The translations under genes and the position numbers were made by a program. Below, piece by piece: positions 1 through 64,000 of a stretch of 64,000 bases of DNA. Origin of the DNA: Kineosporia succinea. Lineage in GTDB: Bacteria > Actinomycetota > Actinomycetes > Actinomycetales > Kineosporiaceae. The notes under the pieces were generated by a model. The model did not search any database and was not told the origin of the DNA. It was given only the letters and a program-made list of their open reading frames with translations. The first letter of the stretch is position 1, and each line of letters starts with the position of its first letter. The stretch lies in contig NZ_JAUSQZ010000001.1 of assembly GCF_030811555.1 (NCBI RefSeq), positions 5,205,241 through 5,269,240 on the forward strand. Direction: 5' to 3'.

Positions 1-2093
1 ATCTCGGCACGCAGAACCCCGTTGTCGACCACCGCGTCCGCCGTCGGTGGCACTGCGGAGGAGACCCGGACGACGGAGAAGTCGGCAACCCGCCCGGATT
101 CGCCCTCGGTCGGCAGGAGCGAGCGCAGCGATGCTTCGAGGGATTGATAGGTGTCGCGGGCCTCGCGATGCACCCAGGAGATCGACGAGCCGGGCAGGAT
201 GTCGTGGAACTGGTGCAGCAGCACGGTGTGCCAGGCCTGCTCGAGTTCGTCGTAGGGGTAGGAACGCCCGCGCCGAACGGCTCCGACGGTGGCCAGGTAC
301 TCGACCGTGCGCAGCAGTGCCTCGGCCCGGCGGTTGCCCTGCTTCATCGCGATCTGAGAGGTGAGCGTGCCGCGGTGCAGCTCGAGGTAGAGTTCGCCCG
401 ACCAGAGCGGGGCCTCGTCGCCGAGCTCGGCCTCGACCTCGCGGAAGAACTGCTCCGGATGCCCCAGCCCGACGCGGGCCGCTCCTTCGAGATCGGCGAA
501 ACGGTGCGTGCGGGAGAGCATCTCGCGGTTCGGGCCGCCACCGCCGTCACCGTAGCCGAACAGCAGCAGGGACTGCGACGAGATGGCCTTGTCGCGGAAG
601 TTGCTCACCGCGTGCTTGAGCTCGGCGGCCGTGACCTCGGCGGCGTAGGTGTCGGCGGGCGGGAAGTGGGTGAGGATCCGCGAGCCGTCGAGACCTTCCC
701 AGCTGAACGTGTGGTGCGGGAAGGTCGTGGTGTCGTTCCAGGAGATCTTCTGGGTGAGGAAGTACCGGTAGCCGGCCCGCCGGGCGATCTGCGGCCAGGC
801 GCCGGAGTAGCCGAAGCTGTCGGGCAGCCACACCAGCTGCGACTCGTGGCCGAAGGCCTCGGCGAACCAGCGCTTGCCGAACGTGATCTGCCGGACCAGG
901 GACTCGCCGGTCGGCATCACCGCGTCGGACTCGACCCACATCCCGCCGACCGGCACGATACGGCCCTCGGCCACCCGCTGCCGCACCCGCTCGAACAGCT
1001 CCGGATGGTCTTCGCGCACCCACTGGTACTGCTGGGCCGACGACATCGCGTAGACGAACTCGTCGTCGGTCTCCATCAGGGTGAGCACGTTGGTGAGGGT
1101 GCGGGCGACCTTGCGGCGGGTCTCGCGCAGGGGCCAGAGCCAGGCCGAGTCGATGTGGGCGTGGCCGACGGCGGTCATCCGGTGGGCGCTGGCGTGGGCG
1201 GGCCTGGCCAGGGCCGGTTGCAGGGCGGCGCGGGCCTGGGCGGGAGTGGCTGCGTCGAGGGCGTTCTCGACCGCGCGCAGCATCTGCCAGTACCGGGGCT
1301 CGGTGCTGTCGAGGGTGGGCAGGAGGTCGCCCGTGGCCTCGAGATCGCGCAGGAGCTCGAAGATCTCGGGGGAGAAGGTGAACAGGCCGGCCGAGATCAG
1401 GCGGTAGGGCTCGGGTTCGCCGGGTCCTGGTTTCTCGCCGAGGGTGGTCGCGACGAACGGAGGCAGGCCGAGCAGCAGCGGGTTCGCGGCCGCCTCGACG
1501 AAGAGGGTGAACGACCCGTCGTCGGCGAGGACACCGGGTGCGGCCCCCGGACCGGTCAGCCGGACCCAGCCGTTGCGTGGGTGAAGGGCTTTCACCGGAA
1601 CCCCGTCGGGCCGGAACACCAGACCCTCGCAGTGCCCGCCCACCGAGTGGTCGAACCAGCCGAGGTCGAGAACCAGTTCGACGGGCAGCGGGAACTGAGC
1701 GGGGTGCGCGCGTTCGACGGGCCGCGGTGGTTGGGTGGGCTGTGCGGGTCGAGTGAGCTGTGCGGGTCGGGCGGGCTGTGCGGGTCGGGTGGGCTGTGTG
1801 GGCTCTGTGGGCGGTGCGGGTTCGCCGGGCCCTGCCGGCAGGAGCGCGTGGGGTACCCGGCCCTCGATCCGCAGCCAGGTGGTGCCCCAGGCCGGCCCCC
1901 AGGTCTCACCCAGGGCCAGGGGCTGGTAGAGCGCCGGGTCGAGATTGATCGCGAGCGCGGGCGGGACCGGTTCGCCGCCGACCCGCCAGGCCGCCACGGT
2001 GACGTCGGAAACCGGCTGGTGCAGAAGAGGAACGATGCGCTCTCGCACCGCCCGGGGAAGGCGGTCGATGACGTGGGACGGATTCAGGTGCAC
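1..2093 (-). CDS. Alpha-mannosidase, glycoside hydrolase family 38 (3' end outside window)
   Basis: Retaining alpha-mannosidase expected to trim mannose from high-mannose glycans. The visible 697 codons include the GH38 zinc-site motif GHAHIDSAWLWP near residue 307, the nucleophile segment LPDSFGYSG near residue 423, and the later glycine-rich GYGDGGGGP. The GTG start at 2093 has a good GGAGG ribosome site seven bases upstream. The C-terminal beta domains lie beyond the left edge, so truncation here is only a window effect. Residues about 87-132 are a proline-rich TRPAQP repeat inserted in the N-terminal domain. It follows lacI in the same direction and has its own palindromic operator at 2120-2133. 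Secretion is not evident: no signal peptide is seen, so mannosides may be processed inside the cell after import. Family assignment is strong; exact substrate is inference. Confidence 0.93.
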   Translation of the reverse strand, partial: MHLNPSHVIDRLPRAVRERIVPLLHQPVSDVTVAAWRVGGEPVPPALAINLDPALYQPLALGETWGPAWGTTWLRIEGRVPHALLPAGPGEPAPPTEPTQPTRPAQPARPAQLTRPAQPTQPPRPVERAHPAQFPLPVELVLDLGWFDHSVGGHCEGLVFRPDGVPVKALHPRNGWVRLTGPGAAPGVLADDGSFTLFVEAAANPLLLGLPPFVATTLGEKPGPGEPEPYRLISAGLFTFSPEIFELLRDLEATGDLLPTLDSTEPRYWQMLRAVENALDAATPAQARAALQPALARPAHASAHRMTAVGHAHIDSAWLWPLRETRRKVARTLTNVLTLMETDDEFVYAMSSAQQYQWVREDHPELFERVRQRVAEGRIVPVGGMWVESDAVMPTGESLVRQITFGKRWFAEAFGHESQLVWLPDSFGYSGAWPQIARRAGYRYFLTQKISWNDTTTFPHHTFSWEGLDGSRILTHFPPADTYAAEVTAAELKHAVSNFRDKAISSQSLLLFGYGDGGGGPNREMLSRTHRFADLEGAARVGLGHPEQFFREVEAELGDEAPLWSGELYLELHRGTLTSQIAMKQGNRRAEALLRTVEYLATVGAVRRGRSYPYDELEQAWHTVLLHQFHDILPGSSISWVHREARDTYQSLEASLRSLLPTEGESGRVADFSVVRVSSAVPPTADAVVDNGVLRAE
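1700..1835. repeat. In-frame imperfect repeat inside the GH38 gene
   Basis: Imperfect units built on GTGCGGGTCGGGTGGGCT-like sequence encode a proline-rich segment (TRPAQP, ARPAQP, TQPTRP) on the minus strand. The units are multiples of three bases, so the reading frame survives. It probably forms a flexible loop in the N-terminal domain. Confidence 0.7.
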
Positions 2094-2119
2094 GGGGCGA
2101 CCTCCGATCTCTCCGAACG

Positions 2120-2133
2120 CTAAAGCGCTTTAG
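2120..2133. promoter_or_regulatory. LacI-type operator, perfect 14-bp palindrome
   Basis: CTAAAGCGCTTTAG is a perfect palindrome with the central CG typical of LacI-family operators. It lies 27 bases upstream of the GH38 start, between lacI and GH38. An almost identical site (CTAATGCGCTTTAG) precedes the GH85 gene at 6021-6034. The adjacent LacI regulator is the obvious binder, by inference. Confidence 0.8.
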
Positions 2134-2232
2134 TCGCCGTCGTCAATGGATCAGCGCGACAAGAGTGCTAATCGGGACCTTCGGTGCCGCGACGAACCCG
2201 GTGCGCCGGCACCTCGACGTCGAGGCCGAACC

Positions 2233-3345
2233 TCAGCGCTGCGGCGAACTCTCGCGCACCACGAGGGTCGGCTGCTGCGCCTCGATGTCGGCCTTCACCG
2301 AACGAGCCGAACGATCCGAACGAGCCGAACGATCCGAACGATCCGAACGAGCCGAGCCGGCCGAGCGCTCGGCCCCGTCCGCCGGGGCAGACCGGTCCGG
2401 CCCGTCCACCAGTTGCAGCAGCCTGCGCGCCACCGCCTCGCCGAACACCGTCGGATCCCGCCGCACCGCCGTCAGCGACGGCTGCAGCGCCACGCAGATC
2501 GCCGAGTCCTCGCAGCTCACCACCGAGATCTCGTCGAGCAGCCCGGCCGTGCGCAACGCCCGCACCCCGGCCACCGCGAGCACCTCGTTGTCGAACACCA
2601 GCGCGTCCGGACGGTCGGCCGACGCGATCAGCCGGCGCGTGGCCTCCAGCCCGTCACTCTCGCTGTAGTCGGTGTGCACGACCCCCGGCGAGGCCAGCAC
2701 CCCGGCCGCCGCCTTGCGGAACGCCCCGATGCGCCGGTGCACGTGCAGCAGCTCGGCCGGCCCGCTGACGTAGGCCAGCCGGCGGCAACCGGTCTCCTGC
2801 AGGTGCTCGACCAGCAGCCGCATGGCCGCCCCGTCGTCGACCGTGACCGCGGGCAGCAGCCGCTTGGGATCGGGCCCGCCGGCCAGCACGGCCGGCAGGC
2901 CCAGATCACGCAGGAACGCCGGACGCGGGTCACCCCGGCGCAGGTCGCTGATGATGACCCCCTCGACCCGGCGTTCCCGGTTCCAGCGGCGCAGAACGGC
3001 CAGCTCGTCGTCGACCGACCGCGTCATCTGGAACAGCAGCCCGTACCCACGGCTGGAGAGCACGGACTGGGCCCCGGTCAGCAGCCGTAGGTAGAAGCTC
3101 TCCATGCCGAACTCCTGCACGTCGCGCGTGAGCACGAACCCGACCGTCATCGAGGTGATCCCGGACAGCGTGCGGGCCGCGTGGTTCGGCGCGAACTGCA
3201 GTTCCTCGGCCAGCGCCAGCACCCGCTCGCGGGTCTGCTCGGAGACCCCGGGACGGCCGTTCAGCGCGAACGACGCCGCCGTCTCGGAGATGCCCAGACG
3301 CGTGGCGAGATCCTTCAACGTCGGGCGGGGCCGTCGCGGCGACAT
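2233..3345 (-). CDS. LacI-family transcriptional regulator
   Basis: A 370-residue LacI/GalR repressor. The N-terminal helix-turn-helix (TLKDLATRLGISETAASFAL, residues about 9-28) is followed by the hinge segment NHAARTLSG and a periplasmic-binding-protein-like sensor domain. ATG at 3345 has a GAGGA site close upstream. The gene starts 35 bases after the GH85 stop and reads the same way, so it is probably cotranscribed with GH85 and lies ahead of GH38. It is the likely controller of the two palindromic operators at 2120 and 6021. A C-terminal tail of about 20 residues of SAR/SDR units encoded by 9-bp repeats (about 2296-2356) is unusual for the family. The ligand is probably a mannose-containing sugar, inferred from the neighbours. 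Confidence 0.92.
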   Translation of the reverse strand: MSPRRPRPTLKDLATRLGISETAASFALNGRPGVSEQTRERVLALAEELQFAPNHAARTLSGITSMTVGFVLTRDVQEFGMESFYLRLLTGAQSVLSSRGYGLLFQMTRSVDDELAVLRRWNRERRVEGVIISDLRRGDPRPAFLRDLGLPAVLAGGPDPKRLLPAVTVDDGAAMRLLVEHLQETGCRRLAYVSGPAELLHVHRRIGAFRKAAAGVLASPGVVHTDYSESDGLEATRRLIASADRPDALVFDNEVLAVAGVRALRTAGLLDEISVVSCEDSAICVALQPSLTAVRRDPTVFGEAVARRLLQLVDGPDRSAPADGAERSAGSARSDRSDRSARSDRSARSVKADIEAQQPTLVVRESSPQR

Positions 3346-3380
3346 GGGTCCTCAGGAGGCTTCGGTGCGGCAGGGGCTGA

Positions 3381-5996
3381 TCACGGTACAACCTCCCTGA
3401 TCACGGTCGTGGCCTTATTGCCCGAGTAGTCCTCGATCGTGGCCGTCACCCGGGACGTGGCGCTCGACAACCGCAGGGTGAGTGCGGCCGTCGTGGTGCG
3501 GCCCCGGATGATGTACGGCTTGGCCCCCGACGAGTACGTGGTCGCGAACGTCCTGGCCACGCCGTCCTCCTCGACGTGGATCTTGTACCAGTCGTCGGTC
3601 GCCGGGGTGCTGAACCGGGCGGTGGTGGAGTCGATGTCGACCAGATCGCGGGCGTAGGGCTCGACCACCGTGTCGGCGAACTCCCCGCGGGCCGAGACCT
3701 CGGTGCCCTTCCCCGCGTCCACCGTCACCTTGAAGTGCCCGCCCTCGGTGGGCAGCCCGGTGAGCCGGGCCGAGGTGGCTCTGCCCGTCACCCGCACCGA
3801 CCGGCTGACCGGTTCGTCGGTGTAGGCGGATGTGAGCGTGACCCTCGTGTTGTTGGTGGGAGTGGGCCAGCTGACGTCGACCGAGCCGTCGTCCGACACC
3901 GACGCCGTGACGTCGCCGGTGCCCTTGGTGAAGTCGTACGTCAGCTTCGCCGGCTTGCTCAGGCTGCCGTCGTGCCCGACCGCCCGCAGCTCGAGAGTGC
4001 CCTTGCCCGCGGTGAAATGCTTGACGTAGAGCACGTCGTCGTAGATGCCGCCGAGGTACTTTCCGCCGTCGTAGACCGCGTACTCGGCCACATCGTCGTA
4101 ATCGCCCAGATCCCAGCCCAGTTCGAGCTCGTCGGTGCCGGTGAGGGCGGACGTGACGTGGAAGCCGCGCGGGGTGGACGGGGTGTGGTTCCTTCCGTCA
4201 GTCACGGTGATCCGGCCGACGTTGAGCTGGTAGTTCTCGACCGAAGCGCCCGAGACGCCCAGTCCCAGCGTCGCGATCGTCCGGCCGGCGTGGTCACCCA
4301 GGTCCACGGTGCCCGTCGTCCACTGCTTGCTCTGCCTGCCCGAGTTCGTCAGGGGCAGACGGACGACCCGGTCGGGTTCGTCGGCGAAGGTCACCGCGAC
4401 ATCGATGTGGGACGCGTCGGTGGGGGAGACCTTGCGGTAGGTCACCTCGGCCTCGGACTTCTTGCCCACGGCCAGATCCGTGCGGTAGAGCTTCAGGTAG
4501 TTGTCGGCCTCGAGGTCGCCGCTCAGCACGAGCGAGCTGCCACCCTCGTAGCCACCCACCGGCCGGTAGGTGAAGCGGTCGGCCTTCGTGGCCCGGGTGC
4601 CGTAGTCGTAGTCGACGCCCAGGGGCGCGCCGGTGGAGGTGATGTCCCACTGCCAGGTCGCCGGCTGGTCTTGGACGTTGATGTTCGACCACTCGTCCGG
4701 GCTCGAACTCCGGCCCTGGTGAACGTATTCCAGTCCGTGGCCGGTGTTGAAGGTCGTGTCGAACACCGACCCGTCGATCGTCGATCGCTCGGTGATGTAG
4801 TTCGAGATGCCCTTCCAGGTGCCCGCGTCGACGGCGCCCCCGGTCGAGCTTCCCGTCCACCAGCGCCGTTCCCGGTCGTACGCCTTCCACTGGTTGGCGT
4901 CGTCTTCCTTGCCGGGCAGTTCTGCGTGCACGAAATCGCTGCCCAGCGTGGCGATCGCGTTCATCGGTCTGCCGTCGGCGCCCAAGTTGTCGTCGAGATC
5001 GTACGGCTGGTCGAACTGGTACATCCCCGCCTCGAGGCCCGCGAACGAGGTGGTGAGCGGATCGAGGCCGATCGACGTCGCGTGCTGCGCCGAGTTGGTC
5101 AGCTTGGTCTTGTTCCACCAGTAGTTCAGGAACATCGAGTCGCTGACATCGCCGATCTCCGGGTCACGCACGAACGGGCTGTTGAGCGCGGTGAATTCGT
5201 TCTGGTACACGCGGGCGCCGGTGGTGTTGTCCACCGAGTCGTAGAACTGCACGTACAGCCCGGCATCCTTGATGGTCTTGAGAAACTGCTTGTAGCGCGG
5301 GATGTCGGCCGGAGCGACCTTCGGTTCCTCCTGGTTGATGAAGTAACCGTCGAACCCGTACCACTGCGCCAGCTCGATCAGCTTGCGGGCCACCGGGTAG
5401 CCGCCCTCGGCGTCCTGCTTCAGCAGCTCGGTGTAGGTCTGTGTGCCCCGGTCGTTCTCGGAGAGGAACACGGTGCCGAGCGACTTCACGCCGTTCTTGT
5501 GCGCGGCGTTGGTGTAGCCGGAGTTCGGCAGGTTGAGCATGCCGAACTCGAACCACTTCTCCTTCCAGTCCAGGTTCGGGTCGTAGAGCTCCTCGGGCAC
5601 GCCCTCCCCGGCCATGCCGTGCCACGACGCGTAATAGTCGGTGTACTGCCAGAAGTTGAACGTGTAGGCGCTGAACTCGTTGTTGTAGGGGTAGCTCTCG
5701 AAGAACGCGTTGCCGTAGTCACCGGCCAGCGTGAGGTGCTCGGCCCCCTTCTCGCCGGTGTCGATACGTTGCTGCAGGGGCACTCTCGACCGGGTCAGGT
5801 CGCCGAACAGGTCGGACCCCGGCGTCCAGCGCAGCAGGTCGGCCGCGGTGTAGCCGTGCTGGAACGGCTGGTTGGCGCCCTTGGCCGCGGCTCCGGTCCA
5901 GGGCAGGGTGTCCGACGCGGTGGCGGGGAGGGCCGCGGCGACCAGAACCGCGGTCGCCGCGGTGGCGGCGATGATGAGGGTTCTTCTGCGAGACAC
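3381..5996 (-). CDS. Secreted endo-beta-N-acetylglucosaminidase, GH85
   Basis: Endo-enzyme that cuts the chitobiose core of N-linked glycans. The catalytic segment GFDGYFINQEEP carries the family Asn and Glu pair (about N221 and E223 of the 871-residue product), and the preceding and following TIM-barrel strands (LGTVFLSEND, YVQFYDSVDN) match GH85. The GTG at 5996 (VSRRRTL) is preferred over the TTG at 6020 because AGAGG precedes it; it opens onto a signal peptide ending near LPATASD. The C-terminal half contains carbohydrate-binding-like and fibronectin-like beta domains. An operator-like palindrome sits immediately upstream at 6021-6034. With the GH38 gene and LacI it forms an N-glycan catabolic unit; no sugar transporter is seen in the window. 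Confidence 0.93.
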   Translation of the reverse strand: MSRRRTLIIAATAATAVLVAAALPATASDTLPWTGAAAKGANQPFQHGYTAADLLRWTPGSDLFGDLTRSRVPLQQRIDTGEKGAEHLTLAGDYGNAFFESYPYNNEFSAYTFNFWQYTDYYASWHGMAGEGVPEELYDPNLDWKEKWFEFGMLNLPNSGYTNAAHKNGVKSLGTVFLSENDRGTQTYTELLKQDAEGGYPVARKLIELAQWYGFDGYFINQEEPKVAPADIPRYKQFLKTIKDAGLYVQFYDSVDNTTGARVYQNEFTALNSPFVRDPEIGDVSDSMFLNYWWNKTKLTNSAQHATSIGLDPLTTSFAGLEAGMYQFDQPYDLDDNLGADGRPMNAIATLGSDFVHAELPGKEDDANQWKAYDRERRWWTGSSTGGAVDAGTWKGISNYITERSTIDGSVFDTTFNTGHGLEYVHQGRSSSPDEWSNINVQDQPATWQWDITSTGAPLGVDYDYGTRATKADRFTYRPVGGYEGGSSLVLSGDLEADNYLKLYRTDLAVGKKSEAEVTYRKVSPTDASHIDVAVTFADEPDRVVRLPLTNSGRQSKQWTTGTVDLGDHAGRTIATLGLGVSGASVENYQLNVGRITVTDGRNHTPSTPRGFHVTSALTGTDELELGWDLGDYDDVAEYAVYDGGKYLGGIYDDVLYVKHFTAGKGTLELRAVGHDGSLSKPAKLTYDFTKGTGDVTASVSDDGSVDVSWPTPTNNTRVTLTSAYTDEPVSRSVRVTGRATSARLTGLPTEGGHFKVTVDAGKGTEVSARGEFADTVVEPYARDLVDIDSTTARFSTPATDDWYKIHVEEDGVARTFATTYSSGAKPYIIRGRTTTAALTLRLSSATSRVTATIEDYSGNKATTVIREVVP

Positions 5997-6020
5997 GTGT
6001 ACCTCTTCCGTGAGGTGCAA

Positions 6021-6034
6021 CTAATGCGCTTTAG
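6021..6034. promoter_or_regulatory. LacI-type operator upstream of GH85
   Basis: CTAATGCGCTTTAG matches the perfect palindrome at 2120-2133 except for one base. It is placed 25 bases before the GH85 start and within the space shared with the divergent amidohydrolase. It is probably bound by the LacI product encoded at 2233-3345. Confidence 0.75.
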
Positions 6035-6133
6035 TCTTCACGGCAGTGTATGGACGTGTCCTCGCCGACAGCAAGGGGCTCCGGACGCAGAGTGGCGACC
6101 GGGCGGCTGGCCCGTTGATGACAGACTGACCCG

Positions 6134-7708
6134 GTGCGCTCGACTCTCTACCGCCGCGTCCAGCTGCCCGAACCACCCGGGTTCCACGAGGAGCTGCCCC
6201 GGCGCTGGGAGGTGCTGGTCCACGACGGCGTCATCGTGCGCGTCACCCCCGAGGGCACGGCGTCCGACGACGCCGACGAGACCGTCGACCTGGCCGGTGC
6301 CCTGCTGCTGCCCGGCTTCGTCGACGCGCACGCCCACGTCACCGACACCGGGCTGCTCCTGACCGGCGTCGACTGCACCGGCGCCCGGTCGGTCACCGAG
6401 ATCCTCGACCGGGTGGCCGATCTGGCGCGGAACCGGCCCGGCCGGCAGATCCTCGGCCACGGCTGGGACGAACTCGAGCTGGCCGAGGGCCGCCCGCCGA
6501 CGGCTCAGGAGCTGGACAACGCCGGTGGCGGGGCCGTGGTCTACCTGTCCCGGGTCGACGTGCACTCGGCCGTCGTCTCCTCGGCCCTCGCCGAACGGGC
6601 CGGGCTGGCGGGCCGCGAGGGCTGGAGCGCGGACGGACGCGTCGAACGGGACGCCCACCACGCGGCCCGTCACACCACCCGCTTCGAGATCCCCGCCGCC
6701 GAGCGCCGCGAGCTGCAGCTCCGGGCACTGCGCCGGGCGGCCGCGCGGGGCGTCATCGAGGTGCACGAGATGTCCGCGCCCCACATCGCCCCCGACGAAG
6801 ACCTGCTCGCCCTGCTGGAGCTCACCGGGGAGGATCTGCCCGACGTCGTCGCCTACCGCGGTGAGCTCGTGGCCTCGGAGGCCGAGGCCCGGCAGGTGCT
6901 CGAGCGTTTCGGGGGCCGCCTGGCCGGTCTGGCCGGAGACCTGATGATGGACGGCGCCTTCGGCTCCCGCACCGCCCGCCTGAAGAGCGGCTACACCGAC
7001 GCCCCCGGCCACCACGGTTACCTCTACTCCACCGCCGAGCAGGCCCACGAGCACCTGGTCGCGTGCACCCGGGCCGGTGTGCAGGGCGGCTTCCACGTCA
7101 TCGGTGACGCCGCGGTCGAGGAGCTGCTCGAGGGCCTGTCCCGCGCGGCCGAGACCCTGGGCGACGACGCGGTCGCGGCCGCCCGGCACCGCTTCGAGCA
7201 CGTCGAGGGCATCGACGTCTCCGGGGCCGCCGTGCTCGCCGACCTCGACGTGATCGCCAGCGTGCAGCCCGCTTTCGACGCGCACTGGGGTGGCTACAGC
7301 GGCATGTACGCCCGGCGGGTGGGGCCCGACCGGGCCCTGGCGCAGAACCCGTTCCTCAGCATGCTGAGGGCGGGCGTCGTGCTGGCGTTCGGCTCCGACA
7401 GCCCGGTGACCCCGTTCGCCCCCTGGGAGGGTGTGCGCGCGGCCCTGCGCCACCACAACCGCGTCCAGCGCCTGGACCTCCGCGATGCCATCGAGGCGCA
7501 CACCCTCGGGGGTCTGCGGGCGTCGCGCCGTCCCGGCCCCGCCACCATCCGCCTCGGCGAAGGTGACCGGGCGACGTTCGCCGCCTGGACGTCCCCCGGT
7601 ATCCGGGTCGCCGGCGTCGCCGAGCACTCGGTGCCCCTGGCCGCCCTGACCGAGGAGCTCTTCGGCGGCGATGCCGTTCCCGAGCTGGTGCTCACCCGCC
7701 GGCGCTGA
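6134..7708 (+). CDS. Amidohydrolase family protein (YtcJ-like, Amidohydro_3)
   Basis: Metal-dependent hydrolase of 524 residues. The metal motif DAHAHV is at residues about 64-69 after the small N-terminal beta-sandwich; later ligands are visible in GFHVIGDAA, RHRFEHVEGI and FGSDSPVTP. The layout is that of the YtcJ branch of the amidohydrolase superfamily, whose members act on varied amides; the substrate cannot be read from sequence. No signal peptide is evident, so it is probably cytoplasmic. The GTG start at 6134 has only a weak ribosome site. It diverges from the GH85 gene across about 140 bases and may be affected by the operator there, though there is no functional link to glycan breakdown. 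Confidence 0.85.
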   Translation: MRSTLYRRVQLPEPPGFHEELPRRWEVLVHDGVIVRVTPEGTASDDADETVDLAGALLLPGFVDAHAHVTDTGLLLTGVDCTGARSVTEILDRVADLARNRPGRQILGHGWDELELAEGRPPTAQELDNAGGGAVVYLSRVDVHSAVVSSALAERAGLAGREGWSADGRVERDAHHAARHTTRFEIPAAERRELQLRALRRAAARGVIEVHEMSAPHIAPDEDLLALLELTGEDLPDVVAYRGELVASEAEARQVLERFGGRLAGLAGDLMMDGAFGSRTARLKSGYTDAPGHHGYLYSTAEQAHEHLVACTRAGVQGGFHVIGDAAVEELLEGLSRAAETLGDDAVAAARHRFEHVEGIDVSGAAVLADLDVIASVQPAFDAHWGGYSGMYARRVGPDRALAQNPFLSMLRAGVVLAFGSDSPVTPFAPWEGVRAALRHHNRVQRLDLRDAIEAHTLGGLRASRRPGPATIRLGEGDRATFAAWTSPGIRVAGVAEHSVPLAALTEELFGGDAVPELVLTRRR

Positions 7709-7762
7709 GCCCGGCCCGAAAGGGTTTCGCCGGGATTGTCGCCTCGTGCGAGACTCCCGGTC

Positions 7763-8791
7763 ATGTCCGTGCGATACCCCCGCCCCCTGCGTCCCGGTGA
7801 CCGGGTGGGCGTCACCTCACCGTCCCTCGGCGTGCCGCCGGAACTACGGCCGAGGCTGCAGGCCGGTGTCCGGGCCGTGGAGGCGCGGGGGTACGAGGTC
7901 GTGGTCGGGGAGTGCATGGACGCCTCCGGTCACGTCAGCGCCCCGGCGGCCGACCGGGCGGCGGAGCTGACGGCGATGCTGACCGACCCGTCCATCCGCG
8001 CGGTGGTGCCGCCGTGGGGCGGCGAGACCGCGATCGACCTGCTGCCCCGGCTCGACTGGACGCGGCTGCGCGAGGGCGAACCGACCTGGATGGTCGGGTT
8101 CTCCGACATCTCCACGATCATCACGCCTCTCACCCTGCTGACCGGCACGGCCACGGTGCACGGCAACAACCTGATGGACACCCCCTACCGGGCGCCCGAG
8201 GGCCTGCTGACCTGGCTCGACCTCGTCACCCTGGAGGCCGGCGCGTCGTTCGCCCAGACCCCGCCCGGCCGCTACCGGGCGCAGGGCTGGGACGACTACC
8301 GCGAGCACCCGGAGGTCAGCGAGTTCACGCTCGACACCCCGGGGGCCTGGACCCGCCTCGACAGCGCCGAGGACCTCGACGTCGAGGGCCGTCTCATCGG
8401 CGGCTGCATCGAGACCCTCTGCAACCTGACCGGAACCGGCTTTCTCGACGCCACCGCCTTCGCCGACCAGCACGCCCCGGAGGGCCTGCTGGTCTACGTC
8501 GAAGCGGCGGGCGACGACGCGGGCACCATCTGCCGCAACCTGCACGGCCTGCGCCTGGCCGGCTTCTTCGACCGCGCCAACGCCGTTCTCGTGGGCCGCA
8601 CCTCGGCGCCCGACAACGGCAACCTGACCCAGCGCGACGCCGTGATCGACGCGCTCGGCGGCCTGGGCGTGCCCATCGTCGCCGACGTGGAGTGCGGCCA
8701 CGTCCAGCCCTTCCTCCCCCTCGTGAACGGGGCCCGGGCCCGGCTCGTTCACACGGCGGAGCGCAGCGAGATCACTCAGACCCTCGACTAG
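7763..8791 (+). CDS. S66 family peptidase (LD-carboxypeptidase / MccF-like)
   Basis: Serine carboxypeptidase of 342 residues. The start RPLRPGDRVGVTSPSLG is typical of the family. The likely nucleophile serine lies in MVGFSDIST, the acid residue in VYVEAAGDD, and the histidine in VECGHVQPFLP. Members remove D-alanine from murein tetrapeptides or detoxify microcin C-type peptide nucleotides; the MccF-like subgroup fits the sequence style but the substrate is open. ATG at 7763 is chosen over an upstream TTG because family proteins begin at this point. The last 20 bases overlap the convergent SDR gene. Confidence 0.87.
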   Translation: MSVRYPRPLRPGDRVGVTSPSLGVPPELRPRLQAGVRAVEARGYEVVVGECMDASGHVSAPAADRAAELTAMLTDPSIRAVVPPWGGETAIDLLPRLDWTRLREGEPTWMVGFSDISTIITPLTLLTGTATVHGNNLMDTPYRAPEGLLTWLDLVTLEAGASFAQTPPGRYRAQGWDDYREHPEVSEFTLDTPGAWTRLDSAEDLDVEGRLIGGCIETLCNLTGTGFLDATAFADQHAPEGLLVYVEAAGDDAGTICRNLHGLRLAGFFDRANAVLVGRTSAPDNGNLTQRDAVIDALGGLGVPIVADVECGHVQPFLPLVNGARARLVHTAERSEITQTLD

Positions 8792-9641
8792 CGGCAACGT
8801 CTTCGGAGGACCGGAACACGTTGCCCTCGTTCTCCGGGGACGGCTTGCGGGCCAGGGCCAGGAGGTTGAACAGCGGCCCGACCAGGATGTCGTAAACCCT
8901 TGGCAGTGCGCTGAAACCGAGCCGCATCAGCGGGTTCAGGGGGCCGACGGCAGCGGTGCGGCGGCGCTTGTCCACGACCCTCAGCACCGTGCGGGCCACG
9001 GCCTCGGGGCTGAGCACGGGCGGGGGAGGGGAGCCGGCCCTCCCGACGTAGGTCGCGGCCATCCGGTAGATCCGGGTGTCGATGCCGCCGGGTGACACCA
9101 GGGCCACGTGCACGCCCGGGGTCTTGCGGGCCTCCTGCTGCAGCGTGCGGGCCAGGCCGTGCACCGCCCACTTCGACGTCGCGTACGCGCCCATCCGGGG
9201 CGCCGTGATCTGGCCCAGCACCGAGCCGATGATCACCAGGTGCCCCTTCCGGGCGTCCTCGAACACCCGCAGGGACTCCCGGGCGACGTTCGCCGTTCCC
9301 CGCACCCCCACGTCCACCACCCGGTCCCAGACGTGCTCGGGCACCTGCGTGAGCCGCCCGTAGGCGACGACGGCCGCCGTGTGCACCACCACGTCCAGCG
9401 TTCCGAACTCCTCGACCGCCCGGCGGACGGCCGCCCGCACCGCCTCCGCGTCGCTGACGTCGGCGACCTGGGCCACCGCCCTCCCGCCGCGTTGCTCGCA
9501 GGAGGTGACCAGGTCGTCCAGCATTCCGCCCGACCTCGCCGTGAGCACCAGGCGGGCGCCCCGATCGGCATAGGCGAGGGCGACGGCGGTGCCGATCCCG
9601 CCGCTGGCGCCGGTGATCAGGACGACGGGTGACTCGGGCAT
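8772..9641 (-). CDS. Short-chain dehydrogenase/reductase (SDR)
   Basis: Classical-type SDR of 289 residues. The NAD(P)-binding TGASGGIG is at residues 10-17 and the catalytic Tyr-Lys pair is in YATSKWAVHG, with serine in IGSVLGQI. A C-terminal hydrophobic stretch near FNLLALA may anchor it or contact the membrane. The start has a clear GGAAGGA ribosome site. It converges on and overlaps the S66 gene by 20 bases. It diverges from a second SDR across about 130 bases. Substrate unknown. Confidence 0.88.
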   Translation of the reverse strand: MPESPVVLITGASGGIGTAVALAYADRGARLVLTARSGGMLDDLVTSCEQRGGRAVAQVADVSDAEAVRAAVRRAVEEFGTLDVVVHTAAVVAYGRLTQVPEHVWDRVVDVGVRGTANVARESLRVFEDARKGHLVIIGSVLGQITAPRMGAYATSKWAVHGLARTLQQEARKTPGVHVALVSPGGIDTRIYRMAATYVGRAGSPPPPVLSPEAVARTVLRVVDKRRRTAAVGPLNPLMRLGFSALPRVYDILVGPLFNLLALARKPSPENEGNVFRSSEDVAASRGSE

Positions 9642-9774
9642 GGGTGTCCTTCCGGATGCCTGAAAGTGCTTGAGGACGCTGGTCAGCCTGACAACGAACG
9701 GTCGCCTCAGCGATTCGAGAGGGGGGTGTCACATCGAGTTGCACAGCCCGGCGCCCGCTGAGTGACTGATCGTC

Positions 9775-10842
9775 ATGGTTGACGCAACGGGGAAGCCCCC
9801 AGTCGTGGTCGTGACCGGAGCGAGCGCGGGGATCGGCCGCGCGACGGCGGTTGCCTTCGCCGAGCGCGGGGCCAAGGTCGCCCTGCTGGCCCGGGGTGAG
9901 GTGGGGCTCGAAGGGGCGGCCCGCGAGGTGCGCGACGCGGGCGGCGTGGCGCTGACGATCCCGGTGGACGTCGCCGACGCCGAGGCGGTGCAGCGCGCGG
10001 CCGACCGCGCCGAGGCCGAGCTCGGGCCGGTCGACGTGTGGGTGAACTCGGCGTTCACCTCGGTGTTCGCGCCGTTCGGGGAGATTGCGGCCGAGGAGTT
10101 CCGGCGGGTCACCGACGTCACCTACCTGGGCACGGTGCACGGCACCCAGGCGGCCCTGAAGCTGATGCGGCTGCGGGACCGGGGCGCGATCATCCAGGTC
10201 GGCTCGGCCCTGGCCTACCGCGGTATCCCGTTGCAGAGTGCCTACTGCGGCGCCAAACACGCGGTGCAGGGCTTCAACGAGTCGCTGCGCGTGGAGCTGC
10301 TGAACTCCGGCAGCGGCATCAGCGTGACGATGGTGCAGATGCCCGCCGTGAACACGCCGCAGTTCTCCTGGGTGCTGTCGCGGCTGCCGAAGCAGGCCCA
10401 GCCGGTGCCCCCGATCTACCAGCCCGAGGTCGCGGCGAAGGCCGTGCTGTACGCGGCCGACCACCCGGGCCGCCGTGAGTACTGGGTCGGGACCGGTGCC
10501 GCGAAAACCATTCTCGGCAACGCGCTGCTGCCCGCCGTGCTCGACCGCTACCTCGCGCGCACCGGCCTGACGTCGCAGCAGACCCCCGACCCGCGTCCGG
10601 CCGATCAGCCCTCGAACCTGTGGGAGCCGGCCGACGGCGCCGGGGGCCGGGACTTCGGGTCGCACGGCATCTTCGACGACCAGGCCCGCAGCTTCAGCAA
10701 GCAGCAGTGGCTGGCCCAGCGTCTGGGGGCGCTGCCCTCGGTCGGCGCCGGGCTGTCCGGGGCGGGCGCGGGCCTGATCGCGCTCAGCGACAAGGCCAAG
10801 CCCCTGGTGGGTGGCATCAAGCGTCTAGGATCGCGGGCATGA
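9775..10842 (+). CDS. SDR family oxidoreductase with C-terminal extension
   Basis: Oxidoreductase of 355 residues with TGASAGIG near residue 15, an NSAFTS cofactor segment, catalytic YCGAKHAVQG and a C-terminal extension of about 100 residues. That extension, with NLWEP and a terminal hydrophobic part, is common in actinobacterial SDRs of this group. It is translationally coupled by an ATGA overlap to the small membrane protein at 10839. The substrate is not known. Confidence 0.87.
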   Translation: MVDATGKPPVVVVTGASAGIGRATAVAFAERGAKVALLARGEVGLEGAAREVRDAGGVALTIPVDVADAEAVQRAADRAEAELGPVDVWVNSAFTSVFAPFGEIAAEEFRRVTDVTYLGTVHGTQAALKLMRLRDRGAIIQVGSALAYRGIPLQSAYCGAKHAVQGFNESLRVELLNSGSGISVTMVQMPAVNTPQFSWVLSRLPKQAQPVPPIYQPEVAAKAVLYAADHPGRREYWVGTGAAKTILGNALLPAVLDRYLARTGLTSQQTPDPRPADQPSNLWEPADGAGGRDFGSHGIFDDQARSFSKQQWLAQRLGALPSVGAGLSGAGAGLIALSDKAKPLVGGIKRLGSRA

Positions 10843-11162
10843 GGACGACTGCGGTGGCCGGTGCCGCCTTCGGTGCGGCGCTGCTGCTGCGGCCCCGCGA
10901 GGTGATCCGGGCGGTCGGCGCCGATCCGGAGCTGCCCGGTCTGGTGGTCGCCGCCCGGGTGCTGGGGGCCCGGCACGTGGTGCAGGCGGTGGGCCTGACC
11001 GTGAAGCCCGGGCTGGTCTCGACGCCCGCCTCGCTGATCGACGGGCTGCACGCCACGAGTATGGTCGCCCTGGCGGCGATCTCGCCCTCGTACCGCCGCG
11101 TGGCCCTGGTCAGCGCCGGGGTCGCGGGTGCTCTGGGAGCGGGCAGCCGGCCCAGGCCCTAG
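10839..11162 (+). CDS. Small hydrophobic protein of unknown function
   Basis: A 107-residue alanine- and valine-rich protein starting at the ATG that overlaps the SDR stop (ATGA). Three or four short hydrophobic segments (AGAAFGAALLL, LVVAARVLGARHVVQAV, LVSAGVAGALGAG) suggest a small membrane protein. The coupling makes a shared role with the SDR likely. Its stop overlaps the stop of the convergent response regulator by a few bases. The family was not recognised. Confidence 0.7.
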   Translation: MRTTAVAGAAFGAALLLRPREVIRAVGADPELPGLVVAARVLGARHVVQAVGLTVKPGLVSTPASLIDGLHATSMVALAAISPSYRRVALVSAGVAGALGAGSRPRP

Positions 11163-11821
11163 GTGACCAGGCCGTTGCGGTAGGCGTAGACCACGGCCTG
11201 CACCCGGTCACGCAGACCCAGCTTGCTCAGGATGCGTGACACGAAGGTCTTCACGGTCTCCGGGCTGATCACCAGCGCCGCCGCGATCTCGTTGTTCGAG
11301 CGCCCGTCGGCGATCAGCCGCAGCACCTCGAGTTCGCGCGGTGTGAGGCGGATCCCGGGCACCGGGGTTCCTGCGGTCGGGCGAATGCGGGACGCGTACC
11401 TCCCCACGAGCGTGCGGGTCACCTCCGGGTCGAGCAGGGAGGCGCCCAGAGCCACGGTGCGGATGCCCTGCAGCAACTGTCCCGGCGGAGCGTCTTTCAG
11501 CAGGAACCCGCTCGCGCCCGCCCGCAGGGCCTCGTAGACGTACTCGTCGAGATTGAAAGTGGTGACCACGAGCACCTTCACGGGATCGGTGACCCCGGCG
11601 CCGGCCAGCCGCCGGGTGGCCTCGATCCCGTCGAGGCGAGGCATCCTCACGTCCATGACCACCACGTCCGGACGTAGCCGAGCGGCCAGCGCGACCACCG
11701 CCTCACCGTCGCCGCAGGCCCCGACCACCTCCAGATCAGGCTGGGCGTCGATGATCGTCGCCATGCCGGTGCGCACCAGCACCTGGTCGTCCGCGATCAG
11801 GACCTTCACCGGCCCGATCAC
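11159..11821 (-). CDS. NarL/LuxR-type response regulator
   Basis: DNA-binding response regulator of 220 residues. The receiver has the acidic pair DD at 11-12, phosphoacceptor D57 in DVVVMDVRMP and the conserved lysine in GFLLKDAPP. The LuxR helix-turn-helix is seen in LTPRELEVLRLIADGRSNNE. The GTG at 11821 overlaps the kinase stop as GTGA, which fixes the start; open frame further upstream is only the kinase gene read in another frame. It is the last gene of the operon S33 peptidase, kinase, regulator. Confidence 0.93.
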   Translation of the reverse strand: MIGPVKVLIADDQVLVRTGMATIIDAQPDLEVVGACGDGEAVVALAARLRPDVVVMDVRMPRLDGIEATRRLAGAGVTDPVKVLVVTTFNLDEYVYEALRAGASGFLLKDAPPGQLLQGIRTVALGASLLDPEVTRTLVGRYASRIRPTAGTPVPGIRLTPRELEVLRLIADGRSNNEIAAALVISPETVKTFVSRILSKLGLRDRVQAVVYAYRNGLVT

Positions 11822-12948
11822 GCCGGGATCACCGCCCGCACCACGAAACCCTGGTCCGAGGGCCCGGACTCGAAAGTTCCGCCGAGCATCTCGACCCGGT
11901 CGCGCAGGCCGTTCAGTCCCCGACCCGACCCGGACGCTGCCTCCGAACCCGTCCCCGTCGTCCGTACATCCACCGCGATCCTCTTCTCCCCGTACGACAC
12001 CCGCACCACCGTCGGGCACCCGTGCGCGTACTTGAGTGCGTTCGTCAGCGCCTCCTGAACAACCCGGTAGGTGACGAACTCCCCGCTGCCCGTCGACGAC
12101 GCCTCCACCCCGTCGATCACGAGATCGACCGGCTGCCCGGCATCTCGCGTCTGCCCGACCAGCACGTCCAGAGCCCCGATCGTCGGCTCCCGCCCGGACG
12201 AGTGGTGTTCGGGGTTCAGCAGATCGAGCAGGTGCCGCAGGTCGGTGATCGCCTGCCGTCCGGTTCCGGTGACGGCGCCGAGAGTTTCGTCGAGCCGGGC
12301 CGGATCGGCGGCCAGGTACCGCGCCGCCTCGGCCTGGTAGACCATTGCGGTCACGTGATGCGTGACCACGTCGTGCAGTTCGCGGGCGATGCGGGTGCGC
12401 TCGGCCTCACGCACCGCCCGGGCCAGGTGCTGCCGGCGCTCGGCCTCCAGGGCCCGGGCCGAGCGCAACCACGAGCCCATCACCCACGCCGCCGCCAGCA
12501 CCACGTAGGTGACGACCCACTCGACCGGCCCGTCCGTGACGCCGCGATGGTTCAGGAGTACGGCCAGCGCAACGAAACTCACGGACAGCGCCGTCATGAC
12601 ACCCGCGCGCCACCGTTCGACGTATGCTCCCGCACTGACCAGTCCGAGCGCGAAGGCCGTGCCACCCACCGTGTGGTAGGCCAGGCCCTGGTCGAGGCCG
12701 AAACCGGTTGCCGCGACCAGGATGCTCGCGGCCGGCCAACGTCGGCGCGTCGCCAGGGGCAGGCATTCCAGCACCACCGCGACGAGTGCCCACCCGTCGA
12801 AGGGGCGGGTGGGCAGATCGCCGAACTGGGTGCCGGCGTTGCCGAGGGCGGGCAGGCAGAGCACGAAAACACCGACGGCGACGGGGAGATCGCGAACGGT
12901 GACGGGCAGGGCCCGCCAGCGCGACGACCAGGCACCCGTGTCGATCAT
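11818..12948 (-). CDS. Two-component sensor histidine kinase (HisKA_3)
   Basis: Membrane kinase of 376 residues. Residues about 20-160 contain several hydrophobic membrane segments, followed by the dimerisation segment with phosphoacceptor H192 in RIARELHDVVTHH and a compact HATPase (EALTNALKYA, GRGLNGLRDR). The ATG at 12948 overlaps the S33 peptidase stop as ATGA, and the stop overlaps the regulator start as GTGA, so the three genes are translated as one coupled unit. The signal is unknown; linkage to a secreted peptidase suggests envelope or peptide sensing, by inference only. Confidence 0.93.
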   Translation of the reverse strand: MIDTGAWSSRWRALPVTVRDLPVAVGVFVLCLPALGNAGTQFGDLPTRPFDGWALVAVVLECLPLATRRRWPAASILVAATGFGLDQGLAYHTVGGTAFALGLVSAGAYVERWRAGVMTALSVSFVALAVLLNHRGVTDGPVEWVVTYVVLAAAWVMGSWLRSARALEAERRQHLARAVREAERTRIARELHDVVTHHVTAMVYQAEAARYLAADPARLDETLGAVTGTGRQAITDLRHLLDLLNPEHHSSGREPTIGALDVLVGQTRDAGQPVDLVIDGVEASSTGSGEFVTYRVVQEALTNALKYAHGCPTVVRVSYGEKRIAVDVRTTGTGSEAASGSGRGLNGLRDRVEMLGGTFESGPSDQGFVVRAVIPA

Positions 12949-14465
12949 CCGGCAACCGTAGAGCAACGGACGTCGTGGCCGGGCACGGTGCCCTCGGTCA
13001 GGAACGTCTCGGCCGCCTCGGTGGCGCAGGCGTTGGTGCCGGGGCCGTAGACGACGTGGCCACCCGCGTCCACCGTGACCAGTGCGGCCCGGTTCCCCAG
13101 AGCCTTCTGCAGGCCCCGGGCCGTGCCGACGGTGAGGTTCGGGTCGCGCTCGTTCTGCAGGATGAGGATGTCGCGGGCGCCGGCGGCACTGATCTTCACC
13201 GGCTTCCCGGGCCGGGTCGGCCAGAAGGCGCAGGGCAGCACGTTGGCCGGGGCGCCGTTCGACAGGGGATAGGCCTCGCGGTCCCGGGCCACGTTGGCGG
13301 CGTAGGTCTTCACGTCGCCCGGCCAGCCCCCGTCGCCGCACAGCACCGCGTAGGCGGCGGCCACCGAGTTGTCCCGGGGCACCCCGGGGGAGCTGCTGGG
13401 CGAGACGGCCCCGAGGAGCCCGGCCAGGTTCGAGGCCTGCTCGGCGGTGGCCGTGCCGTCGGCCAGGTCGGCGGCGGTCGTCCAGGAGTCGACGAGCGTG
13501 GGCAGGTAGGCATCGTCGGAGAGCAGGCCGAAGGTGAGGAAGCGCAGCACGTTGCCGCTCAACGCGGTCTCGCTGCCGGGCAGCTCCACGGGACGCCGGT
13601 CCAGCTGTCCCACCAGACGCAGGTAGCGCCGGGTGACGGCCTTCTCCGAGCGGCCCCACCCCGTCGTGACGGCCAGTCTCGCGGCGTCGGGGAAGCGCGT
13701 GGCCGTGGCCTCGCTCTGCCGGCGCAGCTGCTCGTACCAGACCTGCGCCGGGTCGCTCGCGCTGTCGAGCAGCATCTTCTCGGTGTGTGACGGGAACAGC
13801 GAGGCGTAGACCGCGCCCAGGTAGGTGCCGTACGAGCGGCCGAGGTAGGTGATCCTCTCCGCGCCCAGGGCCTTGCGCAGCTGGTCCATGTCCCGGGCGG
13901 TGTCGGCGGTGGTCACGTGCCGCAGCAGGTCGCCGTTGCAGGCCTGGCAGCGCCGGGCGGCCGACCTCGCGAAGGCCGTGCTCTCCTTGACGGATCCGTA
14001 CTGCGCGGGCGGCAACATCTCCTCGAGCGTCAGGTCGCAGGTCACCGGGCTGCTGTGGCCCACCCCGCGCGGGTCGAGGCCGATCACGTCGTAGCCGTCC
14101 AGGGCCCTCGACCTCACCTCGGCGGTCAGGGTGCTGGGCATGTTCAGCCCCTCACCGCCAGGTCCGCCCGGGTTGGTGAAGAGCACGCCGTGCGTGGCCT
14201 TCTTCGCGGGCAGCCTGGACACCGCGAGCGTGATCGTGCGGCCCCACGGGTGGTCGTAGTCGAGCGGGACCGTGAGGGTGCCGCACTGCTGGCGCTCGTC
14301 CACGGTGAGGCCGGCCGGCGGTTCCGGGCAGGCACCCCAGGTGATGCGTGGGGTGCGCACCGGCAGCAGGCTCTCGGCCTGGGCGACGGCACCGGTCTGT
14401 ACCGCCGTGAGGGCGCCGGCTGCCAGGGCGGCCGCGGTGACGGCGAACGTGATCCTCTTCTTCAT
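12945..14465 (-). CDS. Secreted alpha/beta hydrolase, tripeptidyl aminopeptidase type (S33)
   Basis: Exported peptidase of 506 residues. MKKRITFAVTAAALAAGALT begins a signal peptide cleaved near AVAQA. The nucleophile S211 is in LGRSYGTYLG, the oxyanion segment is NPGGPGG, the acid lies in LQNERDPNL and the histidine in DAGGHVVYG. The layout matches the Streptomyces SlpD/SlpE and tripeptidyl aminopeptidase family, which release short peptides from the N terminus. ATG at 14465 starts at the signal peptide. It is the first gene of a coupled operon with the two-component system downstream. Confidence 0.9.
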   Translation of the reverse strand: MKKRITFAVTAAALAAGALTAVQTGAVAQAESLLPVRTPRITWGACPEPPAGLTVDERQQCGTLTVPLDYDHPWGRTITLAVSRLPAKKATHGVLFTNPGGPGGEGLNMPSTLTAEVRSRALDGYDVIGLDPRGVGHSSPVTCDLTLEEMLPPAQYGSVKESTAFARSAARRCQACNGDLLRHVTTADTARDMDQLRKALGAERITYLGRSYGTYLGAVYASLFPSHTEKMLLDSASDPAQVWYEQLRRQSEATATRFPDAARLAVTTGWGRSEKAVTRRYLRLVGQLDRRPVELPGSETALSGNVLRFLTFGLLSDDAYLPTLVDSWTTAADLADGTATAEQASNLAGLLGAVSPSSSPGVPRDNSVAAAYAVLCGDGGWPGDVKTYAANVARDREAYPLSNGAPANVLPCAFWPTRPGKPVKISAAGARDILILQNERDPNLTVGTARGLQKALGNRAALVTVDAGGHVVYGPGTNACATEAAETFLTEGTVPGHDVRCSTVAG

Positions 14466-14807
14466 GGCGAAAACGCTAGGGAAACGGAGGTTCCCGGTCG
14501 TCACCTCGGCGTGGACACCTGCGCGTAGCTCGCCCGGGGGACATGGCCCTGTCAACCACCGCCGGGCTCGCCGAGACCGCGCAATCAGCCGCTGGTGCGT
14601 CGTGCCGCCGACGAGCTGGCCGAGGGGGCCACTGCGGCCGGGTGCTCGACCTGGTCACCGGCGTCACCCCGCCACCCAGTTCCGCCCGGGCCCGGAGGCG
14701 ACCCAGCTCCAAAACCTGACCCTCGACGGTACGGGAAAACCCGATCTAGTAATCTCTAGTCAATTAGTAGAGTATGACTCCAGGGCAACCCGACGCTGGA
14801 GGCAGGC
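14466..14807. other. Intergenic region between S33 peptidase and LLM cluster
   Basis: No gene is supported in these 342 bases. The left part is GC-rich and holds the promoter side of the S33 operon. The right part turns AT-rich and contains the inverted repeat at 14754-14772 and a GGAGG ribosome site for the nitroreductase remnant. Confidence 0.6.
14754..14773 (+). promoter_or_regulatory. Inverted repeat over a probable -10 box, site A of LLM cluster
   Basis: CTCTAGTCAATTAGTAGAG has arms CTCTA and TAGAG around nine bases. TAGAGT at 14768-14773 could be the -10 box. A matching 19-bp repeat lies at 18356-18374. No clear -35 box is seen, which would suit an activator- or repressor-controlled promoter. 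Confidence 0.6.
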
Positions 14808-14972
14808 ATGACGGAGACCTGGGAGGCCATCACCTCCCGGCGCAACGTGCGCAGTTTCACCGAACAGCCCATCTCTGAGACGGATCTGGAGCGAATCTGC
14901 GAGGGTGCGCGGCGCACCCCGTCCGTCGGCAATCGCCAGCACCGGGACCTGGTCGTGGTGGTGACGTCATGA
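14808..14972 (+). pseudogene. Truncated nitroreductase-family protein (N-terminal 54 residues)
   Basis: Starts at ATG 14808 behind a GGAGG site. AITSRRNVRSFTEQPISETD and LERICEGARRTPSVGN are the FMN-binding N terminus of the nitroreductase family, normally about 190-220 residues long. The frame stops after DLVVVVTS, where a full protein would continue through the rest of the flavin fold. The remnant is preceded by site A and coupled by ATGA to the next small gene. It may once have supplied reduced flavin to the LLM monooxygenases, or it may still be translated as a leader. Calling it a pseudogene is inference from length. Confidence 0.65.
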
Positions 14973-15169
14973 ACCTGAGGCCCTTCCGGCGGCAGCGCGA
15001 CGATGCCCCCCGACCCGCACCCGTGGTGCACGTCGGCTGCGACGAAGACATCCTGCTGTTCGGCCGCGGCGACATCATGCGCGCGGTCACCGCCGACAGC
15101 ACCTCCGGCGTGAAAATCGACCAGCGCCAGAAGCGGGGCCTGCGCACCACGTACGAGCAGCGGCACTGA
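14969..15169 (+). CDS. Small protein of unknown function
   Basis: A 66-residue charged protein whose ATG overlaps the stop of the truncated nitroreductase. It begins MNLRPFRRQRDD and contains one cysteine in HVGCDEDILLFGRGD. No membrane segment or known domain is recognised. Position and coupling suggest either a real small partner of the LLM operon or a fused leftover from the deletion that cut the nitroreductase. Confidence 0.4.
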   Translation: MNLRPFRRQRDDAPRPAPVVHVGCDEDILLFGRGDIMRAVTADSTSGVKIDQRQKRGLRTTYEQRH

Positions 15170-15209
15170 GGCAATTCCCGTTTTCACCGCATCAGGGAGC
15201 GACCCGAGC

Positions 15210-16220
15210 ATGAGTGACACCCGGCCCTTCTTCGTCGCCGTCGATCTGGACGGCGAGGGCGCCCATCCTGCCGCCGGCCGTTCCGCGGGAGCCGGGCTCG
15301 ACGCTCAGGCCTTGCGCCAGGCCGTGACCGCCGCCGATCACGCCGGATTCGTCTTCGCGACCTTCGACGACGCGCCCACCCCACCCACCACCGGAGCCGC
15401 AGGCCGACTCGAGGCGGGCACCCGGGCCGCCTATGCGTCCACCATCACCCAAAACCTGGGCCTGGCGCCCGTACTGCACACGACGACCACCGAGCCCTTC
15501 CACCTCGCCACCCAGCTCGCGAGTCTCGACCACGCGAGCAAGGGCCGCGCGGCCTGGCTGGTCGGGGCGGCCGCGGATGCCTCGGCTCTCGCCACGGTGG
15601 GTGAGCCTCTCCTGCCTGAAGACGCGTTGAGCACCGAAATCGCGGACGTGGTGGTTGCGGCGCGGTCCCTCTGGGATTCCTGGCAGGACGACGCCGTGAT
15701 CCGCGACGTGGCCTCGGGCCGCTACCTGGACGCCGCGCGCGTGCACCACATCGACTTCACCGGAGCCACGTTCAGCGTGAAAGGACCTCTGATCACGCCA
15801 CGTCCGCCTCAGGGGCAGGTCGTCGTGATCGCGCCGGCAGGGCTGGGGATCGACGAGCACGCCGACATCGTGCTGACGCCCTCGAGCGAGCGGGGGCGAG
15901 GTGAAGGGCCGCTGGTCTTCGTGGATCTCGAGGTCGTGCTCGACGCGCCGGACGAGTCGGCGGCCGAAAGACTCTCCCGGCTCGACGCATTCACTCCTTG
16001 GCCAACCGGTGACCGGCAGCGGTACGTGGGACCGGCCGCCGGGCTGGCCGATCTCCTGGTCTCGCTGGCCCGCGTTGCCGATGGCGTGCGGCTGCTGCCC
16101 GCGGTGCAGACCGTCGACCTGCCACTGATCGCACCGCTGGTGCCGCCCGCGCCGCCGGGGTCGACCCTGCGCGAGCGCCTGGGCCTGGTCCGCCCGGCCA
16201 ACCGCTACGTCACGGCCTGA
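15210..16220 (+). CDS. LLM-class flavin-dependent oxidoreductase, short form
   Basis: A 336-residue luciferase-like protein. FFVAVDLDGEG, ITQNLGLAPVLHTTTTEPFH and LASLDHASKGRAAWLV match the first strands of the NtaA/DszA branch. The C-terminal STLRERLGLVRPANRYVTA is the usual family ending. It is about 100 residues shorter than the neighbour at 16251, having lost part of the central barrel, so its own activity is doubtful. The ATG at 15210 is preceded by GGGAG. It lies in a co-directional run with two further LLM genes. Confidence 0.85.
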   Translation: MSDTRPFFVAVDLDGEGAHPAAGRSAGAGLDAQALRQAVTAADHAGFVFATFDDAPTPPTTGAAGRLEAGTRAAYASTITQNLGLAPVLHTTTTEPFHLATQLASLDHASKGRAAWLVGAAADASALATVGEPLLPEDALSTEIADVVVAARSLWDSWQDDAVIRDVASGRYLDAARVHHIDFTGATFSVKGPLITPRPPQGQVVVIAPAGLGIDEHADIVLTPSSERGRGEGPLVFVDLEVVLDAPDESAAERLSRLDAFTPWPTGDRQRYVGPAAGLADLLVSLARVADGVRLLPAVQTVDLPLIAPLVPPAPPGSTLRERLGLVRPANRYVTA

Positions 16221-16250
16221 TCCGGGTTCGCGCAACGAGACGAGGAGAAC

Positions 16251-17576
16251 ATGACCGGCGAAACCCCCGACACCGGAGCGCCGTACGATCCGAACGCCCA
16301 GGTGCATCTCGGCGTCTTCTACACCGGCGTCGGCCCCCAGCTGGTCTGGTCGAGGCCCACCGAGCGCCCGCACACCGCGATCGAGAGCTTCGTCGAGGTC
16401 GCCCAGCTGCTCGAACGCGGCCTGTTCGACGCGTTCTTCCTGGGCGAGGGCCTGCGCCTGCGCGAGAACCGCGGTCGGGTGCTGGAACTCGACGTGGCCG
16501 GGCGTCCCGACGCGATCACGCAGCTCTCCGCGCTGGCCGCGGTCACCGGGCGGATCGGTCTGGTCGCCACCCAGAACACCACCTACAACTACCCGGCCGA
16601 CCTCGCTCGCCGTCTGGCCAGTCTCGACCTGCTCTCCGACGGCCGCGCCGGCTGGAACATCGTCACCACCGACAATGCCTGGACCGGGGCCAATTTCCGC
16701 CACGGTGGCTGGCTGGCGCACGAGCGCCGCTACGAGCGGGCCACGCAGTTCGTGCAGACGGCGAAGGATCTGTGGGCCTCGTTCGGGGGCCCGGCGGTGG
16801 AGCGGCAGACCGACCTGGTCAGCACCCGCGCGACGGCCACGGTCCCGGCGAGCCGCCAGGGGCGTCCCGTGCTCTTCCAGGCCGGTGACTCCGACGGGGG
16901 CCGCGAACTCGCCGCCGCCCACGCCGACGTGGTGTTCTCGGCCAACACCCAGTTCGACCAGGCCGTGGCCTACGCCGCCGATCTGCGTGCCCGTCTGAAC
17001 CGGCACCGCCGCTCGGCCGACTCGCTGCGGATCCTGCCCGGGGCTGCGGTGCTGCTGGCGCCGACCGAGGCGCAGGCCCGCGAGAAGGCGCGATGGGTGC
17101 GCGAGGAGCAGCTGTCGGCGCCGCGGGCCATGGCGTTCTTCGAGCAGTACTGGGGCGCCGACCTGTCGGCCTACGACCCGCACGGCCCGCTGCCCGGCAT
17201 CGAGCCCAGTCAGGGCGAGCTCGACCCCTCGCGGGGCACGATCCCGCTCGAGCAGCGCACCGGCAAGCTCGAGCGCATCGCGGCCTGGCGCGAGCTGGCC
17301 GAGCAGAAGAGCCTGTCGATTCTCGAGCTGTACCGCGAGGTCTCGCCCCGCGAGCGCTGGTTCGTGGGCACGCCCGGCCAGATCGCGGAGCAGTGGGTGC
17401 ACTACGTGCGCACCCGGGCCGTCGACGGTTTCAACATCACGCCGCACCTGCTGCCCGACTCGCTCACCGACATCGTCGAGCTGCTGGTGCCCGAACTGCA
17501 GGAGCGTGGCGCCTACCGCACGGCCTACGAAGGCACGACGTTGCGTGAGCACCTGGCCCTGCCTAGGGTGCCGTGA
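16251..17576 (+). CDS. LLM flavin monooxygenase, NtaA/SnaA/DszA family
   Basis: FMN-dependent monooxygenase of 441 residues, full length for the family. Hallmarks are LGVFYTGVG near the N terminus, QNTTYNYPADLARRLASLD, SDGRAGWNIVTTDN and VLFQAGDSDGGRELAA. Family members oxidise nitrilotriacetate, dibenzothiophene sulfone or similar small substrates using reduced FMN from a separate reductase. The substrate here is unknown. The stop overlaps the next hydrolase start (TGATG), so the two are coupled. Confidence 0.92.
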   Translation: MTGETPDTGAPYDPNAQVHLGVFYTGVGPQLVWSRPTERPHTAIESFVEVAQLLERGLFDAFFLGEGLRLRENRGRVLELDVAGRPDAITQLSALAAVTGRIGLVATQNTTYNYPADLARRLASLDLLSDGRAGWNIVTTDNAWTGANFRHGGWLAHERRYERATQFVQTAKDLWASFGGPAVERQTDLVSTRATATVPASRQGRPVLFQAGDSDGGRELAAAHADVVFSANTQFDQAVAYAADLRARLNRHRRSADSLRILPGAAVLLAPTEAQAREKARWVREEQLSAPRAMAFFEQYWGADLSAYDPHGPLPGIEPSQGELDPSRGTIPLEQRTGKLERIAAWRELAEQKSLSILELYREVSPRERWFVGTPGQIAEQWVHYVRTRAVDGFNITPHLLPDSLTDIVELLVPELQERGAYRTAYEGTTLREHLALPRVP

Positions 17577-18354
17577 TGAGCGTTCACGTCGACGGGGCCA
17601 CGCTGGCCCTGGACTCCTTCGGCACCGGCCCGGCCGTGATCCAGCTGCACGGCAACACCATGAGCCGCCGTGCCGAGACGGCCATCGGGGTCGATTTTCG
17701 CTCCCTGGCCGAACATCACACGTTCGTGCGCTACGACGCGCGGGCTCACGGCGAGTCCACCGGCACCGCGGTGCCGGAGCTCTACACCTGGGAGAACCTC
17801 GCTCTCGACCTGCTGACGGTGAAGTCGCACGTCTCACCGGCGGATCCGGTGGACGTGATCGGCTCGTCGATGGGAACGGGCACCATCCTGCACGCGGCGC
17901 TCCGGGAGCCGTCGGCGTTCCGGCGGCTGGTGCTGGTGATCCCGCCGACCGCCTGGGAGACGCGGGCGGCGAACTCGCTGCGCAACGAGGAGGCGGCCGC
18001 CCGGATCGAGCGGGAGGAGGTCGCCGGGCAGCCAGACGATTTCCTGCCCCCGGCGCTGGCGGGTACCACCTGGTCGTTCGAGCCGGAGGTTCCCCTCGAG
18101 CTGCTGCCCGCGGTTTTCCGGGGGCCGCGCAGACCGACCTGCCGGATCCCGAAAGACTGCGCACACTGACGCATCCCGCGTTGATCCTGCCCTGGGCCGA
18201 CGACCCCGGGCATCCGCTGAGCACGGCCCGGCGGCTGGCCGAGCTGCTCCCGAACGCCACCCTGCACCCGGCGGCCGCCACACCCCGCGACCTGAAGGCC
18301 TGGGGGCCCGTGGTCGAGGACTTCCTGAAGCCCTTCGTACCGGGACGCTCGTAA
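17576..18354 (+). pseudogene. Alpha/beta hydrolase with probable frameshift
   Basis: The first frame (17576 to about 18120) gives an alpha/beta hydrolase start with oxyanion HGNTM and nucleophile elbow GSSMGTG, then runs to a stop at 18169 with unrelated sequence. From about 18125 a second frame continues the fold (LPDPERLRTLTHPALILPWA, then a C-terminal helix ending at 18354). One missing G in the run TTCCGGGGGCC near 18119-18127 would restore a protein of about 260 residues. This is either a real frameshift or an error in a G run. The expected catalytic histidine near the C-terminus is not obvious. It is coupled to the LLM gene. Confidence 0.7.
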
Positions 18355-18377
18355 AGTCTAGCGATTCAGTAGACTTT
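18353..18377 (+). promoter_or_regulatory. Inverted repeat over a probable -10 box, site B of LLM cluster
   Basis: Eight-base arms AAAGTCTA and TAGACTTT are perfect complements around nine bases. The inner 19 bases, GTCTAGCGATTCAGTAGAC, match site A at 14754-14772 in 13 of 19 positions with the same spacing. TAGACT at 18370-18375 could be a -10 box. The site begins directly after the hydrolase stop. Confidence 0.65.
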
Positions 18378-18382
18378 GCGTT

Positions 18383-18625
18383 ATGGTCGTCGGGGTGGAC
18401 GTTGCGACGCGAAAGATTGCTATCGGTGCACTCTTTCGGCAGTGCGCGGCCATCTCGAAGGCGTCCCCGGTCGGGCCGGACACCGCGGAGACGGCCGCGG
18501 CTGGGCGAGCCGGGCAGGGCGAGCCGGTCGTGGCCGGGTCGCGCCCGGCCGGGGCGGCCGAACGGCGGCAGGGAGAGTTCTGCCATGTGGACACGCCCTT
18601 CCGGCGGCCGGTCGGCTCCGGTTAG
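18383..18625 (+). CDS. Possible leaderless small ORF after site B (weak)
   Basis: An 80-codon frame begins with ATG seven bases after the TAGACT box, the spacing of a leaderless transcript. It starts MVVGVDVATRKIAIGALFRQ and then becomes alanine- and glycine-rich. It could be a short regulatory leader for the LLM gene at 18634 or simply a chance frame in GC-rich DNA. No family is recognised. Confidence 0.2.
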   Translation: MVVGVDVATRKIAIGALFRQCAAISKASPVGPDTAETAAAGRAGQGEPVVAGSRPAGAAERRQGEFCHVDTPFRRPVGSG

Positions 18626-18633
18626 CCTCGGGC

Positions 18634-19563
18634 ATGAGCGGAACTCCCTGGCTCCTCGGTGCTTCAGTCGCGCCGGCCGACCGGACGCCGCAGGGCTGGA
18701 TCGGCCTGGCTCGCCGGCTGGGCGAGGCCGGTTTCGACGCGCTGGTGCTGTCTGACGCTGATGTCCCGATCGCCGAGATGGCGGCGGTCGCACCCCGGCT
18801 CGGGTTCGTGCTCAGCGCCTCGGTGGCCGGGGTCGCGCCCGAGCAGCTGGCCGCGACCCTCACCACGCTCAGTGCGCAGACGGCCGGCCGCGCCGGATGG
18901 TTCGCGCCGGATCTGGCCCAGGATCACGCGGGGGCCGAGGATTTCGCCGCCACGGTGTACAAGCTGTGCGAAGACGCGCCGGGGTCCGGCACGCCCGTCC
19001 TGTTCCATCCCGCCTTCTCCCGGGCCGAGCAGGACTTCGCCGCCCGTCACGCCGAGATCCTGCACCTGGCGGGGGAGACGGCGGCCGCCAATCGTTGGGC
19101 GGTCGAGCGGATCCGGGAACTGGCCGCCGATCACGGCCGCCGGGCGTCGGGGCTGCGTTTCGTCATGGCCGTGGATGTGGCCGTGGATGTGGCCGTGGAT
19201 GTGGCCGTGAGTGTGGCCGTGCCTGGCGAGGTTGCCGTCCCCGGGGAGACTGCCGTCGCGAAGGGGGCCGGCCGTTCCGGTGAGGCCGCGATTGCTGGTG
19301 ATCCGGTCTTCGTGGCCGACGAGCTGCAGCGTCTGGCTCGTGAGAACCGTCTCGACGGGTTCGTGATCACCTCGCCGACCCTGGACGCGTTCATCGATCA
19401 GGTCATCCCCGAACTGCGGGCCCGCGGCCGGATGCGTGACGCCGACACCGGCCCCACCCTCCGCGAGCGGATCTACGGCAGCGGGAACCTCCGGCTCGAT
19501 CCGAGTCATCCGGCTCGGCGCAGCGCGTTCATCGGCATCCGGCGTCCGAGTTGCCCCGACTGA
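18634..19563 (+). CDS. LLM-class flavin-dependent oxidoreductase with repeat insertion
   Basis: A 309-residue luciferase-like protein. WLLGASVAPADRTPQGWIGL, GFDALVLSDADVP and the C-terminal PTLRERIYGSGNLRLDP identify it as LLM class. It is shorter than full NtaA-type enzymes. The middle is interrupted by DVAVDVAVDVAVSVAV, encoded by 12-bp GTGGATGTGGCC units at about 19167-19220, followed by further low-complexity sequence. ATG at 18634 is chosen because the family fold begins there; its ribosome site is weak. Site B and about 250 bases of leader precede it. Confidence 0.82.
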   Translation: MSGTPWLLGASVAPADRTPQGWIGLARRLGEAGFDALVLSDADVPIAEMAAVAPRLGFVLSASVAGVAPEQLAATLTTLSAQTAGRAGWFAPDLAQDHAGAEDFAATVYKLCEDAPGSGTPVLFHPAFSRAEQDFAARHAEILHLAGETAAANRWAVERIRELAADHGRRASGLRFVMAVDVAVDVAVDVAVSVAVPGEVAVPGETAVAKGAGRSGEAAIAGDPVFVADELQRLARENRLDGFVITSPTLDAFIDQVIPELRARGRMRDADTGPTLRERIYGSGNLRLDPSHPARRSAFIGIRRPSCPD

Positions 19564-19685
19564 ACCTTCGGACGATCGGTAAAGCCCGAGCCCTCTGACC
19601 TTACGCGTCGTCCGCCCGTTTCTGGGAAGCCTCGGACGCCCAGGCCTGGTCGGCGCCCCCGGTCGCGGTGCCCGAGCGGGCTCCG

Positions 19686-19960
19686 GGAGGTGGGCTTGGT
19701 GGGTGGCTTCTGGTCGTGGTGTCTGGGTGGTGGTTCCGGGGGTGGGCTTGGTGGGTGGCTTCTGGTCGTGGTGTCTGGGTGGTGGTTCCGGGGGTGGGCT
19801 TGGTGGGTGGCTTCTGGTCGTGGTGTCTGGGTGGTGGTTCCGGGGGTGGGCTTGGTGGGTGGCTTCTGGTCGCGGTGTCTGGCGGTGGATTCGGGGGTGG
19901 GCTTGGTGGGTGGCTCCTGGTCGCGGTGTCTGGGCGGTGGCTCCGGATGGCGGCCTTGGT
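19686..19960. repeat. 52-bp tandem repeat array
   Basis: The anchor TGGGCTTGGTGGGTGGC recurs at 19691, 19743, 19795, 19847 and 19898, giving steps of 52, 52, 52 and 51 bases. The first copies are almost identical, then the array decays to the right. The period is not a multiple of three and no ribosome site precedes it. Confidence 0.9.
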
Positions 19961-20120
19961 GGGTGGCTCCCGATCGGTGGCCCAGGTGGGTGACTCAGGT
20001 TGGTGGCTCAGGTCGGTGGCTCCCGGTTGGCGTCCACCGTCGTGGCTCCCGGTCGCTGTCCCCCGGGTCTGTCCACCCGGGCCGGGCCTACCCGGGCCGG
20101 GCCTGCGTCTCCGTCTGTGC

Positions 20121-20204
20121 CAAGGCGACGGCCAAGGCGACGGCCAAGGCGACGGCCAAGGCGACGGCCAAGGCGACGGCCAAGGCGACGGCCAAGGCCA
20201 CGGC
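20121..20204. repeat. 12-bp tandem repeat, seven copies
   Basis: CAAGGCGACGGC is repeated from 20121, six perfect copies and a seventh with one change. It lies between the 52-bp array and kamD. Confidence 0.92.
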
Positions 20205-20289
20205 CATGCCCAGGCTGCGCAGCCGCCCGACCCAGCACTCATTCTCCGCAAGTCTTCCTGTTTCGGAGCCCTGATGCGATGATTCTTCC

Positions 20290-21861
20290 GTGGAATCGAG
20301 TCAGAGCGCGCTGATTCGCCTGGATCCGGCGCAGGTCCGGCGGGCCCGGATGCTGGCGAGACGGGCCGGGCGCCCGATCGTGCAGCTCGCGACCACGCAC
20401 ACCACGGTCTCGGTCGAGCGGGCGACGGTCCGTCTCGCCGGTCTCGAGGGGGCCGACAGCGAGCGCGTGCCCTGGGTGAACCGCCTGGTCGACGCGGTGC
20501 GCGCCGAGGTCGGGCTGGAGCACGGCGTGGCCCTGCCGGTGTGGGACGCCCTGGTGCGCGGGCAGGCACCCGACCTGCTCACCCTGGCGCAGAAGGCGTC
20601 CACCGGTGGGGGAGGCTTCCGGATCCCGGCGGGCCGTGACGCGGTGCGAGCCCGGTCGGCCGCGAAAAAGGCCGTGGGCCTGGGCATCCGGCGCATCGAC
20701 AGCAGCCGCAAGCAGCGCGAACGGCTCATCCGCAGACACGGTGACGCCCCGCGGCGCCCCTGGATCTATCTGATCGTGGCCACCGGCGACATCTACGAGG
20801 ACATCCCGCAGGCCTGTGCCGCCGCCCGGGCCGGGGCCGACGTGATCGCGGTGATCCGCTCGACCGGTCAGAGCCTGCTCGACTACGTGCCCGAGGGGGC
20901 GACCCGCGAGGGCTACGCCGGAACCTACGCCACCGGTGAGAACTTCCGGCTGATGCGGGCCGCTCTCGACGAGGTGAGCCGTGAGCTGGGCCGTTACGTG
21001 CGCCTGACCAACTACGCGTCCGGCCTGTGCATGCCCGAGATCGCCGCACTGGCGGGCATGGAGCGGCTGGACATGATGCTCAACGACTCGATGTACGGCA
21101 TTCTGTTCCGCGACATCAACCCCGTGCGCACGTTCGTCGACCAGCGGTTCAGCCGCCAGATCCACGCCCGCGCGGGCATTGTCATCAACACTGGCGAAGA
21201 CAACTACCTCACCACGGCCGACGCGATCGAGGCCGCGCACACCGTCACGGTGTCGCAGCTGCTCAACGAGTTCTTCGCGAAGGAAGCCGGCCTGCCCGAC
21301 GAGTTGATGGGCCTGGGGCACGCTTTCGAGATCGACCCCGCGGTGCCGCAGTCGTTCCGGCTCGAGCTGGCGCACGCCCTGCTGGCCCGCACGCTGTTCC
21401 CGAAGGCGCCGCTGAAGTGGATGCCACCGACCCGTCACATGACCGGCGACGTGTTCCGCGGCCATCTGCTCGACGGGTTCTTCAATCTCGCGGGAGTGCT
21501 GACGGGGCAGGGCATTCTGCTGGTCGGCATGATGACCGAGGCGGTGGTGACGCCCTGGCTGTCCGACCGCGACCTGGCGCTCGACAACGTGCGGTACGTG
21601 CTCGACGCGTGTTCCGGTCTCACCGAGGACTTCCGGCCCCCGCCCGAGGGTTTCATCGCCACCCGGGCCCGGCACGTGCTGGGCGAGGCCCTCGAACTGC
21701 TCGAGAGAATTGTGGACGAGGGGATGCTCGCCGCCATCGCCGACGGCACCTTCGCCGGAATGCGGAGGCCGCCGGACGGTGGGCGGGGACTCGACGGCGT
21801 GGTGAAACGAGCCGACGGCTATGTGAACCCGGCGATCGAGGCGCTGGAGGTGCCGGTATGA
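20290..21861 (+). CDS. kamD: Lysine 5,6-aminomutase alpha subunit
   Basis: Large subunit (523 residues) of the adenosylcobalamin- and PLP-dependent enzyme that moves the terminal amino group of D-lysine or beta-lysine. Conserved stretches include YLIVATGDIYEDIPQA, IRSTGQSLLDYVPEGAT, GTYATGENFRLMR and NDSMYGILFRDINP. They form the TIM barrel that covers the B12 and PLP sites. The GTG start at 20290 follows CTTCC and has a poor ribosome site. An ATGA overlap couples it to kamE. With kal it indicates use of lysine through the aminomutase route. Confidence 0.95.
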   Translation: MESSQSALIRLDPAQVRRARMLARRAGRPIVQLATTHTTVSVERATVRLAGLEGADSERVPWVNRLVDAVRAEVGLEHGVALPVWDALVRGQAPDLLTLAQKASTGGGGFRIPAGRDAVRARSAAKKAVGLGIRRIDSSRKQRERLIRRHGDAPRRPWIYLIVATGDIYEDIPQACAAARAGADVIAVIRSTGQSLLDYVPEGATREGYAGTYATGENFRLMRAALDEVSRELGRYVRLTNYASGLCMPEIAALAGMERLDMMLNDSMYGILFRDINPVRTFVDQRFSRQIHARAGIVINTGEDNYLTTADAIEAAHTVTVSQLLNEFFAKEAGLPDELMGLGHAFEIDPAVPQSFRLELAHALLARTLFPKAPLKWMPPTRHMTGDVFRGHLLDGFFNLAGVLTGQGILLVGMMTEAVVTPWLSDRDLALDNVRYVLDACSGLTEDFRPPPEGFIATRARHVLGEALELLERIVDEGMLAAIADGTFAGMRRPPDGGRGLDGVVKRADGYVNPAIEALEVPV

Positions 21862-22592
21862 GTGAGCTGGTGCGGCCTTACGGCGACACGACGGGCGACG
21901 GCATGGTGCAGGTGTCGTTCACGCTGCCGGTCGCGGCCGGAAAACGGGCCGAGGGGGCGGCGGCCCAGCTCGCGGCGTCGATGGGCATCGATCCGGCGAT
22001 GGTGGTGCACTCCAAGGCGCTGGGGCCGGAGCACACCTTCTTCGTGGTCTACGGCCCGGTGCGGCATCTCGTCGACCTGTCCGCGGTGTCCGTGGTGGAG
22101 CGTGAATACCCGCTGCTGACGCCGAAGGACGTGAACGCGGGCATCCGCCGGGGGCTTCGCCGCAAGCTGGTGGTGCTGGGCGCCTGCGTCGGCACCGACG
22201 CGCACACGGTGGGCATCGACGCGATCCTGAACATCAAGGGGTTCGCCGGTGAGAAGGGCCTGGAGTACTACCGGGAGATGCGGGTCGTGAACCTGGGGGC
22301 GCAGGTGGCCGTGCCGCAGCTGGTCGCCCGGGCCCGGGCCGAGCGGGCCGACGCGGTGCTGATCTCTCAGGTCGTGACCCAGAAGGACGCGCACCTCACC
22401 ACCACGCGCGAGGTCGCGGCGGCGTTCTCCGAGGCCTATCCGGCGGGGGAGCGTCCGCTGCTGGTGGCCGGGGGACCGCGCTTCGACGAGGGGGCGGCGA
22501 CGTCGCTCGGGGTGGACCGGATCTTCGGCCGGGGCACCACGCCCGGCGAGGTCGCGTCGTACCTGGCCCACGCGCTGGTGCCGGCCGGGTGA
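21858..22592 (+). CDS. kamE: Lysine 5,6-aminomutase beta subunit
   Basis: Small subunit of 244 residues carrying the cobalamin-binding Rossmann domain. The B12 motif D-x-H-x-x-G is TDAHTVG with H116 as the expected cobalt ligand; GGPRFDEGAA follows near the C-terminus. A lysine in LNIKGFAGEKG probably forms the PLP imine, as in the Clostridium enzyme. Start ATG overlaps the kamD stop. It needs adenosylcobalamin, which fits with the cobalt-type transporter later in the window, although nothing shows a direct link. Confidence 0.95.
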   Translation: MSELVRPYGDTTGDGMVQVSFTLPVAAGKRAEGAAAQLAASMGIDPAMVVHSKALGPEHTFFVVYGPVRHLVDLSAVSVVEREYPLLTPKDVNAGIRRGLRRKLVVLGACVGTDAHTVGIDAILNIKGFAGEKGLEYYREMRVVNLGAQVAVPQLVARARAERADAVLISQVVTQKDAHLTTTREVAAAFSEAYPAGERPLLVAGGPRFDEGAATSLGVDRIFGRGTTPGEVASYLAHALVPAG

Positions 22593-22611
22593 GAGTCATG
22601 GGCAGCAGCAG

Positions 22612-23103
22612 ATGGGGGACGACGTGACGGGCGAGCGGGACAGCGGCGGCTCGGGCGGTGCGGCCGCCGCGGACGGGACAACCGGCGTCGCCGGGGCCGG
22701 GGACGGCACTCCGGCCGCCGATCCGCGGCTGGGGCTCCACGTCGTCCACAAGCGGTACATCTCTGCCGCACACGCCCACTACGCCGGAAATCTGGTGGAC
22801 GGCGCGTTCGGGCTGGCCTGCTTCGGCGACGTGGCCACCGAGATCTGCATCCGCACCGACGGCGACGAGGGGTTGTTCGCCTCGTACTCCGATGTCCAGT
22901 TCCTGGCGCCGATCCGGGCCGGGGATGTTTTGGAGACAAAGGGCACGGTGACACGCCTGGGGCGGCGTTCGAGGGAGATCGACTTCATTGCTACTGTTGT
23001 CTGCCGACTTCGCCCGGATATGGGCGTGTCTGCAGCTGAAGTGCTGGCTAAGCCGATCGTGGTGATCCGGGCAAAGGGGACCGTGGTGGTTCCTGGGGCG
23101 TGA
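22612..23103 (+). CDS. kal: 3-aminobutyryl-CoA ammonia-lyase, hotdog fold
   Basis: A 163-residue hotdog protein. HKRYISAAHAHYAGNLVDGA followed by GDVATEICIRTDGDEGLF matches Kal of lysine fermentation, which removes ammonia from 3-aminobutyryl-CoA to give crotonyl-CoA. The first 35 residues are a glycine- and alanine-rich extension not needed by the fold. It begins 19 bases after kamE and is surely in the same operon. The other pathway genes (kdd, kce and a CoA transferase) are not in the window. Confidence 0.85.
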   Translation: MGDDVTGERDSGGSGGAAAADGTTGVAGAGDGTPAADPRLGLHVVHKRYISAAHAHYAGNLVDGAFGLACFGDVATEICIRTDGDEGLFASYSDVQFLAPIRAGDVLETKGTVTRLGRRSREIDFIATVVCRLRPDMGVSAAEVLAKPIVVIRAKGTVVVPGA

Positions 23104-23543
23104 AAACCCCACCGGTGTCATTACTTTAGGTCGACACGCCGTGACATCGAGAAACGGTCCGTTCGGCCGATCTCACCGTTAGTCTCAGCTGTAACGCGTT
23201 GACCTGCGGATATAGCAAGAACCCGCAGGTCAGTGAGTCGAATTGTCGACAGGGCTGGACTTCACTAGCCTCGTCGGCGCGATCGCTGGGATCACTGCGA
23301 TCGTCAGGGACGTCGGCCGGGTCCGGCGCCGCTCAGTAGACAACGGTGTTGTCCACGCATCCAGCGCGGGCGATGGCGGTCCGAAGGGTGGCGCGGGCCC
23401 GGCCGGGCAACCTGCCGGTTCGGAACCACAGCGGTTCCAGTGGTTCGGTACCGCTGGTCCGGGGTTGGCCGTCACGCCAGGCGGCCCTGACCCTGGCCAG
23501 CGCCCGTTCCTTCCGGCCGGTAGGGCTCCCGTAGTCTTGCGGG
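23104..23543. other. Intergenic region between kal and lnt
   Basis: No gene is supported in these 440 bases. The sequence is less GC-rich near 23104-23240 and contains the hairpin at 23200-23232 and a weaker inverted repeat CGATCGC/GCGATCG at 23280-23303. The lnt promoter must lie here. Confidence 0.6.
23200..23232. terminator. Ten-base-pair inverted repeat, possible terminator or regulatory hairpin
   Basis: TGACCTGCGG at 23200-23209 pairs perfectly with CCGCAGGTCA at 23223-23232 around a 13-base AT-rich loop. No T run follows on either strand, so termination of the kam operon is possible but a protein-binding site is equally likely. Confidence 0.45.
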
Positions 23544-25232
23544 ATGAGCGATTCGGCCGTGGTCGAGCCAGGCGTCGGCACCAGTACCAGCCGCGAGGCC
23601 GACCAGGCCGGAATCGCTCCTCCACCGCCCGGGCGTCTGCGTCGGCTGCGGGGGTCCTTCCGCACCCCCTCCGGCCGCCTGGCCTGGGCCCGGCTCGTGC
23701 TCGCGGGCGTCAGCGGCTTCGTGCTCCACCTGGCCTTCCCCGGTATCGACATCTGGCCCCTGGCCCCGGTCGGTGTCGCCGGTCTGGCCATCGCCACCCG
23801 CGGCGTCTCCAAGAAGTTCGGGGCGCTGCTCGGCTTCGTCTTCGGCCTGGTCTTCTTCCTGCGGCTGATCCCCTGGATCGGCATCTACGTCGGCGCACTG
23901 CCCTGGATCGCGCTCAGCATCACCGAGGCGCTGTACCTGGCCGGGATGGGCGCCCTGCTGCCGCGCGCCTGGAAGGTGCGCGGAGGCGTCCCCGGGCTCC
24001 TGCTCGTCTCCGGTGGGCTCTGGGTGGCGCAGGAGGCGGTGCGAGGTCGCTGGCCGTTCGGTGGCTTCCCCTGGGGCCGTCTGGCGTTCTCCCAGGCCGA
24101 CGCCCCGACCGCGGCCCTGGCCTCGATCGGCGGCGCCCCGCTGGTCTCGTTCGCGGTCGCCGTGTCGGGCACCCTGCTGGCCTGGGGGCTGGTGACCGGT
24201 TTCACGGCCCTGCGCTCGCGGGCCCTGCCCGGCGCGCTGCTCCCGGCCGTGGGGGTGGCCCTCGCGCTCGGTGTGATGGGTCTCGGCGCCCTGATCCCGC
24301 TGCCCACCGACGGTGACAGCACCACCCGGGTCGCCGCCGTGCAGGGCAACGTGCCCCGGGCCGGCCTGGACTTCAACTCCCAGCGCCGGGCCGTGCTCGA
24401 CAACCACGTCAGCGCCACGAGGGCCCTGGCCCAGCGGGTGGCCACCGGCGAGAGCGAGCAGCCCGACATCGTGCTCTGGCCGGAGAACGCCAGTGACATC
24501 GACCCGTACATCAACGCCGACGCGGCCGGTGAGATCAGTGACGCCGCCGACGCGATCGACGCCCCGCTGCTGGTCGGCGCCGTGGTGCAGGGCCCGGGCG
24601 ACTACGTGTCCAACACCGGAATCGTCTGGCGGCCCGGTGAGGGTGCGGGCACCGGCGACGACAGCACCTACGTCAAGCGTCACCCGGCGCCGTTCGGTGA
24701 GTACATGCCCTACCGCAGCTTCTTCCGGCTGTTCAGCGACAAGGTCGACCTGATCTCCAAGGACTTCGTCTCCGGTGACGAACTGCGCGACAACCCGGTC
24801 GGCGTGATGCGCATGGGCGACGTGAAGGTCGGCGACGTGATCTGCTTCGAGGTCGCCTACGACGGGCTGGTGCGCGACTCGGTGCGGGCAGGCGCCACGA
24901 TGCTCGCGGTGCAGACCAACAACGCCACGTTCGGCCTCACCGACGAGAGCGTCCAGCAGCTCGCCCAGTCGCGGATCCGGGCCGTGGAATCAGGCCGCTC
25001 GGTGGTGAACATCAGCACGGTCGGTGTCAGTGGCATCATTCTCCCGGACGGAACGGTGGTGGAACGTTCCGGACACTTCACCCAGGACGTCCTCGAGGCA
25101 ACGGTCCCGCTGCGGACCGAGCAGACGATCGCGACCCGGGTGGGCGAGTGGCCGGAATGGATCCTGTCCGCGCTCGCGATCGGCCTGGTGCTGGGCACCG
25201 CACTGATCGCGCGGCGTACCCAGATCAGCTGA
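23544..25232 (+). CDS. lnt: Apolipoprotein N-acyltransferase
   Basis: Membrane enzyme (562 residues) that adds the third acyl chain to lipoproteins. N-terminal hydrophobic segments are followed by a nitrilase-like domain with the catalytic Glu in LWPENASD, Lys in [13 protein letters not shown] and Cys in [12 protein letters not shown]-terminal membrane helix ([17 protein letters not shown]) closes it. In actinobacteria Lnt often pairs with Ppm, here encoded next, and in mycobacteria the two are fused. The downstream ppm start follows by 20 bases. Confidence 0.95.
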
Positions 25233-25252
25233 GAGAGGCGACCTTCCCCGAA

Positions 25253-26032
25253 ATGACTACGCAGTCCCGGTCCGGCCGGGTGCTGGTGATCATCCCCACC
25301 TACAACGAGCTCGAGAACCTCCCCCTGATCCTGCGCCGAGTGCGGGCCGCCGAGCCCGGCGCGCACGTGCTCATCGCCGACGACAACAGCCCCGACGGCA
25401 CCGGCGAGCTCGCCGACCGGCTGGCCGAGGCCGACGAGAACGTGCACGTGATGCACCGGGCCGGCAAACAGGGCCTGGGCGCCGCCTACATCGCGGGCTT
25501 CGACTGGGGCCTGGATCAGGGGTACGACGTGCTCGTCGAGATGGACGCCGACGGGTCGCACCCGCCGGAGCAGCTGCCCGATCTGCTCGACCGCATCGAC
25601 GCCGGCGCCGACCTGGCGATCGGTTCCCGGTACGTGGCCGGTGGCCGCTCGGTGAACTGGCCCAAGCGCCGCCAGCTGCTGAGCAAGGGCGCCAACCTGT
25701 ACGTCGCGATCGCCCTCAGCCTGCACGTGCGCGACTCGACGGCCGGTTTCCGGGCGTTCCGCCGCACCACGCTGGAGAAGCTGGACCTGCACGACGTCGA
25801 GTCGCAGGGGTACTGCTTCCAGGTCGATCTGACGCAGCGCGCGATTCGGCGGGGATTCCGCGTGGACGAAGTGCCCATCACGTTCGTTGAACGAGAGCAC
25901 GGGACGAGCAAGATGGACCAGGCGATCGTGGTGGAGGCGTTGTGGCAAGTGACACGGTGGGGCGTTCGGTACCGGAGCGCCCAGGTGGGCCAGCTGGTCC
26001 GCAGGGTGACGGGGCGACCGGCCGCCCAGTAG
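25253..26032 (+). CDS. ppm: Polyprenol monophosphomannose synthase, GT2 family
   Basis: Glycosyltransferase of 259 residues that moves mannose from GDP-mannose to polyprenyl phosphate, the donor for lipoglycan and protein O-mannosylation. [16 protein letters not shown] opens the GT-A fold, [10 protein letters not shown] and [13 protein letters not shown] carry the acidic metal ligands, and [12 protein letters not shown] and [12 protein letters not shown] are standard. ATG at 25253 follows GAGAGAGG. It overlaps fxsA by 91 bases. Confidence 0.95.
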
Positions 26033-26634
26033 CGGGCAATGTCGGGCCGCAGCGCCGCAAGGCCGGCAAGCTGCGGTGGATCCTGGTGGCGGCCCTGTTG
26101 CTGCCGCTGCTCGAGCTGGTCGTGTCGATCGAGGTCGGCACCGTCATCGGCGGCCTGCCGGTGTTCGGGCTGCTGGTGCTCGGCTCGGTCGTCGGCATGA
26201 CGGTGGTGCGGCGGCAGGGCAGCGCGGCCTGGCGAGCGCTGAACGCGTCGGTGCGCACGGGCACCCCGCCGAGCCGCGATCTGGCCGACGCGACAGTGCT
26301 GATGCTCGCGGGAGTGCTGTTCATCTTCCCGGGTTTCGTCACCGACGTGGTGGCCCTGCTGCTGGTGCTGCCGTTCACGCGTCCGCTGGCCCGCCGCCCG
26401 CTCGAGGGCTGGTTCCGCCGGGCCGCGGCCGACCAGGCGAACATGCGGGGTGCGTACATCCGCACCGTGCAGTTCGGCCCGGGCGGCCCGCAGTCCGCGT
26501 CGGGTCCGGCCCCGGGGCAGACGACGGCCGGCCCGTCCCAGGGGCGGGGCCCGAGCCGTTTCGGCCCGGGCTTCGGCCGCGAGGACGTGATCGAGGGCGA
26601 GGTCGTCGACGGCACCCCCGACGACCGCCGCTGA
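25942..26634 (+). CDS. fxsA: FxsA family membrane protein
   Basis: Protein of 230 residues with the FxsA membrane domain at residues about 43-150: [34 protein letters not shown] and [20 protein letters not shown]. The rest is a glycine- and proline-rich cytoplasmic tail. FxsA in Escherichia coli eases exclusion of phage T7 by F; its normal function is unknown. The GTG at 25942 sits inside the end of ppm and is preceded by GGAGG at five bases, which supports this long overlap. Confidence 0.88.
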
Positions 26635-26774
26635 CCTCGCCGAGGCTCGGGTCTGTGGCGGTCGCCGTGGTTGATGAGGACTCTGGGGTCAAGCCCCGCT
26701 GACGGGTGCAGTACTCGAGGGCGACAGAGGACGCTGCGGTCGGGTGTCGCTGTTGCCCTCGGCTGCCGTTGCTG

Positions 26775-27115
26775 AACGAGGGACGCGCCTGTCGACGATC
26801 GCCGCTCAGGTGCCCCTCGTGTCGCTGTTCTCCACACGTGACGTGCCTGTGCGTTCGCCGTCCGGGTGCCTCTCGTGTCGCTGTTTCCCACACGTGACGT
26901 GCCTGTGCGTTCGCCGTCCGGGTGCCTCTCGTGTCGCTGTTTCCCACACGTGACGTGCCTGTGCGTTCGCCGTCCGGGTGCCTCTCGTGTCGCTGCTTCC
27001 CACAGAGACGTGCCTCTGACGCTCGCCGTCCGGCTGCCTCCTGCGTCGCCGTTTCCACGAGTGATGTGCCTGTGACGCTCGCCGGCCAGGTGCCCCTCGC
27101 GTCGCCCGTGTCCCA
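26775..27115. repeat. 56-bp tandem repeat array
   Basis: The anchor CACACGTGACGTGCCTGTGC recurs at 26833, 26889 and 26945, with diverged copies at about 27001, 27056 and 27113, so the step is 56 bases. The central copies are nearly identical and the outer ones diverge. The period is not a multiple of three. Confidence 0.9.
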
Positions 27116-27135
27116 CGGAGGCCGGGCGCGGGACG

Positions 27136-27171
27136 TCGCTGCTTTCGATTATCGATAATCGAAAGCAGCGA
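27136..27171. repeat. 36-bp perfect palindrome, copy 1 of shared element
   Basis: Reads the same on both strands over 36 bases. The centre is TTTCGATTATCGATAATC and is AT-rich in a GC-rich genome; the outer arms are TCGCTGC and GCAGCGA. A second copy at 45185-45228 shares 25 of 26 central bases but has different outer arms that still pair. It lies between convergent fxsA and rbpA, next to the 56-bp array. A bidirectional terminator, protein site or mobile palindromic element are all possible. Confidence 0.9.
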
Positions 27172-27234
27172 GTTTGCCCACCCGGGCCAGGATCTGCAGT
27201 TCAGTGCTCCCCAGCTGAGTGGCTCCAGGGTGCC

Positions 27235-27795
27235 CCGAGCAGCCAGGGGACCGCGGGGGCCGGGCGGGGCCGGGAGGGGGCCGGGAGGGGGCCAGGCGGG
27301 GCCGAGCACCCGGTGGTAGGCCAGGTCGGGTGGGTGAGGTCAGGTGGCCCAAGTCAGGTGGGGCCAGGCCAGTGGTAGGCCAGGTGGGGCTGCTAGGCAC
27401 CCCGGGCCAGGTGGGCGGGCCAGGTGAGGCGGGCCAGGTGAGGCGGGCCAGGCGGGGCCGGCCAGGCGAGGCCGGCCAGGCGAGGCCGGCCAGGCGGGGC
27501 GGGCCAGGCGGGGCCGGCCAGGTGGGTCCGGGCGGGTGGGTCCGGGCGGGGCCAGGTCAGGCCGGGCGGTGCCAGTCGGGGCCGGGCAGGGGCAGGCGGG
27601 GCCAGGCCAGCAGGGGCAGGCGGGGGCGGGGTTAGGCCAGCAGGGTCAGGCGGGGCAGGCCAGCCAGCAGGGTGAGCCGGGGCGGGGGCAGACCCACAGG
27701 GTCACAGAGGCACGCGGGGCGGGGGCAGGCCAGCAGGGGCAGGCGGGGCGGGGGCGGGCCAGACGGGTCAGGCCAGGTCAGGCGGGGCGGGCGGC
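27235..27795. repeat. G-rich imperfect repeat region (GGCCAGGCGGGG-type units)
   Basis: About 560 bases of imperfect GGCCAGG, GGGGCCGG and GGGCCAGGT units, with nearly all G runs on the plus strand. Several places have four or more GGG or GGGG runs close together, so G-quadruplexes could form. No gene is supported. Confidence 0.85.
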
Positions 27796-27925
27796 GAGCT
27801 GTGTTTCCCGGTCGGGCGCATTCGTGCTTGGGCGGGGACGTTCTGGGAGGTGCGTTCCGGGTGGTGGTGACCGGCGCGTCCTCAAGCAGTCGCTCGGGTC
27901 GGTCAAGCTGCCGTGGACGTGAGAA

Positions 27926-27956
27926 AGCCCGGCCTCCCCGTGGGGAGATCCGGGCT
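27926..27956 (-). terminator. Intrinsic terminator of rbpA
   Basis: Arms AGCCCGG and CCGGGCT, then CTCCCC and GGGGAG, form a stem with a two-base loop. On the minus strand the stem is followed by TTTCTC. It begins about 26 bases past the rbpA stop, in the right direction. Confidence 0.8.
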
Positions 27957-27981
27957 CTGCTCGTGTGGCGCTCGGCGCGCG

Positions 27982-28332
27982 TTATGCCGAACGACGACCG
28001 TGGAAGCGGCCCGAGCGCAGCAGCGCCAGACGCTCTTCCAGCAGGGTCTCCAGTTCGGCCGTGGTGCGACGTTCCATCAGCATGTCCCAGTGCGTACGGG
28101 CAGGCTTGGTGGCCTTCGGCTCCGGCAGTTCGGCATCTTCGCGCAGGGCGAATTCACCGCAACGGCACTCCCAGAGCGGGGGCACGTCTGCTTCCATCGA
28201 CATCGGGACGACGATGGAATGCCCGTTCTTGCAGTGGTACGTGATGTCCTGACGGGCGGCCGGCTGAATTCCCGACTCGCTCTCCAGACTCGAGGCTCCA
28301 AGGCGCGTCCCGCGCATGCTCCGCTCACCCAT
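27982..28332 (-). CDS. rbpA: RNA polymerase-binding protein RbpA
   Basis: A 116-residue actinobacterial transcription factor that binds RNA polymerase and group 1 or 2 sigma factors and stabilises the open complex. ITYHCKNGHSIVVPM and PPLWECRCGEFA form the core with its cysteines; the C-terminal HWDMLMERRTTAELETLLEE and LLRSGR are the basic linker and sigma-interaction domain. ATG at 28332 has a strong GGAGGGAG site. A SigR-type promoter lies upstream at 28375-28400 and a terminator follows the gene. Confidence 0.97.
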   Translation of the reverse strand: MGERSMRGTRLGASSLESESGIQPAARQDITYHCKNGHSIVVPMSMEADVPPLWECRCGEFALREDAELPEPKATKPARTHWDMLMERRTTAELETLLEERLALLRSGRFHGRRSA

Positions 28333-28374
28333 GACGGCTCCCTCCGCGACTGACGGCCAGTCTCACAAGCGCAC

Positions 28375-28400
28375 AACGCCGAGGATCGACGAGATGTTCC
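28375..28400 (-). promoter_or_regulatory. SigR-type promoter of rbpA
   Basis: On the minus strand GGAAC (28400-28396) is followed by exactly 18 bases and then GTT (28377-28375), the known GGAAY-N18-GTT pattern of the thiol-stress sigma factor SigR. Transcription would start near 28368, about 36 bases before the rbpA ATG. The rbpA gene is a SigR target in Streptomyces. Confidence 0.75.
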
Positions 28401-28553
28401 TGTGATGTGTCGTCGTGATCCGCTCATCGGACGACTCATTACGTCAACCAGAGCGTACAGAGCGTTATTCCATCGAGATAGAGGTTGGGCGAATTTTCTC
28501 AGCATGTAGTCAATGACCGATCACGCCACGTCACATTCTTGCAGGTCGTGACC

Positions 28554-29930
28554 TCAGATGACTGCGGGTACCGGGTTCCCGGCCTGGGTGATACCGGCCC
28601 GCACATTCACCCGTCTGAGCAGCAGAGCCCCGACGACGAAGAAGACGATCAGGATGATGATGGCGTACCGGTAGGAGTGCGTCAGCTGGAACGTGAGCCC
28701 GAACGCCAGCGTGCCGAGCCAGCTCGTGCCGCGCTCGCAGGCCGCGTAGAGGCTGAAGTACTCCGCCTCCCGTCCCCTCGGGATCAGGTGGCTGTAGAGC
28801 GATCGGGACAGCGCCTGCGTGCCGCCCAGGGTGAGCCCGATCAGCGCCGCCAGGAACGCGAACGGCGCGAACTGCCCGTGGGGCAGGAAGTAGCCGATGC
28901 CGATCACGCCGCACCAGACGAAGAGACTGCCGAACACGGTGCGGTAGGCACCGGCCCGGGCCGCGATCCGCCCGAACGACAGGGCCCCGAACACGGCCAC
29001 GAACTGCACGATGAGGATCGCCAGGATGAGCTGGTCGGAACTCAGGCCGAGCTGCTCCTGGGCGTAGATGCTCGAGGCGTAGATGATCGTCTGGATGCCG
29101 TCGTTGAACACCAGGTAGGCGATCAGGAAGGCCATCGTCTGCGGGTAGCCGCGCAGGTGCCGCAGCGTGTCCGCGAGCTGGCCGAACGACGCCCGCGCCA
29201 TGCTCAGCAGCCCGCCCCCGGCCGCGGTCTCGACCGGGTCGACCGGCGGCCGGTCTCGCAGCCGGCGGTACGGGACGATCGTGAACAGGCCCCACCACAG
29301 ACCGGCCAGCAGCAGGTTCAGCCGCACCGCACCCTCGGTCGACAGCCCCACCGCGTCGTGCCCCGACACCAGCGCCAGGTTGATCACCAGCAGCACCGTG
29401 CCGCCGATGTACCCCGCGGCCCATCCCCGGCTGGAGACCCGGTCACGCTCGTCCGGCCCGGCCACGTCGACGAGCAGCGAGTCGTAGACCACGATCGAGC
29501 AGGCGAACGCCAGCGTCGCGATCAGCTGCAGCACGACGCCGAGCTCCCAGTTGTCGCCGCCGAGGAACACCATCGAGACGCCCGCGGCCGACCCGGCCCA
29601 GGCGAACCAGGCCAGCATCGAGCGCTTGCGGCCCGTGCGGTCGGCCAGCGCACCCACGAGGGGCAGCAGCAGGGCCGAGACCAGCGTCGCGAAGGTCACG
29701 ACGTACAGCGACAGCGAGCCCGGTGCGACCGGGACGCCGAGCACGTGCAGGTCGGTGTGGCACGCCAGATCGGTGTCCTGGCCGGGGCAGGCGTCCCGCT
29801 TGGCCAGCACGGTCAGGTACGGCCCGAGCAGCACGGTCAGCGTGGTGGTCAGGAAGGCGCTGTTCGCCCAGTCGTACACGTACCAGGCGCGTTGCTCGGC
29901 CCGCCGTTCCGCGGCCACGTCGTTCGTCAC
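28554..29930 (-). CDS. MFS transporter, UMF1/Atg22-like family
   Basis: Membrane protein of 458 residues with about twelve hydrophobic segments. The N terminus WYVYDWANSAFLTTTLTVLL is the signature of the UMF1 family, and the MFS loop motif appears as GALADRTGRKRSM. A loop after the first helix holds three cysteines in RDACPGQDTDLACHTD. The substrate is unknown; related eukaryotic Atg22 exports amino acids from vacuoles. The GTG at 29930 starts the family sequence. It follows the M15 peptidase gene in the same direction, separated by about 70 bases. Confidence 0.9.
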   Translation of the reverse strand: MTNDVAAERRAEQRAWYVYDWANSAFLTTTLTVLLGPYLTVLAKRDACPGQDTDLACHTDLHVLGVPVAPGSLSLYVVTFATLVSALLLPLVGALADRTGRKRSMLAWFAWAGSAAGVSMVFLGGDNWELGVVLQLIATLAFACSIVVYDSLLVDVAGPDERDRVSSRGWAAGYIGGTVLLVINLALVSGHDAVGLSTEGAVRLNLLLAGLWWGLFTIVPYRRLRDRPPVDPVETAAGGGLLSMARASFGQLADTLRHLRGYPQTMAFLIAYLVFNDGIQTIIYASSIYAQEQLGLSSDQLILAILIVQFVAVFGALSFGRIAARAGAYRTVFGSLFVWCGVIGIGYFLPHGQFAPFAFLAALIGLTLGGTQALSRSLYSHLIPRGREAEYFSLYAACERGTSWLGTLAFGLTFQLTHSYRYAIIILIVFFVVGALLLRRVNVRAGITQAGNPVPAVI

Positions 29931-30002
29931 CCGGTCATCATGGCGCCGGGCCGGGCGTCATGGGCGAACGGGGATGAAACGGTTACCTATCGAAACGGCT
30001 GG

Positions 30003-31343
30003 TCAGCCGCCGAACTCCCAGTGCCAGGCCTCCGGCCGCGACCCGGTGCGCTGCGCCCAGGCGGGGTGGAACCAGCCGTACTGCGGGGCGTTCGAGAAGA
30101 GCCACTCGTGCTGCGCCGAGCCGAACGTCTGCACCCCGCCGCACAGGTCGGTGGCCGTGCCCCAGCCGTGGTTGCTCGTACCCGGCCGCGCGGCCAGGTT
30201 CGGCTTGGTGGCGTACAGCCGCACCTGCGTGTCGTAGTCGCGGTAGGAGTCGGTGACGCAGATCGGGCTGCCGAACCGTGCGGCGTAGGCGGCGCTCAGC
30301 CGGTCGAACGCATAGGCCGCGTCGGCCCGCAGGTAGTGCCCGGGCGCGCTGTTCAGGGCGCACAGGGCGACGCGCGGGATCTGGCCGTTGGGATAGGCCG
30401 ACAGGTCGCTCGACCCCGTGCAGGAACCCGTCGGGCCCGTCACCGAGTTGGAGCCCGACGACGGTCCCGGCGAGGACTGCAACGCTGCCCGCAGCTGCTG
30501 CTCCTTCTGCTCCGCACTGCGCACCTGCCCGCTGGAGATGTCCAGCGAAGCCTCCGCGTCGTCCAGAATCCGCCGCTGCCGGGCCACCGCGGCATCGGCC
30601 GCGGAGCGGGCCTCGTCGGCCACCCTCGCCGCCGACACCGCCTTCTCGGTGGCGACCGCCGCGTCCGCCGCCGCCTGCTCGGCCCGGGCCCGCGTGCGCC
30701 GGCCCTCCTCCAGGTCCCGGGACCGGTCGTCGCCGATCCGGCGCAGCGTGTGCACGGTGCTGCCGAAGGCCAGGGCGTCGCCGCCGTCGGTACCCAGCAG
30801 TGCGTTGAGCAGCGGGCTGGCGTTCAGCCCGCTGCCTCCCTGATAGGCCTGACGGGCCCAGCGACCCACCCGGCGGCCCGCCTCCTGGGCGGCCGCGGTG
30901 GCGCTGCGCAGTTCGTCGTCGAGCTGGTCCTCGGTCTCCTGCGCCTCCTGCAGCGCGCGTTGCGCCCCGGTGTACGCCTCCAGCGCCTGCCCCGCGATCA
31001 CCGCGGCGGCCCGGGTGGCCCGGCGCGCGTCCTGCACGTCACCCGCGTCGGCCTCGGCCTGCTGCCGCAGGGCCTCGACCGTGGCGGCCTGGGCGTCGAT
31101 CTCGGCCTGCGTGGGCTCCCGTTCGACCGAGGGGTCCGCGGGCGCCGGGTTCGCGAGCCGAGCGCTCGCGAGCCCCAGGTCCCCGGGTCCGGCGTTCCCG
31201 AGCCCGGTGGTCCCAGGCCGCGGGCTTGAGGACGTCGTGGTCGCGCTCGCGCCCACACCCGCCTGGGCGGTGGTCACCCCGAGCGGAGTGATCAGGGCCA
31301 GGCCCGTGAACAGGAAGGCGGCCCTCCGGCGTCCGGAACTCAC
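30003..31343 (-). CDS. Secreted M15 peptidase with coiled coil (D-Ala-D-Ala carboxypeptidase-like)
   Basis: Exported protein of 446 residues. A signal peptide (AAFLFTGLALITPLGVTTAQA) is followed by a low-complexity linker, a long alanine- and glutamine-rich coiled coil (about residues 75-290) and a C-terminal M15 domain. The zinc residues appear in GTSNHGWGTATDL and EAWHWEF, and SYRDYDTQVRLY precedes them. The coiled coil resembles those of cell-wall hydrolases that are held inactive until recruited. It probably trims peptidoglycan stem peptides. It diverges from glcB. Confidence 0.9.
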   Translation of the reverse strand: MSSGRRRAAFLFTGLALITPLGVTTAQAGVGASATTTSSSPRPGTTGLGNAGPGDLGLASARLANPAPADPSVEREPTQAEIDAQAATVEALRQQAEADAGDVQDARRATRAAAVIAGQALEAYTGAQRALQEAQETEDQLDDELRSATAAAQEAGRRVGRWARQAYQGGSGLNASPLLNALLGTDGGDALAFGSTVHTLRRIGDDRSRDLEEGRRTRARAEQAAADAAVATEKAVSAARVADEARSAADAAVARQRRILDDAEASLDISSGQVRSAEQKEQQLRAALQSSPGPSSGSNSVTGPTGSCTGSSDLSAYPNGQIPRVALCALNSAPGHYLRADAAYAFDRLSAAYAARFGSPICVTDSYRDYDTQVRLYATKPNLAARPGTSNHGWGTATDLCGGVQTFGSAQHEWLFSNAPQYGWFHPAWAQRTGSRPEAWHWEFGG

Positions 31344-31539
31344 GTGTGCCGTCTCTCCTCGCGTCCCCCGTGGATCTGCTGTCCGGAAAGGGGTCGACCC
31401 GATCGACGGCGGCCTGAACGGGGGAGACGGTGACGGCGAGCAGGCTCACCCGCCCGGCCTACGGCACCCCCGGCACCCCCTCGGTACCCCTCGCACCGAA
31501 CCGGTGACCGATGGCCGGACGAGCGATGGACTCAAGCCC

Positions 31540-31567
31540 TCGACAGGATCTGATCACGACATAAGGT
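31540..31567 (+). promoter_or_regulatory. Possible promoter of glcB
   Basis: TCGACA (31540-31545) and TAAGGT (31562-31567) are spaced by 16 bases and lie about 40 bases before the glcB start. The fit to the housekeeping consensus is moderate. Confidence 0.35.
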
Positions 31568-31607
31568 GGTGTGCGGCCGGATAAACCCCTCGCGTGGAGC
31601 GGATTGC

Positions 31608-33803
31608 ATGACCGAGTACACCTCCCTGGGATCACTGCAGGTCGCCACCGTCCTGAAGGACTTCGTGGAGGCCGAGGCGCTGCCCGCCAGCGGCGTGAAG
31701 CCCGAGGCCTTCTGGTCCGGCTTCGAGAGACTCGTCACCGATCTGGCTCCCCGCAACCGCGAGCTGCTGGTCGAGCGCGACCGCCTGCAGGCCGCGATCG
31801 ACGAGTGGCACCGCGCCCACACCTCGTTCGATCCCGTCGCCTACGAGGCCTTCCTGCGCGAGATCGGCTATCTCGTGCCCGAACCGGAGCCGGTGCCGAT
31901 CGGCACCACCGGCGTCGACGAGGAGATCGCCCGCACCGCCGGCCCCCAGCTCGTGGTGCCGGTGTCGAACGCCCGCTACTCGCTCAACGCCGCCAACGCC
32001 CGCTGGGGCTCGCTCTACGACGCGCTCTACGGCACCGACGCGATCGCCGAGGACGAGGGCGCCACCCGTTCCGGCGACTACAACCCGGTGCGCGGCGCCC
32101 GCGTGATCGCCTACGGCCGCGCGTTCCTCGACCGGATCGCCCCGCTCGCCGACGGCAGCCACGCCGACGCCGGCGGCTACGCCGTGGCCGGGGGCGAGCT
32201 CGTCGTGCACGTGCCGTCCGGCAAGACAACCTTGTCCGATCCGGCCCTGTTCGCCGGGTACACCGGCACCGCCACCGAGCCCTCCAGCGTCCTGCTGAAG
32301 CACCACGGGCTGCACGTCGAGATCGTCTTCGACCGCACCGGCCCGATCGGCCGCACCGACGGCGCCGGCGTGCAGGACATCGTGCTGGAGTCGGCCGTCA
32401 CCACGATCGTCGACTTCGAGGACTCCGTCGCGGCGGTGGACGCGGGGGACAAGGTTCGCGACTACCGCACCTGGCTGGGCCTCAGCCGGGGCGACCTCAC
32501 GGCCCCCGTGACCAAGGGCGGCCGCACCTTCGAGCGCACCCTGAACACCGACCGTGCCTACGCCGTTCCCCGCAATCACGGTGAGCAGCTCACCCTTTCG
32601 GGGCGCTCGCTGATGTTCGTGCGCAACGTCGGCCACCTGATGACGACCGACGCCGTGCTCGACGCCGACGGCCACCAGGTTCCCGAGGGCATCCTCGACG
32701 CGGTCGTCACCACGCTGGCCGCCCTGCCGGGCCTGCACTCCGGGGCCAACAGCCGCACCCGCTCGGTCTACATCGTCAAGCCGAAGATGCACGGGCCCGA
32801 CGAGGTGGCCTTCGCCGTCACGCTTTTCGAGCGCACCGAAGAACTGCTGCGGCTGCCCAGCAACACCGTCAAGCTCGGACTGATGGACGAGGAGCGCCGC
32901 ACCTCGCTGAACCTGGCCGCCTGCATCGCCGCCGCGCGCGACCGGATCGTGTTCGTCAACACCGGTTTCCTCGACCGCTCGGGCGACGAGATCCACACCT
33001 CGCTCGAGGCCGGGCCGCTGGTGCGCAAGGAAGACATGAAGGCCCAGGCCTGGCTCTCCTCGTACGAGACCCAGAACGTCGACATCGGGCTGGCTTTCGG
33101 CTTCTCCGGCCGTGCCCAGATCGGCAAGGGCATGTGGGCCATGCCCGACCTGATGGCCGACATGCTCGAGCAGAAGATCGCCCAGCCCCGGGCCGGCGCC
33201 ACCACCGCCTGGGTGCCCTCACCGACCGCCGCGACGCTGCACGCCCTGCACTACCACGACGTGGATGTGGCTGCGGTGCAGGCGGAACTGGCGGCTCACG
33301 GGCGTCGCACGACGGTCTCGGACCTGCTGCACATCCCGCTCGGTACACCGGGCGACTGGGACGAGGCGGTGCGCGCCGAGCAGGTCGACAACAACTGCCA
33401 GTCGATCCTGGGCTACGTGGTGCGCTGGGTCGACGCCGGGGTCGGGTGTTCCAAGGTCCCCGACATCCACGACGTCGGCCTGATGGAAGACCGCGCCACT
33501 CTGCGGATCTCGAGTCAGCTGCTGGCGAACTGGCTGCGGCACGACGTGATCTCGCCGGACCAGGTGCGCGAGAGCCTGCGGCGGATGGCGGCCGTGGTCG
33601 ACCGGCAGAACGAGGGTACGCCCGGCTACCTGCCGATGGCCGCCGACCCGGACAGCAGCCAGGCGTTCCTGGCCGCGAGCGACCTGGTCTTCCTCGGCGC
33701 CGAGCAGCCCAACGGCTACACCGAGCCGATCCTGCACGCGCGGCGCCGGGCGGCGAAAGCCGTGATCTCCTCGACGCACCCGCAGGGCCTGCCGGTGGGG
33801 TAG
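31608..33803 (+). CDS. glcB: Malate synthase G
   Basis: Enzyme of 731 residues that condenses glyoxylate with acetyl-CoA to malate. [20 protein letters not shown] begins the N-terminal clasp; [15 protein letters not shown] and [15 protein letters not shown] are hallmark catalytic-barrel segments, and the C-terminal plug contains the expected [19 protein letters not shown]. Length matches the monomeric G form. ATG at 31608 follows GTGGAG. The next gene is a GlcD-like oxidase that could make glyoxylate from glycolate. Isocitrate lyase is not in the window. Confidence 0.96.
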
Positions 33804-33880
33804 GGATTCGCCCTCGTCGTCGGGGCCGCACTCGCCTAAGGTGAACGAAAGGTGCCTCGACGATGAGGAGTGCGGGCCGG

Positions 33881-35242
33881 ATGAGCGTTCTCGACGAGTT
33901 GACCGCCTCGCTGCCCGACGGGGTGGTCGTCACCGATCCCGTGCTCACCGACAAGTACCGCTTCGACCGGGCGGCCGATCCCGGCGCGGGCACCCCGCTG
34001 GCGGTGGTGCGGGCCATGAGCACCGAGCAGGTGCAGACCGCCCTGCGGTGGGCCTCGGAGCACCGCGTCGCCGTGGTGCCGCGCGGCGCCGGCACCGGCC
34101 TCTCCGGCGGGAGCACCGCGCTGACCGGCGGCATCGTGCTGTCCACCGAGCGCATGCGTGACATCGCGATCGACCGCCTCAGCCGGGTCGCGGTGGTGCA
34201 GCCGGGCCTGCTCAACGCCGAGGTCAAGCAGGCCGCCGCCGAGGCCGGGCTCTGGTACCCGCCCGACCCGTCATCGTTCGAGATCTGTTCCATCGGAGGC
34301 AACGTCGCCACCAACGCCGGTGGCCTGTGCTGCGTGAAGTACGGCGTGACCAGCGACTACGTGCTCGCCCTGGAGGTCGTGCTGGCCGACGGCCGCGCGC
34401 TGCGGCTGGGCGGCCCGCGGCTCAAGGACTCGGCCGGGCTCTCGCTGACCAAGCTCTTCGTCGGCAGCGAGGGCACCCTCGGCGTCGTCACCGAGGTCAC
34501 GCTGCGCCTGATGCCGCCGCAGCCCCCGCCGCGCACGGTCGTGGCCACCTTCGCCGACACCCACGCCGCGACCGAGGCGATCGTCGCGATCACCTCGACC
34601 CTGCGCCCGGCGATGCTCGAGTACATGGACCGCACCACCGTCAACGCGGTCGAAGACCACCTGCGCATGGGGCTCGACCGGTCGGCGGCCGCGCTGATCG
34701 TGGCCCGGACCGACACCGAGGGCAGCACCGCCGATCGTGAACTGGCGCAGATGGTGGCCGCTTTCGAACGGTGCGGGGCGGGCGAGGTGGTGTCCACCGA
34801 CGACCCGGCCGAGGGGGAGGCGTTCACCCTCGCCCGGCGCCAGGCGATCCCGGCGATGGAGAAGAAGGGCAAACTGCTGCTGGAGGACGTGGGGGTCGCC
34901 GTTCCCCGGCTGCCCGCCCTGGTCTCGGGGATCGAGGCAATCGCGGCCGCGCGGGACGTGACGATCGCGCTGATCGCGCACGCCGGTGACGGGAACACCC
35001 ATCCGCTCATCGTGTTCGACCCGGCCGACGCGCGGGCCGCGCAGCGCGCGCAGACGGCGTTCGGCGAGGTGATGGACCTGGCCATCGAGCTCGACGGCAC
35101 GATCACCGGCGAGCACGGCGTCGGGCGGCTGAAGCAGCCGTGGCTGGCCGCGCAGGTGGGCGACGACGTGATCGACCTGAGCCGGCGCATCAAGGCCGCG
35201 ATCGACCCGCTGGGCATCATGAATCCGGGCGCGGTGCTGTGA
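33881..35242 (+). CDS. glcD: FAD-linked oxidase, GlcD / D-lactate dehydrogenase family
   Basis: Flavoprotein of 453 residues from this start. The FAD domain has VVPRGAGTGLSGGSTALTGG, PDPSSFEICSIGGNVATNAG and FVGSEGTLGVVTEVTLRLMP; the C-terminal cap ends with HAGDGNTHP, GEHGVG and IMNPGAVL. Substrates in this family are glycolate, D-lactate or related 2-hydroxy acids. The 60-base gap after malate synthase suggests glycolate oxidation feeding glyoxylate into that enzyme, by inference. ATG at 33863 is an alternative start six codons upstream. No GlcE or GlcF partner follows. Confidence 0.88.
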   Translation: MSVLDELTASLPDGVVVTDPVLTDKYRFDRAADPGAGTPLAVVRAMSTEQVQTALRWASEHRVAVVPRGAGTGLSGGSTALTGGIVLSTERMRDIAIDRLSRVAVVQPGLLNAEVKQAAAEAGLWYPPDPSSFEICSIGGNVATNAGGLCCVKYGVTSDYVLALEVVLADGRALRLGGPRLKDSAGLSLTKLFVGSEGTLGVVTEVTLRLMPPQPPPRTVVATFADTHAATEAIVAITSTLRPAMLEYMDRTTVNAVEDHLRMGLDRSAAALIVARTDTEGSTADRELAQMVAAFERCGAGEVVSTDDPAEGEAFTLARRQAIPAMEKKGKLLLEDVGVAVPRLPALVSGIEAIAAARDVTIALIAHAGDGNTHPLIVFDPADARAAQRAQTAFGEVMDLAIELDGTITGEHGVGRLKQPWLAAQVGDDVIDLSRRIKAAIDPLGIMNPGAVL

Positions 35243-35263
35243 GGCCCTGGTAGAACGGCAGGT

Positions 35264-36349
35264 ATGGCTGCCGTCACCGTCACCCGGGACAACGTGCTCG
35301 GACACCGGGCCCGCGCGCAGGGCCTGACCGGCCAGGACGACGTCGCCGGGCTGCTCGCGACCGGGGTGCAGGACACCCCCGCCGGCACCTCGGTGACGGC
35401 TCTCGCCGTTCGCCGGGCACCGCGTCCGCACGCCACCCGGATCGTCTGGAGCTGGCGCGGAGCGCCGCACGTGCACCCGGAGAAAGACCTGAAGCGGATC
35501 GCCGCGGCGACCTGGCCGGTGGACGACGCCGACGCCACCCGCCGCATCAGCAACCCCCGCATCAAAGACGGCGCCCGGCGGGGGATCGAGGCCTTCACCG
35601 CGGCCGCCACCGCCCTGCGCGAGGCCGTCACCGAGAAACTGCCCAAGGGCGAGGTGAGCCGCCGCGTGAGCGCGGCCGTGCCCGACGACCTGAACTTCGA
35701 CTGCCCCACCTGCGAGTCGCGGCACATCAGCGGCGGGCTGTTCCAGCTCGTCGGGGCGGCCGCCGGGGTCGAGGTCGTGACCGAGGGGCGGTCCACGTTC
35801 CTGAAGCCGCTGCCCGCCGCGCTGCGCGGACCGGTCCCGGCCGTGGCCACGGGGCTCGACGAGATGATCATGCGTTATCTCCGGGTCAACGGCCCGGCCT
35901 CGACGGCGGCGCTCGCGGCGTACGCGGGGATGTCGGCGACGGCGGTGAAGCGGTGCCTGCCGGACGGGCTCGAGGAGGTCGTGACCCCGGCCGGGAAGGC
36001 CTGGATGCCGGCCGGGCTCGTGGAGGAGCTGGCCTCGGCCGCCCGGCCCGAACTGGTGCGGCTGCTGCCCGGCGGTGACCCCTGGCTGACGGTGCGCGAC
36101 CGGGAGCTGGTGGTGCCGGACCCGGTGCGGCACAAGGAGGTCTACAAGGCGCTGAGCAATCCCGGGGTGGTGCTCGCCGACGGTGACGTGGTGGCGACCT
36201 GGCGTGCGAAGCTGGCCCGGAAGGTGCTGTCGATCGAGGTCACGGCCTTCTCGCCGCTGCCCGCGGGGGTGCGGCAGCAGGTCGCCGACGAGGCCCGGGT
36301 CGTCGCGTCGGCCCGCGGTGCCGATGAGGCCGCGGTTCGTTTCCTCTAG
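35264..36349 (+). CDS. Winged-helix DNA-binding protein, AlkZ-like (HTH_42)
   Basis: Protein of 361 residues of the YcaQ/AlkZ superfamily. Visible features are repeated winged-helix-like segments (EMIMRYLRVNGPASTAALAAYA) and the C-terminal RLLPGGDPWLTVRDRELVVP and KALSNPGVVLADGDVVATWR typical of the family. Some members are DNA glycosylases acting on crosslinks or alkylated bases; the Gln-x-Asp active-site motif of that subgroup is not evident, so the function is open. It starts 21 bases after glcD in the same direction. Confidence 0.8.
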   Translation: MAAVTVTRDNVLGHRARAQGLTGQDDVAGLLATGVQDTPAGTSVTALAVRRAPRPHATRIVWSWRGAPHVHPEKDLKRIAAATWPVDDADATRRISNPRIKDGARRGIEAFTAAATALREAVTEKLPKGEVSRRVSAAVPDDLNFDCPTCESRHISGGLFQLVGAAAGVEVVTEGRSTFLKPLPAALRGPVPAVATGLDEMIMRYLRVNGPASTAALAAYAGMSATAVKRCLPDGLEEVVTPAGKAWMPAGLVEELASAARPELVRLLPGGDPWLTVRDRELVVPDPVRHKEVYKALSNPGVVLADGDVVATWRAKLARKVLSIEVTAFSPLPAGVRQQVADEARVVASARGADEAAVRFL

Positions 36350-36525
36350 CTCAAAAGATTCTTGAGGAACCGGGGAACCGATCGGCCCGGTCATGAGTCT
36401 GAATGAGTACCCGGTGGTGGTGTGCGGGAGCGGTCGCCGTATGTCAGGGTGCGGCGAGAGCCGCCGTCACCGCCGCCGGGGCCAATCTCCCGTCGGCGGA
36501 CCAGCTCACCTCTTCAGGGCCAGGC

Positions 36526-37431
36526 TCACTTCTTCGGGGCCTGTTCCGGCTTGGGCCACATACGCTGGAACGACACGTCGGTGCCGCCCTCCGGAGCCTC
36601 CACACCGTCCGGCGCCGGCAGCACCTGCCGCAGCCACGAGCCGTGGCCCCACATCTTCCACTCGCGCGGGTAGCCGACCGACACCTCCTCGAACCGGGTG
36701 CCGTCCTTCCAGGTGCGCCGCGGGATGTGCAGGTGCCCGTAGACCACCACGTCGGCCCGGTAGCGGGTGTGCCAGTCGGCGCTCAGGGAGGTACCGCACC
36801 AGACCGCGAACTGCGGGTAGCGCAGGATGTCGTTGGGGTGCCGCTCGACCGGCCAGTGGTTGATCAGCAGCGTGCGCACGTCGGGCCCGAGGGCGTCCAG
36901 ACGCTCCTGGGTGTACGCGATGCGGGCCCGGCACCAGTCCTCGCGGGTGGCGTACGGATCGGGGTGCAGGAAGCGCTCGTCGGAGCAGACCACGCCGGTG
37001 TCGTAGGAGACCTTGAGCGACTCCTCCTTGGTGGTCGTGCCCGGTGCCAGGAACGAGTAGTCGTACAGCAGGAACATCGGCACGATCGTGAGCGGGCCGC
37101 CCTCGCCGGTCCAGACCACGAACTCGTCCTCCGGCGTGACGACGCCCAGCCCGCGGCAGATCTCGACCAGTCGTTCGTACCGCTCGAGTCCGCGCAGCGT
37201 GACCGGGTCGCTCGGATGCGTCCACAGTTCGTGGTTGCCCGGCACCCAGATCACCTTCGCGAACCGCTCCGAGAGGAGCCGGAGCGTCCACTCGACGTCC
37301 TCGACCTTCTCGGCGACGTCACCGGCGACGATCAGCCAGTCGTCCGCACCGGTCGGGTGCAGCGACTCGGTGATCGCGCGGTTCTCCTGGTAGCCGATGT
37401 GCAGGTCGCTGACGGCGAGAAGTCTCGGCAT
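36526..37431 (-). CDS. Metallophosphoesterase (calcineurin-like)
   Basis: Protein of 301 residues with the binuclear metal motifs in order: SDLHIGY, VAGDVAEK, VPGNHELW, INHWP and YGHLH. No signal peptide or membrane segment is seen, so it is cytoplasmic. A similar phosphoesterase accompanies phosphopantetheinyl transferase genes in streptomycetes, but no such partner is present. It starts two bases after the stop of the upstream gene at 37434 and must be cotranscribed with it. Substrate unknown. Confidence 0.9.
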   Translation of the reverse strand: MPRLLAVSDLHIGYQENRAITESLHPTGADDWLIVAGDVAEKVEDVEWTLRLLSERFAKVIWVPGNHELWTHPSDPVTLRGLERYERLVEICRGLGVVTPEDEFVVWTGEGGPLTIVPMFLLYDYSFLAPGTTTKEESLKVSYDTGVVCSDERFLHPDPYATREDWCRARIAYTQERLDALGPDVRTLLINHWPVERHPNDILRYPQFAVWCGTSLSADWHTRYRADVVVYGHLHIPRRTWKDGTRFEEVSVGYPREWKMWGHGSWLRQVLPAPDGVEAPEGGTDVSFQRMWPKPEQAPKK

Positions 37432-37433
37432 GC

Positions 37434-38069
37434 TCAGGCTCCCGGCCGCTCGTCGAGGCCGGTGACCCAGGCCTGCTGGAGGTAGAGCACGTAACTGGCC
37501 ACGGCGGGCACCTCGACGGCCAGGCGACCGGGCTCGATCAGCATTTCCTCGCTGGCCAGCAGCGCTTTCGAGGCCGGGTCGAAGATCAGGGTGAGGCGCC
37601 GGGCGGGGCCGAAGGAGAACTCGAACGAGTATCCCTCACCGGTGCGCCCGGCCCGGTCGGTGGTGGTCCCGACCGCCGTGAGATCGGGCTGGGCGGTGAG
37701 GATCTCGTGGAACGCGGCGGCCAGCGCGGACGGGATGGCCTGGTTGTGCAGGCGCTGCACGGCGGCGATGAGCACGAGCGTCTCGGGGACGTTGTGCTCG
37801 GGGGAGGGGGCACCCTTCAGCAGGTAGGCGCGCAGCGAGGCGGTGTCGGTGGGCAGCGCGGACGCCCACTCGACCTGTGCGGTGGAGGAGTGGTCGTGCG
37901 GCGGGGTGTCGGGACGCACCTCCAGCACCCGCATCCGGCCGTCGGCGGCGCACCAGCGTTCATGGTCTTCGGCCACGAGCTCGAGTTGCCCACGGCCGCC
38001 ACCTCCGACCCCGAGGTTGAGATGCCATTCACGGGTGCGGAGGTAGCTGACGGCCTGGTTCGAACTCAC
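37434..38069 (-). CDS. CU044_5270-like protein, possibly N-terminally truncated
   Basis: A 211-residue protein resembling the extracellular C-terminal domain of CU044_5270-family proteins: YLRTREWHLNLGVGG, PTDTASLRAYLLKG, HEILTAQPDLTAVGTTTDRA and the tail AVASYVLYLQQAWVTG. Full members begin with a cytoplasmic part and a membrane helix and usually follow an ECF sigma gene. Here both the N-terminal half and a sigma gene are missing. No ribosome site precedes the GTG at 38069. It is probably a remnant or a re-used fragment, coupled to the phosphoesterase. Confidence 0.6.
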   Translation of the reverse strand: MSSNQAVSYLRTREWHLNLGVGGGGRGQLELVAEDHERWCAADGRMRVLEVRPDTPPHDHSSTAQVEWASALPTDTASLRAYLLKGAPSPEHNVPETLVLIAAVQRLHNQAIPSALAAAFHEILTAQPDLTAVGTTTDRAGRTGEGYSFEFSFGPARRLTLIFDPASKALLASEEMLIEPGRLAVEVPAVASYVLYLQQAWVTGLDERPGA

Positions 38070-38112
38070 GAGAGAGAACTTTAATGGGATGAACAGGACT
38101 GCACGTGCGTTC

Positions 38113-38853
38113 TCACGCGTTGCGCGTGTTGGTGAGGGCGCTCAGCCGGGCGGAGAGGTTGAAGCCGGCCTGGATCGCCGCCTCGGACACCTCGGCCAGC
38201 CGGCTCGCCGACAGCGCCGCGGTGGTGGCCTCGGGCACGATCCAGATCCGGTCGAACGGCAGCTCGTGCAGCTTGGTGATCTGGATGGCGGACTCGACGT
38301 CGCTGAGATCCCGCACGGCGAAGGAGAAGTCGATGTCGAACTGGCGGGCGGCGAGGCCCCAGGCGACGAGGGCCTCGCGGTTGATGCGGGCCCAGGCCGG
38401 GTCGCCGGAGTGCGCCAGTTTCGGGGAGACGGTCACCCAGCTCACCCGGTGCAGCGTGGTCTCGGTGGGCGGGAAGGTGCCGTTGGTCTCCAGGCCGATC
38501 TCGTAGCCGCCGAGCAGTTCGAGGAACTGGGGCCAGGCCGGGGCCTTCTGCTGCTGCAGGGGCTCGCCGCCGCTGATCACGATCAGGGGCGTGTTGGCCG
38601 AGCGGGCCGTCTCGGCGATCTCCTCGATGCGCCAGTAGCCGACCTCGCGCTGCAGGTCGTAGCGGGAGGTGTCCCAGGTGAAGGCCGAGTCGCACCACGA
38701 ACAGGAAAGATTGCAGCCGCCCATCTGCACGACGACGCAGCGGCGCCCGGCAGAGCGGCCCTGGGGATGCACGGTCGGCCCGACGACGCCCGCGACCACG
38801 AGTTGTGGTCGTGCCCGGGCCGTGGTCAGCGGGTACTCGCTGGCGGTACTGAT
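38113..38853 (-). CDS. queE: 7-carboxy-7-deazaguanine synthase, radical SAM; likely ATC start
   Basis: Radical-SAM enzyme that contracts 6-carboxytetrahydropterin to the 7-deazaguanine core. The cluster motif is GGCNLSCSWCD (C-x3-C-x2-C), with ISGGEPLQQQ and GLETNGTF after it. Homologues begin about LVVxEVFGPTxQGEGPS, matched here by QLVVAGVVGPTVHPQGRS. The first standard start in frame is GTG at 38799, inside this block and without a ribosome site. At 38853 an ATC codon has AGGAGG six bases upstream and gives 246 residues, so ATC initiation is proposed. Other queuosine or deazapurine genes are absent nearby, so the end product is unknown. Confidence 0.85.
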   Translation of the reverse strand: MSTASEYPLTTARARPQLVVAGVVGPTVHPQGRSAGRRCVVVQMGGCNLSCSWCDSAFTWDTSRYDLQREVGYWRIEEIAETARSANTPLIVISGGEPLQQQKAPAWPQFLELLGGYEIGLETNGTFPPTETTLHRVSWVTVSPKLAHSGDPAWARINREALVAWGLAARQFDIDFSFAVRDLSDVESAIQITKLHELPFDRIWIVPEATTAALSASRLAEVSEAAIQAGFNLSARLSALTNTRNA

Positions 38854-39106
38854 GGTGACCCTCCTGTGACGATGCGCGGCCCTCCGGGGAGCATCATCAC
38901 ACGGGTAAGCACCTCTTAACGCTGGACTGCGGAAATTCCCCCGTCTGCTGCGCCATGTCTTCCCAAATGCTCAGATCCGTTCATGCACATTGTTTTTCGT
39001 TCTGCACGAGCGTGATCGCGCACTTACTCGGGGTGATCATCCTGGGCCGTTCGGGGTGGTGGTCGCGGGCTGTCCGGTGCCAGGCAGGCCGTGCCACCTC
39101 GGGCGG

Positions 39107-41161
39107 TCAGTTGACGACGTCGTCCGTGTCACGGCCCTTCAATCGCACCACGGTCGCGCCCTGGTCGCTGGGGTCGTCGTCGATCTCGACCTCGAAGTAG
39201 CCCTCGAGGCGGTAGGCGCCCTTGCTGAAGAAGAAGCGGGCCTCGCCGTCGTCGTCCAGGTCCATCACGTAAGTCGCGGCGGAGCAGGGGGCTTCGGGGG
39301 CGAAGTCGGGTTCCTGGCCCTCGGGCAGGTCGTTGCACTCGAACACGGTGAAGTGTGGGTCGTCGAACTCCTCGTCGTCGCCGGGACGCTCGACGAAGTT
39401 CTTGTCGATGTGCTCGGAGTTGGGGGCGCCGGAGTCGATCCGCACGGTGTCGCCGTTGTGCGAGGCGATGAAGTTGTTGAAGCCGGTCGCGAGCGCAAGA
39501 TCGCCGAGTTCACCGCCGTACGAGGGGATTCCGTTGGCGTCGAACGTGATCCCGCTCTGGGCGGTGGCGCTGGGGGACGCGGTGGTCCCGGTCGGGTCCG
39601 GCGTCGCCGTCGTGGTGTCGGGAGCAGGGCTTGCGGACGCGTCGGGCTCGGTCGCCGGCGTCGCTCGCGTGGTCGGGTCTGCGGTGGTGGTGGGCTGCCC
39701 GGGATCGTCCGGGGCGAGGAAGAGCACCCAGGCCAGGGCGCCGGCCAGAACGAAAGCGGCGGCGCTGGTGAGGATCAGGGGCAGTCGGGCGCGAAGCGTG
39801 GACGCGCCGGGGCCGGTCCCGGGGGCCGTCGCCCGGGTGCCGGGGCCGGCGGGGCTTGCGTCGGGTGGCGTTCCGTAGGCCGGGACGCCGGGGCTGAGCC
39901 GGCCCGGGGTCGCGTGGCCCGGGGTGGCGTGACCCGGGGTCGCGTGACTCGGTGTCGCGTGACTCGGTGTCGGGTGGCCGGAGGTGTGCGGGCCTGGTGC
40001 CGGGTGGCCCGGCGTCGGTGTGGCCCAGAGAGGTTCCGCGGGGAGGCTGGGGGCCTGGGCGGCGGAGGGCTGGTGCCACTCGCGGTGCAGGATCTGCTCG
40101 GTGGCGGCGGCGTACGCCGCGCCTTCCGGGTGGAGAGCGGTTTCGGCGGGTCGGGGGTCGTGGGCCGGGTTCTCCGGGCCGGGGGTGCTCGCTCTGCCGG
40201 CTCGGCCGTTGCCCGTCGCGGCGTTCGGGTCTGCTCCGGCAGGCGGGGCGGCGGCCGGGTTGCGTTGCTGCGCCTCACGTTCCGCGCGCCGTGCCCGCCG
40301 GCCACCCTCGACCGGGGCCTGCGCGCCCCGGGTGAGGGGACGCGTCCGTTGCTCCTCGTCGACCAGGCCGCCCAGCACCTGGGTGGCCGTGGGCCGCGAC
40401 TCCGGCTCGCGGGTCAGCGCGGCGCGCACGATCGGCTCGAGCCAGTCGGGCAGGCCGGTGAGGTCGACCTCGGCGTGCACGGCGCGGTACATCAGCGCCG
40501 GGGCTGGGCCGGAGCCGAAGGGAGAGTGCCCGGTCGCGGCGTAGACCATGGTCAGGCCCCACGCGTAGACGTCGGCGGGCGGTCCGATCGTGGTGGTGCC
40601 GGTGATCTGCTCCGGGGCCATGTAGCCGGGGGAGCCGAGGCCGACGCCGGTACGGGTGGCCAGCGTGGCCGTCTCCAGCGCGGCGATGCCGAAGTCGATG
40701 ACCTTCGGGCCGTCCGGGGCCAGCAGCACGTTCGCGGGTTTCAGGTCGCGGTGCACCACGCCGGCCGTGTGGATCGCGACGAGGGCCTCGGCCAGGCCGG
40801 AGGCGAGCGCGTGCAGCAGTTCGGGGGTGAGAGGGCCGTCGGCACCGACCACGTCGTGCAGGCTCGCGCCGCCCACGTACTCGGTGGCCAGCCACGGTTC
40901 GTCGGCGTCCGGGTCGGCACCCAGCACCCGCGCGGTGCAGGCGCCCGTCACCGCGCTGGCCGCCGCGACCTCCCGCCGGAACCGGGCCCGGAACCTCGGG
41001 TCGGCGGCGTGCTCGGCCTTGACCGTCTTCACCGCCGCGGGACGTCCTGCGGAGTCGGTGCCGACGTAGACGACGCCCATGCCCCCGGTGCCGAGGCGGG
41101 CCACGAGCCGGAAGGTGCCGATCGTCGCCGGGTCACCGGCCCGAAGGGGTGACAGCGGCAC
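39107..41161 (-). CDS. Transmembrane Ser/Thr protein kinase
   Basis: Kinase of 684 residues. The catalytic domain (about 15-270) has GTGGMGVVYVG, the lysine in AAVKTVK, HRDLKPANVLL, VIDFGIA and GYMAPEQ. A long proline-rich juxtamembrane region with GHATP/SHATP 15-bp repeats is followed by one membrane helix (LILTSAAAFVLAGALAWVLF, about 468-488) and a Thr/Pro-rich linker. The outer domain of about 150 residues is acidic, holds two cysteines (VFECNDLPEG, APCSAATY) and is not a PASTA domain; I do not recognise it. It may sense an extracellular ligand. Confidence 0.93.
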   Translation of the reverse strand: MPLSPLRAGDPATIGTFRLVARLGTGGMGVVYVGTDSAGRPAAVKTVKAEHAADPRFRARFRREVAAASAVTGACTARVLGADPDADEPWLATEYVGGASLHDVVGADGPLTPELLHALASGLAEALVAIHTAGVVHRDLKPANVLLAPDGPKVIDFGIAALETATLATRTGVGLGSPGYMAPEQITGTTTIGPPADVYAWGLTMVYAATGHSPFGSGPAPALMYRAVHAEVDLTGLPDWLEPIVRAALTREPESRPTATQVLGGLVDEEQRTRPLTRGAQAPVEGGRRARRAEREAQQRNPAAAPPAGADPNAATGNGRAGRASTPGPENPAHDPRPAETALHPEGAAYAAATEQILHREWHQPSAAQAPSLPAEPLWATPTPGHPAPGPHTSGHPTPSHATPSHATPGHATPGHATPGRLSPGVPAYGTPPDASPAGPGTRATAPGTGPGASTLRARLPLILTSAAAFVLAGALAWVLFLAPDDPGQPTTTADPTTRATPATEPDASASPAPDTTTATPDPTGTTASPSATAQSGITFDANGIPSYGGELGDLALATGFNNFIASHNGDTVRIDSGAPNSEHIDKNFVERPGDDEEFDDPHFTVFECNDLPEGQEPDFAPEAPCSAATYVMDLDDDGEARFFFSKGAYRLEGYFEVEIDDDPSDQGATVVRLKGRDTDDVVN

Positions 41162-41301
41162 AGCACTCTCCTGGATCGTCGGCCTTGCTCCCGTAGTGAC
41201 CGGCGAATCTACCCGGACCGGATGAGAGCACGATGAAAGCCCCCTGGAGCGGTCACGGTTTCGTTATCCCCTCGCTGCCTGCGGACGCCCCCCGACGTCG
41301 T

Positions 41302-42219
41302 TCAGATCAGGCCGTTGCGCACCGCGTAGGCCACGGCGTGCGAGCGGTTGCGCAGGCCGAGGCGCTGTGACAGGTCCTGGATGACGGTTTTCACGGTGCG
41401 CTCGGAGTAGGCCAGACGGCGGGCGATCTCCCGGGTGTCGCAGCCCTCGCCGAGCATGCGCAGCACCTGGAGCTCGCGCTCGGTGTGGTGCTGGGCGGGC
41501 GGCACCTGCACGGTCTGGGTGCCGGCGGGGACGTCGGTGAGGTTCGAGGCCCGCGGGCGGGGTGCGCGCACCTGGCGCACGAGCCGGGTCAGCAGCTCGG
41601 TGGGCAGCACGCTCTCGCCGGCCTGGGCCGAGGCGATCGCGCGCATCAGTGAGCGGGTGGTGATGGCCGAGCGGCGCAGGATGCCGATGACCCCGGCGTC
41701 GAACGCGTCGGCCATGCCGCGGGCGTCGATCTCGCCGACGACCAGCAGGGTGCGACGGGTGCCGGACTGCTGGACGGCGCGCAGGGCGAGCAGGCTCGGC
41801 TCGTCCATCGCCTCGGCCGCGACCACGGTGACGTCGGCCGTGGCCATGCCGGCCTCGGGCACCAGCTCGATGCCGGGGCAGTCGCGCAGATAGGCGACCA
41901 TGCCGGCCTGCGAGAGCCGGTCGCAGCCGAAGACGAACACCTTGGTCGAGCGGGCGCCGTTGGCCTGGTGCGGGCTGTGCTGCGTGATCTGCTGCTGCGG
42001 GCCCGGGCCGGGCGCTGAGCCGGGCACTGAGCCGGGCACTGAGCCGGGCAGTGAGCCGGCGGTCCCCCGGCCGGGGCCCGGCTGGCCGTTGGGCGTGGCC
42101 GGGCCGGCCGGGTACCGGTTCGGGTACTCGTCCGGGCGCTGCTTTCCGTGCTGGGTGAGAACCCTGGGCCGGGACGTGCCGGTTGCCAGACTGATCCCCG
42201 TGCTGTTGCCGGTCTGCAT
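41302..42219 (-). CDS. LuxR-type regulator with atypical receiver domain
   Basis: Regulator of 305 residues. The C-terminal LuxR helix-turn-helix is clear in HTERELQVLRMLGEGCDTRE and YSERTVKTVIQDL. The receiver-like part (about 120-230) starts KVFVFGCDRLSQAG, but the usual phosphoacceptor aspartate position reads VTVVAAEAMD and the conserved lysine is replaced near ILRRSAITT, so phosphorylation is unlikely. The first 100 residues are Gly/Pro-rich with 12-bp PGSV/PGSE-like repeats. ATG at 42219 has a strong GGAGGAG site, which excludes the longer frame upstream. Confidence 0.87.
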   Translation of the reverse strand: MQTGNSTGISLATGTSRPRVLTQHGKQRPDEYPNRYPAGPATPNGQPGPGRGTAGSLPGSVPGSVPGSAPGPGPQQQITQHSPHQANGARSTKVFVFGCDRLSQAGMVAYLRDCPGIELVPEAGMATADVTVVAAEAMDEPSLLALRAVQQSGTRRTLLVVGEIDARGMADAFDAGVIGILRRSAITTRSLMRAIASAQAGESVLPTELLTRLVRQVRAPRPRASNLTDVPAGTQTVQVPPAQHHTERELQVLRMLGEGCDTREIARRLAYSERTVKTVIQDLSQRLGLRNRSHAVAYAVRNGLI

Positions 42220-42418
42220 CGAGACTCCTCCGTCGCTGCCGGGCATCCCCCGCCCGGGAACGTTGAGGTGATGATGCCGTCCGGCGGGGCCCCAGTGGTA
42301 GGAGACGCAGGGATCGGCTGAGATACATGTGGGGCACCGAAGATCGGGACGAATGCGGTGCCGGGCGCCGAGGGAATGCGCCGGGTGAGCGACCGTATTC
42401 AGAAGGTAGCGAAGCCGG

Positions 42419-43537
42419 TCAGGCCCAGGCCAGGCACACGGGTGTAGGAACCCAGTATTCCCGCACATAGACCAGCGTATTTTCGCCGGTGGCCTGGGGA
42501 TCCAGGGAGAACACGGTCACCGAGCTGCTGTCCTGGTTGGCGGCGAGCAGATGGCGTTCGTCGGGGGTGAGCACGATGTCGCGCGGGGCCTGGCCGCGCA
42601 CGGGCACGTTGGCGATCAGCTCGAGTGCAGCGCCGGGGCCGAACCGGAACACGCTGATGCTGTCGTGCCCCCTGTTGCTCGCGAACACCAGTTCTCCCGA
42701 GGAATGCACGCGCACCGCGGCAGCGGTGCTGGCCGCGTCCGTCCCCTCCGGCAGAAGGGACACCGAACCGACCGGGACGAAACCGGATTCGGTGCGCCGG
42801 AACGTCCGCAAGCTGTTGTCGAGCTCGCCCACCAGGAAGAACACGTCGCCCGAGGGATGGAAGGCCAGGTGCCGCGGGCCGGTGCCGGGCGGCAGGCCGA
42901 TCCGGCCGGACTCCTTCAGGCCCTCGGGGCCGAATCCGTACACGACGACCGCGTCGAGACCCAGATCGGGCACGAAGAGCTCGGGCCGCGAGGGGTCGAA
43001 CGCCACCATGTGCGGGTGCGGGCCCTCCTGACGCTGCGGATCGGCGCCCTCGCCCTCGTGTTTCACCACGGCGAGGCGCTCGCCGATGCGGCCGGTGCCG
43101 TCCTGGAGGCCGAACAACGCGACCGAGCCGCCGCTGTAGTTGGCCGCGGCCAGGTAACGGCCGTCGGGGGAGACGGCGAGATGGGCCGGGTCGGCGCCGC
43201 CGGAGGGCTGCATGCCGAGCAGGACGAGGGTGTGCGAGTCCGGGTCGATGCGGTAGGCGCTCACGTCACCCTCGCCGCCGTCAGAACGAGTTTCGGAGAC
43301 GGCGTACAGGACGCCCTCGAAAGCTGTCACCCAGGAGGGGTTCCGGAAGACGGTGGCCAGGGTCGCGTCGCCGAGCTCGCCGCGGCCGGAGTAGTGGGCC
43401 CGCATGATGCCGGGAGCCTGCCCGTCGACGTGGGGGAGTCGCTCGGTGTAGGTGCCGACGAAGAGGTCCGGCTGCCGGCCGCCCGGTTCGTTCACTCGTT
43501 CGTTCGCTGGTTCGTTCACTGGCTCGTTCGCTGACAT
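42419..43537 (-). CDS. Lactonase family protein, seven-bladed beta-propeller
   Basis: Protein of 372 residues of the 6-phosphogluconolactonase-like (YbhE/3-carboxymuconate cyclase) family: FVGTYTERLP, HLAVSPDGRYLAAANYSGGS, EGPHPHMVAFDP, GPRHLAFHPSGDV and PRDIVLTPDERHLLAAN are repeated blade motifs. The substrate may be a sugar lactone. The first 18 residues (NEPVNEPANERVNEP) come from short DNA repeats and the ATG at 43537 lacks a ribosome site; GTG at 43492 would skip most of them. The gene lies upstream of the LuxR regulator in the same direction. Confidence 0.87.
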   Translation of the reverse strand: MSANEPVNEPANERVNEPGGRQPDLFVGTYTERLPHVDGQAPGIMRAHYSGRGELGDATLATVFRNPSWVTAFEGVLYAVSETRSDGGEGDVSAYRIDPDSHTLVLLGMQPSGGADPAHLAVSPDGRYLAAANYSGGSVALFGLQDGTGRIGERLAVVKHEGEGADPQRQEGPHPHMVAFDPSRPELFVPDLGLDAVVVYGFGPEGLKESGRIGLPPGTGPRHLAFHPSGDVFFLVGELDNSLRTFRRTESGFVPVGSVSLLPEGTDAASTAAAVRVHSSGELVFASNRGHDSISVFRFGPGAALELIANVPVRGQAPRDIVLTPDERHLLAANQDSSSVTVFSLDPQATGENTLVYVREYWVPTPVCLAWA

Positions 43538-43561
43538 GGGGAGGAGTATGCCCGGGTGCCC

Positions 43562-43972
43562 TCAGGGGAAGCCCGTCCATCGATCCAGGAGTCGCGCGGC
43601 CGGGCCGAACATCGGTGCCGGCCAGGGGGTCCGGGTGCTCCACCAGACCCATTCGGCGGCCTTGTCGGGCTCGAGGACCCGCGGTTCGCCCTCGGCCACG
43701 ACCAGGTGGTGAAGGGTGATGTAGTGCAGACCGTCGTCGGCGAAGACGTCGCTGGTCCACAGCAGCGGACGCACCTCGACGGCTACCAGCCCGGTCTCCT
43801 CCGCCAGCTCCCGGGCCACGGTCTGCGCGGGCTCCTCACCGGCGGACATCTTGCCGCCGGGAAAGCTCCAGGTACCGGCCCCGTGCGCGCCCAGCCGGCG
43901 TCCGAGCAGCACCGCGCCGTCGCGGACCACCACGGCGCTGACCCCGACGAACGGGCCTTTCAGAGGTGACAC
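43562..43972 (-). CDS. Nudix hydrolase
   Basis: Pyrophosphohydrolase of 136 residues. The Nudix box fits exactly: GKMSAGEEPAQTVARELAEE followed by TGL. PFVGVSAVVVRDGAVLLGRR opens the fold. The GTG at 43972 has AGGAG seven bases upstream and fixes the start; the open frame further upstream is only antisense to the next gene. It may clean oxidised or unusual nucleotides. It ends 24 bases before the lactonase start in the same direction and diverges from the YwiC-like gene. Confidence 0.92.
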   Translation of the reverse strand: MSPLKGPFVGVSAVVVRDGAVLLGRRLGAHGAGTWSFPGGKMSAGEEPAQTVARELAEETGLVAVEVRPLLWTSDVFADDGLHYITLHHLVVAEGEPRVLEPDKAAEWVWWSTRTPWPAPMFGPAARLLDRWTGFP

Positions 43973-44086
43973 GTGTCGCTCCTGTCTTCGTGAGGACGGT
44001 CGGCGGTGACCGGTCTCGTGAGCGGTCTGTTCACCAGGGCCCTCCGGCCCTTGCCGATCCTGCCCCAGGATGCCAAGGGTGGAACC

Positions 44087-44992
44087 GTGAGCACGACGCA
44101 GACCCCCGGATCCGATCCGAGCGCCGTGGGACGCGGACGATCGCCGGGCGCAGTCCCGGCCGCCGTTCCCCGGCGAACCGGACGGACCCGGCGTCCCCCG
44201 GTCGTCCCGAACCAGCACGGCGCCTGGGGATTCCTCGCCCTGCCCCTGGTGCTGGGGGGCGCCGCCTCGGACTGGTCGTGGTGGGTGCTCCTGCTGACGG
44301 TCGCGTGGGTGGCGGCCTATCCGAGCAGCTGGGCGGTGACCGGTCTGCTGACAGCGCGCCGTCCCGCGAGATTCCGCCGCGCGGCCCTCATCTGGATCCC
44401 GCTCTGCCTCGTCGCCGGAGTACCGCTGCTGCTGACGCACCTGTGGCTGAGCTGGGTGCTGCTCGCCTACCTGCTCCTGTTCCTGGTCAATCTCCAGCAG
44501 GCCCGGGCCCGGCGGGAGCGTTCGGTGTTCAACGACCTCGTGCTCATCGGCGAGTGCGTGCTGCTGGTCCCGGTCGTGGCCGGCCTGGCCGCCTCGTCCC
44601 CGGCCGCCTCGTCCCCGGCCGCCTCGTCCCTGGTCGCCTCGTCCCCGGCGGACCTGCCCCTCGACGCCATGACCACCGCCCCCGTCATCACTGCCCTGAT
44701 CGCCTGCGCCCTGACCCTGATCGGCAGCACCCTGCACGTGAAATCCCTGATCCGGGAACGCAACAACCCCACCTTCACCCGTCTCTCCCAGGCGTTCGCC
44801 GTGGCTTGCGTCCCGCTCATGGCCGTGACCACTCTGGTGACCGATCAGCCTTTGCTGCTGACGGTCCCGTTCGTGCTGATCGCGGTGAGGGCGTGGCTGT
44901 GGCACGACCCCGCGCTGCGTCCGTCGCTCATCGGGATGGGCGAACTGGCCGGATTCCTGGTGGTGGCGGGCACGTCGCTGGTCGTGATCTGA
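44087..44992 (+). CDS. YwiC-like membrane protein
   Basis: Integral membrane protein of 301 residues with about eight hydrophobic segments. The VVPNQHGAWGFLALPLVLGG block near the N terminus is the signature of the YwiC-like family, whose role is unknown. A repeated PAASSPAASSLVASSPA loop comes from 15-bp units at about 44590-44650. GTG at 44087 is preferred (AGGGTGG before it); GTG at 44006 is an alternative. The start diverges from the Nudix gene. Confidence 0.82.
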   Translation: MSTTQTPGSDPSAVGRGRSPGAVPAAVPRRTGRTRRPPVVPNQHGAWGFLALPLVLGGAASDWSWWVLLLTVAWVAAYPSSWAVTGLLTARRPARFRRAALIWIPLCLVAGVPLLLTHLWLSWVLLAYLLLFLVNLQQARARRERSVFNDLVLIGECVLLVPVVAGLAASSPAASSPAASSLVASSPADLPLDAMTTAPVITALIACALTLIGSTLHVKSLIRERNNPTFTRLSQAFAVACVPLMAVTTLVTDQPLLLTVPFVLIAVRAWLWHDPALRPSLIGMGELAGFLVVAGTSLVVI

Positions 44993-45070
44993 CTCGGCGT
45001 CCCGGGTGGGCCGTCGAGGCGTCCGGGCACTCGCGGCAGTGCTGCTTCAGGCGGTGGCGCGGGGGCTCAG

Positions 45071-45176
45071 CCTGGTGGGTTCAACCTGGTGGGTTCAACC
45101 TGGTGGGTTCAACCCGGTGGGTTCAACCTGGTGGGTTCAACCTGGTGGGTTCAACCTGGCGGGCTCAACCTGGTGG
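45071..45176. repeat. 14-bp tandem repeat, about 7.5 copies
   Basis: CCTGGTGGGTTCAA starts at 45071 and repeats every 14 bases to about 45176, with single changes in the fourth and seventh copies. It ends nine bases before the palindromic element. Confidence 0.93.
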
Positions 45177-45184
45177 GCAACCGC

Positions 45185-45228
45185 AACTCTGATGCTTTCG
45201 ATTATCGATTATCGAAAGCATCAGAGTT
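45185..45228. repeat. 44-bp palindromic element, copy 2
   Basis: Eighteen-base arms (45185-45202 and 45211-45228) pair perfectly around an eight-base centre TATCGATT. The central 26 bases match copy 1 (27136-27171) with one change, while the outer arms AACTCTGAT/ATCAGAGTT differ and yet remain complementary. It starts with AA and ends with TTT, so it could act as a terminator for both convergent genes. Confidence 0.9.
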
Positions 45229-45394
45229 TCGCGCGCCCCGATGAAAGCGGCACCTCGTGTCCAGAACGTGTGCCCAGATCCAGCGCGACCCGGGCCGATT
45301 GAGGCGCTTGCGCCGTGGCCGTGAGCACGCCGATCACCGCGGGCAGCCCAGCCTCGAGCTGACCTGCTCACCGGGGCGGTCCGACCTGAGCCGG

Positions 45395-45640
45395 GTTGCT
45401 CAGCATGGCGGCTCGAGCGCGGGCCGACTCACTGTCCAGGGTGGCGCGGCCTCGGGGCGACTCACTTTCCGGGGTGGGGCGGCTCGCTCATCAGGGTGGT
45501 GCCCCCTCGGGCCGGGTCGGTCAGGGTGGTGCTGGGTCGGGTGGGGTCGGTCAGGGTGGTGCTGCCTCGGGCGGGGGCGGTCAGGGTGGTGCTGCCTCGG
45601 GCCGGATCGGTGACCGCGACGCTGTCTCGGGCGGGCACAC
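45395..45640. repeat. 30-bp imperfect tandem repeat array
   Basis: The anchor TCAGGGTGGTG recurs at 45491, 45521, 45551 and 45581, a step of 30 bases. Weaker copies (TCACTGTCCAGGGTGG, TCACTTTCCGGGGTGG) extend left to about 45395 and right into the end of the LLM gene. There are no unique spacers. Confidence 0.85.
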
Positions 45641-46468
45641 TCAGCGCGGTGGTCCTGCCTCGATTCGGGTCATGACCTCGCGCATCTTCTCCTCGCCGTG
45701 CTGGTCACCGCCCCAGCGCGACTCCAGCCACCAGGTGGCGCCGGCCTCGACCCACGGAGTGACCATCGCGAGTGCGGCGGACCTGTCGTCTGCCGGCGTC
45801 TGGCCCTCGTGCACCACATCGAGCCCGGTGCGCCCGCGTTCGGCCAGCCAGGCGACGAGCTCACGCAGATCGGAGGGAGTGGCCTCGCGGCCTTCGCCCA
45901 GGTGGTACTCCGGGATCACGCCGTCACAGCGCAGGATGCGGTTCATCGACTTGGGGCGGGGCCAGGCCCCCACCGTCCAGATCGGGATCGGGTTCTGCGT
46001 CGTTTTCAGGCCGCCCGTGACCACCTCGGCCGCACCCGTCTGGATCCGGTAGTGCTCGCCCTCGTAGACGTTGTCGCCCCGCCAGAGTGCCCGCATCAGG
46101 TCGATGCCCTCGTCGAGCATCGCCGCGCGCTGCCTCCGGTCGGTGACCTCGCCGCTCGCACTCGGCAGGGCCGGATCGATCGCCCCGAGGCCGAGCCCCA
46201 CGACCGCCCGGCCGCCGGACAGGTCGTCGAGCGTGGCCACCTGCGACGCGAGCTTCCAGGGCCGGCGCCACGGCAGCGGCGTGAGCATCGTGCCGAGCCG
46301 GATGCGTGACGTGGACGCAGCGACGGCACTGAGCAGGCCCCAGGCATCGACACCGTACGCCGCCTCCCAGACGAAGATGCCGTCCCACCCGGCCTGCTCG
46401 GCCAGGACCGCCTGCTCGAGCTGCTGGCTCGCGGAGCCACCCGGAAGAATGAACCCGTAGCTGGTCAT
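45641..46468 (-). CDS. LLM-class flavin-dependent oxidoreductase
   Basis: A 275-residue luciferase-like protein. YGFILPGGSASQQLEQAVLA, IRLGTMLTPLPWRRPWKLAS, LDDLSGGRAVVGLGLG and PIWTVGAWPRP are typical of the coenzyme F420- or FMN-linked LLM group. ATG at 46468 is preferred to the TTG three codons upstream. Its 3' end runs into the 30-bp array and the last residues (RIEAGPPR) come from it. Substrate unknown. Confidence 0.9.
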   Translation of the reverse strand: MTSYGFILPGGSASQQLEQAVLAEQAGWDGIFVWEAAYGVDAWGLLSAVAASTSRIRLGTMLTPLPWRRPWKLASQVATLDDLSGGRAVVGLGLGAIDPALPSASGEVTDRRQRAAMLDEGIDLMRALWRGDNVYEGEHYRIQTGAAEVVTGGLKTTQNPIPIWTVGAWPRPKSMNRILRCDGVIPEYHLGEGREATPSDLRELVAWLAERGRTGLDVVHEGQTPADDRSAALAMVTPWVEAGATWWLESRWGGDQHGEEKMREVMTRIEAGPPR

Positions 46469-46584
46469 GTCCAACACCTACCAGCGACCACCGACAGTCT
46501 TGGGAACGAGCCGCTCACCGTGATGGGATGGTCCGGCCGCCGTCCGGAAACCGGGTGGTTCCTACGTCGTCCCGAGGTGCACCG

Positions 46585-46968
46585 ATGAGCAAGCCGTCCG
46601 ACCGCTGCCCCTGCGGCTGGGGCGACCCGTACGCCGAGTGCTGCGGCCGCTACCACGGGGGTGAACCGGCCCCGACCGCCGAAGCCCTGATGCGCAGCCG
46701 CTACTCGGCGTTCGTGGTGCAGGACGGGGACTACCTCCTGCGCACCTGGGCGCCCGAGAACCGGCCCGAGGAGATGTATCTCGACGACGACATCACCTGG
46801 CTCCGGCTGGTCGTGCTCGACCGCACGGCCGGTGGCCCGTTCGACACCGAGGGCACCGTCGAGTTCGAGGCCCACTACCGGCACCAGGGCGTGCGCGAGG
46901 TCCAGCGGGAGGACTCGTATTTCCGCCGTGAGCAGGGGCAATGGGTTTATGTCGCACCCCGCGTCTAG
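46585..46968 (+). CDS. YchJ family protein (SEC-C motif)
   Basis: Protein of 127 residues. The N-terminal zinc-binding CPCGWGDPYAECCGRYH is a SEC-C motif, followed by the YchJ core PTAEALMRSRYSAFVVQDGD and FEAHYRHQGV. Members of UPF0225 often have a second SEC-C at the C-terminus, which is absent here as in many actinobacterial copies. ATG at 46585 follows GAGGTG. Function unknown. The next gene starts 40 bases later in the same direction. Confidence 0.9.
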   Translation: MSKPSDRCPCGWGDPYAECCGRYHGGEPAPTAEALMRSRYSAFVVQDGDYLLRTWAPENRPEEMYLDDDITWLRLVVLDRTAGGPFDTEGTVEFEAHYRHQGVREVQREDSYFRREQGQWVYVAPRV

Positions 46969-47007
46969 GGTTCGTCGCACGTAGACAGACGACCCTCGGG
47001 AGCGACC

Positions 47008-47706
47008 GTGCCGATCACCGACCTCGACCCCGCGCTGCGTTCCGTCCAGGCCACCTACGACCAGGTCGCCGTCGACTACACCGACCTCCTGCGTGATCAC
47101 CTGGCCACGAGCTGGACCGACCAGGCGATGCTGAAGCTGTTCGCCGATCTCGTCCTTCACCCCGATGAGGGGCACGATGGCGGACGCGTCGGTACGGTCG
47201 CCGACATCGGTTGCGGTCCGGGGCGGATCACCGGGCACCTGGCCGCGCTGGGGCTCGACGTGTTCGGCATCGACCTGTCACCGGGCATGATCGAGGTGGC
47301 CCGCCGCGAGCACCCCGACCTTCGGTTCGAGGTCGGCACCATGACCGCACTCGACCTGCCCACCTCCTCGCTGGCCGGGGCTCTCGGCTGGTACTCGCTC
47401 ATCCACCTGCCCGATCACCTGATCCCGGTCGCGCTCGCCGAGTACCGCCGCGTGATCGTGCCCGGCGGCCATCTCCTGCTCGCGTTCCAGGAGGGCGAGC
47501 AGGTGCGGCACATCGCCGCCGCCTACGGTCACGAGATCTCGCTCGATCTGCACCGCCGCCGCATCGCCGACTACGAACCCTGGCTGCGGAAAGCGGGTTT
47601 CACGATCTTCAGCAGCATGGTCGTGGCTCCGGGCGATCGTGAGAAAGAGCCTCAGGCCTACCTGATCGCCAGGGCCGAACCGAAAGACGGCCCCGTGGCC
47701 GCCTGA
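47008..47706 (+). CDS. Class I SAM-dependent methyltransferase
   Basis: Protein of 232 residues with the SAM-binding VADIGCGPGRITGHLAALGL, the acidic loop GIDLSPGMIEVARREHP and the post-II segment GWYSLIHLPD. It is a small-molecule type methyltransferase; the substrate cannot be read. GTG at 47008 is preceded by CGGGAG. A 16-bp tandem array follows 30 bases after the stop. Confidence 0.9.
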   Translation: MPITDLDPALRSVQATYDQVAVDYTDLLRDHLATSWTDQAMLKLFADLVLHPDEGHDGGRVGTVADIGCGPGRITGHLAALGLDVFGIDLSPGMIEVARREHPDLRFEVGTMTALDLPTSSLAGALGWYSLIHLPDHLIPVALAEYRRVIVPGGHLLLAFQEGEQVRHIAAAYGHEISLDLHRRRIADYEPWLRKAGFTIFSSMVVAPGDREKEPQAYLIARAEPKDGPVAA

Positions 47707-47736
47707 GCCGGCCACGGGGCGGCCCGCCGCAGGCGA

Positions 47737-47923
47737 GGCCGGGAGGTGAGTGGGCCGGGAGGTGAGTGGGCCGGGAGGTGAGTGGGCCGGGAGGTGAGTG
47801 GGCCGGGAGGTGAGTGGGCCGGGAGGTGAGTGGGCCGGGAGGTGAGTGGGCCGGGAGGTGAGTGGGCCGGGAGGTGAGTGGGCCGGGAGGTGAGTGGGCC
47901 GGGAGGTGAGTGGGCCGGGAGGT
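47737..47923. repeat. 16-bp tandem repeat, about 11.7 copies
   Basis: GGGCCGGGAGGTGAGT repeats without change from 47737 to 47923. It fills the gap between the convergent methyltransferase and tautomerase genes and ends five bases before the tautomerase stop. The perfect identity points to recent expansion. Confidence 0.96.
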
Positions 47924-47928
47924 TCGGG

Positions 47929-48312
47929 TCAGTAGTCGATGACGCCGCCGCTCCCGCTGCGTCCCGGTGGGGTTGCGACCAACTCGACGGACACGCCGGG
48001 GCGGACGTCAGGACCGAAGACGGCCACCACCGCGTCCGTGATCGAAGCGACCAGGGCAGAAGCGTGTTCGGCGCCCTCGGGGCCGGTCAGCGCACCCTCG
48101 CGGATGCCGAAGGTGACGGCCGGCGCGGCCGTCGGCACGGGCACACCTCCCACACCCCAACGGCCCGGTGGCACTCCCTCGAGGTGCACCACGGCCAGGG
48201 GACGGGCCCAGTCGCCGTACACCTTCACCACGGCGTCGGTCAGGGCGGCGATGAGCTCCGGCTCCCGGCCGGCCAGCTGGGGCTCGAGGACGCGGGCGGT
48301 TAAGTGGGGCAC
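47929..48312 (-). CDS. Tautomerase family protein, duplicated domain
   Basis: Protein of 127 residues made of two 4-oxalocrotonate tautomerase-like units. The GTG at 48312 is followed directly by proline (VPHLTARVLEP), so after removal of the initiator the catalytic Pro1 is exposed; GAGAGG precedes the start. The first unit holds LIAALTDAVVKVYGD and PPGRWGVGG, the second ALVASITDAVVAVFGPD and PPGRSGSGG. The second has no terminal proline. Such fused forms resemble the MSF/cis-CaaD type; substrate unknown. Confidence 0.85.
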   Translation of the reverse strand: MPHLTARVLEPQLAGREPELIAALTDAVVKVYGDWARPLAVVHLEGVPPGRWGVGGVPVPTAAPAVTFGIREGALTGPEGAEHASALVASITDAVVAVFGPDVRPGVSVELVATPPGRSGSGGVIDY

Positions 48313-48502
48313 GGTGGCACCTCTCGTCGTGGTTCCGGGGCGGCTCCAAATAGCTTTGACAGCAAACATAACTCGGAAGAGGGCGGCGCGCGTGAACATT
48401 TCCGGTACGCGCGGCGACGATCACCGTGTCGGGGTGGCTGCGGGGAGGGGAACGGGGATGCCGGAGGTAGCGTCGGCTTCTTCATGGATTGAGGGGAATG
48501 AC

Positions 48503-49504
48503 ATGCTCGACGACACGACCGGGGACATCGCCGGGAGCCCGACCGCATCGCGGGCTCGTACGGTGCTGATCGACTGCGACCCGGGGCACGACGACGCGAT
48601 CGCCCTGCTGCTGGCCCACGGCAGCCCGGCGATCGACCTGGTCGGCGTCAGCACGGTCGCGGGCAACCAGACCCTGGCCAAGATCACGCGCAACGCGCAG
48701 TCGATCGCCGCAGCCGGCGGGTTCAGCCACGTCCCGATCGCCGCCGGCGCCACCCGCGGCCTGGTCACCGCACCGTTCGTCGCCGCCGACATCCACGGCG
48801 AGAGCGGGCTCGACGGACCGCACCTGCCCGAGCCCGTCGCGCCCCTCGACCCGCGCCACGGCGTCCAGCTCATCATCGACACCGTCATGACCCGCCCCGC
48901 CGGCACCGTCACCATCATCGCCACCGGGCCGCTGACGAATCTCGCGCTCGCCGCCCGCCTGGAGCCCCGCATCGTGGAGCGCGTGCGCGAGGTGGTCTTC
49001 ATGGGCGGCGCGATCCAGGGCGGAAACCTCACGCCGACAGCCGAGTTCAACATTGCCGTCGACCCGGAGGCCGCCCATGTCGTCGTCCACGAGAACTGGG
49101 AGGTCACGATGATCGGCCTCGATGTCACCCACCTCGCGCTCGCCACCACGCAGGTGCGCGGCCACCTCGACGCGGTCGGCACCACCCCGGCCCGCATCGT
49201 GGGCGAGATGCTCGACTTCTACGGCGCGGCCTACGTCACCAGCCAGGGCTTCGCCTGCCCGCCGGTGCACGACCCGGTCGCGGTCGCCGCGATCATCGAC
49301 GCGTCCGTGCTCGAGTTCCGCCGGGCCCCGATCGACGTCTCGCTGGCCGAGGGGCCGACGCGGGGCATGACCGTCGTCGATCTGCGGAAACCGGCGCCGG
49401 AGTCGTGCCGCACCCGCGTCGCCGTCGGGCTGGACACCCATCGCTTCTGGGCGCTGGTCGTCGATGCGCTGACCCGGATCGGTGAGCCCCTTGCCGTCGG
49501 CTGA
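48503..49504 (+). CDS. Nucleoside hydrolase (IunH family)
   Basis: Enzyme of 333 residues that splits ribonucleosides into base and ribose. The calcium-binding LIDCDPGHDDAIALLLA is near residue 25; GNQTLAKITRNA, ATGPLTNLALA, FMGGAI and AEFNIAVDPEAA follow, and PPVHDPVAVA carries the catalytic-site histidine. ATG at 48503 has GAGGGGA upstream. The MarR gene starts inside its 3' end. Confidence 0.94.
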   Translation: MLDDTTGDIAGSPTASRARTVLIDCDPGHDDAIALLLAHGSPAIDLVGVSTVAGNQTLAKITRNAQSIAAAGGFSHVPIAAGATRGLVTAPFVAADIHGESGLDGPHLPEPVAPLDPRHGVQLIIDTVMTRPAGTVTIIATGPLTNLALAARLEPRIVERVREVVFMGGAIQGGNLTPTAEFNIAVDPEAAHVVVHENWEVTMIGLDVTHLALATTQVRGHLDAVGTTPARIVGEMLDFYGAAYVTSQGFACPPVHDPVAVAAIIDASVLEFRRAPIDVSLAEGPTRGMTVVDLRKPAPESCRTRVAVGLDTHRFWALVVDALTRIGEPLAVG

Positions 49505-50411
49505 GACCGTCGGCGAGGGAGGCAGCAAGGGGGCTGGCGAGCGAGTCGGTGAGGGAGGTGGCACGGGGGCTGGCGAGCGATTCGGTGAGGGAGGCAGCAC
49601 AGGGGCCGGCGAAGGGGCCGGCGAAGGGGCCGGCGAAGGGGCTGGCGGAGGGGCTGGCGGAGGGGCTGGCGGAGGGGCTGGCGGAGGGGCTGGCGGAGGG
49701 GCTGGCGGAGGGGCTGGCGGAGGGGCTGGCGGAGGGGCTGGCGGAGGGGCTGGCGGAGGGGCTGGCGACGGGGCCGGTGACGGGGCCGGTGACGGGGCCG
49801 GTGACGGGGTCGGCGAGCGAGTCGGTGAGGGGACCGGCAGGCGAGTCAGCACGCGAGCCGGCGAAGGGGCCGACGAGGGAGATGGCGAACGAGCTGGCGA
49901 GGGCAGCCGCGGGCGAGAAACGGGGAGGGGCGACGGGGAAGGCGACGGGCGGGCCGGGCTGAGCACCGACGAGGCCGTTCGCACCCTGCTCCTGCTGATG
50001 CCCCGGCTGGTCGGCCGGGCCAAGCGGCTGCCGATGCCGGAGGTGCTGCGTGACTTCGACCTGGCGCCCCGGCACCTGTCGCTGCTGGCCTACCTGCAGC
50101 ACGAGGGCCGTCTCACCGTGGGCGAGCTCTCGGAGCGGCTCGAACTCGCCCCGACCACGGTCAGCCTGATGGTCGGTGACCTGTCACGCGGCGGGCTGCT
50201 GGTGCGCGAGGAGGATCCGGACGACCGGCGGCGCCGGATCGTCGCGGTCGCGCCGCCGTACGTGCGGGCGGTCGACGACTGGCTGGCCGGCAGTGCGGAC
50301 GCGTGGGGCGCGGTGATGAGGGAGCTGTCCGCCGAGCACCGGGCCGTGGTGGTGCGCACCCTGCTCGGCTACGAGGAGGCTCTGGGACGCACCGTGCGGG
50401 ATCACGGGTGA
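49482..50411 (+). CDS. MarR-family regulator with long Gly/Ala repeat N terminus
   Basis: The last 150 residues form a MarR regulator: LLLLMPRLVGRAKRLPMPEV, winged helix LTVGELSERLELAPTTVSLM and wing REEDPDDRRRR. The only in-frame start before this domain is GTG at 49482, which overlaps the nucleoside hydrolase by 23 bases, so about 150 residues of AGEG, AGGG and AGDG units are probably translated. The DNA unit is 12 bp and keeps the frame. If translation starts elsewhere a non-standard codon would be needed. The ligand and targets are unknown; the nucleoside hydrolase may be one. Confidence 0.8.
   Translation: MSPLPSAETVGEGGSKGAGERVGEGGGTGAGERFGEGGSTGAGEGAGEGAGEGAGGGAGGGAGGGAGGGAGGGAGGGAGGGAGGGAGGGAGGGAGDGAGDGAGDGAGDGVGERVGEGTGRRVSTRAGEGADEGDGERAGEGSRGRETGRGDGEGDGRAGLSTDEAVRTLLLLMPRLVGRAKRLPMPEVLRDFDLAPRHLSLLAYLQHEGRLTVGELSERLELAPTTVSLMVGDLSRGGLLVREEDPDDRRRRIVAVAPPYVRAVDDWLAGSADAWGAVMRELSAEHRAVVVRTLLGYEEALGRTVRDHG
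49598..49812. repeat. 12-bp tandem repeat inside the MarR gene
   Basis: Units of GGGGCTGGCGGA, with GGGGCCGGCGAA variants on the left and GGGGCCGGTGAC variants on the right, run for about 17 copies. They encode AGGG, AGEG and AGDG. The central ten or so are identical. Confidence 0.93.
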
Positions 50412-50421
50412 ACGGGCCGGG

Positions 50422-50973
50422 TCAGGGCCGGGTGAGCGTCCACTCCTCGCGGGTGATTGCGTACTCCACCTCGCCGTGTTCGTGCCCGGCGATGGGCTCG
50501 TCCCAGGTCTGGTGGAACGTGCGCACATGACGCAGGCCGATCTTCGTCATCGTCGCCCTCGACCCCGCGTTCACGGCCATCGTCTCGCCGAACACACGCT
50601 GCACCCGGAGGTCCTCGAACGCGTGCCGCAGCAGTTCGGCACTGCCTTCCGACGCCAGGCCCCGACGCCAGAACCGGGGCAGCAACCGGTAGCCGATCTC
50701 CACGTCACCCTCACGCGGCGACGGTTCCAGCAGCCACCAGCCCACGAACGCACCCTCGGTGAAACCGGCCCAGAAGCCCAGCCCGGACGACGATCTGGCC
50801 ACCTGGAGCCGCCGCTGGTGAGACGTCACGATGTCCTCCCGCGGCCGCGGGCGACCGTTGAAGAGGTACCGCATGACCTGCGGGTCGGAGTCCAGTTCGA
50901 GCTCGTGGTCGAGGTGACTCTCCGCCAGCGGAACCAGGGTGAGCCGGTGCGTCCGGAGCGTGGCCTGCGTCAT
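50422..50973 (-). CDS. GNAT family N-acetyltransferase (RimJ/RimL type)
   Basis: Protein of 183 residues. LRTHRLTLVPLAESHLDHEL opens the fold, VEIGYRLLPRFWRRGLASEG contains the acetyl-CoA pyrophosphate loop (R-R-G-L-A) and VFGETMAVNAGSRATMTKIG is the usual ending. It resembles N-terminal acetyltransferases of the RimJ group, though small-molecule resistance roles are equally possible. ATG at 50973. It converges with the MarR gene with ten bases between stops. Confidence 0.9.
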   Translation of the reverse strand: MTQATLRTHRLTLVPLAESHLDHELELDSDPQVMRYLFNGRPRPREDIVTSHQRRLQVARSSSGLGFWAGFTEGAFVGWWLLEPSPREGDVEIGYRLLPRFWRRGLASEGSAELLRHAFEDLRVQRVFGETMAVNAGSRATMTKIGLRHVRTFHQTWDEPIAGHEHGEVEYAITREEWTLTRP

Positions 50974-51069
50974 GCTGGACCATGGTGCCCGAGCCGTGCG
51001 GCACCGGAGGGGAGATGGGCGGCGCAGCCGACCGGGGCGTCCACAATTCGGGCATTTTGCTATCGGGGG

Positions 51070-51930
51070 ATGGTTTTGGACTACATTGCGCCAATGGGGC
51101 ACGATGCGGACCGTTCGAAGGACCTCGACCAGAGGTACCGCGAGCTCGCCATGTCCACGTTCGTGTTCGAGACGCGACTCGCCCACCGGCTCAGCTACTT
51201 CCGGGTGTTCGCCTCGCCCCGCATCGCGGGTCTGCTGAAGCACACCGGCCAGATGCAGGCCGAGCCGGGCCGCCGTGCGCACGACACCGGCCTGCTGATG
51301 TACTCGCTGATCGACGCCGGGCTCGACTCAGAGACCGGCAGCTACGCCATCTCCCGGCTCAATGAGATGCACCGCCGCTGGCGTATCACCAACGACGACT
51401 ACACCTACGTCCTCGGCACTTTCGCGGTGATGAGTGTGCGCATGATCGTGCGCACGGGCTGGCGGCCGATCACCGAGGCGGAGAAACAGCTGGTCATCGA
51501 CTGGCACGCGGAACTCGGCGCCCGCCTGGGCATCACCGACGTGCCGGGTGACTTCGCCTCGTTCGACGCCTGGTTCACCGCCTACGAGGCCCGCATGCTG
51601 CGCCGGAGCGCGGCCGGGCAGGAACTGCTGAAGCTGGCACTCGAGGTGGTCGGGTCGCAGATCCCGCCCCGGCTGCGTCGTCCCACGATGGCTCTGGCGC
51701 CGGTGCTGATCGACGAACCGGCCCGCAGCGCTCTCGGTTTCGCCCCGCCCGGCCTGACCGCGCGGGCCACGGTGTCCGTGCTGCTCCGGTTCCGGGCCTG
51801 GCGTCGCCGCCGCAACGGCCCGCCGCCGGCGTTCTTCACGCTGGGTGCGCCCAACGGCACGTACCCCGCCGGGTGGACGATCGAGGACCTCGGCCCCCGA
51901 GACCTCAGCGGGCCCCGAAAGCGGGGCTAG
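51070..51930 (+). CDS. Oxygenase MpaB family protein (DUF2236)
   Basis: Protein of 286 residues. YTYVLGTFAVMSVRMIVRTGWRP and PGDFASFDAWFTAYEARML match the DUF2236 family, some members of which (latex clearing protein Lcp, MpaB) are heme oxygenases. The expected heme histidine is not certain. ATG at 51070 (MVLDYIAPM) or ATG at 51094 (MGHDADRSKD) are both possible. The gene diverges from the acetyltransferase. Confidence 0.78.
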   Translation: MVLDYIAPMGHDADRSKDLDQRYRELAMSTFVFETRLAHRLSYFRVFASPRIAGLLKHTGQMQAEPGRRAHDTGLLMYSLIDAGLDSETGSYAISRLNEMHRRWRITNDDYTYVLGTFAVMSVRMIVRTGWRPITEAEKQLVIDWHAELGARLGITDVPGDFASFDAWFTAYEARMLRRSAAGQELLKLALEVVGSQIPPRLRRPTMALAPVLIDEPARSALGFAPPGLTARATVSVLLRFRAWRRRRNGPPPAFFTLGAPNGTYPAGWTIEDLGPRDLSGPRKRG

Positions 51931-51959
51931 ACCGAAAGTTCAAGCCGGGCCGTAAGGTC

Positions 51960-52042
51960 GACCGGACTGGAAGCCGGACTGGAAGCCGGACCGGAAGCCG
52001 GACCGGAAGCCGGACCGGAAGCCGGACCGGAAGCCGGACCGA
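51960..52042. repeat. 12-bp tandem repeat after the MpaB-like gene
   Basis: CCGGACCGGAAG units, with two early CCGGACTGGAAG variants, repeat about six times. Related GGTCGACCGGA segments flank the array on both sides (51956 and 52047). No gene lies here. Confidence 0.9.
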
Positions 52043-52085
52043 AAAGGTCGACCGGACCGAAAACCCGGCCAGAGAGCGCCGGACG

Positions 52086-52526
52086 TCAGCCCGGCACGTG
52101 CCGTTCGAACACCTCGGCCGCCAGCCGGTCCGACTCCGGGTCCTCGCAGTCCAGTCCCGACGCGATCATGAGCCGGTAACTCTCCAGCTTGTACTGGATC
52201 ACGGCCCGGTCCTGCCGGAGCTGCTCGAGCTGCGCATCGATCGCCTCGGCCTGCCGTTCCAGCAGGTCGAGACGTCGCTCGTGCTTCTCCAGGGGCTCCG
52301 GCCCGGCCTGGATGAACTCACGCACCTCGGCCACCGGCATCCCGGTGCGCCGCAGCGCCTGCACCGTGCGCACCCAGCGCATGATCATCGGCGAGTAGCG
52401 GCGGCGCCCGTCCGGCCCGCGCTCCACGTCGGGGATCAGGCCCTCCTTCTCGTACCAGCGCAGCGCGTCCACGCTGATGCCGGTGAGCTCGGAGACCTCC
52501 CGGATACCGATCGCTGTCGTCGTCAT
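52086..52526 (-). CDS. MerR-family transcriptional regulator
   Basis: Regulator of 146 residues. IGIREVSELTGISVDALRWY and EKEGLIPDVERGPDGRRRYS form the MerR DNA-binding head, followed by a dimerisation coiled coil (LLERQAEAIDAQLEQLRQDR). The C-terminal part has one cysteine (GLDCEDPE) and no metal-binding cluster, as in aldehyde- or redox-responsive members. It probably acts at the elongated promoter at 54238-54268 in front of the alcohol dehydrogenase. Confidence 0.92.
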   Translation of the reverse strand: MTTTAIGIREVSELTGISVDALRWYEKEGLIPDVERGPDGRRRYSPMIMRWVRTVQALRRTGMPVAEVREFIQAGPEPLEKHERRLDLLERQAEAIDAQLEQLRQDRAVIQYKLESYRLMIASGLDCEDPESDRLAAEVFERHVPG

Positions 52527-52585
52527 CCGGCCACGATAAGTGTCCGGGCGGCGCCGCGCGGGCTACCGTGACCGGGACGAGGCCC

Positions 52586-52670
52586 ACCGAGCGCCCGCAG
52601 AACCGACCGAGCGCCCGCAGAACCGACCGAGCGCCCACAGAGCACAGAACCGACCGAGCGCCCACAGAGC
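52586..52670. repeat. 20-bp tandem repeat, about four copies
   Basis: ACCGAGCGCCCGCAGAACCG starts at 52586, 52606 and 52626, with a further copy at 52653 after a seven-base insertion. It lies in the 158-base space between the MerR gene and the DUF4334 gene and so in their shared promoter region. Confidence 0.88.
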
Positions 52671-52684
52671 CGGGGGAGTCACCG

Positions 52685-53221
52685 ATGACGCTGCAGGAAC
52701 TCGAGCCGGCCACCACCGTCGAGCGGGCCCTGGCCTACTTCGACACCCTGCAACCCGTCACCGTCGAGCAGATGATCGGCTCGTGGCGGGGGAACGGCCT
52801 GGTCACCGGGCATCCGTTCGACGGTCAGCTCGAGGGGCTGGGCTGGTGGGGCAAGCAGTTCGTCAACCCCGAAGAGGTGCACCCACTGGTGATGGACGGC
52901 CCTCACGGCCCGTTCAGCCTCAACCCCAGCCTGGTTCCGCTCGAACTCGACCTCAGGTATCCCACGCTCTTCCGGCGGACCGGGGTGCAGAGAGTCATGC
53001 GCCGCGCCCTGCCGCTCCTGCGCACGAAGAGGCCCGCCGCCCGCCTGCGCATGGCCGAGTACCGCGGGGTCGTCAGCGCCACGATGGTCTACGACACCAA
53101 GCCGGTCAACGATCACTTCCGAAGGGTGGACGCACGAACGGTCCTGGGTGCCATGGACCAGCGGAACGCGGTGGTCCCGTACCTGTTCGTGCTGAGGCGT
53201 GAGGACATCAACGGAGGCTGA
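52685..53221 (+). CDS. GXWXG and DUF4334 domain protein
   Basis: Protein of 178 residues. IGSWRGNGLVTGHPFDGQLE is the GXWXG motif and the C-terminal half (RGVVSATMVYDTKPVNDHFR, then YLFVLRRE) is DUF4334. Function unknown; members are often near oxidoreductases. ATG at 52685 has GGGGGAG. Its end overlaps the convergent alcohol dehydrogenase by 14 bases. It diverges from the MerR gene and may belong to the same small regulon. Confidence 0.87.
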   Translation: MTLQELEPATTVERALAYFDTLQPVTVEQMIGSWRGNGLVTGHPFDGQLEGLGWWGKQFVNPEEVHPLVMDGPHGPFSLNPSLVPLELDLRYPTLFRRTGVQRVMRRALPLLRTKRPAARLRMAEYRGVVSATMVYDTKPVNDHFRRVDARTVLGAMDQRNAVVPYLFVLRREDINGG

Positions 53222-54230
53222 GGTCCAGCACGAACCGCCACCGTGCCTCATTCCGGGCCAGCCGGTCGAGTGCCTCCTGCACCCGAGCCGCCGGCAGGAC
53301 CTCCACGTCCGCCGTGATGCCGTGCCGGCCCGCGAAGGCCAGCATCTCCCGGGTGTCGCGCACCCCCGCCGAGCCCGAGGCGGTGAGCCGGCGGCGTCCC
53401 CGCAGCAGGGCCATCGAGTCCACGTCGTAACGCGGCGGGATCCCGAGCATGCAGATCGTGCCGTCGAAGTCGAGCGTGAGCACGTACGGCGTGATGTCGT
53501 GCGGCGCCGACGCGGTGTCGATGATCACGTCGAAAGCGTGCGCGTGCGAGGCCATGTCGTCGTCCGACGTGGACACGACCACCTCGTCCGCCCCCAGCTC
53601 CAACGCCAGAGGGGCCTTGGCGGACGACGTGGTGAACACGGCGACCGAGGCCCCCAGGGCCTTCGCGAACTTCACGGCCAGATGGCCGAGCCCACCCAGA
53701 CCCACCACGCCGACGCGGGTGCCCGGCCCGACCCCGAGCCGGTTCAGCGGCTGCCACACCGTGACGCCCGCGCACATCAACGGCGCCACCCCGGCCGGAT
53801 CGAGCCCGTCCGGCAGCGGGTACACGAACCGGTCCCGCACCACCATCTCGCGGGAGTACGCGCCGTACCGCGGTGTGCCGTCGACCCGGTCCACCCCGCC
53901 GTAGGTCAGTGTCGGGAACTCCAGGCAGTACGTCTCCTCCTCGTCGAGACAGGCCGCGCACACACCGCACGAGTCGACGATGTTGCCCACGGCCACCGGG
54001 TCGCCCACCGCGAGGGCGGTCACCGCCGGGCCGACCGCGAGCACCTCGCCGGTGAACTCGTGCCCGGGCACCAGCACCTCGGTGGCGTGCTCGATCGCGT
54101 CCAGGTCGCTGTGGCACACGCCGCAGTAGGTGATGCGGATGCGCACGTCGTCGTCGCGCAGGTCGCGGCGCGGGAAGGTCCAGGGCTCGAGTTTCCCGCC
54201 CGGGGTCAGGAGGGCGTAACCAGTTGTCAT
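53208..54230 (-). CDS. Zinc-dependent alcohol dehydrogenase (YahK/CAD-like)
   Basis: NAD(P)H-dependent enzyme of 340 residues. Catalytic zinc residues are in YCGVCHSDLDAIE and VPGHEFTGEV, the structural zinc site in DSCGVCAACLDEEETYC, and the nucleotide fold in VGVVGLGGLGHLAVKFA. It matches the cinnamyl-alcohol-type broad-range aldehyde reductases. ATG at 54230 has no ribosome site, but the promoter at 54238-54268 would start transcription almost at the ATG, so the mRNA is probably leaderless. This supports aldehyde- or stress-induced control by the MerR regulator. Confidence 0.92.
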   Translation of the reverse strand: MTTGYALLTPGGKLEPWTFPRRDLRDDDVRIRITYCGVCHSDLDAIEHATEVLVPGHEFTGEVLAVGPAVTALAVGDPVAVGNIVDSCGVCAACLDEEETYCLEFPTLTYGGVDRVDGTPRYGAYSREMVVRDRFVYPLPDGLDPAGVAPLMCAGVTVWQPLNRLGVGPGTRVGVVGLGGLGHLAVKFAKALGASVAVFTTSSAKAPLALELGADEVVVSTSDDDMASHAHAFDVIIDTASAPHDITPYVLTLDFDGTICMLGIPPRYDVDSMALLRGRRRLTASGSAGVRDTREMLAFAGRHGITADVEVLPAARVQEALDRLARNEARWRFVLDLSLR

Positions 54231-54237
54231 GAGCACG

Positions 54238-54268
54238 ACGTTAGGAACTGGAGCGCACTCCAGCGCAA
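54238..54268 (-). promoter_or_regulatory. MerR-type elongated promoter with operator
   Basis: On the minus strand TTGCGC (54268-54263) and TAACGT (54243-54238) are 19 bases apart, the long spacer used by MerR activators. Inside lies CTGGAGTGCGCTCCAG (54263-54248) with perfect six-base arms. The -10 box is seven bases from the dehydrogenase ATG. Confidence 0.82.
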
Positions 54269-54404
54269 GCCCGCCACGCCACGTCCCTCAGGCAGGCGTG
54301 CTCAGGGGTGAACGCCGTGCCCGGCCGGATGATCGGGGGACGAGGGGCACATCCCGGCCCTGATGCGGAGTATCGGGGAGATGCTGCCCGAAGCCGCCTG
54401 AGCC

Positions 54405-54662
54405 TCAGTCTTTGCGCCGGGCCACGAAACTCGCGGCGAGGCAGCCCAGAACGCCCAGAACGCCCCCGATCAGCCCGGCCACCCGGGTGTTTCCGGAGCG
54501 CCAGCCCCACGACCAGAGCGTGGCGCCGGTGGCGGCCGCGAGCACACCGAAGGCGTAGGCGTTGCGCTGCCAGGAGGGCCAGTCCTTGGGGTTGCGCACC
54601 AGGATCCAGGCGGCGTGACCGGCGAGCGCCGCGGCGACCAGGGTGACGAAGGAGGAGAGCAC
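54405..54662 (-). CDS. Small membrane protein of unknown function
   Basis: An 85-residue protein from GTG 54662, with three hydrophobic segments (FVTLVAAALAGHAAWIL, YAFGVLAAATGATLW, VAGLIGGVLGVLGCLAASFV) and a basic end VARRKD. A longer frame reaches ATG 54764 but would overlap the start of the divergent lipoprotein gene. No family was recognised. Confidence 0.6.
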   Translation of the reverse strand: MLSSFVTLVAAALAGHAAWILVRNPKDWPSWQRNAYAFGVLAAATGATLWSWGWRSGNTRVAGLIGGVLGVLGCLAASFVARRKD

Positions 54663-54762
54663 CCGGCCATTCTTTCCGACTCGGTGGCCGGGTGGGGGAA
54701 CCAGGTGGGGACGAGCGGCGTCGAACCAGCGACCCACCCGCGAGAACCGCTGGAGGACAGCC

Positions 54763-55713
54763 ATGTTGGTGCGCCGCTTCGTCGTATCCGTCCTGTTTCT
54801 GGCACTGGCCGGTTGCGGGGCCCCGGCTTCTTCGGGGTCGCCGGTGGAGGTGGGCCTCGTCGAGGCCGCCGCCGGTGACGCCCCGCCGTCCGGATGGCGG
54901 TGGGAGAGCTATCAGAACGTGCGCCTGGCCGTGCCGGAGGCCTGGGGGCACGGCATCACCTCGCGGCCCTGGTGCCTGCGGCCCGACGACGAGGAGCCCT
55001 TTGTCGGGCGTCCGGGCCCGGTGCGAACGATCGGGTGCACGGGTGAGGACGCGCACACGATCGCGGTGGGCGGGGAGTACCTCTGGTTCGACGTCGCGAC
55101 ACCGGCCGTCGACTGGGTCTACGACGAAGACCTGCTCGGCGACCCGTTCTCCACCGGGCCGGACAGTGAGATGTTCCGGGCCGGGCTGGTCACCGTGGAG
55201 GTGCAGGCGCCGCCGGCGGTGCGCCGCGCGATCATCGACAGCGTCGAGCTCACCGACACCGACCACCACGGCTGCGCGGCCGAGGCCCCTGACGACGGTG
55301 ACGTGGACTGGCGGCCCGACGGGCCGGCCGTCACCGAACTCACCGACGTCACCGCGGTCTCCGCCTGCAGTTACTCGAACGCGGTGCTGCGCTCCTCGAC
55401 GCGTCTGACCGGCGCCGAGGCGGCTGCGGCGGTCGGGGCGATCACCCGGGCCCCGGTCGGCGGTGGCCCGAACTCGATCGTCAGCGACTGCGTGCCCGAC
55501 GAGATCCTGGTGATGGAGCACATCGTGCTGCAGATCGAGGCGAGCCCGGACAAGGTGGTCGACCTGCGCCACGGCGGCTGCTTCCACCGCGGCCTCGACG
55601 ACGGCGTCACGGTGCGCACACTGACCCGCGAGGCCGTGCAGCCGTTCGTGACCGGGCCGAACGAGGTCCGCAGCTGGACCGGCGAGGAGCTGGACCCGAT
55701 CCTGCGGCCCTGA
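54763..55713 (+). CDS. Lipoprotein of unknown function
   Basis: A 316-residue exported lipoprotein. MLVRRFVVSVLFLALAGCGA has a clear lipobox LAGC with C18. The mature part contains WRWESYQNVRLAVPEAWGHG and many cysteines that could pair. ATG at 54763 has TGGAGGA upstream. No enzymatic motif is seen; it resembles other actinobacterial surface lipoproteins without assigned role. Confidence 0.82.
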   Translation: MLVRRFVVSVLFLALAGCGAPASSGSPVEVGLVEAAAGDAPPSGWRWESYQNVRLAVPEAWGHGITSRPWCLRPDDEEPFVGRPGPVRTIGCTGEDAHTIAVGGEYLWFDVATPAVDWVYDEDLLGDPFSTGPDSEMFRAGLVTVEVQAPPAVRRAIIDSVELTDTDHHGCAAEAPDDGDVDWRPDGPAVTELTDVTAVSACSYSNAVLRSSTRLTGAEAAAAVGAITRAPVGGGPNSIVSDCVPDEILVMEHIVLQIEASPDKVVDLRHGGCFHRGLDDGVTVRTLTREAVQPFVTGPNEVRSWTGEELDPILRP

Positions 55714-55745
55714 AGGTCCGGCCGGTTCCTGCCGATCAGAACCGG

Positions 55746-56165
55746 GTGTCCCTCGAGCTCTCCGTCAGCCAGTGGCTCAACGGCCCGCCGCCCCTGCTCG
55801 CGGGGCGGCCGCTGTTCCTCTACGCGTTCCAGATGCTGTGCCCGCTGTGCGTCGAGGAGGGCACCCCGATGATGAACACACTGCACGCGAGCGGTGTCAC
55901 GGTGGTCGGGCTGCACACCGTGTTCGAGAACCACGAGGCGCAGACCCCTTCCGCCCTGGCCGGTTACGTGGCGCGGGCCGGCATCCGGTTCCCGGTCGGC
56001 GTCGACCGGCACGACGGCACCGACGACGCGCCGGTCACCATGCGGCGCCTCCTGCTGATGGGCACACCGAGCATCGTGTCCGTCAGCCGGAAGGGCGCGA
56101 TCCGCGAGCGCCTCTTCGGGGTCCCGCCGCAAGAGGCGCTGCGCAAGAGGTTCGCGAAGCTGTAG
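55746..56165 (+). CDS. Thioredoxin-like / AhpC-TSA family protein
   Basis: A 139-residue thioredoxin-fold protein without signal peptide. FLYAFQMLCPLCVEEGTPMM holds a CPLC pair (C32 and C35) at the usual place; GTPSIVSVSRKGAIRERLFG is the cis-proline segment. It is likely a cytoplasmic redox partner or peroxiredoxin-like protein. GTG at 55746 lies 32 bases after the lipoprotein stop in the same direction. Confidence 0.83.
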   Translation: MSLELSVSQWLNGPPPLLAGRPLFLYAFQMLCPLCVEEGTPMMNTLHASGVTVVGLHTVFENHEAQTPSALAGYVARAGIRFPVGVDRHDGTDDAPVTMRRLLLMGTPSIVSVSRKGAIRERLFGVPPQEALRKRFAKL

Positions 56166-56168
56166 GCG

Positions 56169-58628
56169 TTACTGGGCGCTCATCACCCGCGCGTACTTAC
56201 CGCCGTCCGGCCCGGCCAGACCGCTCTGGTCTTCACCCAGGTCGATGCGGACCTCGTGCACCAGCCCGGTCAGCGCGTTGTCGAGCCGTGGGTAGTCCGG
56301 GCTCACCGGCGTGCCGAGATCGACGCCCAGGTTGAGGGTCTCGTCGAACGAGAAGTAGTAGGGGATGGTGGCCTCGACGCGTCCCTTGCCGTCGAGCACC
56401 CCGTCCACGAACACCGACACCGCGCCACCCAGCCCGGCGCCCTCACCGTCGTACTCGAACTCGACCCGCACCGTGTGACGCCCGGCCGGCACCACGCTCT
56501 CGCTGCGAACGGTGAACCGCTGCAGCGCGAAATAGTTGTAGTGGTAGGTGACCACACCGTCCATCAGGTAGAGGCTCCACCCACCGAAGGCGCCGCCCTG
56601 CGCGATCACCACACCGTTCGCGTCCCCGCTGACCTCGATGTCGGCCGTGATCGAGTGCGAGCGGTTCTTGATGTTCGGTGTGGTCTCCTCGGTGAGACGC
56701 CGCATCCCGCCGTGGTAGGTGACCGAGCGACGCCCGGCCAGCAGGTCGATACGGCCTGCCAGCGTGGGGTTCTCGCGTTCGGTGACCCGGTCGTCGAGCG
56801 GGAACACCTGGTGCTTGGCCGCTTCCACCAGGAAGAGGTCCTGCAGCTGGCGCAACCGGGAGGGATGTCGCGCGGCCAGGTCGTTCGACTGCGTCCAGTC
56901 GGTCGTCAGGTCGTACAGCTCCCACACGTCGTTCTCGAAACGCCGCTCCGGGTCGGGAATCATCTGCCACGGGATGCCGTGACGGGTGACCGCCATCCAG
57001 CCCTCGTGGTAGATGCCGCGGTTGCCGCACATCTCGAAGTACTGCGTGGTGCGGCGGTCGGCGGCCTCCGGGTCGGCGAACGAGTACCGCATCGACGTGC
57101 CCTCGATCGGCTGCTGGTGCACGCCGTTCACGAGCGTGGGAGCGGGAACGCCCACGCAGTCGAGAATCGTCGGCAGCACATCGATCACGTGGTGGAACTG
57201 GGGCCGGATCCCCCCTCGGTCGGCCCCGGAGATACCGCCCGGCCAGTGGATGATCAGGCCGTCGCGGGTGCCGCCGAAGTGGGAGGCGACCTGCTTCGTC
57301 CACTGGTAGGGGGTGTTTAGGGCCATCGCCCACCCGGCCGGCCCGATGGGGTAGCTGTCGGCCGTGCCCAGCAGGTCGATGTCCTCGATCATCTGCTCCG
57401 GGTCGTCGGCGATGCCGTGCCCGAGACGGTGCTCGTTGAACGTGCCGTCGACCCCGCCCTCACCGGAGGCACCGTTGTCGCCCAGAAGGTAGACGAAGAT
57501 GGTGTTCTCGATCTCGCCGAGCCTCTCCAGGGCGTCGACGAGGCGGCCGATCTGGGTGTCGCAGTGCTCGGTGAACCCCGCGAAGGTCTCCATGAACCGC
57601 GCCGAGAGCTGTTTCTGCGTGTCGGTCAGCTCGGACCAGTGCGGCAGCCCCTCCGCCCACGGCGCCAGCGCGGCGTCGGGCGGGATCACGCCCAGCTCCT
57701 TCTGCCGCTCGAGGATCCGTGAGCGGGCCACGTCCCAGCCCTCGTCGAACTGGCCCTGGTATCTCTCCGGCCACGAGGGTGCGACGTGCAGGGGAGCGTG
57801 CGAGGCGCCCATCGCCAGGTAGGTGAAGAAGGGGCGGCCGGGCGTGAGAGAGCGCTGGGTGCGGATCCAGTCGATGCTCTGGTCGACCAGATCCTCGGAG
57901 AGGTGGTAGCCGTCTTCCGGGCGGCGCGTGGGCTCGAACGGCGTGGTGCCCCGGTACAGCTGCGGGTACCAGTGGTTCATCTCGGCGCCCATGAAGCCGT
58001 AGAAGGTGTCGAAGCCCTCACCGGTGGGCCAGCGGTCGAACGGGCCGACGGCGCTGATCTCGCGCGGCGGGGTCTGGTGCCACTTGCCGAACGCGGCCGT
58101 GCTGTAGCCGTTGCCCTGCAGGATCTGGGCGAGGGTGGCGGCGCTGGCCGGGCGGAAGCCGCTGTAGCCGGGGGCGGCCGTGGCCATCTCGGTGGTCCCG
58201 CCCATGCCCACGGAGTGGCAGTTGCGCCCGGTCATCAGGGACTGGCGGGTGGGGGAGCACAGGGCGTTGACGTGGAAGCGGTTGTAGCGCAGGCCGTGGC
58301 CCGCCAGGCGCTCGGCCGTGGGCATCCGGATCGGGCCCCCGAAGGCGCTGGAGCTGCCGAAACCCAGGTCGTCGAGCACCACCACGACGACGTTGGGCGC
58401 GGCCGGCGGCGGGGTGACCGGGGCGATCGCCCGGAACGGCTCGTGCTGGTCGTGGATGCCGACCGCGGTCACCACCGACTGCTTGCGTTCCGGCTCCGGC
58501 AGTACGTGCCGCCCGGCTTCGAAACCCGCCACGGGCAAACTCCAGTTGTCGTACAGAGAAGGTCGAAGAGCCCAGACTGGCACGGGCGCCGCGGGCCGTT
58601 CAACGAGCGTCCGATACCGGTTGGCCAT
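56169..58628 (-). CDS. Arylsulfatase (type I sulfatase) with C-terminal beta domain
   Basis: An 819-residue sulfatase. VVVLDDLGFGSSSAFGG gives the first metal ligands (D86, D87), and the formylglycine motif is NALCSPTRQSLMTGR with C124 as the residue converted. YLLGDNGASGEGG adds the later metal ligands. The last 170 residues (GGMRRLTEETTPNIKNRSHS onward) form a beta-sandwich like those in large mycobacterial arylsulfatases. No signal peptide is seen, consistent with cytoplasmic formylglycine forms. It releases sulfate from organic esters. It diverges from the FecCD operon across 81 bases that contain the inverted repeat at 58689. Confidence 0.93.
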   Translation of the reverse strand: MANRYRTLVERPAAPVPVWALRPSLYDNWSLPVAGFEAGRHVLPEPERKQSVVTAVGIHDQHEPFRAIAPVTPPPAAPNVVVVVLDDLGFGSSSAFGGPIRMPTAERLAGHGLRYNRFHVNALCSPTRQSLMTGRNCHSVGMGGTTEMATAAPGYSGFRPASAATLAQILQGNGYSTAAFGKWHQTPPREISAVGPFDRWPTGEGFDTFYGFMGAEMNHWYPQLYRGTTPFEPTRRPEDGYHLSEDLVDQSIDWIRTQRSLTPGRPFFTYLAMGASHAPLHVAPSWPERYQGQFDEGWDVARSRILERQKELGVIPPDAALAPWAEGLPHWSELTDTQKQLSARFMETFAGFTEHCDTQIGRLVDALERLGEIENTIFVYLLGDNGASGEGGVDGTFNEHRLGHGIADDPEQMIEDIDLLGTADSYPIGPAGWAMALNTPYQWTKQVASHFGGTRDGLIIHWPGGISGADRGGIRPQFHHVIDVLPTILDCVGVPAPTLVNGVHQQPIEGTSMRYSFADPEAADRRTTQYFEMCGNRGIYHEGWMAVTRHGIPWQMIPDPERRFENDVWELYDLTTDWTQSNDLAARHPSRLRQLQDLFLVEAAKHQVFPLDDRVTERENPTLAGRIDLLAGRRSVTYHGGMRRLTEETTPNIKNRSHSITADIEVSGDANGVVIAQGGAFGGWSLYLMDGVVTYHYNYFALQRFTVRSESVVPAGRHTVRVEFEYDGEGAGLGGAVSVFVDGVLDGKGRVEATIPYYFSFDETLNLGVDLGTPVSPDYPRLDNALTGLVHEVRIDLGEDQSGLAGPDGGKYARVMSAQ

Positions 58629-58688
58629 GCAGGCCAGAGATGTGAGCTATGGGACGACGTGGTGACCGCGCGTACGCCGGTCACCTTC

Positions 58689-58709
58689 TATTGCATATAG
58701 TTCGCAATA
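58689..58709. promoter_or_regulatory. Inverted repeat resembling a Nur/Fur-family box
   Basis: TATTGC and GCAATA pair around nine bases. The core TTGCATATAGTTCGCAA fits the nickel-regulator Nur pattern tTGCaa-N5-ttGCAA at most positions. TATAGT inside it (58696-58701) could be a -10 box nine bases from the FecCD ATG, so a bound repressor would block the promoter. Confidence 0.65.
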
Positions 58710-59825
58710 ATGAACGACGTGACGGTGGATGAGGTGACGGGGGAGGCCCGGTCCCTGCGGCCCGTGGTCTCCGACCTCGGCCTCGGTGGGCAGCGCCGCC
58801 GGGCGGTCGCGTGGATCAGCGGGCTCGCGGTGCTGCTGGTGCTGAGCGTGGTGCTCGGGGTCGGCGTGGGAGCGGTGGCGATCGGCCCGGGCTCCGTCGC
58901 CCGCATCATCGGCCACCACCTGCTCGGCACGCCCGGTACGGTCACCTGGAGCCTGCCCCAGGATGCCATCGTCTGGCAGGTGCGCCTGCCCCGTGTGCTG
59001 CTCGGGGCCTTCGTCGGCGCCGGGCTGGCCGTGTGCGGCACGGCCCTGCAGGCGATGGTGCGCAACATGCTGGCCGACCCCTACCTGCTCGGCATCAACT
59101 CCGGCGCCTCCAGCGGTGCGGCCGCCGCGATCCTGTTCGGGATCGGCGTGGGGGCCGGCGAGAACACGCTGCCCTTCACCGCGTTCCTCGGGGCGCTGGC
59201 CGCGTCGTTCCTGGTCTTCCTCATCGCCCGCTCCGGCGGACGGGTGACGTCGGTACGGCTGCTGCTCGCCGGGGTCGCCGTCGGGTACGCCCTGTACGCG
59301 CTGACCAGCTTCCTGATCTTCGCCTCGGACTCGGCCGAGGGCGCCCGCTCGGTGATGTTCTGGCTGCTCGGCTCGCTCGGCCTGGCGCACTGGGGCTTCT
59401 CGCTCAACGTCGTGATGGCCGTGGTCGCCCTGACCGTGGGCCTGCTCACGCTGTGGGGCCGCCGCCTCGACGCACTGTCGATCGGTGACGAGACGGCCCT
59501 GACGCTCGGCATCTCACCCGACCGGTTCCGCACGGTGCTGCTGCTCGTGGTGTCGCTGTGCATCGGCGTGCTGGTCGCGGCCTCGGGCAGCATCGGGTTC
59601 GTCGGGCTGGTGGTGCCGCACCTGGCCCGCCGTCTGGTCGGCGCGACCCACGCCCGGGTGGTGCCGGTCGCGGCGCTGCTCGGGGGCATCTTCATCATCT
59701 GGGCCGACGCCATCGCCCGCACCCTGCTCCAGCCCCAGGAACTCCCGATCGGCATCATCACCTCGCTCGTCGGGGCGCCGTTCCTGCTCGTGCTCATCCG
59801 CCGTCTGCACGCCACCAGCGCCTAG
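58710..59825 (+). CDS. FecCD-type ABC transporter permease
   Basis: Permease of 371 residues with about ten membrane segments. WQVRLPRVLLGAFVGAGLAV, GTALQAMVRNMLADPYLLGI and GFVGLVVPHLARRLVGATHA are signature segments of siderophore, heme and cobalamin importers. ATG at 58710 has no ribosome site and may be read from a leaderless mRNA. It is first in an operon with a binding lipoprotein and an ATPase. The substrate is a metal chelate or cobalamin; the site upstream hints at nickel or another metal. Confidence 0.93.
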   Translation: MNDVTVDEVTGEARSLRPVVSDLGLGGQRRRAVAWISGLAVLLVLSVVLGVGVGAVAIGPGSVARIIGHHLLGTPGTVTWSLPQDAIVWQVRLPRVLLGAFVGAGLAVCGTALQAMVRNMLADPYLLGINSGASSGAAAAILFGIGVGAGENTLPFTAFLGALAASFLVFLIARSGGRVTSVRLLLAGVAVGYALYALTSFLIFASDSAEGARSVMFWLLGSLGLAHWGFSLNVVMAVVALTVGLLTLWGRRLDALSIGDETALTLGISPDRFRTVLLLVVSLCIGVLVAASGSIGFVGLVVPHLARRLVGATHARVVPVAALLGGIFIIWADAIARTLLQPQELPIGIITSLVGAPFLLVLIRRLHATSA

Positions 59826-59859
59826 ACCCAGCGCCTAGAACTTGGGAGCACGAAAGACC

Positions 59860-60831
59860 ATGCGCCGCCCCGTCATCGCCCTCTCCGCCGTGCTGCTGGT
59901 AGCCGCCTGCGGCGGCCAGTCGACCACCACGTCCGCAAGCAGTGGCGGTGACGGCGAATACCCGCTGACCGTCTCGAACTGCGGTGACGACGTGACGTTC
60001 ACCGCCGCGCCGCAGAACGTGGTGCTGCTGAAGAGCGCCTCGGTGCCCTACCTGCAGGCCCTCGGTGTGCTCGGTGACGTGAAAGCCCGCGCGGGGCAGT
60101 ATCCGGCCGACTACTACGACGACGCCACGAACGCCGAGCTGGCCAGGATCCCGCTGCTGACCGACAAACTCGACACCACCGGGCACCTGCAGATCTCCAA
60201 GGAGGTCGTGATCAGCCAGGAGCCCGACCTGGTGCTGGGCGAGGTGGAGAACCTCAACCGCGAGACCCTGGTGACGGTGGGCATCCCGCTGCTCGAAGAA
60301 CCCGGACTGTGCGACAACGGTCTGGACGACCCGGGGTTCGACGACGTGTACGACCAGATGGAGATGTACGGTCGCGTTTTCGGCAAGACCGCTGAGGCCA
60401 CGGCCGCCGTCACCGAGCTGAAGGCCCGCCTGGCCGAGGTTTCGGAGAACGCCGACGGCGCCGGGCGCACCGCGGCCGTGCTCTACCCGACCGTCGGCGG
60501 CGGGGTGACCTACGCCTACGGCAGGCGCAGCATGGCCGAACCCCAGCTCGAGGCGGCCGGTTTCACCAACGTGTTCGGCGACGTGGACGAGCGGGTGTTC
60601 GAGGTGACGCTCGAGAAGCTGATCGGGCTGAACCCCGACGTGCTGATCCTGCTCTACTCCGACGGTGACGCGCAGAAGGTCACCGAGTCGATCACGCAAC
60701 TGCCCGGCGCCGAGAAGCTGACCGCGGTGAAGAACGGCGACGTGATGCCGCAGCTGTTCAACTTCACCGAGCCGCCCGGTCCGCTGGCCGTCACCGGGCT
60801 GGAGCGCATCGAGGAGCGGTTCGGCCAGTGA
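59860..60831 (+). CDS. Metal-chelate ABC transporter substrate-binding lipoprotein
   Basis: A 323-residue class III binding protein. MRRPVIALSAVLLVAACGGQ has a lipobox with C17. PQNVVLLKSASVPYLQALGV, EPDLVLGEVENLNRETL and LNPDVLILLYSDGDAQKV are the two-lobe BtuF/FhuD-like fold. ATG at 59860 is chosen because the signal peptide starts there. GTGA couples it to the ATPase gene. Ligand unknown. Confidence 0.92.
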   Translation: MRRPVIALSAVLLVAACGGQSTTTSASSGGDGEYPLTVSNCGDDVTFTAAPQNVVLLKSASVPYLQALGVLGDVKARAGQYPADYYDDATNAELARIPLLTDKLDTTGHLQISKEVVISQEPDLVLGEVENLNRETLVTVGIPLLEEPGLCDNGLDDPGFDDVYDQMEMYGRVFGKTAEATAAVTELKARLAEVSENADGAGRTAAVLYPTVGGGVTYAYGRRSMAEPQLEAAGFTNVFGDVDERVFEVTLEKLIGLNPDVLILLYSDGDAQKVTESITQLPGAEKLTAVKNGDVMPQLFNFTEPPGPLAVTGLERIEERFGQ

Positions 60832-61586
60832 TCGAGGCGAACGGGCTGCACTTCTCGTACGGCAAGACCGAGGTGGTGAGCGATGTCTCGCTGACCGCCC
60901 GCAGCGGAAGGGTTCTCGGGCTGATCGGGCCGAACGGCAGCGGCAAGACGACGCTGCTGCGGTTGCTGTACGGGTCGCTGAGGCCCGCCTCCGGCTCGGT
61001 GGTGGTCGACGAGCGGCCGCTGCCCCGGCTGGGGGCCCGGGAGTCCGCCCGGCACCTGGCCGTCGTCGTGCAGGAGAACGCCGCCGAGACCACCATGACG
61101 GTGGCCGAGATGGTGCTGCTCGGGCGCACGCCGCACCAGGGGTCGTTCGCGCGGGTCAGGACCGAGGACGAGGAGATCGCCTGGACGTCGCTGCGCCGGG
61201 TGGGCGGGTTGCACCTGGCCGCGCGCAGTTTCGCCGGGCTCTCGGGTGGTGAGAAGCAGCGCGTGCTCATCGCCCGCGCGCTCGCCCAGCGGGCCTCGCA
61301 CCTCCTGCTCGACGAGCCGACGAACCACCTCGACATCCGCTACCAGCACGAGATCCTCTCGCTGGTGGCCGCTCTCGAGACCACCGTGGTCGTCGTGCTG
61401 CACGACCTCAACCTCGCGCTGCGCTACTGCGACGACCTGGTGCTGCTCGAGAACGGCCGGCTGGTGGGCTCGGGACCGGCCGCCCAGGTGGTCGAGGGCG
61501 ACCTGATCGAACGGGTCTACGGCATCGGCGTGCAGCGCATCGAGCACGCCGGGCAGTCGCACCTGATCTTCACGCCCCGGGGCTGA
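60828..61586 (+). CDS. ABC transporter ATP-binding protein (FecE/BtuD type)
   Basis: ATPase of 252 residues with Walker A GPNGSGKTT, signature LSGGEKQRVLIARAL, Walker B HLLLDEPTNHLD and the switch histidine in VVLHDLNLA. The GTG at 60828 overlaps the binding-protein stop. It ends in a 17-base overlap with the convergent CbiO gene. Confidence 0.94.
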   Translation: MIEANGLHFSYGKTEVVSDVSLTARSGRVLGLIGPNGSGKTTLLRLLYGSLRPASGSVVVDERPLPRLGARESARHLAVVVQENAAETTMTVAEMVLLGRTPHQGSFARVRTEDEEIAWTSLRRVGGLHLAARSFAGLSGGEKQRVLIARALAQRASHLLLDEPTNHLDIRYQHEILSLVAALETTVVVVLHDLNLALRYCDDLVLLENGRLVGSGPAAQVVEGDLIERVYGIGVQRIEHAGQSHLIFTPRG

Positions 61587-62385
61587 GGGCGGCGAGGAGC
61601 GAGGCCTCGTCCCTGACCGTGTCCGGGGGGAGGCCCAGCCGGGCCGCGACCGCCAGCACCCACGGGCGCCGCAGTCGCGCGGTGGCCAGGGTGTGGTCGT
61701 CGTCGAGCAGCACCGCGGGTGCCCCCTGCGTGACGGAACCCGCTGTCAGGACCGCGATCTCGTCGGCCCAGGCCAGCGCCAGGTCGACGTCGTGCGTGGC
61801 CATCACCAGCGTGGTACCCGCCGCGTGCAGCCGGTCGAGGGCGGCGGTGGCCTCCTGGCCGGCGGCCGGGTCGAGCCCGGCGGTGGGCTCGTCGAGAACC
61901 AGCACCGACGGACGCATTGCCACGGCTCCCGCGATCGCCACCCGTTTGCGTTCACCGAAAGACAGCTGGTGGGTGGGACGCTCGGCCAGGTGAGTGGCGG
62001 CCAGCAGGTCCAGGGCCTCGTCGCAGCGGGCCCGCACCTCGTCGTCGGTCAGGCCCTGGTTGACCGGGCCGAACGAGACGTCCTCGCGCACCGAGGCCGA
62101 GAAGAGCTGGTCGTCCGGGTCCTGGGTGATGAGCTGCAGGCGGTGCCGGTGCTCGCGCAGCCCGGCCCGGGTGTGGCTCAGCTCGTTGCCGCCGATGACG
62201 ATCTGCCCTCCGGTGGGTCTCAGGGCCCCGGACAGGCAGCGCAGCAGGGTGCTCTTGCCCGAGCCGTTGGCGCCGAGCACGGCCAGGCGGGAGCCGGTGG
62301 CCACCTTCAGGTCGACCTGGTGGAGCACGGGCGGGCCGCCGGTGTAGGCGAAACTCAGGCCGGTGACCTCGATCTCGCCGCTCAC
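61570..62385 (-). CDS. cbiO: Cobalt/nickel ECF transporter ATPase
   Basis: ATPase of 271 residues with Walker A GANGSGKST, Q-loop ITQDPDDQLFSASV, signature LSFGERKRVAIAGA, Walker B VLVLDEPTAGLD and MATHDVDLA. The QDPDDQLF segment is typical of CbiO and related ECF ATPases. The GTG at 62385 overlaps the cbiQ stop (GTGA). It is the last gene of cbiMNQO. It overlaps the FecE-type gene at the 3' end. Confidence 0.93.
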   Translation of the reverse strand: MSGEIEVTGLSFAYTGGPPVLHQVDLKVATGSRLAVLGANGSGKSTLLRCLSGALRPTGGQIVIGGNELSHTRAGLREHRHRLQLITQDPDDQLFSASVREDVSFGPVNQGLTDDEVRARCDEALDLLAATHLAERPTHQLSFGERKRVAIAGAVAMRPSVLVLDEPTAGLDPAAGQEATAALDRLHAAGTTLVMATHDVDLALAWADEIAVLTAGSVTQGAPAVLLDDDHTLATARLRRPWVLAVAARLGLPPDTVRDEASLLAALSPGA

Positions 62386-63128
62386 CACGGCAGGGCCAGG
62401 GAGATCGCGCTCACGGCGGCGAGCATCGCGAGGGTGGCGGCGACGAAGGTTCTCGACGACGGTCGCTGGTCGGCCAGTGTGCGCATGACTCCCTCGAAAC
62501 CCCGGCCGGCCAGCCCGGCCTCGAGCCGCCGCGAGCGGTCGAACGCCCGCGTCAGCGTGGCCGCCGTCAGGGTGGTGGCCGAACGCAGGGTGGCGCGCCG
62601 GGTGGTGTAGCCGAGCCGGGCGGTCTGGGCGGCGCGGACCTCGCCGATCGACTCCAGCAGGACGAACAGCAGACGGTAGGTCAGGCCGGCGACGTCGACG
62701 ACCGCCTCGGGCACGCCCCGGCGCCGGGCCCAGGCCAGCAGGTCGGTCATCGGGGTGGTGGCGGCCAGCAGCATCACCGAACTGGTGCCCGCAATCGCGT
62801 GGGCCAGGGTCTGCGCGGCGTTGCCCAGGCTCTCGTCGGTGACGGTCGGCCCGAAACCGTCCGTGCGCCAGGTGATCGCGATGGTCACGGTGCCGAGCAC
62901 GATGAAGGCGGCCGGGCCGCGGGCGGCGCGGCGCAGGAGGTGGGCAGGGGTGCGGCCGGGGCCCAGCATCAGGCCGAGGGCCACGAGCGTGACGAGGAGC
63001 GAGGCCGGCCACGGGGGCAGGACCAGCGCGCTGATCACGAGGCCGAGGCTGAGCAGCACCTTGTCCCCGGGCGAGTGCCGCCGCCAGGGACTTGCCCAGG
63101 CGGCGACATCGAGGGCGGGTGCGCTCAC
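62382..63128 (-). CDS. cbiQ: Cobalt/nickel ECF transporter permease
   Basis: Transmembrane T component of 248 residues. DLLAWARRRGVPEAVVDVAG and the coupling-helix segment RAFDRSRRLEAGLAGRGFEG are CbiQ hallmarks; several membrane helices lie in the first half. GTG at 63128 overlaps the cbiN stop as GTGA, and its own stop overlaps cbiO, so translation is coupled along the operon. Confidence 0.93.
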   Translation of the reverse strand: MSAPALDVAAWASPWRRHSPGDKVLLSLGLVISALVLPPWPASLLVTLVALGLMLGPGRTPAHLLRRAARGPAAFIVLGTVTIAITWRTDGFGPTVTDESLGNAAQTLAHAIAGTSSVMLLAATTPMTDLLAWARRRGVPEAVVDVAGLTYRLLFVLLESIGEVRAAQTARLGYTTRRATLRSATTLTAATLTRAFDRSRRLEAGLAGRGFEGVMRTLADQRPSSRTFVAATLAMLAAVSAISLALPW

Positions 63129-63448
63129 GATTCCCGCGGGCGCTGCCGCTTTCCGGACAGGCGGCCCAGCACGAAGCCGAGCGCACCGGCGCCGGCGGCG
63201 GCCTGGAGGGCGAACAGGCCGGACTCGATCTCACCCGACGAGGGTTCGAAGAACGGGGTGAACCAGACGTCGTAGTCGGGGTTGATCTCCTCGACCTTGG
63301 TGGCGGCGGAGGAGTCGCTGCCCGCGTAGGACTCGCCCTCGGCCTGACCGTCGGTGTTCAGGCGCAGGGCCAGGGGAATCGCGAAAATGGCGACCACGAG
63401 AAGGAGCAGGGCCAGATCGATCGCGAGGCGGCGGGGGGTGCGGGTCAT
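63125..63448 (-). CDS. cbiN: Cobalt transport small membrane protein
   Basis: A 107-residue protein with two membrane helices (LALLLLVVAIFAIPLAL and GLFALQAAAGAGALGFVLG). YDVWFTPFFEPSSGEIES is the CbiN signature between them. ATG at 63448 is preferred because AGGAG lies ten bases upstream; the GTG at 63457 would be only one base from it. CbiN activates CbiM for cobalt entry. Confidence 0.9.
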   Translation of the reverse strand: MTRTPRRLAIDLALLLLVVAIFAIPLALRLNTDGQAEGESYAGSDSSAATKVEEINPDYDVWFTPFFEPSSGEIESGLFALQAAAGAGALGFVLGRLSGKRQRPRES

Positions 63449-63449
63449 G

Positions 63450-64000
63450 TCAGCCACGCTCCTGAACAGCGGTGGTGGTCGCCTCGCCCGGGAGGGCCTG
63501 CTTCAGTCCCAGGGAACTCAGCTCGTCCGGTGCGATGCGGGCCAGGACGCGGAAGACCAGCACGCCGAGAAGGCCCTCGGCGACGGCCAGGGGGATCTGG
63601 GTCAGGGCGAAGATGCCGAGGAACTCGCCGACGGAGCCGAGGACGCCGCCCGTGGGGTCGGGGTGGGCGAGACCGAGCTGTACCGACGTGACCACGTAGG
63701 TCGACAGGTCGGACAGCGACAGTGCCGCGAAAACGCCCACCGGGAAGGCTAGCCCGAGCCTGAGGCAGGCGCGGTAGGCACCGTAGCCGACCCAGGGGCC
63801 GACCACGGCCATGGAGAACACGTTCGCACCGAGGGTCGTGATGCCGCCGTGGGCCAGCAGCAGGGCCTGGAACAGCAGCACGATGGCGCCGAGCACCGCC
63901 ATCACCGGGGGCCGGAACAGCACCGCACCCAGGCCGGTTCCGGTGGGATGGCTCGAACTGCCGGTCACGGAGGGCAGTTTGATGGCGGAGAGCACGAAGG
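63450..64000 (-). CDS. cbiM: Cobalt/nickel substrate-capture protein (5' end outside window)
   Basis: The C-terminal 183 codons of Cbi[21 protein letters not shown] followed by LFRP is the conserved segment near the metal site, and [20 protein letters not shown] is typical. It runs past the right edge, so its metal-binding N-terminus, promoter and any riboswitch are not visible. It is the first visible gene of cbiMNQO. The metal (Co or Ni) cannot be decided here; the CbiN gene favours cobalt. Confidence 0.92.

Follow-up and report, generated by a model that had tools for sequence, protein, structure and literature searches.

The window, a stretch of 64,000 nucleotides (bases 5,205,241-5,269,240 of the 8,065,021-bp single contig of an 8.07-Mb Kineosporia chromosome), contains two long palindromes with distinctive surroundings; strand is assigned here to genes only, and not to the palindromes, arrays or hairpin described with them. 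The top-scoring orthologues came from Kineosporia mesophila, K. rhizophila and K. babensis, which places the chromosome in this genus. Copy 1 (27136..27171) is a perfect 36-bp palindrome, and its coordinates and symmetry, when recomputed, agreed with the initial annotation. It lies between genes encoding an FxsA-like membrane protein on its left (26086..26634, +; Pfam PF04186) and the RNA polymerase-binding protein RbpA on its right (27982..28332, -; Pfam PF13397). Copy 2 (45185..45228), the 44-bp palindrome previously described, has one mismatched pair and is neighboured by genes for a YwiC-like protein on the left (44249..44992, +; Pfam PF14256) and a luciferase-like monooxygenase on the right (45641..46477, -; Pfam PF00296), so both copies occupy convergent gaps, as had been proposed. 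It had also been noticed that the 26-bp centres of the two copies differ at one base and that their outer arms are unlike yet paired in both, and we found this to be the case. A 22-bp conserved core is matched exactly in copy 1 (27143..27164) and with one mismatch in copy 2 (45196..45217). The longest perfect loopless arm observed was 18, whereas shuffling the mononucleotides of the window 30 times gave at most 11; allowing up to three mismatches, 100 dinucleotide shuffles put the expected number of cores at 0.00.

Absent from the initial annotation are the tandem arrays that flank both window copies on both sides. Copy 1 has a 56-bp unit repeated 5.8 times on its left (26782..27105) and arrays of 14 to 42 bp units, G-rich on the + strand, on its right (27403..27773), and no 10-mers are common to the two sides. 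Copy 2 is flanked by a 14-bp unit repeated 8.2 times on the left (45063..45177) and by 33- and 30/60-bp units on the right (45420..45635). Array-rich gaps that lack the palindrome also occur in the window, at 19564-20349 and 47737-47923, the latter with a 16-bp unit repeated 11.7 times at 100% matches.

Searching the genome for the core, TTTCGATTATCGATAATCGAAA, with up to three mismatches returned 42 sites. Of these, 33 are exact, seven carry one change, and two have a centre that is 7 bp longer, in which the halves flank a 3-base loop and the half-site spacing is altered. The repeated family suspected from two copies is therefore real and far larger than the pair in the window. A covariance model built on 40 copies, used to score 150 of the 799 candidates from a first look, recovered all 42 sites plus three degenerate ones (4830763, 6800228 and 3201237, the last of which is weak at E=0.002), bringing the family to about 45. 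The core had no match with up to three mismatches in 12 family genomes, comprising five congeners and seven others. The covariance model gave one match in the congener G001 (E=0.01), which was rejected as a true family copy as it looks like chance. Exact core matches were absent from an 84,980-species genome collection and from IMG/VR, and phage and plasmid records contained no match to the element, although the genome itself and very near relatives may be excluded from these collections; a phage, plasmid or viral origin was rejected on the lack of matches in those records. An Rfam scan of 20.5 kb around both copies yielded matches only far below gathering scores. Within the chromosome (G000), copies are locally clustered, with 11 of 42 spacings below 25 kb versus 5.0 expected (P=0.005) and clusters at 2.27-2.40 Mb, 5.23-5.40 Mb and 6.37-6.41 Mb, as if the element had spread partly locally.

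The element is a 44-bp palindrome, reaching 50 bp in its most perfect copy (6808689), and its AT-rich core is near-invariant across the 40 copies of alignment A1, which leaves out the two with 29-bp cores. Read from the core outward, the 84 half-sites follow the consensus GCA-N-C-R-nnn-TTY, in which GCA-N-C-R is nearly invariant and T occupies arm positions 10, 11 and 12 in 63, 40 and 31 half-sites, respectively. At position 4, where no base is strongly preferred, 38 of 42 copies are paired, versus 16 expected, using all four pair types; at positions 8 and 9 the paired copies number 23 and 24 of 42, versus about 11.5 expected. Pairing drops to chance at position 12 (12/42 versus 14.4 expected), with a slight excess at positions 13 and 14, and the length of 44 bp follows from this drop. 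The column frequencies of the 84 half-sites revealed no strongly conserved columns past arm position 11, and no terminal tetranucleotide tag of the GTAG/CGTC type was seen in them or in the alignment of 40 copies.

Across 20 pairs and 40 sequences, 90.8% of cells are paired, and 93 cells carry double changes versus 36 in shuffles, a value that none of 500 shuffles reached. In slid control structures, pairing was reduced to 32-46%. Of the degenerate copies, 4830763 has a core that is itself altered through paired substitutions, while in 6800228 the arms are paired and the centre is partly unpaired. Pairing thus persists in places where the sequence has changed. The initial annotation had read the covariation of the two window copies as a sign that the folded or symmetric form is what is maintained. 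Pairing is indeed kept despite changes in the arms, beyond both shuffles and slid controls, but covariation is insufficient proof of selection on the fold because template switching can restore hairpin pairing without selection, as set out in PMC8794818.

The constancy of the core could mean that the palindrome belongs to a composite site, with the core serving as a dyad bound by a protein that organises DNA or acts in segregation or regulation, and the arrays as a tolerated or useful spacer. The near-invariance of the core, and of GCA-N-C-R within the half-sites, is compatible with putative binding, and nine of the 42 copies are found no further than 400 kb from dnaA, where an even spread would give about four (a count only, from positions). 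However, binding to a duplex does not require pairing of arm positions without base preference, such as position 4, and the 7 extra bp at the centre of two copies change the half-site spacing. Since the flanking genes scanned are functionally mixed, the congeners do not have the element, and such a site gives no reason for the arrays, we regard this explanation as unlikely.

To describe gene context, 40 element gaps were compared with 472 control gaps; the two remaining copies were dropped as no gene was found on one side, although one of them (2267129) proved convergent when a longer stretch was read. Genes were predicted with a home-made caller applied alike to elements and controls, which missed RbpA, and some gaps are thus over-long. 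The RbpA gene (27982-28332) scored too low for the stricter threshold of this codon-based caller. Control stretches were chosen at round coordinates, not randomly drawn, and the second control set leaves out locus L188, which contains a degenerate copy. The element is intergenic, with one of 42 copies overlapping a weak ORF. Element gaps were convergent in 18 cases, tandem in 12 and divergent in 10, versus 70, 312 and 90 among controls. This convergent excess (18/40 versus 70/472) is significant (p=1.6e-5), and 17 element gaps were convergent when counting only ORFs of at least 240 nt. The element lies near the middle of its gap (mean offset 0.157 versus 0.25 if uniform; KS p=9e-5, n=40), with a median distance of 435 bp from its centre to a gene and a median gap length of 908 bp. 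Among the 40 of 82 flanking genes that were scanned, 36 had Pfam matches and four did not; they represent ordinary chromosomal families, with no transposase or phage protein among them. Regulon logic was rejected on the mixed functions of these 40 genes.

The initial annotation had offered a family of bidirectional terminators as one reading of the convergent placement, and we considered transcription terminators and RNA 3'-end hairpins together. The convergent excess and a tendency towards TTY in the outer arm (positions 10-12) are in line with this, as are the strong RNA hairpins of the three copies that were folded (-27.7, -29.6 and -39.7 kcal/mol). Two of the degenerate copies, both strong, also take up whole convergent gaps, the flanking genes ending 23-65 bp from the centre of the element; the third is divergent. 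The terminator reading fits only these two compact gaps, whereas the other element centres are not near a stop codon they might serve, and 22 of 40 gaps have another orientation, 10 of them divergent. As its centres lie a median of 435 bp from genes, the element is not an ordinary terminator. Beside copy 1, RbpA keeps its own GC-rich terminator-like hairpin just past the gene (27926..27956), separate from the palindrome, and thus does not depend on copy 1 for its end; a similar hairpin is found at the same RbpA site in all four congeners read. The element is moreover absent from congeners that retain the same genes. We therefore consider a terminator or 3'-end function improbable. In the congener G002, recurring hairpins of the form GGACGACG...CGTCGTCC, whose centres vary but pair, were seen at five loci (L121, L134, L160, L161 and L171), and these are possibly ordinary terminators of the genus.

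The arrays seen in the window are a property of the family. Tandem repeats, called by TRF at score 80, were found in 38 of 40 element gaps versus 23 of 472 control gaps (p=6e-39; 11/245 and 12/227 for the control sets separately), and tandem-repeat bases make up 30% of element gaps versus 2.3% and 3.8% of control gaps. In 100-bp bins, array cover is 0.05 on the element, peaks at 200 bp (0.55 left, 0.41 right), and falls to 0.09 on the left and 0.03 on the right at 600 bp. The 87 arrays have periods of 6-148 bp and a median of 4.7 copies, and their units are largely private to one locus, with 16 of 4732 12-mers seen again at another. The farther an array lies from the element, the fewer copies it has (rho -0.40, p=1e-4), while array identity shows no relation to this distance. 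The G-rich strand points outward in 58 of 85 arrays, and GC skew is greater on the right than on the left at 32 of 42 elements (p=4e-5), with averages below zero on the left and above zero on the right. This flip is present inside and outside arrays and in every gene-orientation class, whereas control gaps are flat. A longer common element or second halo motif was sought and rejected, as the matches listed contained isolated locus-pair similarities and weak 8- and 10-mers. Replication-fork direction was likewise rejected as the driver of array side, the replichore comparison giving 10:11 versus 11:6 (p=0.34, with the terminus placed opposite dnaA). Arm perfection did not correlate with array content (rho 0.09, p=0.55), and a pure hairpin cause is therefore not favoured; the independence of array side from the replichore and the three copies lacking an array do not fit such a cause either.

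Other palindromes rarely show such a halo. Arrays lie within 500 bp of 39 of 42 family members, versus two of 22 other intergenic palindromes of the same genome with arms of at least 14 and six of 51 centres of gaps of at least 300 bp. No arrays were found beside any of the three degenerate copies (n=3, one of them weak at E=0.002). A second palindrome family, CGTGATCATGCAAAG ... CTTTGCATGATCACG, provides a further comparison. It occurs in the congeners G003, taken as K. mesophila, and G005 (loci L139-L158, L125 and L127), with 32 and 51 half-site matches, respectively, and was absent from the other 11 family genomes and from a class-wide sample of 394. Its members of 44, 60 and 83 bp are modular, built from CGTGATCATGCAAAG, TGTCCCC and an GTTCTAGAAC module with their complements. 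Like the element, it is a dispersed palindrome whose variable part is paired and which has so far been seen in this genus only; unlike it, its sequence is unrelated, the middle of its short form is GC-rich, and its conserved part lies outside, not inside. It has no halo: bin cover was at most 0.05 in the 20 loci fetched, four of which had any array.

An association of this kind could also arise through target preference, with a small mobile palindrome inserting into, or surviving best in, gaps that already bear repeats. The avoidance of genes (one of 42 copies over a weak ORF) and the local clustering of copies are what such an element would be expected to show, and array-rich gaps without the element do exist: 20 were seen, 14 of them within 800 kb of control. 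Those gaps are unlike element gaps, however, in that 15 of 20 have just one array and skew is greater on the right in 10 of 20, with no flip, whereas 25 of 33 array-rich element gaps hold at least two arrays and 25 of 33 have greater skew on the right. Element-free gaps of at least 600 bp seldom have arrays (4/21 and 3/19). At none of the 23 loci with arrays on both sides do left and right arrays share a 10-mer, which argues that the elements did not land inside arrays, and target preference also sits poorly with the central position of the element and the decay of arrays on both sides. We consider it an unlikely explanation. Two-sidedness, independence of the repeat units, centrality and dependence on the core together favour arrays that grew outward over elements that landed in arrays.

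Synteny around copy 1 is good among congeners, which allows one gap to be followed. Between the stop codons of FxsA and RbpA lie 1348 bp in this genome, where arrays stand on either side of the element. The distance is 141 bp in G001 and 172 bp in G002, which have neither palindrome family and no array there, 369 bp in G003, where a weak array occurs but no palindrome, and 427 bp in G005, with a second-family palindrome and a short 7-bp array. The contrast between 141-427 bp in four congeners and 1348 bp here is what outward growth of the gap, as we propose it, would produce.

Our best reading is that a REP-like, lineage-specific element provokes local tandem duplication. We put at about even chances the proposal that this dispersed small palindrome of one Kineosporia chromosome is a local tandem-duplication hot spot. 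The arrays in G003 and G005, in gaps without the element, count against it, as do the element-free array-rich gaps, the three of 42 copies without an array within 500-600 bp, and the finding that only 20 of 40 gaps are flanked by arrays left and right (11 left only, seven right only, two neither). No protein, mobility event or change in repeat length was observed. While the association of element and arrays is observed, we infer its mechanism. The element would form a hairpin or cruciform, or a putative protein would bind its core; forks might then stall, or breaks arise, at the element, and repair or restart would copy short neighbouring stretches head to tail, causing the gap to grow outward. 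The same template switching would keep the arms paired. A putative protein acting on the core, whether to bind, cut or move the element, would explain both the constancy of the core and the species-specificity of the family. Machinery that could process such breaks exists in the host, in the form of SbcD-like and Ku genes; these are present in all six genus genomes examined, this one included, and so do not explain the occurrence of element and halo in this species alone. A stronger formulation, which we hold to be plausible but somewhat short of even, is that a natural dispersed element makes its chromosome grow minisatellites alongside it, each copy seeding unrelated arrays outward with the G-rich strand leading away, and that the effect is lost when the core changes.

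To our knowledge, the birth of tandem repeats in bacterial genomes is poorly understood. In this genome, the same 44-bp sequence stands at the centre of about 40 independent trials, and three altered copies and the palindrome of sister species serve as comparisons. If the relationship is causal, one cloned oligonucleotide would be enough to test minisatellite birth and hairpin-provoked duplication directly, and the family would be a natural case where covariation may stem from template switching, not RNA function. In the literature searched, mostly without subscription papers, we found nothing on this element or on a dispersed natural palindrome family with array halos.

Among known systems, REPs are often species-specific. 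Like REPs and REPINs, which are described as short, hairpin-forming, extragenic and present in many copies per genome (PMC3733652, PMC3116915), the element is intergenic, dispersed and many-copy (42 to 45 sites). Of the readings in the initial annotation, a non-autonomous palindromic element comes closest, but the partner such an element might depend on did not appear: the RAYT profile (Y1_Tnp, PF01797) had no matches in the genome, while five of 14 control genomes were positive, and a RAYT partner was accordingly rejected. This, the lack of a conserved tag beyond the arms, the mostly loopless centre and the locus-specific array halo set the element apart, and we think it very unlikely that it is a REP/REPIN-type element moved by a RAYT transposase. 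REPIN tandem clusters, according to PMC3116915, repeat the REPIN plus its flanks, whereas here neighbouring sequence repeats without the element. Hairpin maintenance by template switching, as treated in PMC8794818, resembles our case in that double changes can stay paired with no selection for a folded RNA, but alone explains neither the invariant core nor the arrays. In E. coli, chromosomal palindromes are hot spots of breaks and rearrangement, as studied with SbcCD (PMC4245961). Although the palindrome there is 460 bp, about ten times longer than the element, its instability may serve as an analogue of how the element would work.
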